Below are positions 1 to 41,259 of a stretch of DNA of 41,259 nt, one piece after another. The stretch's first letter is position 1, and every line of letters starts with the position of its first letter. The notes beneath the pieces are model-generated. The model saw only the letters and a program-made list of their open reading frames with translations, searched no databases and was not told the origin of the DNA. The position numbers and the translations under genes were made by a program. The DNA comes from Treponema sp. (GTDB lineage Bacteria > Spirochaetota > Spirochaetia > Treponematales > Breznakiellaceae), in assembly GCA_009781475.1 (NCBI GenBank), contig WQYB01000017.1, positions 1 to 41,259 of the forward strand, read 5' to 3'.

Positions 1-1
1 C

Positions 2-205
2 ACGGCTGATAACATCAACTTTCCTGTAGTTCAGATGTACCGAACTAGCAACGCTAAGTCCTTATGTAGCAAGTATTTAGCGTATGGGTGCGAATTAACT
101 ATAAGTAATTATCGCAATATCACAAACCTTTGTGTGGTTCGTGGTAATAATTTGAAAAATATATCTATTTTTGCTGCTTCAGGAACCTTTCATTTTTTCC
201 GTTAA
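2..205 (+). CDS. possible 3' end of an unidentified gene
   Basis: This frame is open from the window edge to a TAA at 203-205 (67 codons). The translation is Cys- and Asn-rich and I recognise no domain. It runs through the degenerate palindromic repeat at 121-144, so part of it is repeat-encoded. It could equally be chance open sequence. The preceding fla genes expected in Borrelia order (fliJ before flbB) are not evident here. Confidence 0.2.
   Translation, partial: TADNINFPVVQMYRTSNAKSLCSKYLAYGCELTISNYRNITNLCVVRGNNLKNISIFAASGTFHFFR
121..144. repeat. degenerate copy of the CACGAACC-type palindromic element
   Basis: CACAAACC at 121-128 is mirrored by GGTTCGTGG at 136-144 around a short TTTGTGT loop. 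The right side resembles the right arm of the full copy at 22028-22106 (GTGTGGTTTGTGGT). It looks like a shortened remnant. A second imperfect hairpin (stem GCGA-ATTA / TAAT-TA-TCGC, 90-115) lies just to its left and could end an upstream transcript. Confidence 0.45.
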
Positions 206-216
206 TATAGTATAAT
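188..216 (+). promoter_or_regulatory. putative sigma-70-type promoter for flbB and the flagellar cluster
   Basis: A perfect TATAAT sits at 211-216. The -35 position, 17 bases upstream, is the weak TTTCAT (188-193). The flbB start follows with a GGGGGA Shine-Dalgarno at 228-233. The strong -10 suggests the cluster has its own promoter here. No sigma-28-like site was seen. Confidence 0.5.
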
Positions 217-239
217 ATAGTTGATTTGGGGGAATCAAA

Positions 240-851
240 ATGGCTGGAAGAGTAATACTCCTACTGCTGCTCATTATTATCTTGTCTGTGGGCGGCATTA
301 TATGGTTCGATTTTTTAAATGTTATAGATGCAAAAACAGTTCTTGCGCCTATTTATAATTATATTCCTTTTTTAGGTGATGGCAGAACCCAACCCAAAAT
401 AGCAGATGATGAAGACATAAACCTTAATGACGAAAGGCTTGCAATACGCCTGGAAGCGCTCGCTTTACAAAGCATGGAATTGGAAATCCGGCAAAGAGAT
501 ATGGATAATGAACTCAATTTAATCACCCAAATGAATCAGGAACTGGAAGCCTGGGAGCAAAGATTACATGAACAGGAATTATATATCAGAATTCAAGGTG
601 AAGATGCCGAAAATAAGGATAGGAATGTCGATCAGCTTGCCCGGTATTTGACAGGCATGCCTCCGCAAAATGCGGTAGGTATTCTTGCAAATTATGAAGA
701 CCAGATAGCTATCGATGTAATCCGGAAGACAGAGGATATTGCAAGGGCTGAAGGAGCTCAATCCATTGTAGCTTTCTGGTTCTCCCTGATGGAACCAGCC
801 AGAGCTGCCGAATTGCAAAGAAAAATGGCAGGGCGTCCGCCCAGCTTATAA
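240..851 (+). CDS. flbB: flagellar protein FlbB (MotE-like collar protein)
   Basis: This 203-residue protein has a single N-terminal membrane segment (about residues 4-26, Leu/Ile-rich), a linker, a coiled-coil-like Glu/Gln/Leu stretch (about 65-120) and a helical C-terminal domain like the MgtE-N/MotE fold (about 130-200, with YLTGMPPQNAVGIL). In Borrelia, FlbB organises the collar around the periplasmic flagellar motor and helps recruit stators. Position directly before fliK and flgD matches the Borrelia flbB-flbC-flgD order. The ATG is preceded by GGGGGA at a suitable distance. Identification rests on topology and gene order, and both agree. Confidence 0.8.
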   Translation: MAGRVILLLLLIIILSVGGIIWFDFLNVIDAKTVLAPIYNYIPFLGDGRTQPKIADDEDINLNDERLAIRLEALALQSMELEIRQRDMDNELNLITQMNQELEAWEQRLHEQELYIRIQGEDAENKDRNVDQLARYLTGMPPQNAVGILANYEDQIAIDVIRKTEDIARAEGAQSIVAFWFSLMEPARAAELQRKMAGRPPSL

Positions 852-855
852 CCTC

Positions 856-883
856 AAGCTGAAAAACTGAAGTTTTTTGGCTT
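856..883 (+). other. 12-bp hairpin between flbB and fliK
   Basis: AAGC-T-GAAAAAC (856-867) pairs with GTTTTTT-G-GCTT (872-883) around a TGAA tetraloop, using two G-T wobbles. A second perfect hairpin follows at 896-912 (CATTACC, loop GTA, GGTAATG). Neither has a U-tract right after it. They could attenuate or stabilise the mRNA between flbB and fliK rather than terminate it. Confidence 0.4.
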
Positions 884-937
884 TCATCTTCCGGGCATTA
901 CCGTAGGTAATGAAACTTCCAAAAAGGAGGCCGGTTG

Positions 938-2320
938 GTGATAGCCATTTCCGCCTATACAGAACCAATCCCGGTTGATGCTAATATAAATGAAACACCT
1001 CATGTACATGACAATGAAGACTCACAGTCCAGTTCAGATTTTGCGCAAATACTTGCTGGTTTACTGCAGAGTTCTCAATTAGCTAATCAATCCGGCGAAG
1101 ATGGTCATAATTCGTTAGCTGCAAATGACGCTCTTGATGGAGATATGCTGAATATTTCAGCTATTTCATTGGGAAGCGGTATTGATTTTGACAGCTTTGA
1201 TATCGATCTTTCAGATGCGGCAATTGACAAAGAATATCAAAATATTATCAGCGCAGATCAATTAATTGCCGGTTTAATGCAGGAAAATCATGGTGAAGAT
1301 TTTAACATTCTGTTAAATGAACTGGATGAGGGTACTTTAAACCGCCTTGCGCAGCTTATGTCATCATCCAAAAATGATTTATCATTAAAAGAAATTTCTG
1401 CAAAAATTGAAAAATCAGATGCTGATTCTATATCCAGCATGTTATCTGCTCTTGATTCAAAAGCAAAACTAAACAAGGATGATATTAATCTTGACCCGTC
1501 TGATAAAAACAAACGCATTGTAAAAGATAAATCATCAATAAGCGATGCTTCTTTAAAAGAAGAAAAAATAGATTCACTTTATAGAAATAAAGCGAATGAC
1601 GAAAATTTTTCCTCTTTGAGCAGCCGTGAAGAAAACAAAAGCCGTCTGGATGAATTCCGAAGGTCGCGCAAGGACAGGTTATCTATTGAAGTTAGAGATC
1701 TTAGGACAGTGTCAAATATTCAAAGTACATTAGCCGAAACACAGACAAACCGTGTTTCGCCGCAAAGCGTTCAGGAAATTACTTTAAACTTACGAATCCC
1801 GGAATATGACAAAAGTATCATGCAGGCACAAACAACATGGGATACAAAAGCAAATACCAGCGCAAGCAGCGCATTGGAAAATATGCTTGCCAGGGAACTT
1901 CATAATTTTAACGGCGATATAGTCCGCCATGCTTCAATGGCGCTAAGAGACGGCGGTGCTGGAACCATCAAAATTGCCCTTCATCCCGAAACGCTTGGAA
2001 ATGTAAAGATACATCTTGAATTAACCGACAACAAGATTACGGGGCGTATTGTCGTTGACAGCCAGGAGGCTTTAAATGCGTTTCGTAAGGAAATTGCCGC
2101 TTTAGAGCAGGCTTTTAAAGAGTCAGGTTTTACAGACGCAAGTTTGAACCTGTCTTTGTCTGCAGAAGAAGGCGGCGCTGATAAACAAGAGCTTGATGAA
2201 AGCGCTTTTAATCAGCGGCTGGCAGCTTCTAATTATGAAGATTCTTATGAAATGGAAGCAGTGCCGGTTATTGATGTTCTTTTTGGACAAAGATCAGGTT
2301 TAGTTAATTTACTTGCCTGA
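938..2320 (+). CDS. fliK: flagellar hook-length control protein FliK (FlbC)
   Basis: The product (460 residues) has a long, low-complexity, Ser/Asp/Lys-rich N-terminal two-thirds, as expected of the molecular-ruler part of FliK. A Flg_hook C-terminal domain follows (about residues 300-415), including the conserved core IALHPETLGNVKIHLEL. FliK is exported, measures hook length and switches the export gate from hook to filament substrates. The GTG at 938 is preferred: AAGGAGG at 924-930 lies 7 bases upstream. A TTG at 935 would leave only 4. The next gene, flgD, encodes the hook cap, the usual partner in assembly. Confidence 0.88.
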   Translation: MIAISAYTEPIPVDANINETPHVHDNEDSQSSSDFAQILAGLLQSSQLANQSGEDGHNSLAANDALDGDMLNISAISLGSGIDFDSFDIDLSDAAIDKEYQNIISADQLIAGLMQENHGEDFNILLNELDEGTLNRLAQLMSSSKNDLSLKEISAKIEKSDADSISSMLSALDSKAKLNKDDINLDPSDKNKRIVKDKSSISDASLKEEKIDSLYRNKANDENFSSLSSREENKSRLDEFRRSRKDRLSIEVRDLRTVSNIQSTLAETQTNRVSPQSVQEITLNLRIPEYDKSIMQAQTTWDTKANTSASSALENMLARELHNFNGDIVRHASMALRDGGAGTIKIALHPETLGNVKIHLELTDNKITGRIVVDSQEALNAFRKEIAALEQAFKESGFTDASLNLSLSAEEGGADKQELDESAFNQRLAASNYEDSYEMEAVPVIDVLFGQRSGLVNLLA

Positions 2321-2365
2321 TTTTTTAACAGTTTATAGGTTAGATAAAAATATATAGGAGAATAT

Positions 2366-2839
2366 ATGGATGTAAATTCGGTGATGAGTGCATCGGGATT
2401 GAGTTCAGCATCTGCTTTAAATGCACAGGAACTACTGGAAAGAGAAATATTTGCCCGCAGTTTTAACCTGGAGTTAAATCCGACAAGGCAGCCTCAGCAA
2501 AGCTTGGGTAAGGATGATTTTTTAAAGATTCTTATCACCCAGCTTTCGTATCAAGACCCGACAGCGCCGATGGATGACAAGCAATTTATTGCGCAGATGG
2601 CGCAATTTTCTACATTGGAGCAAATGACTTCGATGGCAAGTGATTTTTCTAAACTTACTTCCATGCTTATGGGTAATGAGGCTTCAACTGCATTGGGAAA
2701 AAATGTCCATATATCGTTTGGAGATATAGAGATTCAAGGCAAGGTACAGGCGATTACCAGGGGAGAAGCACCGCAGGTGCTGGTAAACGGAACTTTTTAT
2801 AATTGGGACCTGGTAACAAGGGTTTTCGCAGACGAATAA
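2366..2839 (+). CDS. flgD: flagellar hook capping protein FlgD
   Basis: The 157-residue protein contains the FlgD N-terminal signature [19 protein letters not shown] (about residues 49-67), followed by the typical [14 protein letters not shown] helix. FlgD is exported to the growing hook tip and guides FlgE polymerisation. The short C-terminal part has a small beta-rich segment but no full FLG-D Ig/tudor domains, as in other short spirochaete FlgD proteins. An AGGAGA ribosome site precedes the ATG. It lies 13 bases before flgE in the same transcript. Confidence 0.92.
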
Positions 2840-2852
2840 GGAGAGAAACCAT

Positions 2853-4253
2853 ATGATGAGATCATTATTTGCCGGAGTATCCGGATTACAAAATCACCAG
2901 ACAAGAATGGATGTTATTGGTAATAATATTGCCAATATCAATACAACAGGTTTTAAAAGAGGCCGTGTAAACTTTCAGGATATTTATTATCAGCAATTGC
3001 AGGGAGCTGCCCGTCCTACAGAAACAATCGGCGGTGTAAACCCTAAAGAAGTCGGTCTTGGAATGTCTATCGCTTCAATCGATACGCTTCATATACAGGG
3101 CAGTTTGCAGGTAACAGGAAATCAAACTGATCTTGCGATTACAGGAAACGGTTTTTTTGTTCTTGATGATGCAGGCACACAATTATTCACAAGAGCAGGC
3201 GCTTTTTCTCTTGATGCTGACGGCATTATGGTAAATCCCGCAAACGGAATGAAAGTAATGGGCTGGATGGCAACAGAAATTGGCGGACGCAGTATATTGG
3301 ATGTTTCACGCCCGATAGAACAGCTTGAAATTCCAATAGGCGGCAAAGACGCTGCAGCGGCGACTACAATGGTTCAATTTGCCTGTAACCTGGATAAACG
3401 CATTCCTTTATTACCTGAAAACCCTACAGGTGATCAAATAATTGATTCTACATGGTCAACTACAATTAAAATTTATGATTCGTTCGGTGAACAGCATGAT
3501 ATGCAGGTTGAATTTACAAGGGTAGCTGATACTGCCAACAGCTGGAATGCTACAGTAACTGTAAATCCGCAAAGCGATGTTCCTACCAATACCTCGATTG
3601 GTTTTGGGGAAGAAGCTCCGGCAGCAGGCGGACCTCAGACTTTTATCGTTAACTTTTCAAATAACGGAACATTGCTTTCCGCAGAAGACGGAGCGGGTAA
3701 CGTTTCCGGCGCTTCAGGACAGGTAACAATGAATATCGCTTTTGATGTGCCAAACGCAACACCAAACGAAGACGGCACACCTTTGAGGCAGGAATTTGTT
3801 CTTAATTTAGGTCAGGTTGGCGGACTTTCCAATTCGATTACTCAATATGCACAGCAAAGTTCATCCAAAGCTGTAGGGCAGGACGGACGTACAATGGGTT
3901 ATCTTGAAAACTTTAAAATTGATTCATCAGGTGTAATTACAGGCGTATATTCCAATGGTACTACAAGAACAATCGGTCAGGTTGCTATGGCAAGTTTTCC
4001 TAACCAGGGCGGTCTTGAAAAAGTGGGAGATAACGCATTTAGAGTTTCCAATAACTCAGGTATTGCAAATATTGGACCTTCAGGAGTTGCCGGAAAAGGT
4101 AAAATAATGGCAGGTACTCTTGAAATGTCGAACGTTGATATGGCTGACCAGTTTGTTGACATGATTGTAACCCAGCGCGGTTTTCAGGCTAACTCAAAAA
4201 CAATCCAAACAGCGGATCAGTTATTACAAGAACTGTTAACATTAAAACGATAG
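2853..4253 (+). CDS. flgE: flagellar hook protein FlgE
   Basis: This is a full-length hook protein (466 residues). The N-terminal rod/hook motif ([20 protein letters not shown], residues 4-23, then [12 protein letters not shown]) and the C-terminal coiled-coil motif ([19 protein letters not shown]) are both present. Lys165 (in PIGGKDAAA) and Cys178 (in [10 protein letters not shown]) match the residues that form the lysinoalanine cross-link between neighbouring FlgE subunits in Treponema denticola, so the hook of this organism is probably covalently cross-linked. AAGGAGA precedes the ATG by 8 bases. FlgE makes the flexible joint between the periplasmic motor and filament. Confidence 0.96.
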
Positions 4254-4259
4254 TAATGT

Positions 4260-4466
4260 ATGATTAAAGTAACCAGATTGGACGGGACGGGATATTTCAT
4301 TAATCCTCATCAGATTGAATGTATAGAGATTCGTCCTGATACAACTCTGGTTATGTTGTCTGGAAAAACCCACATCGTCCGTGAAGAAGCGGATGATGTG
4401 CTGGAAAGAATTGACAATTACCGCAGGCGATTAGGAGCAATCTGTCCGCCTGTGGTACAGGAGTGA
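4260..4466 (+). CDS. flbD: flagellar protein FlbD
   Basis: The 68-residue protein matches the small FlbD family: MIKVTRLDG start, FINPHQIECIE, then a TTLVMLSGKTHIVRE segment. It sits between flgE and motA in spirochaetes and Gram-positives. Its exact role is not settled; family members are needed for normal motility. This is the spirochaete/Firmicutes FlbD, unrelated to the Caulobacter regulator of the same name. Only 6 bases separate it from flgE and 4 from motA, which points to translational coupling. Confidence 0.9.
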   Translation: MIKVTRLDGTGYFINPHQIECIEIRPDTTLVMLSGKTHIVREEADDVLERIDNYRRRLGAICPPVVQE

Positions 4467-4470
4467 TAGT

Positions 4471-5262
4471 ATGGATCTAGCTACAATTGTTGGTATAATC
4501 GGCGCTTTTGCCATGTTAGTTTTTACCGCTATAAATACTGCAGGCGGTATAGATGGTTTACTTCGTCTTTTGAATCTTCCTTCTTTTGCTCTTGTTATTG
4601 TTGGATCTTATTTTGCAGTTATGGTCGCCAACAAGTGGGGAACCGCTCTTGGCGCATTTTCTGTTATTAAACGCACCTTTAGTGTACCTTCATTTAATGA
4701 ATCAGCAATTATTCAAAAACTGGTTGCCTTTTCCGAAAAAGCACGCCGCGAAGGTTTGCTTGCTTTGGAAGACGAACTTGAAGACCTTGAAGATGAATTT
4801 ATGAAAAAAGGACTTCGCCTTGTTGTTGACGGTACTGACGCTACAATTATACGCGATCTTATGGAATTGGAATTAACCCAGATGCAGCAGCGTCACTCTG
4901 AAAATATAAATATGTTAAACTCATGGGCAGCGCTTGCTCCGGGGTTCGGAATGATGGGAACAGTTATCGGACTTGTAAACATGTTATCTAACCTTGAAGA
5001 TAAAGCCTCGATTGGTCCTAACATGGCTATGGCTCTTATTACAACTCTTTACGGCTCGATTATATCCAATACAACTGTTATGCCTTGGGCAAGAAAATTA
5101 CAAGGTCAGGACGGTTATGAAAGCTCTGTAAAAGAAATGATTATCGAAGGAGTCCTTTCGATTCAGGCAGGGGATAATACCCGTATTCTTGCATTAAAAT
5201 TACTGGCATATTTAAATCCGGCTCTTCGCAAAACAATGGAAGCGGAACTGGTAAAAGATTAA
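4471..5262 (+). CDS. motA: flagellar motor stator protein MotA
   Basis: The protein (263 residues) has the four MotA membrane segments: about residues 4-24, 33-51, 153-175 and 185-205. The cytoplasmic loop carries REGLLALEDE, the region of the Arg/Glu pair that contacts FliG. The LAPGFGMMGTVIGLV segment includes the conserved proline of the ion channel. MotA and MotB form the ion-driven stator. The start is 4 bases after flbD, and motB follows 21 bases downstream. Confidence 0.95.
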   Translation: MDLATIVGIIGAFAMLVFTAINTAGGIDGLLRLLNLPSFALVIVGSYFAVMVANKWGTALGAFSVIKRTFSVPSFNESAIIQKLVAFSEKARREGLLALEDELEDLEDEFMKKGLRLVVDGTDATIIRDLMELELTQMQQRHSENINMLNSWAALAPGFGMMGTVIGLVNMLSNLEDKASIGPNMAMALITTLYGSIISNTTVMPWARKLQGQDGYESSVKEMIIEGVLSIQAGDNTRILALKLLAYLNPALRKTMEAELVKD

Positions 5263-5283
5263 TAAGTGTTTTTGAGGTAATAA

Positions 5284-6015
5284 ATGGCGCGTAAAAAAAG
5301 ACAAGGAGCTACAGAATCATCCGGCGACTGGATGACCACATACGCCGACATGATCACACTCATGCTTTGCTTCTTTGTTATTTTATTTAATCCCGATGAT
5401 ATTACCCAGGCACAGTTAGAAGCAATTTCAGAATCAATGAGGCAGGGCGGCATTGGCAATATGCCCGGCGGTTTTACAGTTTATTCCGGCATTTCTGCCG
5501 ATTTAGGCAATACAATTATGTCGCTTCCTTCGATGGAACCGGGCAGACGAATGGGTACTGCCATGCGAAAAGCAACTTCTGTTTTTTCTCCGGAAATAAA
5601 TTCTACAAAAGTAAAGGTGCTTCCAACAGAACGAGGGCTTGTCATTACCCTTGCAGGGGATGCTTTTTTTTATCCTGCAAGTGCCCGAATCAATATAGAA
5701 GAAACGAGAAATATCTTTTTGCGGCTTGGAACGTATCTTAATGATCCTGACTTGGCAGGCAGGAAATTCAGAATAGAAGGACACACTGACGGAGAAGATG
5801 TCGATCCTGCCGGTCCCTGGGAAGATAACTGGCATCTTTCTGTAGAACGTTCAAGAGCGGTTTTGCGTTATTTAACTGCTTTTGGAATCAACGAAAATAA
5901 TTTTCAGATTGCAGGTTTTGCCGCAACAGTACCGGTTTCCACTAACGATACCCCCGAAGGCAGAGCAAATAACCGCCGTGTAGATATTGTAATCCTTGAT
6001 GATGGACATTTGTAA
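5284..6015 (+). CDS. motB: flagellar motor stator protein MotB
   Basis: The 243-residue protein has a basic cytoplasmic start, one membrane segment (about 18-37) with the ion-binding aspartate Asp22 (YADMITLM), and an OmpA-like peptidoglycan-binding domain (about 120-240) with IEGHTDG and the NNRRVDI end motif. It anchors the stator to the cell wall. It is the last flagellar gene here. In Treponema and Borrelia, fliL and fliM normally follow, but a secreted protein of another kind does here. Confidence 0.95.
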   Translation: MARKKRQGATESSGDWMTTYADMITLMLCFFVILFNPDDITQAQLEAISESMRQGGIGNMPGGFTVYSGISADLGNTIMSLPSMEPGRRMGTAMRKATSVFSPEINSTKVKVLPTERGLVITLAGDAFFYPASARINIEETRNIFLRLGTYLNDPDLAGRKFRIEGHTDGEDVDPAGPWEDNWHLSVERSRAVLRYLTAFGINENNFQIAGFAATVPVSTNDTPEGRANNRRVDIVILDDGHL

Positions 6016-6061
6016 CATATAATTACATATATGTGTTATTATTCTTCATAAGGGGTGATTT

Positions 6062-7084
6062 ATGAAAAAGGTTTTATGTCTTTTAATTGCTTTATTATTT
6101 ATTACCGGTGGTGTTTTTGCTCAATATACTCAGGAATTACGTATTGGTTCAACAATTTCAAGTCGTTTAAATGCCGGAGAGCAGATTATATATATTGTAA
6201 GGACAACAAGAGCAGGTACTTTAACTGTTGAAACTCACGGTGATATTGATACTGTTATGGAAGTTTATGAGAATGAAAATTATATAACATACGATGACGA
6301 TGGCGGCGAAGGTTTTAATGCAAAAGTAGTATTTGATGTTCTGCCAAACAAAATATATCATTTTTACATCTCAGGTTATGATTCCAATGTAAACGGTCAG
6401 TTTAGAATTTCCGCAAGTCAGCAGAACTTTCCAAATCCCGCAGAGCTGCGTATCGGCTCATCTGTAAATGTAAACATGTCAGGCGGACAGGAGTTTTGGT
6501 ACAGGGTTAGATCTGCAAACAGCGGATTTATTAATGTCAAAACAACAGGTGATATTGATACATATTTGTTAGTGTATGATGATTCATATAATTACATAAC
6601 CGAAAATGATGACGGCGGCGAAGATTTAAATGCGCTTGTAGAAATATTTGCAGAAGCCAATAAAACTTATCTTATCAGGTTAAGGGGTTATAGCGAAGAA
6701 GTAAGCGGACGTACCAGTATTTCTGCGGCTTTTGAAGCTATTCCGCCGGATCCGGGAAATATAAGCCGTGACAGGGCAATTCCTGTAATTCCCGGAGAAG
6801 TACTAAGTATATTTTTCCGTTCAGACTCAGAATCCAGATGGTATGTTTATGAAGTAACCCGAACCGGAACAACTCATACAATTCAAACCAGGGGAGATAT
6901 TGATACTGTAATGTATCTTTATGACAGAAATGGAAATCTTATAACCGAAGACGATGATTCAGGAGATAGTTTAAATGCAAGAATTATTCAAAGACTTAAC
7001 GCAGGAACATACTACATCGAAATTAAAGAATATTGGGGTACACTGGGTCGTTGTAATCTTCATATTGAATTCAGGCAAAATTAA
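6062..7084 (+). CDS. secreted protein with three PPC-like beta-domains
   Basis: A 340-residue protein with a clear Sec signal peptide (residues 1-20, cut after VFA). Three tandem repeats of about 105 residues follow, each resembling the bacterial pre-peptidase C-terminal (PPC) jelly-roll. Each repeat carries a GDIDT motif followed by an acidic loop (YDDDGGEGFNA, ENDDGGEDLNA, EDDDSGDSLNA) that could bind Ca2+. No enzyme domain is attached, so it is probably a periplasmic or surface binding protein. An AAGGGGTG site precedes the ATG. Its gene follows motB by 46 bases and may be co-transcribed; a weak AT-rich hairpin (ACATATA/TATATGT) lies between. I do not know its function. Confidence 0.75.
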   Translation: MKKVLCLLIALLFITGGVFAQYTQELRIGSTISSRLNAGEQIIYIVRTTRAGTLTVETHGDIDTVMEVYENENYITYDDDGGEGFNAKVVFDVLPNKIYHFYISGYDSNVNGQFRISASQQNFPNPAELRIGSSVNVNMSGGQEFWYRVRSANSGFINVKTTGDIDTYLLVYDDSYNYITENDDGGEDLNALVEIFAEANKTYLIRLRGYSEEVSGRTSISAAFEAIPPDPGNISRDRAIPVIPGEVLSIFFRSDSESRWYVYEVTRTGTTHTIQTRGDIDTVMYLYDRNGNLITEDDDSGDSLNARIIQRLNAGTYYIEIKEYWGTLGRCNLHIEFRQN

Positions 7085-7464
7085 ACAGCAATGTTAAACA
7101 AAGCCCCGGTAACAGGCGCGGCAGGGGTATAAACGCTTACATTTTGCGCAGCTCTTAACTGTTTTTGATATTGCTCGATTAAAGCATTAATTCTGTTTTC
7201 GTCAGTACCTTCCAAATTGCCAAAATCCGCTGCGCTTTGATTTTTTACTTTTGAAAGCTGTTCAATTAATGTATCGAGTATTTTTAATTTTGATATATTT
7301 ACGCCCTGTGTTCCTTCAGGAGCCGGCGTTCCGGAAACATGTTTAAAGTGCGAGTAGATAACAAGACCGGGAGCCACAGGCAAAGACGCTCTTCCGCTGC
7401 TGGAAGCGTTTATTGCATAACCAATGCTTGGGAAAGCCTGATGTGGTATTGTTCCGATATTCAT
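7081..7464 (-). CDS. conserved-looking small protein of unknown function
   Basis: A 127-residue protein with no signal peptide or membrane segment. The N-terminal half has Gly/Ser/Pro-rich stretches (SSSGRASLPVAPG), and a helical middle (KILDTLIEQLSKVKNQ, then RINALIEQYQKQLRAAQN) could form a coiled coil. I do not recognise a family. The start is supported by AGGAGT on the minus strand just upstream. Its stop codon overlaps the stop of the convergent PPC gene: one TTAA at 7081-7084 ends both. Confidence 0.6.
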   Translation of the reverse strand: MNIGTIPHQAFPSIGYAINASSSGRASLPVAPGLVIYSHFKHVSGTPAPEGTQGVNISKLKILDTLIEQLSKVKNQSAADFGNLEGTDENRINALIEQYQKQLRAAQNVSVYTPAAPVTGALFNIAV

Positions 7465-7507
7465 AACTTACTCCTGTTACAAATATCGGCAGAAAATCGG
7501 TAGAAAT

Positions 7508-8737
7508 TTAGCGGTTCAGACGCATCCAGTCTGTTAACCGTCTTTCCAATGGAACAATTTCGTTTGTATTTCCGCTGCGGGCACGGTCGTTAAGATAGGG
7601 AAGGATAACACGTTCTTTTATGGCAACCCAGTTATGAGGCAGTATATTCGGCTGTATAAGGTTTTCGGACGGAGGCATTCGTCCCAAAAGCTCTGGATAA
7701 AATAACGGATAGATCTGCTCTGTTACAGTATTAATTGCCGAAAAACCTCCGCAAATGCCGAATATATTTTCGTTAATTCTGTTAACTCTGGAATATTCCA
7801 ATAAAAGACGCTGATTTTCTGCTTTAAAAAACCATATAATAAATTCTGCCGCCGCTTTTTGTGATTTTGCCCATTTTGGAATACCTATATATACAGTATC
7901 TTCGGTAATTGGAATTCTGTTGTCTTCCATGATCCATCGGAAATCCAGTATATTTTTACTGTCATCATTTAATATAAATAAATCCATGCTTTCCATGTAA
8001 GAAAAAAGGATGCGTCCGGATTTTATTAACCTTTCCGGCGGTTCAAAAAAATACTTGAAAGTAAAATCTTCTTCTGCCTGATGGCTTGTATTTATTTCAT
8101 TTGTCCAGTTATTTATGGAAGTCATTGAACGTTCTAAAGCCAAAGAATCCCATAAAAGCGGTTCTCCTTCTTTGAAGGAGACTCCGTCAAGTACTGCGGC
8201 TGTAAGTAAAAAATTGTCGTTCCATAATGGTGAAAAACCAAGATGAGTATATGCACCGCGGCTGAATGTATTAAAATTTTTACTTAATATTTTTACTTCG
8301 TCAAAACCAATCGTAAATTGATTTGTTAATAATTGTTCCTTATCCTTTGAAAAAACTAACGCCGGAATATTAAACGATACAGGCAGCAAGAATTGACTGC
8401 GATCAATTTTGCCGACAGCCAAAAGACGGGGATTAAAAGTATTTCTTGAAAGTCTGTTTGCTCCAAAAATATTATCAATAGATCTGAAATAAACTTTTGT
8501 TGATGAGTTTTTTAACCAGCTTGCCACAATTATATCAGGGCTGTTTTGCCGGTTTAATTCACTGATGGGAAACTCAATATATTTAACGCTTACTTTGTAT
8601 TGATTTTGTACAGAATTAAAATATTCCCCGTAAAGTGCAAATTCGGGGCGATCTGTCCATATTTGAGCTGTTTTTACGTCATTACATGAAATTAAAATAG
8701 CAGATAATAAAAAAATACCTATATTTATATACCGCAT
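7508..8737 (-). CDS. extracellular solute-binding lipoprotein (ABC importer family 1)
   Basis: The 409-residue protein starts with a lipoprotein signal (lipobox LISC, Cys at residue 18). It has the overall layout of a family-1 sugar-type solute-binding protein, including FIIWFFKAENQRLLLEYS near the end, the segment where such proteins read AxxFikfl. It would bind a substrate outside the inner membrane and deliver it to an ABC permease. No permease or ATPase gene is adjacent, so its partner must be encoded elsewhere or it has become a stand-alone sensor. It is divergent from the 8844 gene and the two share promoter bases. Confidence 0.75.
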   Translation of the reverse strand: MRYINIGIFLLSAILISCNDVKTAQIWTDRPEFALYGEYFNSVQNQYKVSVKYIEFPISELNRQNSPDIIVASWLKNSSTKVYFRSIDNIFGANRLSRNTFNPRLLAVGKIDRSQFLLPVSFNIPALVFSKDKEQLLTNQFTIGFDEVKILSKNFNTFSRGAYTHLGFSPLWNDNFLLTAAVLDGVSFKEGEPLLWDSLALERSMTSINNWTNEINTSHQAEEDFTFKYFFEPPERLIKSGRILFSYMESMDLFILNDDSKNILDFRWIMEDNRIPITEDTVYIGIPKWAKSQKAAAEFIIWFFKAENQRLLLEYSRVNRINENIFGICGGFSAINTVTEQIYPLFYPELLGRMPPSENLIQPNILPHNWVAIKERVILPYLNDRARSGNTNEIVPLERRLTDWMRLNR

Positions 8738-8775
8738 AACCTATACCATCACGTTTATTTTTGACTGCATAAATC

Positions 8776-8805
8776 AGTGTATTTTGTCTTATATATGCTT
8801 GTCAA
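8776..8805 (-). promoter_or_regulatory. promoter for the solute-binding lipoprotein
   Basis: On the minus strand TTGACA (8805-8800) is followed after 18 bases by TACACT (8781-8776). Transcription would begin about 30 bases before the ATG at 8737. The -35 overlaps the -35 of the divergent promoter. Confidence 0.55.
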
Positions 8806-8827
8806 TCTGCTATTTGAATGGTAGCAT
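8799..8827 (+). promoter_or_regulatory. promoter for the 8844 gene, divergent and overlapping
   Basis: TTGTCA (8799-8804) and TAGCAT (8822-8827) are 17 bases apart. Transcription would start close to the ribosome site GGAGG at 8834-8838, giving a very short leader. The seven bases TTGTCAA serve as -35 on both strands. Confidence 0.5.
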
Positions 8828-8843
8828 AAAATCGGAGGAACCA

Positions 8844-9326
8844 TTGGATCGGATTAAAGATGCTCAGGTTATAAGGTTAATTGAACAAATTGGCGAGCAT
8901 TACCGGGCAAATATATCTAACCGTTTTTTACGACCTGTTTTACTCCAGCTTCAGGTTGATAAGAATACTTGGGATCAAATAGAGGCTTTAACCGAAAAAA
9001 TGGAATTATACAGATATCAAGGGTTCCATCTTGACGAATTATACAGGCAAATTGCCGCCTGTGCCCGTTTTGTCGAAGTTGCCCGTAATAATATGAGCCA
9101 CGCCTTAAAAAGCAAGATAACATCACTTCCCAGCGGTCCTGACAAGATCTTGCGTGAAATGGCTGCCAGTAATTTTGTCTCAAATTTAAAGGTTTTTACC
9201 GATTTATTAAATGAACTTTATATCAGCCTTGTTGAAATGGATAAAGCAAGCGCCGGTAAAGAACAGCCGGTTTACACTCAAATTCAGGAACTTTTCAGTG
9301 TTGGCAGGTTTCTAGTTGGTCATTAA
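8844..9326 (+). CDS. hypothetical all-helical protein upstream of rplU
   Basis: A 160-residue protein predicted from its composition to be entirely alpha-helical, with no signal peptide or membrane segment. I do not recognise the family. The TTG at 8844 is chosen because GGAGG at 8834-8838 lies 5 bases upstream and the predicted promoter start is near 8834. A longer frame from ATG 8784 would begin before the promoter. A perfect 12-base palindrome, GTATTTAAATAC (9329-9340), follows the stop codon and precedes the rplU promoter. Confidence 0.6.
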   Translation: MDRIKDAQVIRLIEQIGEHYRANISNRFLRPVLLQLQVDKNTWDQIEALTEKMELYRYQGFHLDELYRQIAACARFVEVARNNMSHALKSKITSLPSGPDKILREMAASNFVSNLKVFTDLLNELYISLVEMDKASAGKEQPVYTQIQELFSVGRFLVGH

Positions 9327-9354
9327 CGGTATTTAAATACTGCCGGGCACTGGC

Positions 9355-9381
9355 TTGACTTTTTTTTGTCTTTAGTATAAA
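9355..9381 (+). promoter_or_regulatory. promoter of the rplU operon
   Basis: TTGACT (9355-9360) and TATAAA (9376-9381) are separated by 15 bases, slightly short but with good boxes. The leader to the rplU start would be about 28 bases and contains the ribosome site GGAG at 9407-9410. Confidence 0.55.
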
Positions 9382-9416
9382 AAAGTAATACTTATTGATT
9401 ATTTTTGGAGATAATA

Positions 9417-9725
9417 ATGTACGTTCTTGTTGAATTTAAAGGAAAGCAATATAAAGCGGTTAAAGGTGAATTGCTCAAGGTAGATAAAATTAATGCTGAA
9501 CCGGGGACTGCAATCAATATTGATACGGTATTGTTGGTTTCTGCTGACTCTGTTAAAGTCGGAAATCCCTATGTTTCGGGTGTTAAAGTATCTGCTACAG
9601 TGGAATCACACGGAAAAGACGGAAAAATCATTGTATTTAAGTACAAACCAAAAAAAGACTACCGTAGAAAGAGAGGACACAGACAGGAATATTCGATCAT
9701 CAAGATTGCTGATATTTCTGCTTAA
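9417..9725 (+). CDS. rplU: 50S ribosomal protein L21
   Basis: The 102-residue protein reads as L21 throughout: MYVLVEFKGKQYKAVKGE at the start and the C-terminal signature YRRKRGHRQEYSIIKI. L21 binds 23S rRNA in the large subunit. The ATG at 9417 is chosen over an upstream TTG at 9405 because the TTG overlaps the GGAG ribosome site at 9407-9410 and other L21 proteins start at this Met. It heads the order rplU-prp-rpmA-obg, common in bacteria. Confidence 0.97.
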   Translation: MYVLVEFKGKQYKAVKGELLKVDKINAEPGTAINIDTVLLVSADSVKVGNPYVSGVKVSATVESHGKDGKIIVFKYKPKKDYRRKRGHRQEYSIIKIADISA

Positions 9726-9780
9726 CTGTCAAACGGTTAGGCTTGTGTATTATAAGCAGGTTTTATTAGCAGGTTTTATA

Positions 9781-10110
9781 TTGATCGAAATAGAAGCTGT
9801 TCTGGAAAATGACAGAACATTAAAGTCCTGTAAAGCTGTAGGTCATTCTGGAGCCGGAAAAAGCGGGTCAGACATTGTATGTGCCGCTGTTACAGTGCTT
9901 TTAAGGACTGCTTTTAACACCCTTTCAAACAGGAAGGGTATAATAGTGCAAGGCGAAGCCCCTGAAAAAGGGCAGCTTTGGCTGGAAGTTGAATGTGAAA
10001 CGGAAGGGAAAGAGTACCTTTTTGCTGTAGGAGAGTTTCTTATAAACGGGCTTTCCTCTGTTGCAAAGGAATTTCCCAATAATTGTAAATTGACAATTAA
10101 GGAGATTTGA
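9781..10110 (+). CDS. prp: ribosomal-processing cysteine protease Prp
   Basis: The protein (109 residues from the TTG at 9781) has the Prp signature [17 protein letters not shown], with the catalytic His and Cys of this family. Prp sits between rplU and rpmA, as here, and in Firmicutes removes an N-terminal extension from L27. TTG 9781 gives the usual Prp start (IEIEAVLEN). A GTG at 9745 in the same frame is possible. The frame continues further upstream inside rplU but that is not protein-like. L27 in this window has no extension to cleave (see findings). The stop is 1 base before the rpmA start. Confidence 0.85.
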
Positions 10111-10111
10111 T

Positions 10112-10372
10112 ATGGCACGCAAACGCGGCGGAAGCGGCGCAAAAAACGGTAGAGACGCAAACCCAAATTATCTGGGTATAAAATCATCTGACGGCGCTTT
10201 AGTAAAAGCAGGAACAATTATAGCCCGCCAGCGCGGAACCAGAATACATCCCGGTAATAATGTTGGCTGCGGCGGCGATTACACCCTTTTTGCTCTTGCG
10301 GACGGTAAAGTAAATTTCCACCAAAGACGCGGCCGCAAACTCGCCTCGATTATTCAAGAAACAGCGAATTAA
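10112..10372 (+). CDS. rpmA: 50S ribosomal protein L27
   Basis: The 86-residue protein is a complete L27: [15 protein letters not shown] at the N-terminus, [17 protein letters not shown], and the C-terminal DGKVNFHQR. The N-terminal tail reaches the peptidyl-transferase centre. Unlike L27 of Firmicutes it has no extra leader before the mature MA-K/R-GG start: upstream in frame there is only QLRRFD and then a TGA at 10091, with no other start codon. AAGGAG lies just upstream, inside the end of prp, so the two genes are coupled. Confidence 0.97.
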
Positions 10373-10393
10373 TTAATTTATTTCGCAAAAACC

Positions 10394-11431
10394 ATGGAAA
10401 GATTTGCGGATGAAGCTGCAATCGAAGTTACCTCAGGAAGCGGCGGTAATGGAAAAGTAGCTTTTCGCCGTGAGAAATATGTCCCAAGAGGCGGTCCTTC
10501 AGGCGGAGACGGCGGAAGGGGGGGGGACGTTGTTTTTACAATTAAACGAAATCTACGGACTTTAGCGCATCTTCGGTATAAAAGAAAATTTAAAGCGGAA
10601 AACGGTCAGGACGGAGGAAATTCGGGTTGTTACGGTCATAACGGAGCTGATGTAATAATTGCGCTGCCGCCGGGTTCATTAATTAAAGATGCTAAAACAA
10701 ATAAAACCATACATGATTTTTCCCATAACGAAGATGATTTTATATTCTTAAAAGGCGGAAACGGCGGATGGGGGAATATTCATTTTAAGTCCTCTGTAAA
10801 CCAGGCTCCGAATAAAGCGCTGCCGGGAAAACCCGGTGTTACAGTTGCTTTAAAAATAGAACTTCAAATAATGGCGGATATAGGTCTTGTTGGTTTTCCT
10901 AATGCAGGGAAATCCAGTTTGCTTGATAAATTTACAAACGCACGCCCTAAAATAGCCGCCTATCCATTTACAACAAAAATTCCTAACCTGGGTGTATTAA
11001 CAGTAGGAGATAAGGATATTATAATCGCCGATATTCCCGGTTTAATTGAAGGAGCGTCAAAAGGAGCCGGGCTTGGCATTCGTTTTTTAAAACATATTTC
11101 ACGAACAGAAGTTTTGGCTTTTTTAATTGATTTATCTGATGATAATTACCTTGACGCTTTCGATATTTTATTAAAAGAACTCGGTACTTTTTCCGGCGAA
11201 TATCCTGACATCCCCGATTTAACCCAAAAAAAACGGATTATTGTTGGTACAAAAACCGACTTATTAGAATCAAATGACTTGGAATCAACAGATCGATTAA
11301 ATGAATTGATAAAAAAATATCCATCGGAAAAAGTTTTAGGTATTTCTGTTTTTTCAGGGGATGGCATAAAAGAACTTTCTCATGCTTTTGCCAGGTTAAC
11401 AGATGAAACTGATACCGGAGAGCTTCAGTGA
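10394..11431 (+). CDS. obg: GTPase Obg/CgtA
   Basis: The 345-residue protein has the glycine-rich Obg fold first (residues 1-158, with GSGGNGKVAFRREKYVPRGG) and then the GTPase domain (G1 GFPNAGKSS, G3 DIPGLIEGA, G4 GTKTD). It ends shortly after the G domain, so the variable OCT domain is absent, as in many bacteria. Obg is an essential factor in 50S assembly and the stringent response, which fits its place after rpmA. No clear ribosome site precedes the ATG; it starts 21 bases after rpmA. Its last 4 bases overlap the next gene. Confidence 0.96.
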   Translation: MERFADEAAIEVTSGSGGNGKVAFRREKYVPRGGPSGGDGGRGGDVVFTIKRNLRTLAHLRYKRKFKAENGQDGGNSGCYGHNGADVIIALPPGSLIKDAKTNKTIHDFSHNEDDFIFLKGGNGGWGNIHFKSSVNQAPNKALPGKPGVTVALKIELQIMADIGLVGFPNAGKSSLLDKFTNARPKIAAYPFTTKIPNLGVLTVGDKDIIIADIPGLIEGASKGAGLGIRFLKHISRTEVLAFLIDLSDDNYLDAFDILLKELGTFSGEYPDIPDLTQKKRIIVGTKTDLLESNDLESTDRLNELIKKYPSEKVLGISVFSGDGIKELSHAFARLTDETDTGELQ

Positions 11432-12660
11432 AAATTGGTATTTTAGGCGGCAGCTTTAATCCTGTTCACAACGGGCATCTTTTTCTGGCAGAAAAAGTTT
11501 TTTCTGCATTAAAACTTGACAGGATTATTTTTGTCCCTGTTTATCAATCTCCTTTTAAATTAAACAATTTTTCTTTGGAAAATAAAATGCCGTCTGCAAA
11601 TGACAGGCTTGATATGCTTGGTGCTTCTTTAACAGGGGATGACAGATTTACAATCGATAATTGCGAAATAAAACGCGAAGGTGTTTCGTATACAATCAAT
11701 ACACTTGAAGATATTATTACCCGTTATAATCCTTCGGGTAAACCTGTACTTATTATCGGAGACGACCTTGCTGCGGATTTTTTAAAATGGCATGAAAGCG
11801 TTAAAATACTGCAATTAGCGGATATTGCCGTAGCGCGCAGAAAAGATTCTGCTATTGAAAAATATTCGTTTCCTTGCATTCTTGTTGAAAACGAAGTGAT
11901 GGAAGTTTCGTCACGTGAAATAAGGCAAAAAATTGAAGAAGATAACAACTGGTTATCATTGGTTCCTTTAGGAGTAAGGCAGATAATCGAAGAAAGGCAG
12001 CTTTACGGTTTTAAAAAAACACAGCAAAAAAAGACAGCAAAACCGGATGATATACAGGATTATTTTACCCCGATTAATACGATTACACAGGCGGTTATTC
12101 ATCGAATAGAGGCAGCCGTCCGGAAAAATCTGAATACGGAGCGTTTTTTACATTCCAGGAGTACTGCCGTTTTAGCCGCTGATATGTGCCGTAAATACGG
12201 TTTTGACCCTCTTTGCGGTTATCTTGCAGGGATTGCTCATGATTTTGCCAAACAAATTGACTGTAAACAGCTGTATAAAATAGTAAAATCAAATAAGCGG
12301 TATACAATTTCCGCTCTTGAAAAAAGCAAATTAAATCTTCTTCACGGAAAAGCCGCTGCGGTATTGCTGAAAGAGCGTTTCTGTATTCATAATGAAGATG
12401 TGCTTGAGGCTTTGGCGTTTCATACATCAGGAAGCGCTGATATGGGAACTTTGGCAAAGATAATTTATATTGCCGATAAAATTGAATGTACAAGGAATAT
12501 CGATCCTGCTTTCAGGAAGATGCTCAATGATGATGCAGATATTCCGCTGGATTTAATTCTTTTTGCAATAATTGAAAAAACTATTGTAAAATTAAAGGCA
12601 AAAGAACTGGATTTGTCCAAAGATACTTTATTACTTTTGGAAAAGATAAAGGAAAAGTAA
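11428..12660 (+). CDS. nadD: fused nicotinate-nucleotide adenylyltransferase (NadD) and YqeK HD hydrolase
   Basis: The 410-residue protein joins two enzymes that are usually separate neighbouring genes. Residues 1-190 are NadD, which makes deamido-NAD from NaMN and ATP: the nucleotidyl-transferase motif GGSFNPVHNGH is at 7-17 and the SSREIRQKI motif near 155-163. A Lys-rich linker of about 25 residues follows. Residues 220-410 are YqeK, an HD-domain Ap4A hydrolase, with metal ligands in FLHSRST, GIAHDFAK and LLHGKAAA. No stop or frameshift lies between the parts. The GTG start overlaps the end of obg. Confidence 0.9.
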   Translation: MKIGILGGSFNPVHNGHLFLAEKVFSALKLDRIIFVPVYQSPFKLNNFSLENKMPSANDRLDMLGASLTGDDRFTIDNCEIKREGVSYTINTLEDIITRYNPSGKPVLIIGDDLAADFLKWHESVKILQLADIAVARRKDSAIEKYSFPCILVENEVMEVSSREIRQKIEEDNNWLSLVPLGVRQIIEERQLYGFKKTQQKKTAKPDDIQDYFTPINTITQAVIHRIEAAVRKNLNTERFLHSRSTAVLAADMCRKYGFDPLCGYLAGIAHDFAKQIDCKQLYKIVKSNKRYTISALEKSKLNLLHGKAAAVLLKERFCIHNEDVLEALAFHTSGSADMGTLAKIIYIADKIECTRNIDPAFRKMLNDDADIPLDLILFAIIEKTIVKLKAKELDLSKDTLLLLEKIKEK

Positions 12661-12662
12661 AA

Positions 12663-13883
12663 GTGAAATTGAAAATATTTAAAGGTGATGCTTCGGTATT
12701 ATTACTCGCTTTAATTATCATTTTAATTACATTAGGAATTATTTTTTCCATATTTACATTCCGCAGCTGTCCTGTGGAAGACGCTGTTGCGGAAAACCGC
12801 CTTATAACTGTTTTGTTTGTAATTGAAGATGATAAAATGCCGCTTAGCACTTATGTATTAATGTATTATCCCGGTACAAAACGAACGGCTATTTTTGATA
12901 TACCCGGGGATTTGGGTTTGTTAATATCCAGAATAAACCGTGTTGATCGAATTGACAGAATGTATGATCCGCTGCGAATTAATAATTATGAAAGTGAAAT
13001 AGAAAAACTTTTAGGTATAGATATTAATTTTTCAATAATAATTACCAAGGAAGGTCTTGTTTCCATAGTTGATATGCTTGAAGGAGTGGAAATATTTATA
13101 CCTTCACGTGTTTTCCATTGGGATGAAGATGATATTATTTTATTTCCTTCCGGCATGACTATTTTGGACGGTGACAAGGCAGGTCTTTACGCTACATACA
13201 GTCTGCCTCATGAAGATACCGAGATGGAAATATTCCGCAGGCAGCGTTTTTTTCTCAGTTATTTAAACCGTCAAATACAGATGAATGAATATTTTAAAAA
13301 CCGTTCAGCCGCTAAAACGTATAATTCTTTTTTCAGATCAAACATGAACCAGCATACTTTAATGTGTCTTTTTAATGAATTTGTAAATATTGATATTGAT
13401 CGCACCAGTATTCAATCTGTCGGCGGCACTTTGCGTGAAGTATCGGGGCAAATGTTAATTATTCCCCATTGGGACGGAACATTAATTAGAGAGATCGTTC
13501 TTCAGACATCGGGAACACTTACCCGTGATGTTGAAGGTCACATGATTGACAGGCTTCTTACCATAGAGGTATTAAACGGGACATCAATTAACGGGCTGGC
13601 AGGAAGAACAGCGGAAATGCTTAGAAGTTTTGGCTACGATGTAATTGCTATTAGCAATGCCGACAGAAACAACTACGACAGCACTGTTATCGTTCATCGT
13701 TCGGGAAGCGATGATCTTGTAAAGGCTTTTGCCGATGTCATCCGTTGTACAAATATTATCCGGGAAGTAAATCCTTTAGACGACCTAACCGATGATTTTA
13801 TGTTTCACAATGCTGAATACAAAGCGGATATAACATTACTGCTTGGAAGGAATTTTAATGGAAGATTTGTCGTTGGAAACTAA
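12663..13883 (+). CDS. LytR-CpsA-Psr (LCP) family protein with LytR_C domain
   Basis: The 406-residue protein has an N-terminal membrane anchor (about residues 12-36), an LCP domain outside (about 55-215; RTAIFDIPGD, INRVDRIDRMYDP, IDINFSIIITKEGL, VDMLEGVEIFIP) and a C-terminal LytR_C domain (about 300-380, IEVLNGTSINGLAGR). LCP proteins transfer glycan polymers from lipid carriers to the cell wall or to proteins. The substrate in a spirochaete is not evident. The GTG start is 2 bases after nadD-yqeK. The end overlaps rsfS by 26 bases. The LCP-rsfS neighbourhood next to nadD/yqeK also occurs in Firmicutes. Confidence 0.88.
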   Translation: MKLKIFKGDASVLLLALIIILITLGIIFSIFTFRSCPVEDAVAENRLITVLFVIEDDKMPLSTYVLMYYPGTKRTAIFDIPGDLGLLISRINRVDRIDRMYDPLRINNYESEIEKLLGIDINFSIIITKEGLVSIVDMLEGVEIFIPSRVFHWDEDDIILFPSGMTILDGDKAGLYATYSLPHEDTEMEIFRRQRFFLSYLNRQIQMNEYFKNRSAAKTYNSFFRSNMNQHTLMCLFNEFVNIDIDRTSIQSVGGTLREVSGQMLIIPHWDGTLIREIVLQTSGTLTRDVEGHMIDRLLTIEVLNGTSINGLAGRTAEMLRSFGYDVIAISNADRNNYDSTVIVHRSGSDDLVKAFADVIRCTNIIREVNPLDDLTDDFMFHNAEYKADITLLLGRNFNGRFVVGN

Positions 13884-14241
13884 AAACAGCACTGACAGTG
13901 ATAATGCAAAAAAACTCGCTGTTCTTTTACAGGAACATAATGGTCAGGATATTTCTGTTCTGGATTTAAGGGGTTTAAATAACTGGACTGATTTTTTTAT
14001 TATAGCGACTGTAACAAGTAAAACACACATGGACGGTCTTGAACGGCATGTTAAAGAATTCTGCCATGTAAGTGAAATAGATGTTTTGGGCTGCTCTCAA
14101 ACCAAAAGTTTGCGAACCAGAGGATTGCAGAAAAACACCGAAGATGAATGGCGTTTGATCGATCTGGGATCAATTATCATTCATTTAATGATTTCCGGCA
14201 CTCGTGAATTTTACGATTTGGACAGGCTCTGGGCACGATGA
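13858..14241 (+). CDS. rsfS: ribosomal silencing factor RsfS
   Basis: The 127-residue protein has the RsfS/Iojap core (DISVLDLRGLNNWTDFFIIAT, about 36-56; DEWRLIDLGSIIIHLM; REFYDLDRLW). RsfS binds L14 and blocks joining of the ribosomal subunits in starvation. The ATG at 13858 is chosen since GGAAGG at 13845-13850 lies 7 bases upstream; an upstream TTG at 13843 overlaps that site. It overlaps the LCP gene by 26 bases and is the last gene of the rplU run. Confidence 0.93.
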   Translation: MEDLSLETKNSTDSDNAKKLAVLLQEHNGQDISVLDLRGLNNWTDFFIIATVTSKTHMDGLERHVKEFCHVSEIDVLGCSQTKSLRTRGLQKNTEDEWRLIDLGSIIIHLMISGTREFYDLDRLWAR

Positions 14242-14245
14242 TGAC

Positions 14246-14280
14246 TTAACGCAGAGCAGCTAAAGCCGCTCATGCGTTAA
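14246..14280. terminator. putative bidirectional hairpin terminator after rsfS
   Basis: TTAACGCA-GAGC (14246-14257) pairs with GCTC-A-TGCGTTAA (14268-14280), a 12-bp stem with one bulged A. It lies between the convergent rsfS and the acidic-tail gene. There is no strong U-tract on either side, so efficiency is uncertain. Confidence 0.5.
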
Positions 14281-14295
14281 TTGCTTCAGATGATT

Positions 14296-14634
14296 TCAGT
14301 CTTCATCGTCCCAGTCATCGTCATCTTCTTCGTAGTCGTCGTCATCTTCTTCGTAATCATCGTCATCTTCATAATCGTCATCTTCTTCGTCTTCGTCCTC
14401 ATCATCCAAATCATCTTCATCTTCATAATCATCTTCTTCGTCTTCATAATCGTCTTCTTCGATGTCATCGTCATCGCTGAAGAAGAAGACCGGCAGGCTG
14501 TCGTCCGCATCATACCCTGTGTCATAACTGTTTACAGGCATTAGCGTCAGCTCTTCGTTTTCACCAGAAACTTCGTTTTGCAAACCTTCGATCCGAAGGT
14601 TTTTTGAAAGTTCCATAGCTCCGTTCAGAACCAT
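14296..14634 (-). CDS. small protein with 59-residue Asp/Glu tail
   Basis: A 112-residue protein. Residues 1-53 are an ordinary-looking head (MVLNGAMELSKNLRIEGL start). Residues 54-112 are an acidic tail, in which 51 of 59 residues are Asp or Glu and most others are single Tyr/Trp/Leu/Ile residues at intervals of about 3-13 (DDYEDE, DDDYEDD, DDDW). No signal peptide, so it is probably cytosolic. The ATG at 14634 is chosen because AAGGGAG lies 7 bases upstream; the frame stays open further up to 14712 but would run through the promoter. Such tails can bind basic proteins, DNA-binding proteins or Ca2+. I do not recognise the head. It is transcribed towards rsfS and divergently from ispE. Confidence 0.75.
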   Translation of the reverse strand: MVLNGAMELSKNLRIEGLQNEVSGENEELTLMPVNSYDTGYDADDSLPVFFFSDDDDIEEDDYEDEEDDYEDEDDLDDEDEDEEDDDYEDDDDYEEDDDDYEEDDDDWDDED

Positions 14635-14680
14635 AATGTTCTCCCTTGAAATTGGTATTTTTTTTGAATCTAAACTGAGT

Positions 14681-14700
14681 AGAGAAGTTAAATAACCTCT
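14681..14700 (-). other. dyad in the leader of the acidic-tail gene
   Basis: On the minus strand AGAG-GTTA pairs with TAAC-TT-CTCT around two bases, with a two-base bulge. It lies just downstream of the predicted -10 box, in the 5' leader of about 70 bases. It may be an operator or an mRNA hairpin. Confidence 0.25.
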
Positions 14701-14707
14701 CATTAGA

Positions 14708-14737
14708 AACATAAGGGAGGATAGATTATTTTGTCAA
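14708..14737 (-). promoter_or_regulatory. promoter of the acidic-tail gene
   Basis: Minus strand: a perfect TTGACA (14737-14732), 18 bases, then TATGTT (14713-14708). The predicted leader is about 70 bases and holds the AAGGGAG ribosome site. Confidence 0.6.
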
Positions 14738-14760
14738 CAGGTTTTTATCAAAAATAGAAA
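14731..14760 (+). promoter_or_regulatory. putative ispE promoter sharing its -35 with the divergent gene
   Basis: TTGTCA (14731-14736), 18 bases, TAGAAA (14755-14760). As at 8799-8805 the heptamer TTGTCAA provides -35 boxes for both directions. A second -10-like TATCCT (14779-14784) lies 6 bases before the ispE ATG. Confidence 0.4.
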
Positions 14761-14790
14761 AAAAGTATTTATTTATGGTATCCTTATTTT

Positions 14791-15717
14791 ATGCCAGAAT
14801 TACCCGGAAAATTATCGATTTTTTCACCTGCGAAAGTAAATCTCCATTTAAAGGTTAAAAATAAGAGATCGGACGGTTTTCATGACCTGGAAAGTGTCTT
14901 TTTAGCGGTAAATTTCGGCGATAACCTGGATTTTCAGCCAATTGATACAAAAAATGCAATTGAAATCAAATGCTCCTCTGGCGAAAGCGCAAAAACGCAA
15001 AGTTTTAATAAGTTAAATATAGAAAATAATATTATTTATAAGGCTGTTTCTTTTTTTCGGGAAAAAACTAACTTTTCGCAAGGATTAAAAATAAAGCTGG
15101 AAAAATATATCCCTGTCGGCGGGGGGTTAGGCGGCGGCTCCTCCAATGCGGCAGTGACCCTCCTTACTCTTAATAAAATGGCAGGATATCCCCTGAACCG
15201 GGAAGCGCTATTAGAGGCTGCAGCAACCCTTGGAAGTGATGTACCGTTTTTTATATATGAAACCCCAGCCGCCTTTGTAACAGGGCGAGGTGAAATCATC
15301 GAACCTATTGAAGCGCCTGATTTACACATAGTGCTTGTAAACCCGGGTTTCTCAAGCAGCACCGCCACCGCTTTTAAATTACTGGATGAATATCGTTCAG
15401 GAAGATTTCACACGGAGGCACAAAGGCACGGAGCTATAATCTCTAATCTATTCTCTGTGTCCTCTGTGTCTCCGTGTCTCCGTGTGATGGACTTCTGTAA
15501 TGATTTTTTAAAGGTATTTCCTGAAAAAGAAAAATCCATCTACAATAACATCATCTCCCAATTAATCGAAAATGGCGCACAGTACGCAAACCTTTCCGGA
15601 GCAGGTTCTACTTGTTTTGGCGTTTTTGAAAATAAACAGCAGGCACAAAAAGCAGCTGATTTTATGCAAAATAAATGGGGTTTTGTGCAGTTATGCCGGA
15701 AAATAGATTTGGTATAA
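14791..15717 (+). CDS. ispE: 4-diphosphocytidyl-2-C-methyl-D-erythritol kinase IspE, with an in-frame repeat insertion
   Basis: The 308-residue protein is a GHMP kinase of the MEP isoprenoid pathway, phosphorylating CDP-ME. N-terminal AKVNLHLKV is the substrate-binding motif. PVGGGLGGGSSNAAV (near 110-124) is the ATP loop, and LSGAGSTCFGVF is GHMP motif 3. Residues 207-232 (HTEAQRHGA...SPCLRV) are encoded by a palindromic repeat of exactly 26 codons, placed in the variable loop just before the conserved NDF motif. Without it the protein would be 282 residues, the usual size. The motifs are intact, so the enzyme is probably active. No Shine-Dalgarno precedes the ATG. Confidence 0.93.
   Translation: MPELPGKLSIFSPAKVNLHLKVKNKRSDGFHDLESVFLAVNFGDNLDFQPIDTKNAIEIKCSSGESAKTQSFNKLNIENNIIYKAVSFFREKTNFSQGLKIKLEKYIPVGGGLGGGSSNAAVTLLTLNKMAGYPLNREALLEAAATLGSDVPFFIYETPAAFVTGRGEIIEPIEAPDLHIVLVNPGFSSSTATAFKLLDEYRSGRFHTEAQRHGAIISNLFSVSSVSPCLRVMDFCNDFLKVFPEKEKSIYNNIISQLIENGAQYANLSGAGSTCFGVFENKQQAQKAADFMQNKWGFVQLCRKIDLV
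15409..15486. repeat. palindromic element inside ispE (78 bp, 26 codons)
   Basis: Left arm CACACGGAG-GCACAAAGG-CACGGAG and right arm ...CTCTGTGTCTCCGTGTCTCCGTGTG are inverted copies made of short ACACGGAG/ACACAGAG units. The length is a multiple of three and its first base falls on a codon boundary. The left arm differs at only one of 25 positions from the half copy in tilS. Confidence 0.85.
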
Positions 15718-15807
15718 TAATCTCACAAAGAGAGTAATTGACTATTTAAAATCATTAAAAAAACTTGCCATATGAAAAAAAATCACAAAGAAAAGCAACT
15801 TTTTTAC

Positions 15808-15836
15808 TTGCTTAAGTGACAAATCAATATTACAAT
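15808..15836 (+). promoter_or_regulatory. promoter of spoVG
   Basis: TTGCTT (15808-15813), 17 bases, TACAAT (15831-15836). The leader of about 75 bases contains the hairpin at 15852-15884 and an AGGAGAGGAG ribosome site before the ATG. Confidence 0.6.
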
Positions 15837-15851
15837 GTAAATAAAGTCGGG

Positions 15852-15884
15852 CTTAACATAATTACCCTAACGGGTTTTGTTAAG
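15852..15884 (+). other. hairpin in the spoVG leader
   Basis: CTTAACA (15852-15858) pairs with TGTTAAG (15878-15884), with an inner CCC/GGG pair (15865-15867, 15872-15874) closing a TAAC loop and an unpaired bulge between. A T/A-rich stretch follows. It could attenuate transcription or be a binding site in the spoVG mRNA. SpoVG of Borrelia is known to bind nucleic acids, so autoregulation is possible. Confidence 0.4.
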
Positions 15885-15917
15885 TTTATTAATTAGGACC
15901 TCAAAAGGAGAGGAGCT

Positions 15918-16202
15918 ATGGAAATTACTGATATTAGGGTCCGTAAGGTAACTGGCGGCGGCAAGCCGAAGGCCTATGTAACGGTGACTTTTGACGATTG
16001 CTTTGTTGTTCACAATATAAAGATCATTGAGGGTAAAACCGGAGTGTTTATCGCAATGCCCAGCCGAAAGACCCGAGCCGGTGAATATAAGGATGTTGCT
16101 CATCCAATTCACCCAGAATTTAGAGCGGAGCTGCAAAAACGTATTCTGGATAAATATGAATCCGGAGATGCAACCGAAGCTACAGCGGATGATCAAGATT
16201 AG
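15918..16202 (+). CDS. spoVG: regulator SpoVG
   Basis: The 94-residue protein has the SpoVG fold from the first residue: MEITDIRVRKV, LKAYVTVTFDD-like KAYVTVTFDDCFVVHNIKIIEG, and IAMPSRKTRAGEYKDVAHPI. SpoVG binds DNA and RNA in Borrelia and affects many genes; it is not limited to spore formers. The start is supported by AGGAGAGGAG. It is monocistronic, with its own promoter and a hairpin in the leader. The C-terminal tail is acidic (ATADDQD). Confidence 0.96.
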   Translation: MEITDIRVRKVTGGGKPKAYVTVTFDDCFVVHNIKIIEGKTGVFIAMPSRKTRAGEYKDVAHPIHPEFRAELQKRILDKYESGDATEATADDQD

Positions 16203-16275
16203 TCAGAAAGCGACAGGTTAATATTCTCAGTTTTACTTATGTTCGATTTTTGTCCTCTTTAATTTATAATATCAC

Positions 16276-16305
16276 TTGATTAATTCTTCGTATTTGTGAT
16301 ATTCT
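16276..16305 (+). promoter_or_regulatory. promoter of tRNA-Gln
   Basis: TTGATT (16276-16281), 18 bases, TATTCT (16300-16305); transcription would start just before the tRNA at 16318. Confidence 0.45.
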
Positions 16306-16317
16306 CATAAATGACAA

Positions 16318-16389
16318 TGGGACGTCGGCAAGCGGTAAGCCCCCGGGTTTTGGTTCCGGTATTCACAGGTTCGAATCCTGTCGTCCCAG
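16318..16389 (+). tRNA. tRNA-Gln (anticodon TTG)
   Basis: The acceptor stem TGGGACG (16318-16324) pairs with CGTCCCA (16382-16388), with G as discriminator base. The anticodon stem CCGGG/TCCGG encloses the loop TTTTGGT, giving anticodon TTG for CAA. The T-arm is ACAGG-TTCGAAT-CCTGT. No CCA is encoded, so it must be added by the CCA enzyme. It lies between spoVG and rplY and may be read with rplY. Confidence 0.96.
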
Positions 16390-16475
16390 TAAGGGATAAC
16401 TTTATCGAACCTGATTTTACATTAATTCATGGGTTTTATTAAATGTTATCCCGTTAATTTACTATTGAGGTATAT

Positions 16476-17138
16476 ATGAGCAAGGTAGTGTTACAAGCGA
16501 AAAATCGTCAGAAATTCGGTTCAGCCGAATCCCGCAGACTTAGAAAAAGCGGCAGGATTCCCGCTGTAATTTATGGAAGAATGGGAAAGTCTCTTTCCAT
16601 CGATTTGGATTCGGTTGATTTTATGAAAGGTACAAAAGGAATTTCCGAAAGTACCATTGTTAAAGTTGATGTTGAAGGTAAATCCTTCGATGCTTTCGTA
16701 AAAGGCACTCAGCGGAATATAATCGACGGAAATATCCTTCATATCGATTTTTATGAAGTTGAAAGCGGCGTAACCCTTAGAGCCAAAGTTTCTCTTATTT
16801 TACAGGGAAATCCTATTGGTGTGCGTGAAGGCGGTATGCTTGAAACTCCGGTACATGAAATTGAAATTGAATGTCTGCCAAAAGATCTCCCGGAAAGAAT
16901 TGAAATCGATATTTCCGGTTTAAAAGCCAATCATTCCTTTTATGTCAGGGATATTAAACTTGGTGAAGGTGTCAAACTCCTTTCCAATCCTGATCAGGTT
17001 ATAGCTCTTGTAAGGTTTGCAAAAGCTGAAGTTGCAGCTCCTGCTGCCGCTGATGCAGCTGCCGCAACTCCTGCTCCTGCCGCCGCTGCTGCTGCAGCTC
17101 CTGCAGCAGATAAAAAAGCCGCCCCTGAAAAGAAATAA
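16476..17138 (+). CDS. rplY: 50S ribosomal protein L25 (general stress form, CTC type)
   Basis: The 220-residue protein is the long two-domain L25. The N-terminal 5S rRNA-binding domain (about 1-95) includes SRRLRKSGRIPAVIYG, and the C-terminal TL5 domain (about 100-185) includes LQGNPIGVREGGMLE. A tail of about 35 Ala/Pro residues ends in charged Lys/Glu; it is encoded by many GCN codons and is probably disordered. GAGG precedes the ATG. The stop at 17136-17138 lies in the same frame as tilS, which begins at most 42 bases later. Confidence 0.96.
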   Translation: MSKVVLQAKNRQKFGSAESRRLRKSGRIPAVIYGRMGKSLSIDLDSVDFMKGTKGISESTIVKVDVEGKSFDAFVKGTQRNIIDGNILHIDFYEVESGVTLRAKVSLILQGNPIGVREGGMLETPVHEIEIECLPKDLPERIEIDISGLKANHSFYVRDIKLGEGVKLLSNPDQVIALVRFAKAEVAAPAAADAAAATPAPAAAAAAAPAADKKAAPEKK

Positions 17139-17180
17139 CTGATTAAAACTAAAAAGTTTGAAAATAGTGTTTTATACGCT

Positions 17181-18209
17181 TTGAAAGACTGCCCGCAAGA
17201 GGCAGTCTTTCTTGTTGCCGTCAGCGGCGGCGCGGATTCAATGGCTTTACTTATTTCTCTTTTTGCCATTAAGCCTCTTAATCCCGTTTTTTGTATCCAT
17301 GTCGAACATGGTTTGCGCCCTGCCGATGAAAGCTGCACTGATGCCGAGTTTGTCAGAACATTCTGTAATAGTAATGGAATAAAATGCCATGTTGAACATA
17401 TTCCGCCGGGTAAAATCGAAAAGCTCTCGCGGCGTAAAGGTATCGGTATCGAGGCTGCCGCACGTTTTTACAGACACAAGGCTTTTAAAAAAGAAGCCGC
17501 GCGATTGGGAGAAAACACCCTCATTTTAACGGCTCATACTAAAGACGATATATTGGAAAATACATTGATGCGAATTTTGCGCGGCACTGGTCCTGCAGGA
17601 CTTGCCTCGATGCCTGTTAAACGCGGAAGGCTTTTAAGACCATTGCTTTCGTTTAACCGATCCGAAATAGAAAATTACCTAAAAGAAAAAGATATAATCT
17701 GGCGTGAAGATTCAACAAATACCGATGTCAAATTTTTACGAAATAAAGTGCGAAACCTGTTAATTCCGCTATTAAATGAATCGTTTCCTTCCTGGAAAAA
17801 AGGTCTTATTTCTATGGCGCAAACCCAATCGCTTGCAGCAGAATTTATCGCAACTGAAGCAGAGCATCGTATTCATTGGGAATCACACGGAGGCACGAAG
17901 GCACGGAGATCACAGAGGAAGGAAAAGGATAATTATTTATCTGCGGATGTATGTAATTTTTTCGCACAACCATTAATTATTCGTGAAGAAGCTGTCTTCC
18001 AGGGAATTAACACATTATCTTCCCTCTGTGCTTTATCAAAATCCATTAAACGCTCTGTTGTAAGGAAGTTCTGCGAAGGTAAGATAAAAGCAGCCGATTT
18101 AGGTTCAGTCTCTGTTAAACTGGAAAATGGCAAAATTATGCTGTTCGCGGCACAAAAAGAGTATTTTGAATGCGGTATCTCACGATTGATTAGTAAGCAG
18201 GGTTGTTGA
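17181..18209 (+). CDS. tilS: tRNA(Ile)-lysidine synthase TilS, with a half-repeat insertion
   Basis: The protein (342 residues from the TTG) has the PP-loop SGGADSMAL and the motifs HVEHGLR and ILTAHTKDDILENTLMRI, which identify the enzyme that makes lysidine at C34 of the AUA-reading tRNA-Ile. The C-terminal domains are short. About residues 235-248 (SHGGTKARRSQRK) come from half a palindromic element at 17884-17922. The start is uncertain: the frame is open back to the rplY stop and encodes a plausible TilS helix (FENSVLYALKD) there, but only CTG 17139 or ATT 17142 could start it. TTG 17181 has no ribosome site. Confidence 0.88.
   Translation: MKDCPQEAVFLVAVSGGADSMALLISLFAIKPLNPVFCIHVEHGLRPADESCTDAEFVRTFCNSNGIKCHVEHIPPGKIEKLSRRKGIGIEAAARFYRHKAFKKEAARLGENTLILTAHTKDDILENTLMRILRGTGPAGLASMPVKRGRLLRPLLSFNRSEIENYLKEKDIIWREDSTNTDVKFLRNKVRNLLIPLLNESFPSWKKGLISMAQTQSLAAEFIATEAEHRIHWESHGGTKARRSQRKEKDNYLSADVCNFFAQPLIIREEAVFQGINTLSSLCALSKSIKRSVVRKFCEGKIKAADLGSVSVKLENGKIMLFAAQKEYFECGISRLISKQGC
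17884..17922. repeat. half palindromic element inside tilS
   Basis: CACACGGAGGCACGAAGGCACGGAG followed by ATCACAGAGG matches the left arm of the ispE element at 24 of 25 positions. No inverted right arm follows. It is read in a different frame than in ispE, yet the gene stays open. Confidence 0.75.
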
Positions 18210-18240
18210 TTATAGAGCAAAGATTAGTTAATGTATAAGT

Positions 18241-20106
18241 ATGTTTAATCCTAATGACAATACACCGGAACGGGGAGCTGCCCAGCCCAAAAAACCAAGC
18301 GGTTTTACTTTTGTTGTATTGCTGGCTTTAACGATTCTTTTAATCGCATATATTTTCAGGTTTGATAACGTCAAGGTATTAAGCATTAATTATTCAGATT
18401 TTTTACTATTTTTGGAACAGAACCGTATTGATTCCGTTACGATTTACGATAACGATACTATTGAAATTTTACTAAAAAGTCCGACAGAAAGCGGCATTTT
18501 ACAATGCAGGACACACCTGCCATTTTCACCGGATTTGTCTTTTGTATCTGGATTGGAAGATAAAGGAATTAAGATTACAGGTTCTCCCGCCAAGGTAAAC
18601 CCGTTTAGTATTTTTATGAACATGCTTCCGTGGATATTTGTATTTGCAATAATGTTTATTATGTTCAGAAATATGCAAGGCGCTGGGATGAGAAACTTTC
18701 ATTTTGGTAAAAGCAAAGCCAAACGATATAGCGACGAAGGGAAAAAGGTAAGTTTTTCTGATGTTGCGGGGCAAAAAGATGCAAAATTTGAACTTGAAGA
18801 AGTCGTCGAATTCTTAAAAAACCCGCAGAAGTTCACCAAGATGGGAGCCAGAATCCCCAAGGGTGTACTTCTTGTTGGAATGCCGGGAACCGGAAAAACA
18901 TTGATGGCTCGTTCTGTTGCAGGTGAAGCAGGTGTAGCTTTCTTTCATATGTCGGGCTCTGATTTTGTTGAAATGTTTGTCGGTGTCGGAGCAAGCCGTG
19001 TAAGAGACCTTTTTGATCAGGGGCGAAAAAGCGCTCCTTGTATAATTTTTATAGATGAATTGGACGCTGTAGGGCGCACAAGAGGTGCAGGTTACGGCGG
19101 CGGACATGATGAACGCGAACAGACATTAAACCAGCTGTTAGTTGAAATGGACGGCTTTGATTCAAAAGACGGCGTAATAATATTAGCCGCTACAAACCGC
19201 CCCGATGTTTTAGACCCGGCTCTTTTGCGTCCGGGGCGCTTTGACCGCCAGGTAATTATCGCAATGCCCGATATAAAAGAACGTCAGGCAATACTGGAAA
19301 TCCATGCTGCAAAAATTCCTTTGGATGAAGGTGTCGATCTTTGCCGAGTTGCAAGAATGTCTCCCGGGATGAGCGGCGCTGATATAGCAAATCTTGTAAA
19401 CGAAGCTGCATTGTTTGCCGCGCGAAAAGATCGCAGCGAAGTTTTAATGACCGACTTTGAAGAAGCAAGAGACAAGGTGCTTATGGGTGTTGCAAGAAAA
19501 ACACTTGTTGTATCCGATAAAGAAAGACGAATGACCGCCGTTCACGAAGCAGGTCATGCACTTTTACATTATTATTTAAAAAATGCAGACCCATTGCATA
19601 AAGTTACGATTATTCCGCACGGAAGAGCATTAGGCATGGCAATGTCGCTTCCCAAAGAAGACCGTTACAGCCGTTCAAAAGGCTGGCTGGAAGATTTTAT
19701 AACAATCCTTTACGGCGGCTGGATAGCGGAAAAACTTTTTTACGATGAAACAACCACAGGAACAAAAAACGACATCAAACAGGCTACAGAACTTGCGCGT
19801 AACATGGTTTGTGAATGGGGTATGGCAGAAGAGCTGGGACCTGTCGCTTATGGGCAGGAAGATGAACCTATTTTCCTTGGAAAAGAAATTGCGCGTCACA
19901 AGGATTATTCCGAAGATACAGCTAAACGCATAGACAAAGCAATAAAGGAAATTCTTGACAACGCAAGAGATAATGCTGCAAAGATCCTTGAAAGTCACAA
20001 AGACAATCTTGAAAAACTTGCCGATGCGCTTATTGAACGTGAAACTCTAATCGACGAAGAAGTCCGCCAAATCATCGGTCTTCCTATCAAGGAGGAATTA
20101 ATATAA
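18241..20106 (+). CDS. ftsH: ATP-dependent zinc metalloprotease FtsH
   Basis: The 621-residue protein has two membrane segments (about 19-38 and 122-144) around a small periplasmic domain, an AAA domain (Walker A GMPGTGKT, Walker [35 protein letters not shown]) and a zinc-protease domain with HEAGH. FtsH degrades membrane and regulatory proteins. The neighbour tilS is common upstream of ftsH in bacteria. No Shine-Dalgarno precedes the ATG; a possible TTGATT-17-TAATGT promoter (18206-18234) would start transcription about at the ATG itself. Confidence 0.97.
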
Positions 20107-20108
20107 GC

Positions 20109-22016
20109 ATGAAAACGCTGCTTTATAATAATAAGAATTCTAACCACGGAGTTTCACGGAGGTATTGGTATGAAAATCTTATTTTCCTCCGTGTTGCTCC
20201 GTGTACTCTGTGGTTTTTCTTCTTCTTTGTTATTATAGGTTTAAGTGCGCAGGTAAGGGATGATTCTGCTGCGGCGCAGCAATATGTTCAATGGGTACAA
20301 CAGGCGATTAACGAAGAGCGATGGGATGATGCAAGCGCCGCGCTTAAACGCGCAAGCGATTTTGAAAATGTTTCTTCTGATATTTCATATCTTAATGCAT
20401 TTGTTATTGATTATTACGGAATGGATCGGAATATTGTAGTTCAGAATCTGACTAAAGCAATCGATACAAACAGATGGGTAGTATATAACGAAAATATTGC
20501 ATTACTTTTCAAAGCCGAACAATATATCGCTCTTAGACATTATGTTTATGCTTTAAGTACTCTTGACCGCCTGGATGAAAGAACAGAAGCGGCAGGCAGT
20601 TTGCATATAAGAACAGAATCTGCAATGCTGCGTCTTTTGGCATTACGCGGAATGGCTTTGAATATTGAACCAAATTACGATCAGGCTTTTTATTTGGCGC
20701 AGTTTAGAAGCTATGTAATGTTAAACATGGACAGGTTTCCGCGAGACCCTCGTCCTTTGCGTATTTTCTTTGAGTATGCGCGTAACAGAAAACCTGATCA
20801 ACCGGAACTGCATGTTAGCGATATTAATTTACTGGATCTGGCTTTAAGGCGGCTTCCGTTTCTTTTGGAAACAGATCCCGAGCTCGCTTGGTTAGCCGCT
20901 CCTTTTATAAGAGATTTAGATACAGCCAAGCGTATTATAATGTCTTATCGTTCCGGCGGAATACCGCATATTCAAAACAGGGATTTTATGCCTCATCCTG
21001 CTTCTATCTCGATTGCATTAAATTTTGGGCTTATAGATGATATACAGGCGGCACAGGAATTATTTTCCGGAAACCGCGGGTTTAATTATCCTTTACCCGC
21101 ACATATAAAACCTGCAGGAAACCCTGTTTTAAATAAAGATATAATAACTGATGTGTATAAACTGCTTCGCAGTGAAGAAGGACGTGAATATTTTACAGAA
21201 AGACTTCATTCTTTTACAGGTATTATTTACACGGATGATGATAATGACGGGTATATTGACAGCTGTACATATTATATTTCCGGCGTAATTCAAGAGTATG
21301 TAATGGACAGAACCCAGGATAATGTTTTTGATTTTCAAATTACTATGTATAATGGTGTTCCCGATAGAGCAATAAATCGTATTACAGGGTTGGATGTATA
21401 TGCTTATGTAATTTGGGAACGTTATCCTTCTGTAAAAACAGTAGCAGTAGATAAACCTTTATATGAATATTTTACGTTTGGTCCTGCAGATTTTCAATAT
21501 TCGCCTGTTAATTTTATCGAACTAGGAGGAAGTAACACAGCTTCAGGTTTGTTATTTCCTGTTGTGGAGTATCAGTATATTTCTTTAACCCGCCGCACTC
21601 TTATGACATTTTGTTCAAGTCTTACCCGTCCCAGTACAGAGTTTGACAGAGCGGAAGAAACAATTTACATGAACCGCGGGATAATTATGCAGGTTGTTGA
21701 AACATTAAACGAAAATGGACAGCAGGTTTCTGTAACAGAATTTGACAGGGGTTTACCTGTAATTCAATATATCGATTTGGATTTAGACGGCAGGATGGAA
21801 ACAATACGCCGTTTTAGGGCTCCTCCGCCGGGTTATGAATGGGCGGATCTGCTGGATTACCGCAGATTAGTTGCTTCTTCAGAAAGCGACTGGTCGGGAG
21901 ACGGGCAGTTTAAAACAATGGAAGTGTATCAATTAGACGGTTCGGTTGTTTATTATTTTGATATGGACGGCAGCGGAGAGTGGACACATTCAGAAACCGG
22001 AAGAAGAAGCGAATGA
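20109..22016 (+). CDS. exported helical-repeat protein with Asp-rich loops; signal peptide partly encoded by a repeat
   Basis: A 635-residue protein that I cannot assign to a named family. Residues 1-48 form an unusual export signal: residues 12-36 are encoded by a palindromic element, then a Phe/Ile core and LSAQ cleavage site follow. The N-terminal half has TPR-like helices (INEERWDDASAALKRA). The C-terminal half has three Asp-rich loops (DDDNDGYID, DLDLDGRMET, DMDGSGEW) of the kind that bind Ca2+. AAGGAGG lies 13 bases before the ATG, a long spacing. It ends in ATGA overlap with the HtrA-like gene, so both are made together; that neighbour has the same ERWDD helix motif. Confidence 0.7.
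   Translation: MKTLLYNNKNSNHGVSRRYWYENLIFLRVAPCTLWFFFFFVIIGLSAQVRDDSAAAQQYVQWVQQAINEERWDDASAALKRASDFENVSSDISYLNAFVIDYYGMDRNIVVQNLTKAIDTNRWVVYNENIALLFKAEQYIALRHYVYALSTLDRLDERTEAAGSLHIRTESAMLRLLALRGMALNIEPNYDQAFYLAQFRSYVMLNMDRFPRDPRPLRIFFEYARNRKPDQPELHVSDINLLDLALRRLPFLLETDPELAWLAAPFIRDLDTAKRIIMSYRSGGIPHIQNRDFMPHPASISIALNFGLIDDIQAAQELFSGNRGFNYPLPAHIKPAGNPVLNKDIITDVYKLLRSEEGREYFTERLHSFTGIIYTDDDNDGYIDSCTYYISGVIQEYVMDRTQDNVFDFQITMYNGVPDRAINRITGLDVYAYVIWERYPSVKTVAVDKPLYEYFTFGPADFQYSPVNFIELGGSNTASGLLFPVVEYQYISLTRRTLMTFCSSLTRPSTEFDRAEETIYMNRGIIMQVVETLNENGQQVSVTEFDRGLPVIQYIDLDLDGRMETIRRFRAPPPGYEWADLLDYRRLVASSESDWSGDGQFKTMEVYQLDGSVVYYFDMDGSGEWTHSETGRRSE
20143..20214. repeat. palindromic element in the signal-peptide region (72 bp)
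   Basis: ACCACGGAGTTTCACGGAGG on the left is mirrored by CCTCCGTG-TTG-CTCCGTG-TACT-CTGTGGT on the right around an AT-rich loop. Its 72 bp equal 24 codons. It encodes the basic n-region and the LRVAPCTLW stretch that leads into the hydrophobic core. Confidence 0.85.
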
Positions 22017-23920
22017 AAACAATTTTTACCACGAACCATCACGAACCATCACGAAAAATAGGAAGAGTTCGAACTAAACTTTCGTGTTTTTCGTGTGGTT
22101 TGTGGTTAATTATATTTATTTTTGTTTTATCGGTAATTATAATCTCCTGCAAGACAACTACTAGTAATAAAATTGAACAGCAAAATACCCGAACAACAAG
22201 TTCAATAAGACTAAGTGATATAGAAAGTCAAATAAAAGAAAATCCTGTAACTGCATTAAGTCTTGTTTATATTTATAAAGAAGTTTACTCCGTAACAAAT
22301 GATTATGAAAAAGATGACTGGCGGCTTTTGGCTTTATATGAAAAACAGGCGGCAGAAAATCTTCTTGCGATGCAGGAAAAAGCAATTGAAGAAGAAAGAT
22401 GGGATGATGTTATTTCTCTTGGAAGATCAATTTCCAGTATTGGAATAATAACAGCTCATTCAGGAAAGGAAGCGGAGTTTACATTAGCTTATGCAAAGAA
22501 AAAATTATCAGAAGGTGATAATCTTAGCGCATTTTTAGCGGCTGTAAGAGCGCATGAACTGCAGCCGATGGATCAAATAAGTGCTCTTTTATTTTTGGAA
22601 AAAGCCGTTGAAGCCAGACAGCGCCGTTCATCCGCTTTTTTCCTGGCTGCAGCGCAGGCAGCAGGTGCTAGGAACATTTCACCTTCATATCTGGAATATG
22701 CAACAGGCAGGGATACTCCGACAGATATGATTAAAGGAGTTGCTACAGTAATTGTAGACAGGGGATTCAGAGTTGAAAGAGGTATGGGAATACCGGATGT
22801 AATTTCGGGTTCAGCTTTTTTTATTGATTCTTCTGGTTTAATGATTACAAATTATCATGTAATTGCAAGTGAAGTTGATCCCAGATACAGAGGATATTCA
22901 CGTTTATATATTCGTATGGGAGATGCTTCAAGTCCAAGAATTCCTGCTCGTGTTATCGGCTGGGACAAGGCTCTTGATTTAGCTTTAATTAAAACAGAAA
23001 TAGAAACTGAATATGTTTTTTCGATAGTGGATCGAGTAGTACCTAGAGTCGGTGATACAGTTTTGGCAATCGGCTCTCCTTTGGGACTGGAAAAAACTGT
23101 AACATCCGGTATTGTATCAGCGCTCGGAAGGCGCTTTTTACAGATTGGAGATGTATATCAGATTGATGCAGCGATAAATGCCGGTAATTCAGGCGGTCCT
23201 ATTGTAGACAGTGAAGGACGTCTTGTAGGAATTGCTTTTGCCGGTATTGCGTATCATCATGGATTAAATTTTGCAATTCCCGCGCAGCAATTAGCTTCTG
23301 CTCTTCCTGCGATGATTAAAGGCGGCAGAGCACCGCGTCCATGGCTTGGTTTTTCGTTATGCGAAACATTTTCCGGAGCAGAAATAATTTATACGGCTCC
23401 CAATACACCTGCTTCTGAGCTTGGAATTAAAGAAGGTTTATTCATTAGAACAATTAACGGAAAAACAATTACATCCCCTCAGGGAAGATTAATTTCTGAT
23501 ATACAAATGGAGGTTTTTCCGCGTGGTCCCGGTGAACTTGTTTTATTGGAAACTATTGACAGGGAAGGGAATATTAAAAAAAATATAATGATGACTGTAA
23601 TGCGTCCTGATATTCCTTTATTGGATGCAGCAAAAATAGATATGCGTGAAAGAATTGTAACACCTTTATTTGGAATGGTGCTTACTCCTTTACCGAGTAC
23701 AATTTTTTCTTCTAACTTCAGGGTTAACAGGGTTATACGCGGATCAATTGCAGACAGCGCAGGTATTTCAGAAGATGATCCTGTTTCGATTAACCGGCTG
23801 CGCATAATGGAAAATGAAGGTGTTGCATTATTGGAAATTTCCATAAGAAAACGGCGAATGGGTTATCTTGATACCAGAATGCAGCTTCCAGCATGGCTGG
23901 ACTCCCCAGACCTTTTATAA
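22013..23920 (+). CDS. HtrA-like trypsin-fold serine protease lipoprotein with TPR-like N-domain and two PDZ-like domains
   Basis: A 635-residue protein. The catalytic triad is His282 (ITNYHVIAS), Asp322 (DKALDLALIK) and Ser393 (AGNSGGPIV). Helical TPR-like repeats precede it (about 60-215) and two PDZ-like segments follow (about 445-535, 550-635). It is a lipoprotein: lipobox VIIISC near residue 51. Residues 6-32 of the signal are encoded by a palindromic element of the CACGAACC type. The ATG at 22013 overlaps the previous stop as ATGA; an upstream start in the same frame would lie inside that gene. Probably a periplasmic quality-control or surface protease. Confidence 0.85.
   Translation: MKTIFTTNHHEPSRKIGRVRTKLSCFSCGLWLIIFIFVLSVIIISCKTTTSNKIEQQNTRTTSSIRLSDIESQIKENPVTALSLVYIYKEVYSVTNDYEKDDWRLLALYEKQAAENLLAMQEKAIEEERWDDVISLGRSISSIGIITAHSGKEAEFTLAYAKKKLSEGDNLSAFLAAVRAHELQPMDQISALLFLEKAVEARQRRSSAFFLAAAQAAGARNISPSYLEYATGRDTPTDMIKGVATVIVDRGFRVERGMGIPDVISGSAFFIDSSGLMITNYHVIASEVDPRYRGYSRLYIRMGDASSPRIPARVIGWDKALDLALIKTEIETEYVFSIVDRVVPRVGDTVLAIGSPLGLEKTVTSGIVSALGRRFLQIGDVYQIDAAINAGNSGGPIVDSEGRLVGIAFAGIAYHHGLNFAIPAQQLASALPAMIKGGRAPRPWLGFSLCETFSGAEIIYTAPNTPASELGIKEGLFIRTINGKTITSPQGRLISDIQMEVFPRGPGELVLLETIDREGNIKKNIMMTVMRPDIPLLDAAKIDMRERIVTPLFGMVLTPLPSTIFSSNFRVNRVIRGSIADSAGISEDDPVSINRLRIMENEGVALLEISIRKRRMGYLDTRMQLPAWLDSPDLL
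22028..22106. repeat. CACGAACC-type palindromic element in a lipoprotein signal (79 bp)
   Basis: ACCACGAACC-AT-CACGAACC-AT-CACGAAA on the left is mirrored by TTTCGTG-TTTT-TCGTGTGGTTTGTGGT on the right. The architecture equals the CACGGAG type (tandem short units, inverted) with a different unit sequence. Confidence 0.85.
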
Positions 23921-24601
23921 TTATTTTAATTTGCCATTCTCTCTGTAACTCCACCAGTTATTCTGCGAAAAAATCACATGATCTACAAAATGAAGTCCCA
24001 GTATGTTTGACGCTGATAAAAGACGATCTGTAATTTCATCATCTTCGGCTGAACTTTCAAGCTGACCGGAAGGATGGTTATGCGCTACGCAAAAGGCGGC
24101 AGCCCTGTCCTGAATAATGTCGGCAAAAACTTCCCGTGGATGAACAATAGTTTTATTTAAAAGACCGATTGTTACAACCCTGACGGCAAGCACTTCATGA
24201 GCGCCGTTTAAAGAAAGACTTATAAATCTTTCCTGTTTGCGATCGGCATAGTGGCGCACCAAAGTAAAAATATCGACAGGCTGCTTAATGCGTGTTAAAA
24301 ATCCGCCGTATTTTCTTCTTCCAAACTCCAGCATTGCTGCAACAGCGCATGCTTTGGTAATACCTAACCCCTGTATGTCGATAATTTCATTTACTGATGG
24401 ATTGTCATTTGTTCCGTCGAGTAATTTCAGTAAATCCGCAGCAAGCGCATTGACGTTTTTTCCCTGGATACCTGTATTTAAAAGGATTGCCAGTAATTCG
24501 CCGTCAGAAAGCGATTGCGCACCGCGAGCTAAAAGTTTTTCCCGCGGACGCAGCTCGGGCGGCACACTGGAAAACGCATTAAAATCATTGTTCTTTTTCA
24601 T
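23921..24601 (-). CDS. radC: RadC family JAMM-domain protein (UPF0758)
   Basis: The 226-residue protein starts with the RadC helix-hairpin-helix region (RPREKLLARGAQSLSDGELLAILL) and ends with the JAMM metal site VAHNHPSGQLESSAEDDEIT, giving His-x-His and Asp ligands. Despite the name, the family has no proven role in DNA repair; the JAMM fold suggests a metallopeptidase. The start at 24601 gives the usual N-terminus, but an ATG at 24634 in the same frame is possible and neither has a convincing ribosome site. It converges on the HtrA-like gene with no gap. Confidence 0.88.
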   Translation of the reverse strand: MKKNNDFNAFSSVPPELRPREKLLARGAQSLSDGELLAILLNTGIQGKNVNALAADLLKLLDGTNDNPSVNEIIDIQGLGITKACAVAAMLEFGRRKYGGFLTRIKQPVDIFTLVRHYADRKQERFISLSLNGAHEVLAVRVVTIGLLNKTIVHPREVFADIIQDRAAAFCVAHNHPSGQLESSAEDDEITDRLLSASNILGLHFVDHVIFSQNNWWSYRENGKLK

Positions 24602-24665
24602 ACCCCTATATGGGTGCGTATATGCATGGCGCATGACCGAAAATGAAAATATTTTTAAAAAGTTA

Positions 24666-24896
24666 CTAGCATTTCCGGCATCTTCCAAACCCAAGACATG
24701 AAGTACAGGGAATATTCTCCATAAAGCCTCTTTCGTTTTCTTTCCATATACGCCCTGTAGCATTACAAGTTCTGCACTTTTTTTTATCATGGCAGTTCCA
24801 GCAATCATAATCCGGGCAAGAAATTAATATACAAATAAACGCCAAAAGAATAATAATAAAAATTATTTGTTTCAGTATAAATACGTTTTTGTTCAT
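24666..24896 (-). CDS. mini-lipoprotein with a DnaJ-type cysteine cluster
   Basis: A 76-residue protein. Residues 1-27 are a lipoprotein signal (Ile/Leu core, lipobox LISC). The rest is a compact cysteine domain with CWNC, CRTCNATG, CTSCLGFG and CRKC, resembling the zinc-binding CxxCxGxG repeats of DnaJ. It would be a tiny zinc protein fixed to the outer face of a membrane. The ATG at 24896 is chosen to give a standard signal; no strong ribosome site is present. A longer frame to 24974 overlaps the start of the divergent gene. Confidence 0.55.
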   Translation of the reverse strand: MNKNVFILKQIIFIIILLAFICILISCPDYDCWNCHDKKKCRTCNATGRIWKENERGFMENIPCTSCLGFGRCRKC

Positions 24897-24972
24897 AATG
24901 ATAATATATAGCATTAATTTAATATTATCCAAAAAATTAACAATACATCCCGCTTTTGCCGAAAATTTATAC

Positions 24973-25638
24973 ATGAAAACATTTTTACTGCCGTTATTGA
25001 ATATTATTGTTCTTTTATCATTTTTTTCATGTGCCGGAGTTAAACCCGCAGTACAGCCTGCAGTGCAGCCTGAAGTACAGCCCGATGTTCAACCTGAAAT
25101 CATTATTGAAAAACCGCCTGTTATAACCGAAAAACCCGAAATACCAAGTTATATAATGAGTCAAGGGAAGGTTAGCGCTTTAAAATTATCAACATTTCTT
25201 TTATTGAATAATCAGCATATAAATCCCGCTTATGCAGCCGATCTTGTGCAGTTTTATATTGAAGAAGCATTTTTTGAAGGAGTGAACCACGATATTGCTT
25301 TTGCGCAAATGTGCCTTGAAACAGGCTTTTTACGATTTGGCGGCGATGTAAAACCCGAACAGTTCAATTTTGCAGGGCTTGGCGCGATTGGCGGCGGAGA
25401 ACCCGGTCTTTCATTCCCCGACCCGCGTACAGGCGTACGTGCGCAGATACAGCACTTAAAAGCCTACGGCTCTGAAGAACCGCTAAAAGGAACGCTTGTA
25501 AACCCCCGATTCAGATTTGTACGCAGGGGAAGCGCTCCCACCATCGAAGGGCTTGCAGGTACTTGGGCAGCAGACAGGCAGTATGCTGTTAAGATTAATA
25601 CGATTTTACAAAGGATTTACGATTATTCATTTGATTGA
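24973..25638 (+). CDS. glucosaminidase-like lipoprotein
   Basis: The 221-residue protein has a lipoprotein signal (lipobox FFSC, residue 20), a VQPxVQP Pro-rich spacer (about 27-48), and a GH73-like N-acetylglucosaminidase domain (about 85-215) with the catalytic-type Glu in MCLETGFLRFGG, then QFNFAGLGAIGG, DPRTGVRAQIQHLKAYG and WAADRQYAVKINTIL. Such enzymes cut beta-1,4 bonds in peptidoglycan. The ATG at 24973 gives a standard signal. It lies just before the chitobiose genes, but its substrate is more probably cell-wall glycan. Confidence 0.78.
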   Translation: MKTFLLPLLNIIVLLSFFSCAGVKPAVQPAVQPEVQPDVQPEIIIEKPPVITEKPEIPSYIMSQGKVSALKLSTFLLLNNQHINPAYAADLVQFYIEEAFFEGVNHDIAFAQMCLETGFLRFGGDVKPEQFNFAGLGAIGGGEPGLSFPDPRTGVRAQIQHLKAYGSEEPLKGTLVNPRFRFVRRGSAPTIEGLAGTWAADRQYAVKINTILQRIYDYSFD

Positions 25639-25664
25639 GCTTACCCCAATATTTTAAATTATGT

Positions 25665-25670
25665 TATAAT
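25665..25670 (+). promoter_or_regulatory. -10 box just upstream of the diacetylchitobiose phosphorylase start
   Basis: A perfect TATAAT ends 6 bases before the ATG at 25677, so transcription would begin about at the start codon. The -35 region (TTACCC or TACCCC) is weak, which fits an activated promoter. Confidence 0.5.
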
Positions 25671-25676
25671 TTATGA

Positions 25677-28112
25677 ATGAAATACGGATATTTTGACAAT
25701 GATAAACGTGAATACGTAATAGACAAGGTCGATGTTCCTGCCTCCTGGACAAATTACATCGGCGTAAAAGATATGTGCGGTGTTTTTAATCACACTGCAG
25801 GCGGTTATCTTTTTTACAAAAGCCCAGAATACCACAGAGTAACGCGCTTTCGTCCCAACGGCGTTCCTATGGACAGACCCGGCCATTATGTTTATGTAAG
25901 GGATGATGAAACAGGCGAATATTGGACACTTTCCTGGCAGCCGGTTGGTAAGGATTTAAATTCCGCAAAATATACATGCAGACACGGTTTATCGTATGTA
26001 AAATATCAATGCGAATATTCAGGTATTTGCGGTGAGCAGACTCTTTTTATTCCTGTTGATGACCCGACAGAAATTTGGGATGTAAAACTTCGCAACGATT
26101 CCGGCAAAAAACGAAAACTAAGCGTATTCGGTTATGTTGAGTTTTCTTTTCATCATATAACAGTAGACAATCAGAATTTTCAAATGAGTCTTTATTGTTC
26201 GGGTTCATCATTTAAAGACGGTGTAATCGAACTTGATCTTTTTTATGAAGAAAAAGGTTTCCAGTACTTTACAGCTAACGCAGTCGGCGAAGATGTAAAA
26301 AATTTTGACTGCCTTCGCGATAATTTTATCGGCGCTTACAGAACGGAAACAAATCCAATCGCGGTAGAAAAAGGTTTTTGCTCCGGCTCGTTTGAACTTG
26401 GCGGAAATCACTGCGGCGCTTTAAAACAAACATTGGAAATAGCACCCGGTGAAGAGGCACGTCTTGTTTTCCTGCTTGGCGAAGGTAACAGGCAAACAGG
26501 CAAAGTTGCGCGTGATAAATACTGCGCTTCTAATTTTGCCGAAGTTGATGCCGCATTTAAAAAATTAAATAATTTTTGGGATGAAAAATTAAATAAATTA
26601 CAAATAACAACACCGCATGACGGTATGAATACAATGCTTAATATATGGACATTGTATCAAGCAGAAATAAATGTAATGTTTTCTCGTTTTGCTTCGTTTA
26701 TCGAAGTTGGCGGACGTACAGGTTTGGGTTACCGCGATACATCGCAGGATGCAATGATGGTTCCCCATTCTAATCCGCAAAAAAGCAAAAGCCGTCTTGT
26801 AGAACTTTTAAAAGGTTTAACCACACACGGATACGGGTTACATCTTTTTAGTCCTGATTGGTTTGAAAAACAAACGGAGCCTGCTTTTAAATCGCCTACA
26901 GTAGTGCCAACCCCTTCAAGGTCGCAGATGATTCACGGAATCGAAGATGTCTGCGCGGATGATGCGTTGTGGCTGATTCCTGCTATCGTTGAATATATAA
27001 AAGAGACAGGCGATTTTGGTTTTGCTGATGAACAGTACACTTATGCCGACACATTTGATCCTGACACAGGAGACGGTAAAAAAGAATCTGTTTTTGATCA
27101 CATGAAACGCATTTTAGATTTTTCTGCAAAAGAAATTGGATCGCATGGTATTTGTAAAGGTTTAAGAGCCGACTGGAATGATTGTCTTAATCTTGGAGGA
27201 GGAGAAAGCGCGATGGTTTCTTTCCTTCACCATTGGGCTTTAGTACATTTTATAGCACTCGCGAAAAAACTTAATCGTGATGTTTCCAATTACGAAAAAA
27301 TGCTTGTTACTGTAAAAGAAAGCTGCGAACGTGAACTTTGGAACGGAAGCTGGTATACAAGAGGTTTTACAGGTTCGGGTAAAAAAATTGGTTCTCCGGA
27401 AAACAAAGAGGGCAAAGTTCACATGGAATCAAATACATGGGCAGTACTTTCCGGAGCCGCCTCACACGAACATGGCAAAGCCGCGATGGATGCTGTCGAT
27501 CAGTATTTGTATACGCAGTACGGTTTAAAACTTTGTGACCCTGCTTTTTCACAGCCGGATGACTCTGTCGGTTTTGTTACCCGTGTTTACAAAGGTTTAA
27601 AAGAAAATGCTGCGATATTCAGCCATCCAAACCCGTGGGCATGGGCTGCAGAAGCAGTTCTTGGCAGGGGAGATCGGGCAATGAAATTTTACGATGCATT
27701 GTGTCCGTATAATCAGAATGACATGATCGAAGTGCGAAAATCAGAGCCGTACATGTATTGTCAGTTTATTGTAGGTCCCGATCACAGCGCATTTGGAAGA
27801 GCGCATCATCCGTTTATGACAGGCTCTGCAGGCTGGGCATATTTTGCCGCAACAAGGTTTATGCTTGGAATAAAACCTGACTTTGAAAGCCTTGTAATCG
27901 ATCCTTGTGTTCCAACTTCGTGGACAAAATTTAGTGTCCGCCGTGTTTGGAGAGATGCCGTGTATAATATTACTGTAGAAAACCCCAGCGGTGTAAGTAA
28001 AGGCGTAAAAGAATGCAAGGTAAATGGTCAAGTTGTTAGCTGTAATGGTGTTGCAGAAATCCCTGTACAGCCAAAGGGCAGCGAATGTAATATTACCGTT
28101 GTGATGGGGTAA
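25677..28112 (+). CDS. chbP: N,N'-diacetylchitobiose phosphorylase (GH94)
   Basis: The 811-residue protein follows the Vibrio chitobiose phosphorylase almost throughout as I remember it: MKYGYFDNDKREYVI start, SPEYHRVTRFRPNG, FIEVGGRTGLGYRDT, GICKGLRADWNDCLNLGGGES, and AIFSHPNPWAWAAEA. The catalytic acid is probably Asp499 in RADWND. It phosphorolyses diacetylchitobiose to GlcNAc-1-phosphate and GlcNAc in the cytosol. No signal peptide. No ribosome site is visible; the -10 box is 6 bases before the start. The GlcNAc kinase that would use the free GlcNAc is encoded at 30693. Confidence 0.93.
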   Translation: MKYGYFDNDKREYVIDKVDVPASWTNYIGVKDMCGVFNHTAGGYLFYKSPEYHRVTRFRPNGVPMDRPGHYVYVRDDETGEYWTLSWQPVGKDLNSAKYTCRHGLSYVKYQCEYSGICGEQTLFIPVDDPTEIWDVKLRNDSGKKRKLSVFGYVEFSFHHITVDNQNFQMSLYCSGSSFKDGVIELDLFYEEKGFQYFTANAVGEDVKNFDCLRDNFIGAYRTETNPIAVEKGFCSGSFELGGNHCGALKQTLEIAPGEEARLVFLLGEGNRQTGKVARDKYCASNFAEVDAAFKKLNNFWDEKLNKLQITTPHDGMNTMLNIWTLYQAEINVMFSRFASFIEVGGRTGLGYRDTSQDAMMVPHSNPQKSKSRLVELLKGLTTHGYGLHLFSPDWFEKQTEPAFKSPTVVPTPSRSQMIHGIEDVCADDALWLIPAIVEYIKETGDFGFADEQYTYADTFDPDTGDGKKESVFDHMKRILDFSAKEIGSHGICKGLRADWNDCLNLGGGESAMVSFLHHWALVHFIALAKKLNRDVSNYEKMLVTVKESCERELWNGSWYTRGFTGSGKKIGSPENKEGKVHMESNTWAVLSGAASHEHGKAAMDAVDQYLYTQYGLKLCDPAFSQPDDSVGFVTRVYKGLKENAAIFSHPNPWAWAAEAVLGRGDRAMKFYDALCPYNQNDMIEVRKSEPYMYCQFIVGPDHSAFGRAHHPFMTGSAGWAYFAATRFMLGIKPDFESLVIDPCVPTSWTKFSVRRVWRDAVYNITVENPSGVSKGVKECKVNGQVVSCNGVAEIPVQPKGSECNITVVMG

Positions 28113-28118
28113 ATTGTT

Positions 28119-29333
28119 TCAAAAATATTCTGTTTGGTGCTGCGGTCTTAAAGTAAAAACATTCTTTAAAGTATCAATGTTACATTTTACAACAATATCT
28201 TTATGCCTTGTATACATAGCATTTTCCAATGTACGGTAACCTGTAACAAGCTGGCTTAATGTTAAAATATCGCAGGTTATGTCGGCGTTTTTTGTTGTGG
28301 CAGAAACTTTAGCTCCTTCTTTTCCGAATTGTACCAGGTATTTTCCATTATTTACAGGTAAAGTTTTATCATCGGTTACTTCGATAACATATTCACCTTC
28401 GCCTTCGGCAGTACGCATAAGCTCTAATGCTGTCTTTACATTTATAACCCTTGTCATGTCTCTTGGCGTTGTATTTATATTTACAGCCCAGTCATCGCCG
28501 ATAAAATCATAAGCGTCGATAAAAGTTGGAGCCATCCATTTAAAATTTTCATATTGAGTGGAAAGTCCTCCGACAATTCCTAAAGCTCCGTATAATCCTT
28601 TTTTATCGATGAAGGCAAGCTCTGTTACTGCCATATTTGTATTACCGTCATCTTGAACAACCCTGTATTTAATATAACTGCGTGTTACTCCATTTTCATC
28701 TTTCCAAAGATACAGATACGATCCTTTTGCTGCCCAAGGGTCACCTTTTGCAAAACGTTTCCATGCGCGGTTGTCAGGCCAATAATCCCTGTGTACTGCT
28801 TGATTTATATTTTTAATATAGGCGCTGTGTACTTGTGAAAGTAATGTTGTATCATCATCGCCTTGAATACTGATAAACTCACCGTAAGGTTTAATCGATA
28901 AAAAATGTTTTGCGGTTATGGTAATGTTGTTTCTAACGCATGTAGTTTCGTAACCGAACTTGCGGTAAAAATCATGCGAAAAAGGAGAGAGGCTGGAAAA
29001 AATTACACCGTTATCGTAACTTTCCTGCAGCATTTTATCGAAGATGCGGCGCATATAACCGCCGCCTCGCGCTTCAGGCAAAGTTGCGACCCCGCCAATA
29101 CCTGTCATTTTGGCTCTTTTATTATCAAAGTTCATAAGGAAATCAATTTCGTATGTTCCTGCAACAAGATTCCCTTTTTCAAAAGCCGCCCAAACCCAGC
29201 TTTCAGGATGATCCAAAGGATCTCGTTCATTATTTGATTCGTCTGACGGGTCATAACGGTAATTAAAAGAAATCGCCTGCATTCTGGCAAACGCAGGCCA
29301 ATCATCTTTGGTAAGTCTTCGAATTTCTGTCAT
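28119..29333 (-). CDS. Eis-like GNAT acetyltransferase with SCP2-type C-domain
   Basis: The 404-residue protein has a GNAT domain first (about 1-150; GIGGVATLPEARGGGYMRRIF is the acetyl-CoA loop), a second GNAT-like domain and a sterol-carrier-like C-domain (about 300-400), the layout of the Eis family. These enzymes acetylate amines, such as aminoglycosides or protein lysines; the substrate here is unknown. ATG 29333 (MTEIRRLTKDDW) is preferred to 29342, since the predicted transcript starts about at 29332. It converges on chbP, with only 6 bases between the stops. Confidence 0.8.
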   Translation of the reverse strand: MTEIRRLTKDDWPAFARMQAISFNYRYDPSDESNNERDPLDHPESWVWAAFEKGNLVAGTYEIDFLMNFDNKRAKMTGIGGVATLPEARGGGYMRRIFDKMLQESYDNGVIFSSLSPFSHDFYRKFGYETTCVRNNITITAKHFLSIKPYGEFISIQGDDDTTLLSQVHSAYIKNINQAVHRDYWPDNRAWKRFAKGDPWAAKGSYLYLWKDENGVTRSYIKYRVVQDDGNTNMAVTELAFIDKKGLYGALGIVGGLSTQYENFKWMAPTFIDAYDFIGDDWAVNINTTPRDMTRVINVKTALELMRTAEGEGEYVIEVTDDKTLPVNNGKYLVQFGKEGAKVSATTKNADITCDILTLSQLVTGYRTLENAMYTRHKDIVVKCNIDTLKNVFTLRPQHQTEYF

Positions 29334-29338
29334 ACTTA

Positions 29339-29367
29339 ACATTAATAGCGTTTATAAAGGTTGTCAA
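29339..29367 (-). promoter_or_regulatory. promoter of the GNAT gene
   Basis: Minus strand: TTGACA (29367-29362), 17 bases, TAATGT (29344-29339). The ATG at 29333 follows the -10 after 5 bases, so the mRNA would have no leader. Confidence 0.5.
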
Positions 29368-29377
29368 TGGAAGTGAT

Positions 29378-29406
29378 TTGACTTTTATTAATGATTTTGA
29401 TAAATT
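29378..29406 (+). promoter_or_regulatory. promoter of the GH4-nagK operon
   Basis: TTGACT (29378-29383), 17 bases, TAAATT (29401-29406). The ATG at 29413 follows after 6 bases. No Shine-Dalgarno is present. Confidence 0.55.
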
Positions 29407-29412
29407 GTTATA

Positions 29413-30693
29413 ATGCGTGAATTAAAAGCAACGGTAATTGGTGCTGGCAGCACTTATACGCCTGAATTAATCAGGGGATTTATCGACAGGCAGGATAGTC
29501 TTAATTTTAAATCATTTTATTTAGTTGACATCAATAAGGAAAAGCTCGATGTCGTAGGCGGTCTTGCAAAAAGAATGCTGGAATCAAAAGGTTTTAAAGG
29601 TCAGATTGTTTTAATGCAAGACCTGGATGAAGCGATAAAAGACGCCGATTATATTTTTGCACAGATTCGCGTTGGCGGAATGGAAGCGCGTATCCGCGAT
29701 GAAAAAATTCCTTTAAAGTACGGATTATTGGGGCAGGAGACTACAGGCGTCGGCGGTTTTATGAAAGCACTTCGGACAATTCCTGTCATGATGGACATTG
29801 CTAAACGTATCGAAAAACTTGCTCCAGAGGCGTGGCTTGTAAATTTTTCCAATCCTTCCGGTATTGTCGCCGAAGCGCTTATGAACCATACAAAAGTTAA
29901 AATGATAGGTCTTTGCAATTGTTTTGTAAATATGAAAGCAGGTATTGCTAAAAATATCGGCACTGATGATTTTGATTATGAATATCTTGGATTAAATCAT
30001 TTAAGCTGGATAACTTCCGTTACTGCAAACGGTGAAAATATGCTTGAAAAATTGGGAAAATCTGCCGGTGAAAAATTAAAAAATATTCCTGATGTTGATT
30101 ATGATGATGAACTGCTTGCGGCAGTTCCTGCGATCCCTTCATATTATTTAAGTTATTTTTATTTGCGTGATGAGCAAATTCAAAACTGTCTTAAAGCCGA
30201 AAAAACTCGCGGTGAAAAATGCGTTATTATAGAAGACGCTTTAATCGAAAAATACAAAGACCCAAACCTTAATGACAAACCAAAAGAACTTGAAGAAAGA
30301 GGCGGCTCTCTTTATTCAACCGCAGCTGTTTCTGTTGTTGACGCAATCGAAAACGATAAAAATGAATATCATGTAATCGGCGTAAAAAATAATGGCGCTA
30401 TTCCATTTATGGCAGATGATGATGTTGTAGAAATTAAATGTACGGTAAACCGCAAGGGTGCTTCTCCCGTACCGGTTAAAAATGCAGATAACCTTTATAT
30501 AAAAGGAACCATGCAAGCGGTCAAGGCTTACGAAAAACTTACTGTAAAAGCTGCAATAAACGGCAGTAGAGCAGATGCGATTGCAGCGCTTATGGTTCAT
30601 CCGTTAATCGGCGATTATAAAAAAGCAAAAGCCGTGTTTGACGAAATGGCAAAAGCCAACGCAGAATACTTACCAAAAGGTTTATTGCTTTAA
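29413..30693 (+). CDS. NAD-dependent GH4 glycosidase (6-phospho-beta-glucosidase type)
   Basis: The 426-residue protein has the GH4 Rossmann start (ATVIGAGSTYTPELI), GGMEARIRDEKIPLKYGLLGQETTG, the NFSNPSG segment and the metal-site Cys in GLCNCF, then GLNHLSW. GH4 enzymes hydrolyse glycosides through transient oxidation at C3, using NAD and Mn2+. Most act on 6-phospho sugars; E. coli ChbF of this family cleaves chitobiose-6-phosphate. Here the neighbouring kinase and chbP suggest an amino-sugar or beta-glucoside substrate, but the sequence alone cannot fix it. It overlaps the kinase gene by 1 base (TAATG). Confidence 0.85.
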   Translation: MRELKATVIGAGSTYTPELIRGFIDRQDSLNFKSFYLVDINKEKLDVVGGLAKRMLESKGFKGQIVLMQDLDEAIKDADYIFAQIRVGGMEARIRDEKIPLKYGLLGQETTGVGGFMKALRTIPVMMDIAKRIEKLAPEAWLVNFSNPSGIVAEALMNHTKVKMIGLCNCFVNMKAGIAKNIGTDDFDYEYLGLNHLSWITSVTANGENMLEKLGKSAGEKLKNIPDVDYDDELLAAVPAIPSYYLSYFYLRDEQIQNCLKAEKTRGEKCVIIEDALIEKYKDPNLNDKPKELEERGGSLYSTAAVSVVDAIENDKNEYHVIGVKNNGAIPFMADDDVVEIKCTVNRKGASPVPVKNADNLYIKGTMQAVKAYEKLTVKAAINGSRADAIAALMVHPLIGDYKKAKAVFDEMAKANAEYLPKGLLL

Positions 30694-31688
30694 TGGAATA
30701 CATAATCGGCATTGACGGCGGCGGAACAAAAAGTCACCTTGCGTTATTTGACATCGAAGGAAAACTTGTTGATTTTGGTCATTGGGGAACGCTTAACCAC
30801 GAAGGGATGAAAGGATCGTTCGATCAATTTCATGATGAAACTAAAGAATTTGTAAAACAAATACTTTCAAAAAATAATATTAAAATTGAACAGGTAGTTT
30901 CTGCTGTATTCGGTATAGCGGGTGTTGATACAAAATGGCAGCATGATGTTATTTCGCAGAAAATGGAAAAAATAGGTTTTAAAAAATTTACTCTTGCAAA
31001 CGATGCCTACCTTGGAATACCTGCGGGTAGCCCGACAGGCGTAGGTATTTGCGCCATAAACGGAACAGGCTGCACGGTAGTGGGAGTTAATTCGCAGGGG
31101 AAAATGCTGCAAATAGGAGGCGTCGGTTATGTTTCCGCTGACTACGGCGGCGGCGGAATAATCGGAAGAGAAGTAATATCCGCTGTATATAAGGAAATAT
31201 TACGCAAAGGCGAAAAAACTTTACTTACCCCTATTTTATTTGAATACCTGGGTTTGGATCTGAATGATAAATATGATTTTGTTGAAAGAGTTTATGAAAA
31301 ATTCGGCGATCATACTTTAAGTATTCATACATGCGGAAGATTTACTTTTGAAGCTGCGCATAAAAATGATAAAGTAGCGCTTGATATATTACGCAGTGTC
31401 GGAGAAAATTATGCGAACGGTATATGCGCAATGATAGAAGAGCTTGAGTTTGACAAAACAAAAGAAGATATAAATATTGTACTTGCCGGTTCTGTATTTG
31501 TTAAAGGCGATCACCCAATGAGTATCGATACATTAAAAGAAAAACTGGGAAAAGACAAGCCGGATTGCAGTTTAAAGTATACTGTATTAAAAGTACCTCC
31601 TGTTGCAGGAGCCGCTTTTTGGGCATTTAACAATTTAAATATCAGCGACAAAAAAGCATATTACGAAAAAGTTTGTAACCAATTATAA
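30693..31688 (+). CDS. N-acetylglucosamine kinase, BadF/BadG family
   Basis: The 331-residue protein has the ASKHA phosphate-1 motif IGIDGGGTKSHLALFD, FGIAGVDT, the AINGTGCTVVGV segment, DYGGGGIIGREV, and the adenosine motif VLAGSVFVKG. This matches the N-acetylglucosamine kinase branch of the BadF/BcrA ATPase family. It would convert GlcNAc from chitobiose phosphorolysis to GlcNAc-6-phosphate. Coupled to the GH4 gene by a 1-base overlap. The long repeat at 31711 follows and may end its transcript. Confidence 0.82.
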   Translation: MEYIIGIDGGGTKSHLALFDIEGKLVDFGHWGTLNHEGMKGSFDQFHDETKEFVKQILSKNNIKIEQVVSAVFGIAGVDTKWQHDVISQKMEKIGFKKFTLANDAYLGIPAGSPTGVGICAINGTGCTVVGVNSQGKMLQIGGVGYVSADYGGGGIIGREVISAVYKEILRKGEKTLLTPILFEYLGLDLNDKYDFVERVYEKFGDHTLSIHTCGRFTFEAAHKNDKVALDILRSVGENYANGICAMIEELEFDKTKEDINIVLAGSVFVKGDHPMSIDTLKEKLGKDKPDCSLKYTVLKVPPVAGAAFWAFNNLNISDKKAYYEKVCNQL

Positions 31689-31710
31689 AAAAATCACAAA
31701 AGAAATAATA

Positions 31711-31792
31711 ACCACAGAGGACACGGAGGAACACGGGGTTAAAGATTAAGATATCGGATTGCGACTCCGTGAAACTCCGTGTCCTCCGTGGT
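31711..31792. repeat. intergenic palindromic element (82 bp)
   Basis: ACCACAGAGGACACGGAG continuing to CACGGGG on the left pairs with CTCCGTGTCCTCCGTGGT on the right (about 23 of 28 positions). This is the only complete copy outside a reading frame. It lies between the convergent nagK and GH94 genes and could act as a two-way terminator, as T-rich flanks occur on both strands. Confidence 0.85.
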
Positions 31793-31806
31793 AAAAAAAT
31801 CTTAGA

Positions 31807-34293
31807 TCAACCTAGAATTACTTCAATCTTATGAACTTTACCGTCACTGTGCGGTTTGATTAAATCACCTGTAATTACATTTCCGTCAACTGTGATTGTT
31901 TTTACTCCATGTTCAGCGCCGTTTGGATTTTTTACAAGGATTTCGTAAACTGCTCCGCGGAAACTGCGTGTTGCCGAAAACTCCTTCCAGTCCTTGCATA
32001 TTTTAGGATTAATGCGAAGACCATCGTAATCGGGCTGTATTCCCAATACCCACTCTGTAAGAGATTGAAACATTGTAGGAGCTGTTCCTGTAAGCCATGT
32101 GTGCCCGCCTTGTCCAAATCCAAAACCGCCTCTGCCTCGCACGTATTCAGGGTATACATACGGCTCGCTCTTGTATCGATCCTGATCGCTTGCAAGGTTT
32201 TCAGGTAAACATTTTTCATAATGTTTGACAGCATCTGTTCCGCGGTTTAGTATCGCATAACTTTGTACCAGCCATGCGTTAAGGTGCATAAAAATAGAAC
32301 CGTTTTCTTTCATTGCAGGAGGCTCTTTTTCGATGTTCCACGACCTTACAGGAAGTTCTTCACGCTGGGCTAGCCCTGAATAAACAGGGAAACAAATCTG
32401 CGCGCCAAACTCACTGTCTAAATGTTCTTCTACCTTTTTAATAACTATTTTTGAACGGTTTTCATCGGCGGTTTCACAGTTTATTCCAAATGCTTGCGGT
32501 TCAAGGAATATTTTTGCTTCTGCGTTTTCACTTCTGCCCAGATCTTTTTTATTCGGAACAAGCGACAACGCGCGAATGTAATAACCTTCTTTGTCGATTG
32601 CGTATTTTTCAAGAGCGTCATATATTTTTTTCGCTCTAGTTGTGTATTCATCTGCTAGAGAAGTTTCTTTGTTAGCTGCTTTTAATAATTCTGCAGTGTC
32701 GATCATTACTTTGTAAAGCTGCTGCGCTACCATTACACTTTCTACATCTTTACTCCATTCGCCGCCGACACGCAATTCGTTAAGGTCGTCATTCCAGTCG
32801 CAGTCTTTCATGTACGGCAGGTCACGATCACTTCTGTCTGTCCAGACACGGTCGATTGCTTTTTGAATGTGTTCAAGGATAGTGCCGTAGATATCGCCTT
32901 GTTTTTCATGTACTTCGGCATAAGCTGTTTTTTCATCAAGGAATGAAAAATCGCCTGTTTCTTTTATGTATTTGATTATCGCCATTGGAAGCCAGATAGG
33001 ATCGTCGCTTGCCTGTATGTTTTTATTTCCCGGCTGGTCAATAAAAAAGTTGTGATACGAAACACCGTTGGAAAACATTTGTGTAGAAATATGTTTAAGC
33101 GATTCTTTTACTTTTTCGGCAGAATACGGCAAGTTAAAATTAACATCCTGTAAAATGTCACGGAAACCCCAGCCGTATTCATAACCGGTGTGAAAGCGTG
33201 ATTTCATTCTGTTAAGAATATATACAACACGGCATTGATACTGCAGCCATTTAAACGCGCGGTTAATTTTTATACTTGGTGTAGAAATCACATACTGGCT
33301 CATCATGTCTGTCCACCATTTTTTTACTTCGTTTAGCATTTTTTGGCGGTTGTCCGTATTTTTTACCATCTCTGTCATTTTTTTAAGGAACACTTTTTTG
33401 TTTAAGTAGTAATCCTTTGTCGAACCTGCAATTAATGCGATTGCAAACTCAATTTTTTCACCGGCTTTAAGTGTAACTTTGTTACGGAAAATGCCGCAAG
33501 TTCTGCGCAAGTATGCCTGGTCTGTGTTTGAAAGCGGTTTTCCATCGATTATACGCAGCGGGTCAGAAAGTGATCTGAATCTGTTGCCTAAAAAACGCTC
33601 TTCGTTGGTTTCGTATTCGGTATTGGAAGTATTTAGTGTCGAGAAAAATGCAGCAACATTTCCTAACATTCCGCTGATTTCGTTTTTATCATCGTCTACA
33701 CTTGTTCCGTGATTTCTGCGGAATACAATCGCATTTAAATCCTTGTCCCAGTTTGCGCCGCCGAAAAATCCGTCGTTATCCCCTGCTAGCAGACGTACAA
33801 GCGCATCTCCCATGTGAATCGGAACAAAGGGATAAATTTCCAATTCCTTTGTTTGACCTGTTGTGTTTTCCAAAACAATGTTTTGAATCCAGCCGTCAAA
33901 TTCTTTTGGCACAAACATTGTTTGTTCGGTTTTGACTCCCATATACTTGGAATCGAATTTAATATAACCAAAACCTAGTGTTGTTTTAAATTCCTGACCT
34001 TCTTTTTTAACCGGCTGCCATGTTGTTGTAAAAAAATCACGGGTTTTGGTATCAACGATATAGCAGTAACGCCCTTTATTGTCTGCATCATTTAAATGAA
34101 GCTGTGTATCGATAAAAGTATTTTCATGCGTGCCGCGTACGTCAAATCCGCCGCCTGTATAACTTACACCGGAACAAAATGTTTGTGTTCCGCTTTGTTC
34201 AGGTCTTATTAAATAATGCAGCCAGGGTTCCGGTGTGCGGGGATTAAAAATTTCAAACTCGTCTTTTTCATTAAACTTTCCGTATTCTGCCAT
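31807..34293 (-). CDS. GH94 glycoside phosphorylase of unassigned specificity (paralogue 1)
   Basis: The 828-residue protein has the GH94 catalytic region: FHTGYEYGWGFRDILQDV, DDPIWLPMAIIKYIKETGDFSFLDE, and the acid motif CDWNDDLN. It is nearer to the cellobiose phosphorylase type in these motifs than to chbP, and closest to paralogue 2 in the same operon. It would split a beta-glucoside or related disaccharide with phosphate in the cytosol. The substrate cannot be read from the sequence. AAAGGAG at the end of the preceding gene gives tight coupling (12 bases between stop and start). No signal peptide. Confidence 0.88.
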   Translation of the reverse strand: MAEYGKFNEKDEFEIFNPRTPEPWLHYLIRPEQSGTQTFCSGVSYTGGGFDVRGTHENTFIDTQLHLNDADNKGRYCYIVDTKTRDFFTTTWQPVKKEGQEFKTTLGFGYIKFDSKYMGVKTEQTMFVPKEFDGWIQNIVLENTTGQTKELEIYPFVPIHMGDALVRLLAGDNDGFFGGANWDKDLNAIVFRRNHGTSVDDDKNEISGMLGNVAAFFSTLNTSNTEYETNEERFLGNRFRSLSDPLRIIDGKPLSNTDQAYLRRTCGIFRNKVTLKAGEKIEFAIALIAGSTKDYYLNKKVFLKKMTEMVKNTDNRQKMLNEVKKWWTDMMSQYVISTPSIKINRAFKWLQYQCRVVYILNRMKSRFHTGYEYGWGFRDILQDVNFNLPYSAEKVKESLKHISTQMFSNGVSYHNFFIDQPGNKNIQASDDPIWLPMAIIKYIKETGDFSFLDEKTAYAEVHEKQGDIYGTILEHIQKAIDRVWTDRSDRDLPYMKDCDWNDDLNELRVGGEWSKDVESVMVAQQLYKVMIDTAELLKAANKETSLADEYTTRAKKIYDALEKYAIDKEGYYIRALSLVPNKKDLGRSENAEAKIFLEPQAFGINCETADENRSKIVIKKVEEHLDSEFGAQICFPVYSGLAQREELPVRSWNIEKEPPAMKENGSIFMHLNAWLVQSYAILNRGTDAVKHYEKCLPENLASDQDRYKSEPYVYPEYVRGRGGFGFGQGGHTWLTGTAPTMFQSLTEWVLGIQPDYDGLRINPKICKDWKEFSATRSFRGAVYEILVKNPNGAEHGVKTITVDGNVITGDLIKPHSDGKVHKIEVILG

Positions 34294-34305
34294 GTAATAC
34301 TCCTT

Positions 34306-36534
34306 TTATTTTCTTGAAAGTCCCTTTTTCTTTTTTTCTGATTTTTCTTCGTATAAAACACTGTCGGCGCAAAGCATTGACGCATCAAAACATTCTTTTG
34401 TTGCAGTTTCCAAAACAACACAGCCAATACTGCCTTCTATTTTATATGGATGAAGATTTTTATTATTGTATTCATCAAGTTTTTGCCGGATTCTGTTAAC
34501 TACATTATTTCCGCTTTCTTTTGATCTTACTGATGAAAATACTACAAACTCATCTCCGCCCATTCTTCCGATAATATCTTCTTCTCTTAAGGCTTCTTTA
34601 ATTATTTTTGCAAAAGTATAAATGGCAATGTCACCTTCATTATGTCCGTAAGTATCGTTGATAAATTTTAATCCGTCCATATCCATAAATAAAACGACCG
34701 ACATTATATCGTTGTTTCTGTGTAAATGCGCCATTCTTGAATAAACAAACTGGAAAAGCCCTCTTCTGTTTAAAAGCCCTGTAAGTTCGTCTGTTATGGA
34801 TAATGTTTGTATTTTTGAAATTAATTCAGCTCCTTTTACTGCTGTTGATATATTTATTCTTAAGGATTCATAGCCGTCCACAGGAATTCTGGAATCGTAA
34901 GGAAAAAGAGCTATTCCTACTTCTTCGTCTTTTATAAAAAGCGGCATAAATAAAAAAGAGCGTCTTTCCCTTTCAAAATCAAATCTGCTGATAGTTGAAT
35001 AATCAGAAAATAAAATTGGGTTCCAGCGGTTGTGCTGCATGTTAAATTTATTATCTCTGTCAAATCCAATCAATGTATCTATTGTTCTGTCTGCATCGGC
35101 ATCGTCGTTTCTTACAGGATCATGATATAAGCCGACCAATGCGGTATGAATTGAAAGCTCAGGTAAAGAGCGGCTCATTTCATCAGCCAGAGAATCAATG
35201 TCGTATAACAAAACCAGATTGCTTCCAACCCTCCTTATAAGAAGGCGGGTATTATTTATAACAAACTCCTTTGCTTTTCCTTCTTTGGAACGGATATCGT
35301 GAACAAGCGAAGTGGCAAATGCCAATGTAGAAAGTATCGAATGTGCATATTTAATCTCGCTGTGATGATGTTCAATGCCGTTTGCAAAGACAATAAGCGC
35401 TTCGTGCCAGGGATTGAAATCATTTGAATGATAATTGTAATCTACCAAAATATCATTTAGAAGGTATAAAAATTTATTTTTGGAAAACGGTTCTTCTTTA
35501 ACTTTTTCTACCAGAGCCGCTGCCCAATCTTTAATTTGCTGCTGTGAAACAATATTATCGAAAATTGATATAAATTTTTGATGTAAAAAAGAAAATAAAA
35601 AATCCTGTTTTTCAGGTGTTTTATCGGATACAGGATCAATGTCCGAAAACTTTTTTTCAAGGCATCCGCAGGATTGACGGGCTACAAATATTGGAGGCAC
35701 ATAGGTTACTTCGTTTATCTGCTCTCCTTTAATTTTTTTAAAAAGAGTATCAGCGCTGATAAAACCAATTTCGAAAAAATCCTGCCGGGAAGTGCTTATC
35801 GAGGGAATGAATGTCGCAGAAAATCTGTCGTCGTCAAAACCTGTTACCGCTATATCAGAAGGCACTGTTATATTTTTATTTTTTAATTCGATTAAAACTC
35901 CCATTGCAGTTTCATCGTCACTTGCTACAATTGCGTCAAAAGGAATTTTTCTTTTCTCAAGTAATTCTATAACAGCATCCTGACCGCTTTCAGGGCTGAA
36001 ATAACCCGGTAAAACATACTGTTCATCAAAGGTTATACCGTTAGCTGCAAGAGCTTTTTTGTATCCGGTAAGACGTTCTTCCGCTTCCTGGTGTCCGTCA
36101 GGTCCTTTTACAAACGCTATTTTCTTCTTGTTGTGAAATTGTATTAAATGTTCAACCACATTATATATTCCATTTATATTATCTACCAATACAGACGGAA
36201 TACCGGGTATTGAATGAGAAATTGAAACAACAGGAAGATGTGCAGGGATTTTTGCTGCATACTTTTCTACATTTTTAATTCCGATATTTTGAGCAATAAA
36301 ACCGGAAAGCATTATTAATCCGTCCAGGGATTTTGAATTTTTTATGGTTTCAAAACATGTTTCGTAGTGCATTACAAAGTTGTAATTGGTTGTTTGATAT
36401 GTTCCAAAAAACGCTGTTAAATGAATGTCATTTACTTCTGCATATTTTTCAATACCGCACCAGACATCATACTGGCAAGTATTGTCTAAAGTGGGAAAAA
36501 CAACACCGAAGTGAAGCCGCTTTTTGTTTTCCAT
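34306..36534 (-). CDS. cytosolic LacI-type sugar sensor fused to GAF-like and GGDEF (diguanylate cyclase) domains
   Basis: A 742-residue protein. Residues about 5-280 are a periplasmic-binding-protein fold of the LacI/GalR sensor type (FVKGPDGHQEAEERLTGY, IVASDDETAMGVL, VTGFDDDRF), but there is no DNA-binding helix-turn-helix and no signal peptide or membrane segment, so it senses in the cytosol. A Cys motif (SCGC, near 285) follows, then a helical and GAF-like middle (about 400-570). The GGDEF domain starts at SITDELTGLLNRRG; GGDEF is intact at 659-663 and an RxxD inhibition site (REED, 650-653) sits exactly 5 residues before. It should make c-di-GMP in response to a sugar ligand. It lies between two GH94 genes. 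Confidence 0.9.
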   Translation of the reverse strand: MENKKRLHFGVVFPTLDNTCQYDVWCGIEKYAEVNDIHLTAFFGTYQTTNYNFVMHYETCFETIKNSKSLDGLIMLSGFIAQNIGIKNVEKYAAKIPAHLPVVSISHSIPGIPSVLVDNINGIYNVVEHLIQFHNKKKIAFVKGPDGHQEAEERLTGYKKALAANGITFDEQYVLPGYFSPESGQDAVIELLEKRKIPFDAIVASDDETAMGVLIELKNKNITVPSDIAVTGFDDDRFSATFIPSISTSRQDFFEIGFISADTLFKKIKGEQINEVTYVPPIFVARQSCGCLEKKFSDIDPVSDKTPEKQDFLFSFLHQKFISIFDNIVSQQQIKDWAAALVEKVKEEPFSKNKFLYLLNDILVDYNYHSNDFNPWHEALIVFANGIEHHHSEIKYAHSILSTLAFATSLVHDIRSKEGKAKEFVINNTRLLIRRVGSNLVLLYDIDSLADEMSRSLPELSIHTALVGLYHDPVRNDDADADRTIDTLIGFDRDNKFNMQHNRWNPILFSDYSTISRFDFERERRSFLFMPLFIKDEEVGIALFPYDSRIPVDGYESLRINISTAVKGAELISKIQTLSITDELTGLLNRRGLFQFVYSRMAHLHRNNDIMSVVLFMDMDGLKFINDTYGHNEGDIAIYTFAKIIKEALREEDIIGRMGGDEFVVFSSVRSKESGNNVVNRIRQKLDEYNNKNLHPYKIEGSIGCVVLETATKECFDASMLCADSVLYEEKSEKKKKGLSRK

Positions 36535-36543
36535 AAAATATAC

Positions 36544-39114
36544 TTAAGCCATTGTTACTTCAACATTAACACTGCCGCCGTTTGCAAATGAAAGAGGAAT
36601 AATGTTTCCTTCGATTTCTTTACCGTCAACTTTTATTGCTTTAACGCCTTTTTGAACGCCGTTAGGGTTGGAAAAATTAATGTGAAAAGTTGTATTTCTG
36701 AATGTTCTTACAGCAGAGAATTTTTTCCATTCAGGTGTTACGCATGGATCAATTAAAAGACCGTTATATCTTCTGCGTACGCCGAATATCCAGTCGATAA
36801 GAACATTTAAACGGGTAGGAGCGGTTCCTGTAAGCCATGTGTGTCCGGCTTTTCCGTGGTCGTTCGACGCAGGACCTGAAACATATTCGGGATATACAAA
36901 ACGTTCTGCAGCGTAAAGGTACGGATCATCTTTGCTTGCAACCGCAGGAAGCGTTTTAATATAAATATCGTGAGCTTCTTTTCCGTAACCGTGTATACAA
37001 AGCGATGCTATATACCATGATTCAAGGTGTCTGAACTCTCCGCCGTTTTCTTTTTTGCCGGGTGCGTTGCGTTTCCAGCCTTGAGTATCAACAGGCAGTT
37101 TACCCTGTACAAGTCTTTTATCGCTTTGACAAATTGCAATACCGTATTTATCGTCGATATCTCTTTCGCATACTTTTTTACATGCGTCAAATCTTGCCTT
37201 GTCGGCGATACCTGAAAATCCTGCCCATGCAATCGGTTCAAAGAATGTTAAACCGTCGGTTTTACTGCTGCCTAAATCGACAGGAGCGCCTGCGCCTTCC
37301 ATTTCTTCCAGTATGGAGCTTAATTCAAGACCGGTATTTCCAAGGTTCATGCCTTTTAGTGTTGCTCTGAAATCTTTAGAAGCGACTGCGCGGATATAAT
37401 TCCCGTCTTTGTCGATACATTTTTTTTCTACTTCTTCTTTAACTGTTTTTGCTTTAACTTCGTAGTCAGCTGCCAGCTCTTTTTCGATTCCATGCGTATT
37501 AAATAAATCGATCATATCGTTTAAGGCTTTGTAAAGCTGCTGCGCTGCCATTGTCGAAGTGCTTGTAAAATTGCCGGATAAATCATCGTTCCAATCTGCC
37601 ATCAGCATATATGGCAAACCATTGTCGCTTTGTTTCCATACTTTTGCGATTGCTACTTTTAAATGATCAAGAATTGATCCTTCCTTAGGCGGCAGCTCTT
37701 CTTTTTCATCGCAATAAGGAACAACTTCGTTCAAGAATTCAAAGTCACCGCTTTCTTTAATGTATTCGCATACAGCGTATACAAGCCATAATGGATCATC
37801 ACAGCATACAAAACTTTTATTTCCTGCCGCTGATACAAAGAAATTATGATATACAAACCCGTCAGAAAACATTTGCCTTGCGGTAAATTTAATTAATTCT
37901 TTTGCAGGTTTGGGATCATACGGTAAAAGAGCGAGTATATCCTGTAAAATATCGCGGAAGCCGTAGCCATATTCAAAACCTGAATGAAAACGGGATTTCA
38001 TTCTGTTAAGGAGCGCTACCATTTCACATTGATACTGCAGCCATTTGTATGACGGATTTAATATTTCATCGATACCTTCAATGTTAATCGACAATTTTCC
38101 AAGCTGCTTTTTCCAATCTATTTTAACTTCTTCAAGCATTTTTTTTGCGTTATCGGGATTAAGCGCTTCGCCAAGGAATTTTTTGATCGATTTTTTACCG
38201 TCGCAGTAATAATCCTCGGTTGAAGGAGTTGCGCTTATAATTACAAGTTCTTTTGTTTCTCCTGCTTTTAATGTAAAAGAGTTTTTAAGCGTCGAAAGCG
38301 AAGAACAATTTTCATGCGCATCACGGTTCGGCAGATCCCAATCTTCGCTAAGAGCCGCAGGATTTCCCATTGTATTTGAATGATGTCCTACAAATTCATC
38401 GTAACGTGTTGCAAATTGATTATTCGCAAGGGATGAAGTGTGTACAAGAACTTTACCGAACATCCACTTTACTTTGCTGCCGTCACTGTCAAAATCGCGT
38501 CCAAAACCATATCTCCAGACAACTGCATTTATTTCTTTGTCGATTATAGCGCCGCCCATCATAAGTGAATTAAAACCGCTGAATTGAATGTCGCGGGCAT
38601 CGCCTATATTTACAGGGTTTACATTAAACATCGTTACTTTGCGATCTTTACTGTCATTGTTTTTAATTTTAATTATTTGAATCATCGCGTCATAACCATT
38701 AGGAACAAAGTGTAATGTTTCAACATCAAAATTATTATATGAAGTATTAAATTTATGGTAACCAAAACCAAAAGTTGTTTCGAGTGTTTGTTCTTTATTT
38801 AAAACAGGATACCAGGCATTGGAAAAATATTTTCCGTCTTCAGTGCGAAAATATGCGTAGGTTCCAAGCATTCGGGTTTTATACGGATCTTCATGAACAA
38901 AACCGTTTAATATATCACCTTCCTGTGTTCCAATTCTTGCAAAAGAAGTACCATTGTTTGTCATTCCCCAGCAAAGAGTATCGATAGGTTTTTTATTCCT
39001 TCTTGCCAAAAGCATAAGCCAGGGTTCTCTGGTCATATCTCCGTATTTTTCTTTAATTACAACTTCATTTTCTGAATTAAAACTAAACTGCCCATTATTT
39101 CTTAAATTTGCCAT
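36544..39114 (-). CDS. GH94 glycoside phosphorylase of unassigned specificity (paralogue 2)
   Basis: The 856-residue protein is the first gene of the operon. It shares with paralogue 1 the blocks YKWLQYQC, LNRMKSRFHSGFEYGYGFRD, YHNFF, DDPLWL and ADWNDDLSG, the last with the likely catalytic Asp. Both differ from chbP in the loop before the catalytic Asp. It has extra segments around residues 590-640 (a GNTGLELSS region) that paralogue 1 lacks. The specificity is unknown. Own promoter at 39176-39148, AAGGA 9 bases before the ATG, and 9 bases to the sensor gene downstream. Confidence 0.88.
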   Translation of the reverse strand: MANLRNNGQFSFNSENEVVIKEKYGDMTREPWLMLLARRNKKPIDTLCWGMTNNGTSFARIGTQEGDILNGFVHEDPYKTRMLGTYAYFRTEDGKYFSNAWYPVLNKEQTLETTFGFGYHKFNTSYNNFDVETLHFVPNGYDAMIQIIKIKNNDSKDRKVTMFNVNPVNIGDARDIQFSGFNSLMMGGAIIDKEINAVVWRYGFGRDFDSDGSKVKWMFGKVLVHTSSLANNQFATRYDEFVGHHSNTMGNPAALSEDWDLPNRDAHENCSSLSTLKNSFTLKAGETKELVIISATPSTEDYYCDGKKSIKKFLGEALNPDNAKKMLEEVKIDWKKQLGKLSINIEGIDEILNPSYKWLQYQCEMVALLNRMKSRFHSGFEYGYGFRDILQDILALLPYDPKPAKELIKFTARQMFSDGFVYHNFFVSAAGNKSFVCCDDPLWLVYAVCEYIKESGDFEFLNEVVPYCDEKEELPPKEGSILDHLKVAIAKVWKQSDNGLPYMLMADWNDDLSGNFTSTSTMAAQQLYKALNDMIDLFNTHGIEKELAADYEVKAKTVKEEVEKKCIDKDGNYIRAVASKDFRATLKGMNLGNTGLELSSILEEMEGAGAPVDLGSSKTDGLTFFEPIAWAGFSGIADKARFDACKKVCERDIDDKYGIAICQSDKRLVQGKLPVDTQGWKRNAPGKKENGGEFRHLESWYIASLCIHGYGKEAHDIYIKTLPAVASKDDPYLYAAERFVYPEYVSGPASNDHGKAGHTWLTGTAPTRLNVLIDWIFGVRRRYNGLLIDPCVTPEWKKFSAVRTFRNTTFHINFSNPNGVQKGVKAIKVDGKEIEGNIIPLSFANGGSVNVEVTMA

Positions 39115-39147
39115 TGTGATATCCTTTTCTTGTTATTATTTACTGTA

Positions 39148-39176
39148 ATTTTATCATTACAATGTGAAGTCGTCAA
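39148..39176 (-). promoter_or_regulatory. promoter of the GH94-sensor-GH94 operon
   Basis: Minus strand: TTGACG (39176-39171), 17 bases, TAAAAT (39153-39148). The leader is about 27 bases with an AAGGA ribosome site. No LacI-type operator palindrome is evident, in line with the sensor lacking a DNA-binding domain. Confidence 0.6.
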
Positions 39177-39203
39177 TGTTATATAATTAGAGGAAATTTT
39201 GCA

Positions 39204-39773
39204 TTATAACGGCATTTTTAGGTAGGTTTTTATGGCTTTTGCGATAGAATTAAAGGCAATGTCATTAAAATCAATCTCTTCAGGTCTTAAAAATTTTACG
39301 CCGCTAACTTCATCCTCTTCCAGTTTGAGATCTTCCGTTTTTAATCCGGGAGCATATACATAAAAAAACATATCACAGGTATTGTATTTTATCCCCTTGT
39401 ATTCATATACATTTGAAAATGAAGCGAAAAGTTTAAATACATCACTTAAATTTTTTCCTTCAGGTATAGGCGGAGTCCAATTAAGCTCTTCTTTTAATTC
39501 ACGGTAAAGACCTTCATAAATACCTTCACCTGCATCGACAAAACCGCCTGGCAGGTCGAGCTTTCCTTTGCCGGGCTCCCTGCCGCGTACCAGAAGCACA
39601 AGGCGTTCTGATTCTGAAGAATCTTTGCCGTCAGCTTCAGGCACTATTATTAGACAGCCGTTTGCTGCGGCATTGTTATGAAAGTATAAAAAGTCACAAT
39701 CGGAACACTTAAAACATTTACCGTCTTCAAAAACTATTTTTTTTGAAGCACATTTAGGACAGAAATTAAACAT
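39204..39773 (-). CDS. NUDIX hydrolase with N-terminal zinc ribbon
   Basis: The 189-residue protein starts with a four-Cys zinc ribbon (FCPKCASKK, then CFKCSDCDF) and continues with a NUDIX fold (GGFVDAGEGIYEGLYRELKEELNW; the usual Gly after EE-x is Asn). NUDIX enzymes split nucleoside diphosphates linked to another group; with such a zinc ribbon some act on NAD(H) or sugar nucleotides. ATG 39773 is chosen because the only -10-like box (TATAAT, 39796-39791) places the transcript start near 39784, so a GTG at 39788 is less likely. It precedes the GH94 operon, which has its own promoter. Confidence 0.85.
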   Translation of the reverse strand: MFNFCPKCASKKIVFEDGKCFKCSDCDFLYFHNNAAANGCLIIVPEADGKDSSESERLVLLVRGREPGKGKLDLPGGFVDAGEGIYEGLYRELKEELNWTPPIPEGKNLSDVFKLFASFSNVYEYKGIKYNTCDMFFYVYAPGLKTEDLKLEEDEVSGVKFLRPEEIDFNDIAFNSIAKAIKTYLKMPL

Positions 39774-39790
39774 AAGAAATTTTACCACTC

Positions 39791-39796
39791 ATTATA
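39791..39796 (-). promoter_or_regulatory. -10 box of the NUDIX gene
   Basis: Minus strand TATAAT (39796-39791). No good -35 box is visible 17 bases upstream. Transcription from here would exclude the GTG at 39788. Confidence 0.4.
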
Positions 39797-39817
39797 GTTA
39801 AAGTAAAGCTGGAAAAC

Positions 39818-41101
39818 TTATGGTACAAAATCATAAATTACAGTACCCGGTGTTATTACTTTACCTGTATGTGCCTGTAATTGAGACAATGTCATAAATC
39901 CAACACCTTTGGTTCTTAAAATATGTATAATTTCTTCAAGAGCTTCGGCTGTACTTGCCTGGCTTAAATCATGCAGTAAAAAAACCTGGCCGTTATAAAG
40001 AGCGCTGTTATTTGTCATTCTCTCTACTAACATGGCAGCTGTAACATTGTAATCCCAGTCATTTGGATCGCCGTTAACTCCGTTTCTGATACAGACTAGA
40101 CCCATATCACTTATTATACTAAGACTCATTTCGATAGAATCGTAGCGCGGATGACGGAACCATTTTACATTTTGACCTGTAAGTTCGAGTATTCTGTTTT
40201 GTGTCATTTTAAAATCATCTTCTAATTGTTCTTTTGTATATGTTCCAATGCCGTTTGGCAGATGACCCCATGAATGATTTGCAAAATCATCACCCCGCGT
40301 GATTTTTCTGTCCATTGCAATTCGTGCATCGCCAAACAATTGGCTGCCGGGATTTCCAAGCATTTGACCTAAAACAAACCAGGTAACAGGAACAGGAGTA
40401 TCCCAATCATCAAGGATATCAAGTAATTTGAGTGTATTGGCTCCTGTAGGTCCATCGTCAATAGTAAGCGCTACATACATGGTTGGAGCAGGGTAAGTAA
40501 CATTTGGTCTTACAAATTTTCCTTTATTAGCAGTATCTGATGAAGCTGAATCTACATAGATCCTTTTAATTAGCATTGTATCATTATTAAGCGGCGTTAA
40601 ATTAAAACCGTTTAATCTGTCAGTTAACCAATTGGCGGCATTACCAATTCCGTCACTGCTGGAAGGAGCGTTTGATAATCCGTCAAGAGTAAATACGCCA
40701 TTGTCATAATATTTGCCGCCCCACCATAAAAATGTATTGTCGGCGCTGTCATCCGCGTTTCTAAAAATAGCGCCTGCGCCCACCCATCCGCCTTCAGGGT
40801 ATGGGGTTGCCAGTTCTATAATTAATCTGGTGTGAGAACCCATGTTTACATTTTTGGAAAAATTAAATGTAAAGGATGTAAACGTATCTCCCGAGCCGTT
40901 GAAAATTCTGATATTACCGTTTGGCAAATACTCCAATACAGAATCGCCGCCCGGAATTACTGTTGTTACAGTTCCAACCAGTGATGCCCACTTTCCGTTT
41001 TCAAACAGTATTATAGGTGCATTTGTGTTTTTTCCGATACATCCTGTAAATATACATAAAATTATTATTAATAAAATTCCGGATTTGATTTTTAGTTTCA
41101 T
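39818..41101 (-). CDS. polysaccharide deacetylase (NodB domain) lipoprotein
   Basis: The 427-residue protein has a lipoprotein signal (lipobox FTGC), a beta-rich carbohydrate-binding-like region (about 35-190, WWGGKYYDNGVF) and a NodB-type deacetylase domain (about 205-425). The metal-site motifs are TIDDGPT and NHSWGH, with the catalytic FRHPRYDS; the LHD near the end (VFLLHDLS) completes it. It removes acetyl groups from GlcNAc polymers such as chitin or peptidoglycan, at the cell surface. Start 41101 has GGAGGAAT just upstream; an ATG at 41113 lies inside this ribosome site. Confidence 0.88.
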   Translation of the reverse strand: MKLKIKSGILLIIILCIFTGCIGKNTNAPIILFENGKWASLVGTVTTVIPGGDSVLEYLPNGNIRIFNGSGDTFTSFTFNFSKNVNMGSHTRLIIELATPYPEGGWVGAGAIFRNADDSADNTFLWWGGKYYDNGVFTLDGLSNAPSSSDGIGNAANWLTDRLNGFNLTPLNNDTMLIKRIYVDSASSDTANKGKFVRPNVTYPAPTMYVALTIDDGPTGANTLKLLDILDDWDTPVPVTWFVLGQMLGNPGSQLFGDARIAMDRKITRGDDFANHSWGHLPNGIGTYTKEQLEDDFKMTQNRILELTGQNVKWFRHPRYDSIEMSLSIISDMGLVCIRNGVNGDPNDWDYNVTAAMLVERMTNNSALYNGQVFLLHDLSQASTAEALEEIIHILRTKGVGFMTLSQLQAHTGKVITPGTVIYDFVP

Positions 41102-41132
41102 ATATTCCTCCAAAGTACTTGTTATAAATGAT

Positions 41133-41162
41133 ATTATATCTTGAAATAATAAGATATGTCAA
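41133..41162 (-). promoter_or_regulatory. consensus promoter of the deacetylase gene
   Basis: Minus strand TTGACA (41162-41157), 18 bases, TATAAT (41138-41133). Both boxes are perfect, so expression is probably strong and constitutive. Confidence 0.75.
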
Positions 41163-41175
41163 ATAAAATCATAAT

Positions 41176-41259
41176 ATGAATGAAAAATATAAAAACAAAC
41201 TGGAAAGTTTGGCAAAACAGAAAAAATTTATTATTGGTGATACTGCTTCAGGTAGTATA
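41176..41259 (+). CDS. start of a divergent gene, cut by the window end
   Basis: An ATG at 41176 opens a frame of 28 codons to the window edge (MNEKYKNKLESLAKQKKF, then IIGDTASGSI). The Lys-rich start and the FIIGDTASGS run look protein-like but are too short to identify. No Shine-Dalgarno precedes it. It diverges from the deacetylase gene. Confidence 0.4.
   Translation, partial: MNEKYKNKLESLAKQKKFIIGDTASGSI

Follow-up and report, generated by a model that had tools for sequence, protein, structure and literature searches.

A gene in the Treponema sp. genome studied here appears to encode a horizontally acquired, cytosolic and probably sugar-responsive diguanylate cyclase, which seems to have landed between two older genes for GH94-family glycoside phosphorylase homologues and is probably co-transcribed with them. 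This is the reading of the locus that we favour, with reasonable though not strong confidence. The window, that is the whole stretch of DNA analysed (41,259 nucleotides), comes from a draft genome of 216 contigs, and the named relatives of the sensor are likewise records of draft metagenome-assembled genomes (MAGs). The features of the locus are as follows.

36544-39114, minus strand: GH94a, a GH94-family glycoside phosphorylase homologue of 856 aa (Pfam Glyco_hydro_94, 2.9e-66; supersandwich domain, 7.8e-27)
36535-36543, minus strand: gap of 9 bases between GH94a and the sensor gene
34306-36534, minus strand: sensor gene of 742 aa (LacI-type binding domain, helical/GAF-like region at about residues 311-545, signalling helix and GGDEF domain; Pfam, AlphaFold and Foldseek)
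35665-36534, minus strand: LacI-type ligand-binding domain, sensor residues 1-290, with a type I periplasmic-binding fold (Foldseek)
34795-35622, minus strand: middle region of the sensor, residues 305-580, comprising four helices, a long helix, a GAF-like domain and a signalling helix
34546-34587, minus strand: RxxD (R650/D653) and GGDEF (659-663) motifs of the sensor (sequence)
34294-34305, minus strand: gap of 12 bases between the sensor gene and GH94b, with a ribosome-binding-like AAAGGAG just before GH94b
31807-34293, minus strand: GH94b, a GH94-family glycoside phosphorylase homologue of 828 aa (Pfam, 7.6e-80)

The minus-strand open reading frames and their Pfam matches bear out the gene order and the short gaps described in the first-pass annotation. 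This arrangement suggests co-expression of the three genes and does not point to the identity of the ligand; the locus is a warning that gene order alone can mislead about what a sensor binds. The insertion pattern also points to a way in which signalling genes may pass between phyla living in the same gut and end up in a metabolic operon.

The sensor protein and its binding pocket

Pfam assigned Peripla_BP_1 (residues 9-279), Peripla_BP_3 (residues 127-289) and GGDEF (PF00990, 2.3e-34, residues 580-736) to the sensor, and found no match to a LacI helix-turn-helix. In the AlphaFold model the N-terminus of the protein is directly the first strand of the binding domain, and the most hydrophobic stretch of 19 residues averages just 1.2 on the Kyte-Doolittle scale, so a membrane segment is unlikely. 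The sensor had been described as free of a helix-turn-helix, signal or membrane segment, which agrees with these results, and its placement in the cytosol, the compartment of the GH94 enzymes, is supported by the same hydrophobicity and by the start of the protein at the binding domain. The GGDEF and RxxD motifs are intact, as had also been stated; in the alignment of the sensor and its relatives (alignment A1) every one of the 23 rows has RxxD, and 22 have GGDEF, the other (L028) having SGDEF. With these features the product of the middle gene is predicted to be a soluble diguanylate cyclase making c-di-GMP.

The AlphaFold model, computed from the 23-row alignment, has a mean pLDDT of 84.9 and a pTM of 0.64. 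It consists of the binding domain (1-290), four helices (313-389), a long helix (397-441), a GAF-like stretch (446-545), a signalling helix (552-580) and the GGDEF domain (580-736). The middle region (305-580), modelled separately with a pLDDT of 87.3, was matched best by GAF domains in Foldseek (PDE5A GAF, E 2.1e-4, TM by query 0.38); the top ten matches have a TM by query of 0.29-0.44 and one alone reaches E <= 0.001. The term GAF-like, used in the first-pass annotation, is consistent with these best structural matches but finds no counterpart in Pfam, where no family matched the middle region.

In the proposed mechanism the LacI-type domain would bind an intracellular small molecule, probably one resembling a sugar, and the binding signal would pass via the helical/GAF-like middle and the signalling helix to pair two GGDEF domains. 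Pairing would change c-di-GMP synthesis, with feedback via the RxxD site. The window genome has six other places similar to the GGDEF part and four PilZ matches over the curated cut-off, and what is generally known of c-di-GMP makes it plausible that motility or surface behaviour would be affected. Like cytosolic GGDEF cyclases such as the GAF-GGDEF proteins, the sensor has an intact GGDEF and RxxD, a signalling helix and a possibly GAF-like middle, but its N-terminus is a LacI-type binding domain and not a receiver, PAS or phytochrome domain. To our knowledge, few c-di-GMP enzymes have a known signal. Since a soluble LacI-type sensor-cyclase fusion could be purified and screened with a small panel of sugars, the signal of this one is directly testable.

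Pfam, sequence matches in PDB and Foldseek all identify the binding domain as a type I periplasmic-binding fold with a LacI-family sequence. The best Foldseek matches are ancestral LacI (apo and with d-fucose) and CcpA, and CelR with cellobiose is at rank 32. The ligand domain thus has the same fold as the LacI/GalR regulators (CcpA, CelR, RbsR and LacI), but the sensor lacks their DNA-binding helix-turn-helix and has a GGDEF domain as its output. In phmmer alignments Arg154 and Asp234 of the sensor align with an Arg and an Asp of ancestral LacI; their counterparts in E. coli LacI, Arg197 and Asp274, contact the sugar. Conservation of this pair suggests that the ligand of the sensor may be a sugar.

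The sensor and ancestral LacI have G144-P145, E150-A151, R154 and GFDD in common. Within the subfamily E150, A151, E152 and R154 are identical in 20 of 20 rows (the window, its sister genome and 18 other rows from termite MAGs). A pocket signature unique to the subfamily was considered and rejected, as ancestral LacI, too, has E150, A151 and R154. For 15 pocket positions, which we picked ourselves by aligning the sensor with known residues of the LacI family, mean conservation over the 20 rows is 0.94, compared to 0.69 for the domain, and none of 20,000 random sets was this high. At position 206, which aligns with an Asn in ancestral LacI, 11 of the 20 rows have D and the other 9 have N, and ligands may therefore differ between members. 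The pocket residues are largely the same in the window sensor and in relatives that have no GH94 gene beside them; a closely similar pocket in members lying next to unrelated genes argues for a similar ligand across contexts and not for one specific to GH94.

The LacI/PurR fold also serves ligands such as purines, and the domain may sense a purine or some other small metabolite that is not a sugar. PurR structures are among the sequence matches, one relative has a gene with a GMP-synthase domain directly downstream, and most rows have a loop, PDGHxEAExR, in which D146, G147, H148 and E152 differ from ancestral LacI. Against this, ancestral LacI and CcpA lead both the fold and the sequence matches, and the sensor retains the Arg and Asp that align with LacI. 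We consider a ligand other than a sugar unlikely.

Insertion history of the sensor gene

Presence and absence of the sensor were computed for 39 genomes of the genus. At E <= 1e-40 the sensor is found in two of these, the window genome and a sister genome (G010), whose sensor is 87% identical and which appears to be the Treponema sp. MAG Emb289P3bin139 (locus L009). It is missing from all 11 genomes with a rated completeness of 90% or more and a contamination of 5% or less, a group to which neither carrier belongs; as many of the 39 fall short of this completeness, absence is not certain for every genome. GH94a is more widespread, occurring at 81-96% identity in five other genomes of the genus: it is 96% identical between the window and the sister genome and 81-86% identical to its homologues in G022, G026 and G035, and in G014 it is split into two pieces on two contigs.

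Four relatives in the genus keep the GH94 pair without the sensor. In G026 and G035 GH94b follows GH94a directly, with gaps of 11 and 8 bases, respectively, while in G022 and G014 the slot between the two genes holds an open reading frame of 365 residues. This encodes a polysaccharide deacetylase, identified by Pfam in G022 (5.1e-8) and judged from the sequence in G014. The simplest history is probably a single gain of the sensor on the branch leading to the window and sister genomes, with the insertion later than the GH94 pair: a common ancestor of the two would have acquired the gene horizontally, between two GH94 genes that were already adjacent. As it sits between such genes, the sensor gene is probably transcribed with them; as it was probably added late to an older pair, gene order is a weaker guide to its ligand.

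Between the window and sister genomes the sensor gene has a dN/dS of 0.080, which indicates purifying selection, and a dS of 0.92; its fastest-evolving part is the middle region, with a dN of 0.114. The flanking genes have a similar dS (0.93 for GH94a and 0.78 for GH94b), and the idea that the sensor differs in age from its flanks since the two genomes split was rejected on these grounds.

The first-pass annotation had proposed that a disaccharide or its phosphorolysis product sets the c-di-GMP level directly, which here would mean that the ligand is the substrate of the GH94 enzymes (a beta-linked disaccharide) or their product (a sugar 1-phosphate) and that phosphorylase flux sets c-di-GMP. 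That proposal is partly supported: the domain order, the intact motifs and the cytosolic location stand, the ligand domain has a LacI fold with the aligned Arg and Asp, and the genome contains other components of c-di-GMP signalling. The weaker part is the ligand, which had been drawn from operon membership. The tight gene order, the reading frame kept under purifying selection in two genomes, the presence of sensor and enzymes together in the cytosol and a fold that resembles, among others, CelR with cellobiose all speak for a GH94 ligand, but the sensor is probably a newcomer, its pocket is largely common to relatives without GH94, and GH94a and GH94b lack assigned substrates. We regard a GH94 substrate or product as a rather unlikely ligand and consider a molecule met by the many gut bacteria that carry this subfamily to be the more likely one.

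The slot itself may be permissive. The sensor could have inserted there by chance and been kept for a function of its own, its co-expression with GH94 being incidental or tolerated. An unrelated deacetylase gene in the same slot of two relatives, and nothing in two others, speaks for such a history, but two genomes that are a dS of about 0.9 apart both retain the sensor at this position. Chance insertion is a possible history, though not the one we prefer, and the neighbours of the relatives described below bear on it in both directions.

Relatives of the sensor and their neighbouring genes

A scan with short peptide patterns, which favours close relatives, of one genome for each of 84,980 species gave 24 loci, 18 of which (L009-L026) match over most of the sensor length at 50-87% identity. 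All 18 carry sample codes of a study of MAGs from higher termites (PMC7024585), the hosts being Embiratermes, Labiotermes, Termes, Cornitermes, Microcerotermes and Neocapritermes. The bacteria are Defluviitaleaceae, Oscillospiraceae, Lachnospiraceae and Chitinivibrionia, in addition to the sister Treponema. Full-length close relatives are 49-65% identical to the sensor, and every named one is from a termite-gut MAG of the Bacillota or Fibrobacterota; they include a 55% identical protein (L120) from the same Fibrobacterota family as the Chitinivibrionia MAG. A termite-gut origin of the window genome is probable, judging from its sister.

Whole-genome searches of the 15 genomes behind the loci found one to four sensor copies in each, where some of the matches are two pieces of a single gene. 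At E <= 1e-60, matches were found in 10 of 295 genomes from the order of one Defluviitaleaceae MAG and in 2 of 250 from the family of one Oscillospiraceae MAG, all twelve being termite MAGs already known. All five genomes in the family of the Chitinivibrionia MAG match (35-65%), as do 8 of 167 in its phylum, and 57 of 392 Spirochaetota genomes match at E <= 1e-30, the window genome included. Excluding the window, the Spirochaetota identities are 25-44%; full-length matches are 30-32% identical, the others are partial, and those to a single domain reach 44%. The Spirochaetota, Defluviitaleaceae-order and Oscillospiraceae-family genomes are samples of larger groups, and scoring was limited to the best 2, 3, 4 and 6 candidates of each genome for the Spirochaetota, the Defluviitaleaceae order, the Oscillospiraceae family and the Fibrobacterota phylum, respectively. 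These results make the domain combination a widespread one, within which the window belongs to a narrow clade.

The tree of 35 rows contains a clade of 23 rows (support 100/100), of which 20 belong to alignment A1, two are additional copies from termite MAGs and one is L120, with Fibrobacterota rows just outside it. The window and sister sequences join the Chitinivibrionia sequence (L017) and L120 with support of 88/88, the earlier 23-row tree having left the backbone open on their placement. Alignment A1 omits L024 (a frame split into two open reading frames), a copy in L010 that is truncated where the locus ends, an incomplete sensor in L011, the rows L030-L032 (which match in the GGDEF part only) and the loci from the whole-genome searches; L027-L029 are in A1 and are omitted from the 35-row tree. 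Based on the identities of its relatives and on this tree the sensor was probably gained horizontally, from a donor resembling gut Fibrobacterota of the Chitinivibrionia, the support for the donor being moderate.

Proteins with a LacI-type domain and a GGDEF domain from Spirochaetota and Fibrobacterota (L063-L065 and L121-L129) align with the sensor over nearly the whole length at 28-38% identity. The window protein differs from them in belonging to the separate 23-row clade, whose named members are all from termite-gut MAGs, and in its GH94 neighbours, which are seen in the window and sister genomes only. Among the openly licensed PMC papers listed, none was recognised as describing a protein of this combination.

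Conserved sugar genes next to the orthologues were not found: among the loci examined GH94 lies beside the window and sister sensors only, and the other neighbours vary. In BLAST comparisons with the genes of the window no GH94 gene was recognised in the 31 other loci (17 in L010-L026 and 14 in L131-L144), several of which end at contig ends, and a conserved sugar operon was rejected on this result, which also counts against a GH94 ligand. A GT35 glycan phosphorylase gene lies 137 bases downstream of the sensor in L134 (Fibrobacterota). Its putative counterpart in L135 (Fibrobacterota), judged by the same length and a similar start, lies 152 bases downstream. GH94 and GT35 phosphorylases can both yield glucose 1-phosphate, and this recurrence of an unrelated phosphorylase in two genomes is a further point in favour of a GH94 substrate or product as the ligand.

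The first-pass annotation had also tied its reading to the occurrence of related fusions near sugar genes, and this was found, with GH2, GH5 and GT35 genes directly downstream of other members. A GH2 gene lies 6 bases downstream of the sensor in L022 and a GH5 gene overlaps the sensor by 4 bases at its downstream end in L144. Elsewhere, a GH4 gene is divergent from the sensor (L018) and a polysaccharide deacetylase gene is upstream of it (L137). Other close neighbours are an aldehyde-dehydrogenase-family gene (proA by eye), an argA-like gene, a Na/Pi transporter, HSP90, a gene with a GMP-synthase domain, FtsX and others; adjacency to such housekeeping-type genes (proA, argA-like, HSP90, the GMP synthase part) fits a chance insertion. 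Flagellar genes were also seen near some of the relatives.

A co-directional downstream gene lies within 300 bases of 18 of the 35 sensor open reading frames. Among distinct contexts of this type 3/12 are glycan-active (GH2, GH5 and GT35), or 4/13 with the window, and among all downstream contexts in any direction and at any distance 3/28 are, or 4/29 with the window. As a control, 40 genes were drawn at random from the 207 eligible ones in the same loci, which were non-adjacent and had 150 residues or more. One of the 40 is glycan-degrading (GH16), and a peptidoglycan lytic transglycosylase, a GT2 and a sugar transporter among them were left uncounted. One-sided Fisher tests without the window gave 0.034 for 3/12 (0.074 with the transglycosylase counted) and 0.19 for 3/28 (0.33); with the window they gave 0.010 for 4/13 (0.027) and 0.095 for 4/29 (0.20). 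The count of 12 omits two tandem sensor copies, 14 convergent rows and 3 rows with gaps of more than 300 bases, and that of 28 adds the convergent and more distant rows, several of the 28 contexts being without a Pfam scan. Genes were greedy open reading frames, contexts were merged by hand on shared synteny and one of them (L143, glyS) was named by eye. The count is a lead only, because it was made post hoc, after the data had been seen, and a glycan link of the sensor subfamily is possible but weak.

The wider count, with 3/28 against 1/40, is compatible with chance insertion, but the co-directional count of 3/12 speaks against it, and recurring glycan-active genes downstream could mean that the placement at GH94 was selected for function. 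Taken further, the sensor could be a glycan-sensing cyclase that moves between phyla in termite guts and settles repeatedly before unrelated glycan-degrading enzymes (GH94, GT35, GH5 and GH2). In each place it would link the local glycan pathway to the same signal, which might be glucose 1-phosphate or some common disaccharide. We consider this extension speculative and improbable, the more so as counting all downstream contexts gives 3/28.

The GH94 enzymes and the ends of the transcript

Both flanking proteins contain the GH94 catalytic and supersandwich domains according to Pfam, and both have the DWND motif, as do the GH94 phosphorylases acting on cellobiose (3qde and 8ho9) and chitobiose (1v7v). 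GH94a and GH94b share 40% sequence identity. The nearest solved structures to GH94b are the cellobiose phosphorylases 3qde/8ho9, matched at about 1e-113 over the full length, and cellobiose phosphorylases are also the best solved relatives of GH94a, at a greater distance (2.7e-73). Assignment of a known substrate to either protein was rejected, as these nearest solved enzymes are far in sequence.

The window contains a third GH94 gene (25677-28112), which is chitobiose-phosphorylase-like, its match to chitobiose phosphorylase (1070 bits) extending along the full protein. Because of this match chitobiose probably belongs to that gene.

Two features flank the three genes.

39148-39176, minus strand: promoter-like site TTGACG-17-TAAAAT with TG before the -10, the best sigma-70-like site, in a number of sites not above chance
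31712-31791, minus strand: long hairpin 3' of GH94b, built of a genome-wide dispersed repeat

The single clear promoter reported in the first-pass annotation was not supported. On both strands of 31000-39600 there are 25 sigma-70-like sites, with 24.2 expected by chance, and no conserved promoter site emerged when upstream regions from four relatives in the genus were aligned, the contig of the sister genome stopping within GH94a; promoter support for an operon was dropped for these reasons. Past GH94b the region 31689-31812 folds with about -46 kcal/mol, the arms of the hairpin being formed by copies of the repeat at 31712-31728 and 31775-31791, and this hairpin is a plausible end of the transcript.

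The position between the GH94 genes and a second phosphorylase family

In two relatives of the genus that carry the GH94 phosphorylase homologues GH94a and GH94b without the sensor, the slot between these genes is filled by a polysaccharide-deacetylase-like gene of 365 residues (L036:377-1474 and L038:1093-2190). The slot seems to be prone to gene gain. A different type of phosphorylase gene accompanies a sensor relative in one Fibrobacterota genome and probably in a second:

L134:4305-6818, GT35 glycan phosphorylase directly 3' of a sensor relative (Pfam)
L135:9349-11862, candidate GT35 gene in the same place, of the same length as the L134 GT35 and of similar appearance

The GT35 of L134 belongs to a phosphorylase family unrelated to GH94 and occupies a similar position relative to the sensor-type gene.

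Amino-sugar genes and a dispersed repeat

The forward-strand genes adjoining those of the sensor and the GH94 pair are likely to encode a chitobiose or amino-sugar pathway, and are interrupted by one gene on the opposite strand:

25677-31688 (+), chitobiose-phosphorylase-like GH94, then GH4, then a BadF/N-acetylglucosamine-kinase-like gene
28119-29342 (-), acetyltransferase with GNAT and SCP2-type domains

The acetyltransferase gene, which is of opposite orientation and sits between the chitobiose-phosphorylase-like GH94 and GH4, resembles Eis with a score under the NCBIfam cut-off, and its dN/dS of 0.116 was the highest among the seven genes compared between the window and the sister genome (the other sensor-carrying genome of the genus).

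A strong hairpin 3' of GH94b is built from two inverted copies of a repeat, CCACGGAGNNCACGGAG, with 52 exact occurrences genome-wide compared with 0 for the reversed-pattern control. In the window the repeat is found at:

31712-31791, the hairpin
20197-20213, a further occurrence

Further sensor copies and their neighbours

Four clustered sensor copies, with 53-61% identity to the window sensor, are present in one Oscillospiraceae MAG (L010:3-10229), where a GMP-synthase-domain gene follows the first of them. Another copy (L024:6148-8369) is split into two overlapping reading frames of 554 and 220 amino acids; either the gene is broken or the assembly is wrong at this point. Some sensor relatives have genes of the flagellin or flagellar hook-length type nearby (L144:9347-10714, L131:11621-12706 and L020:10068-11741).
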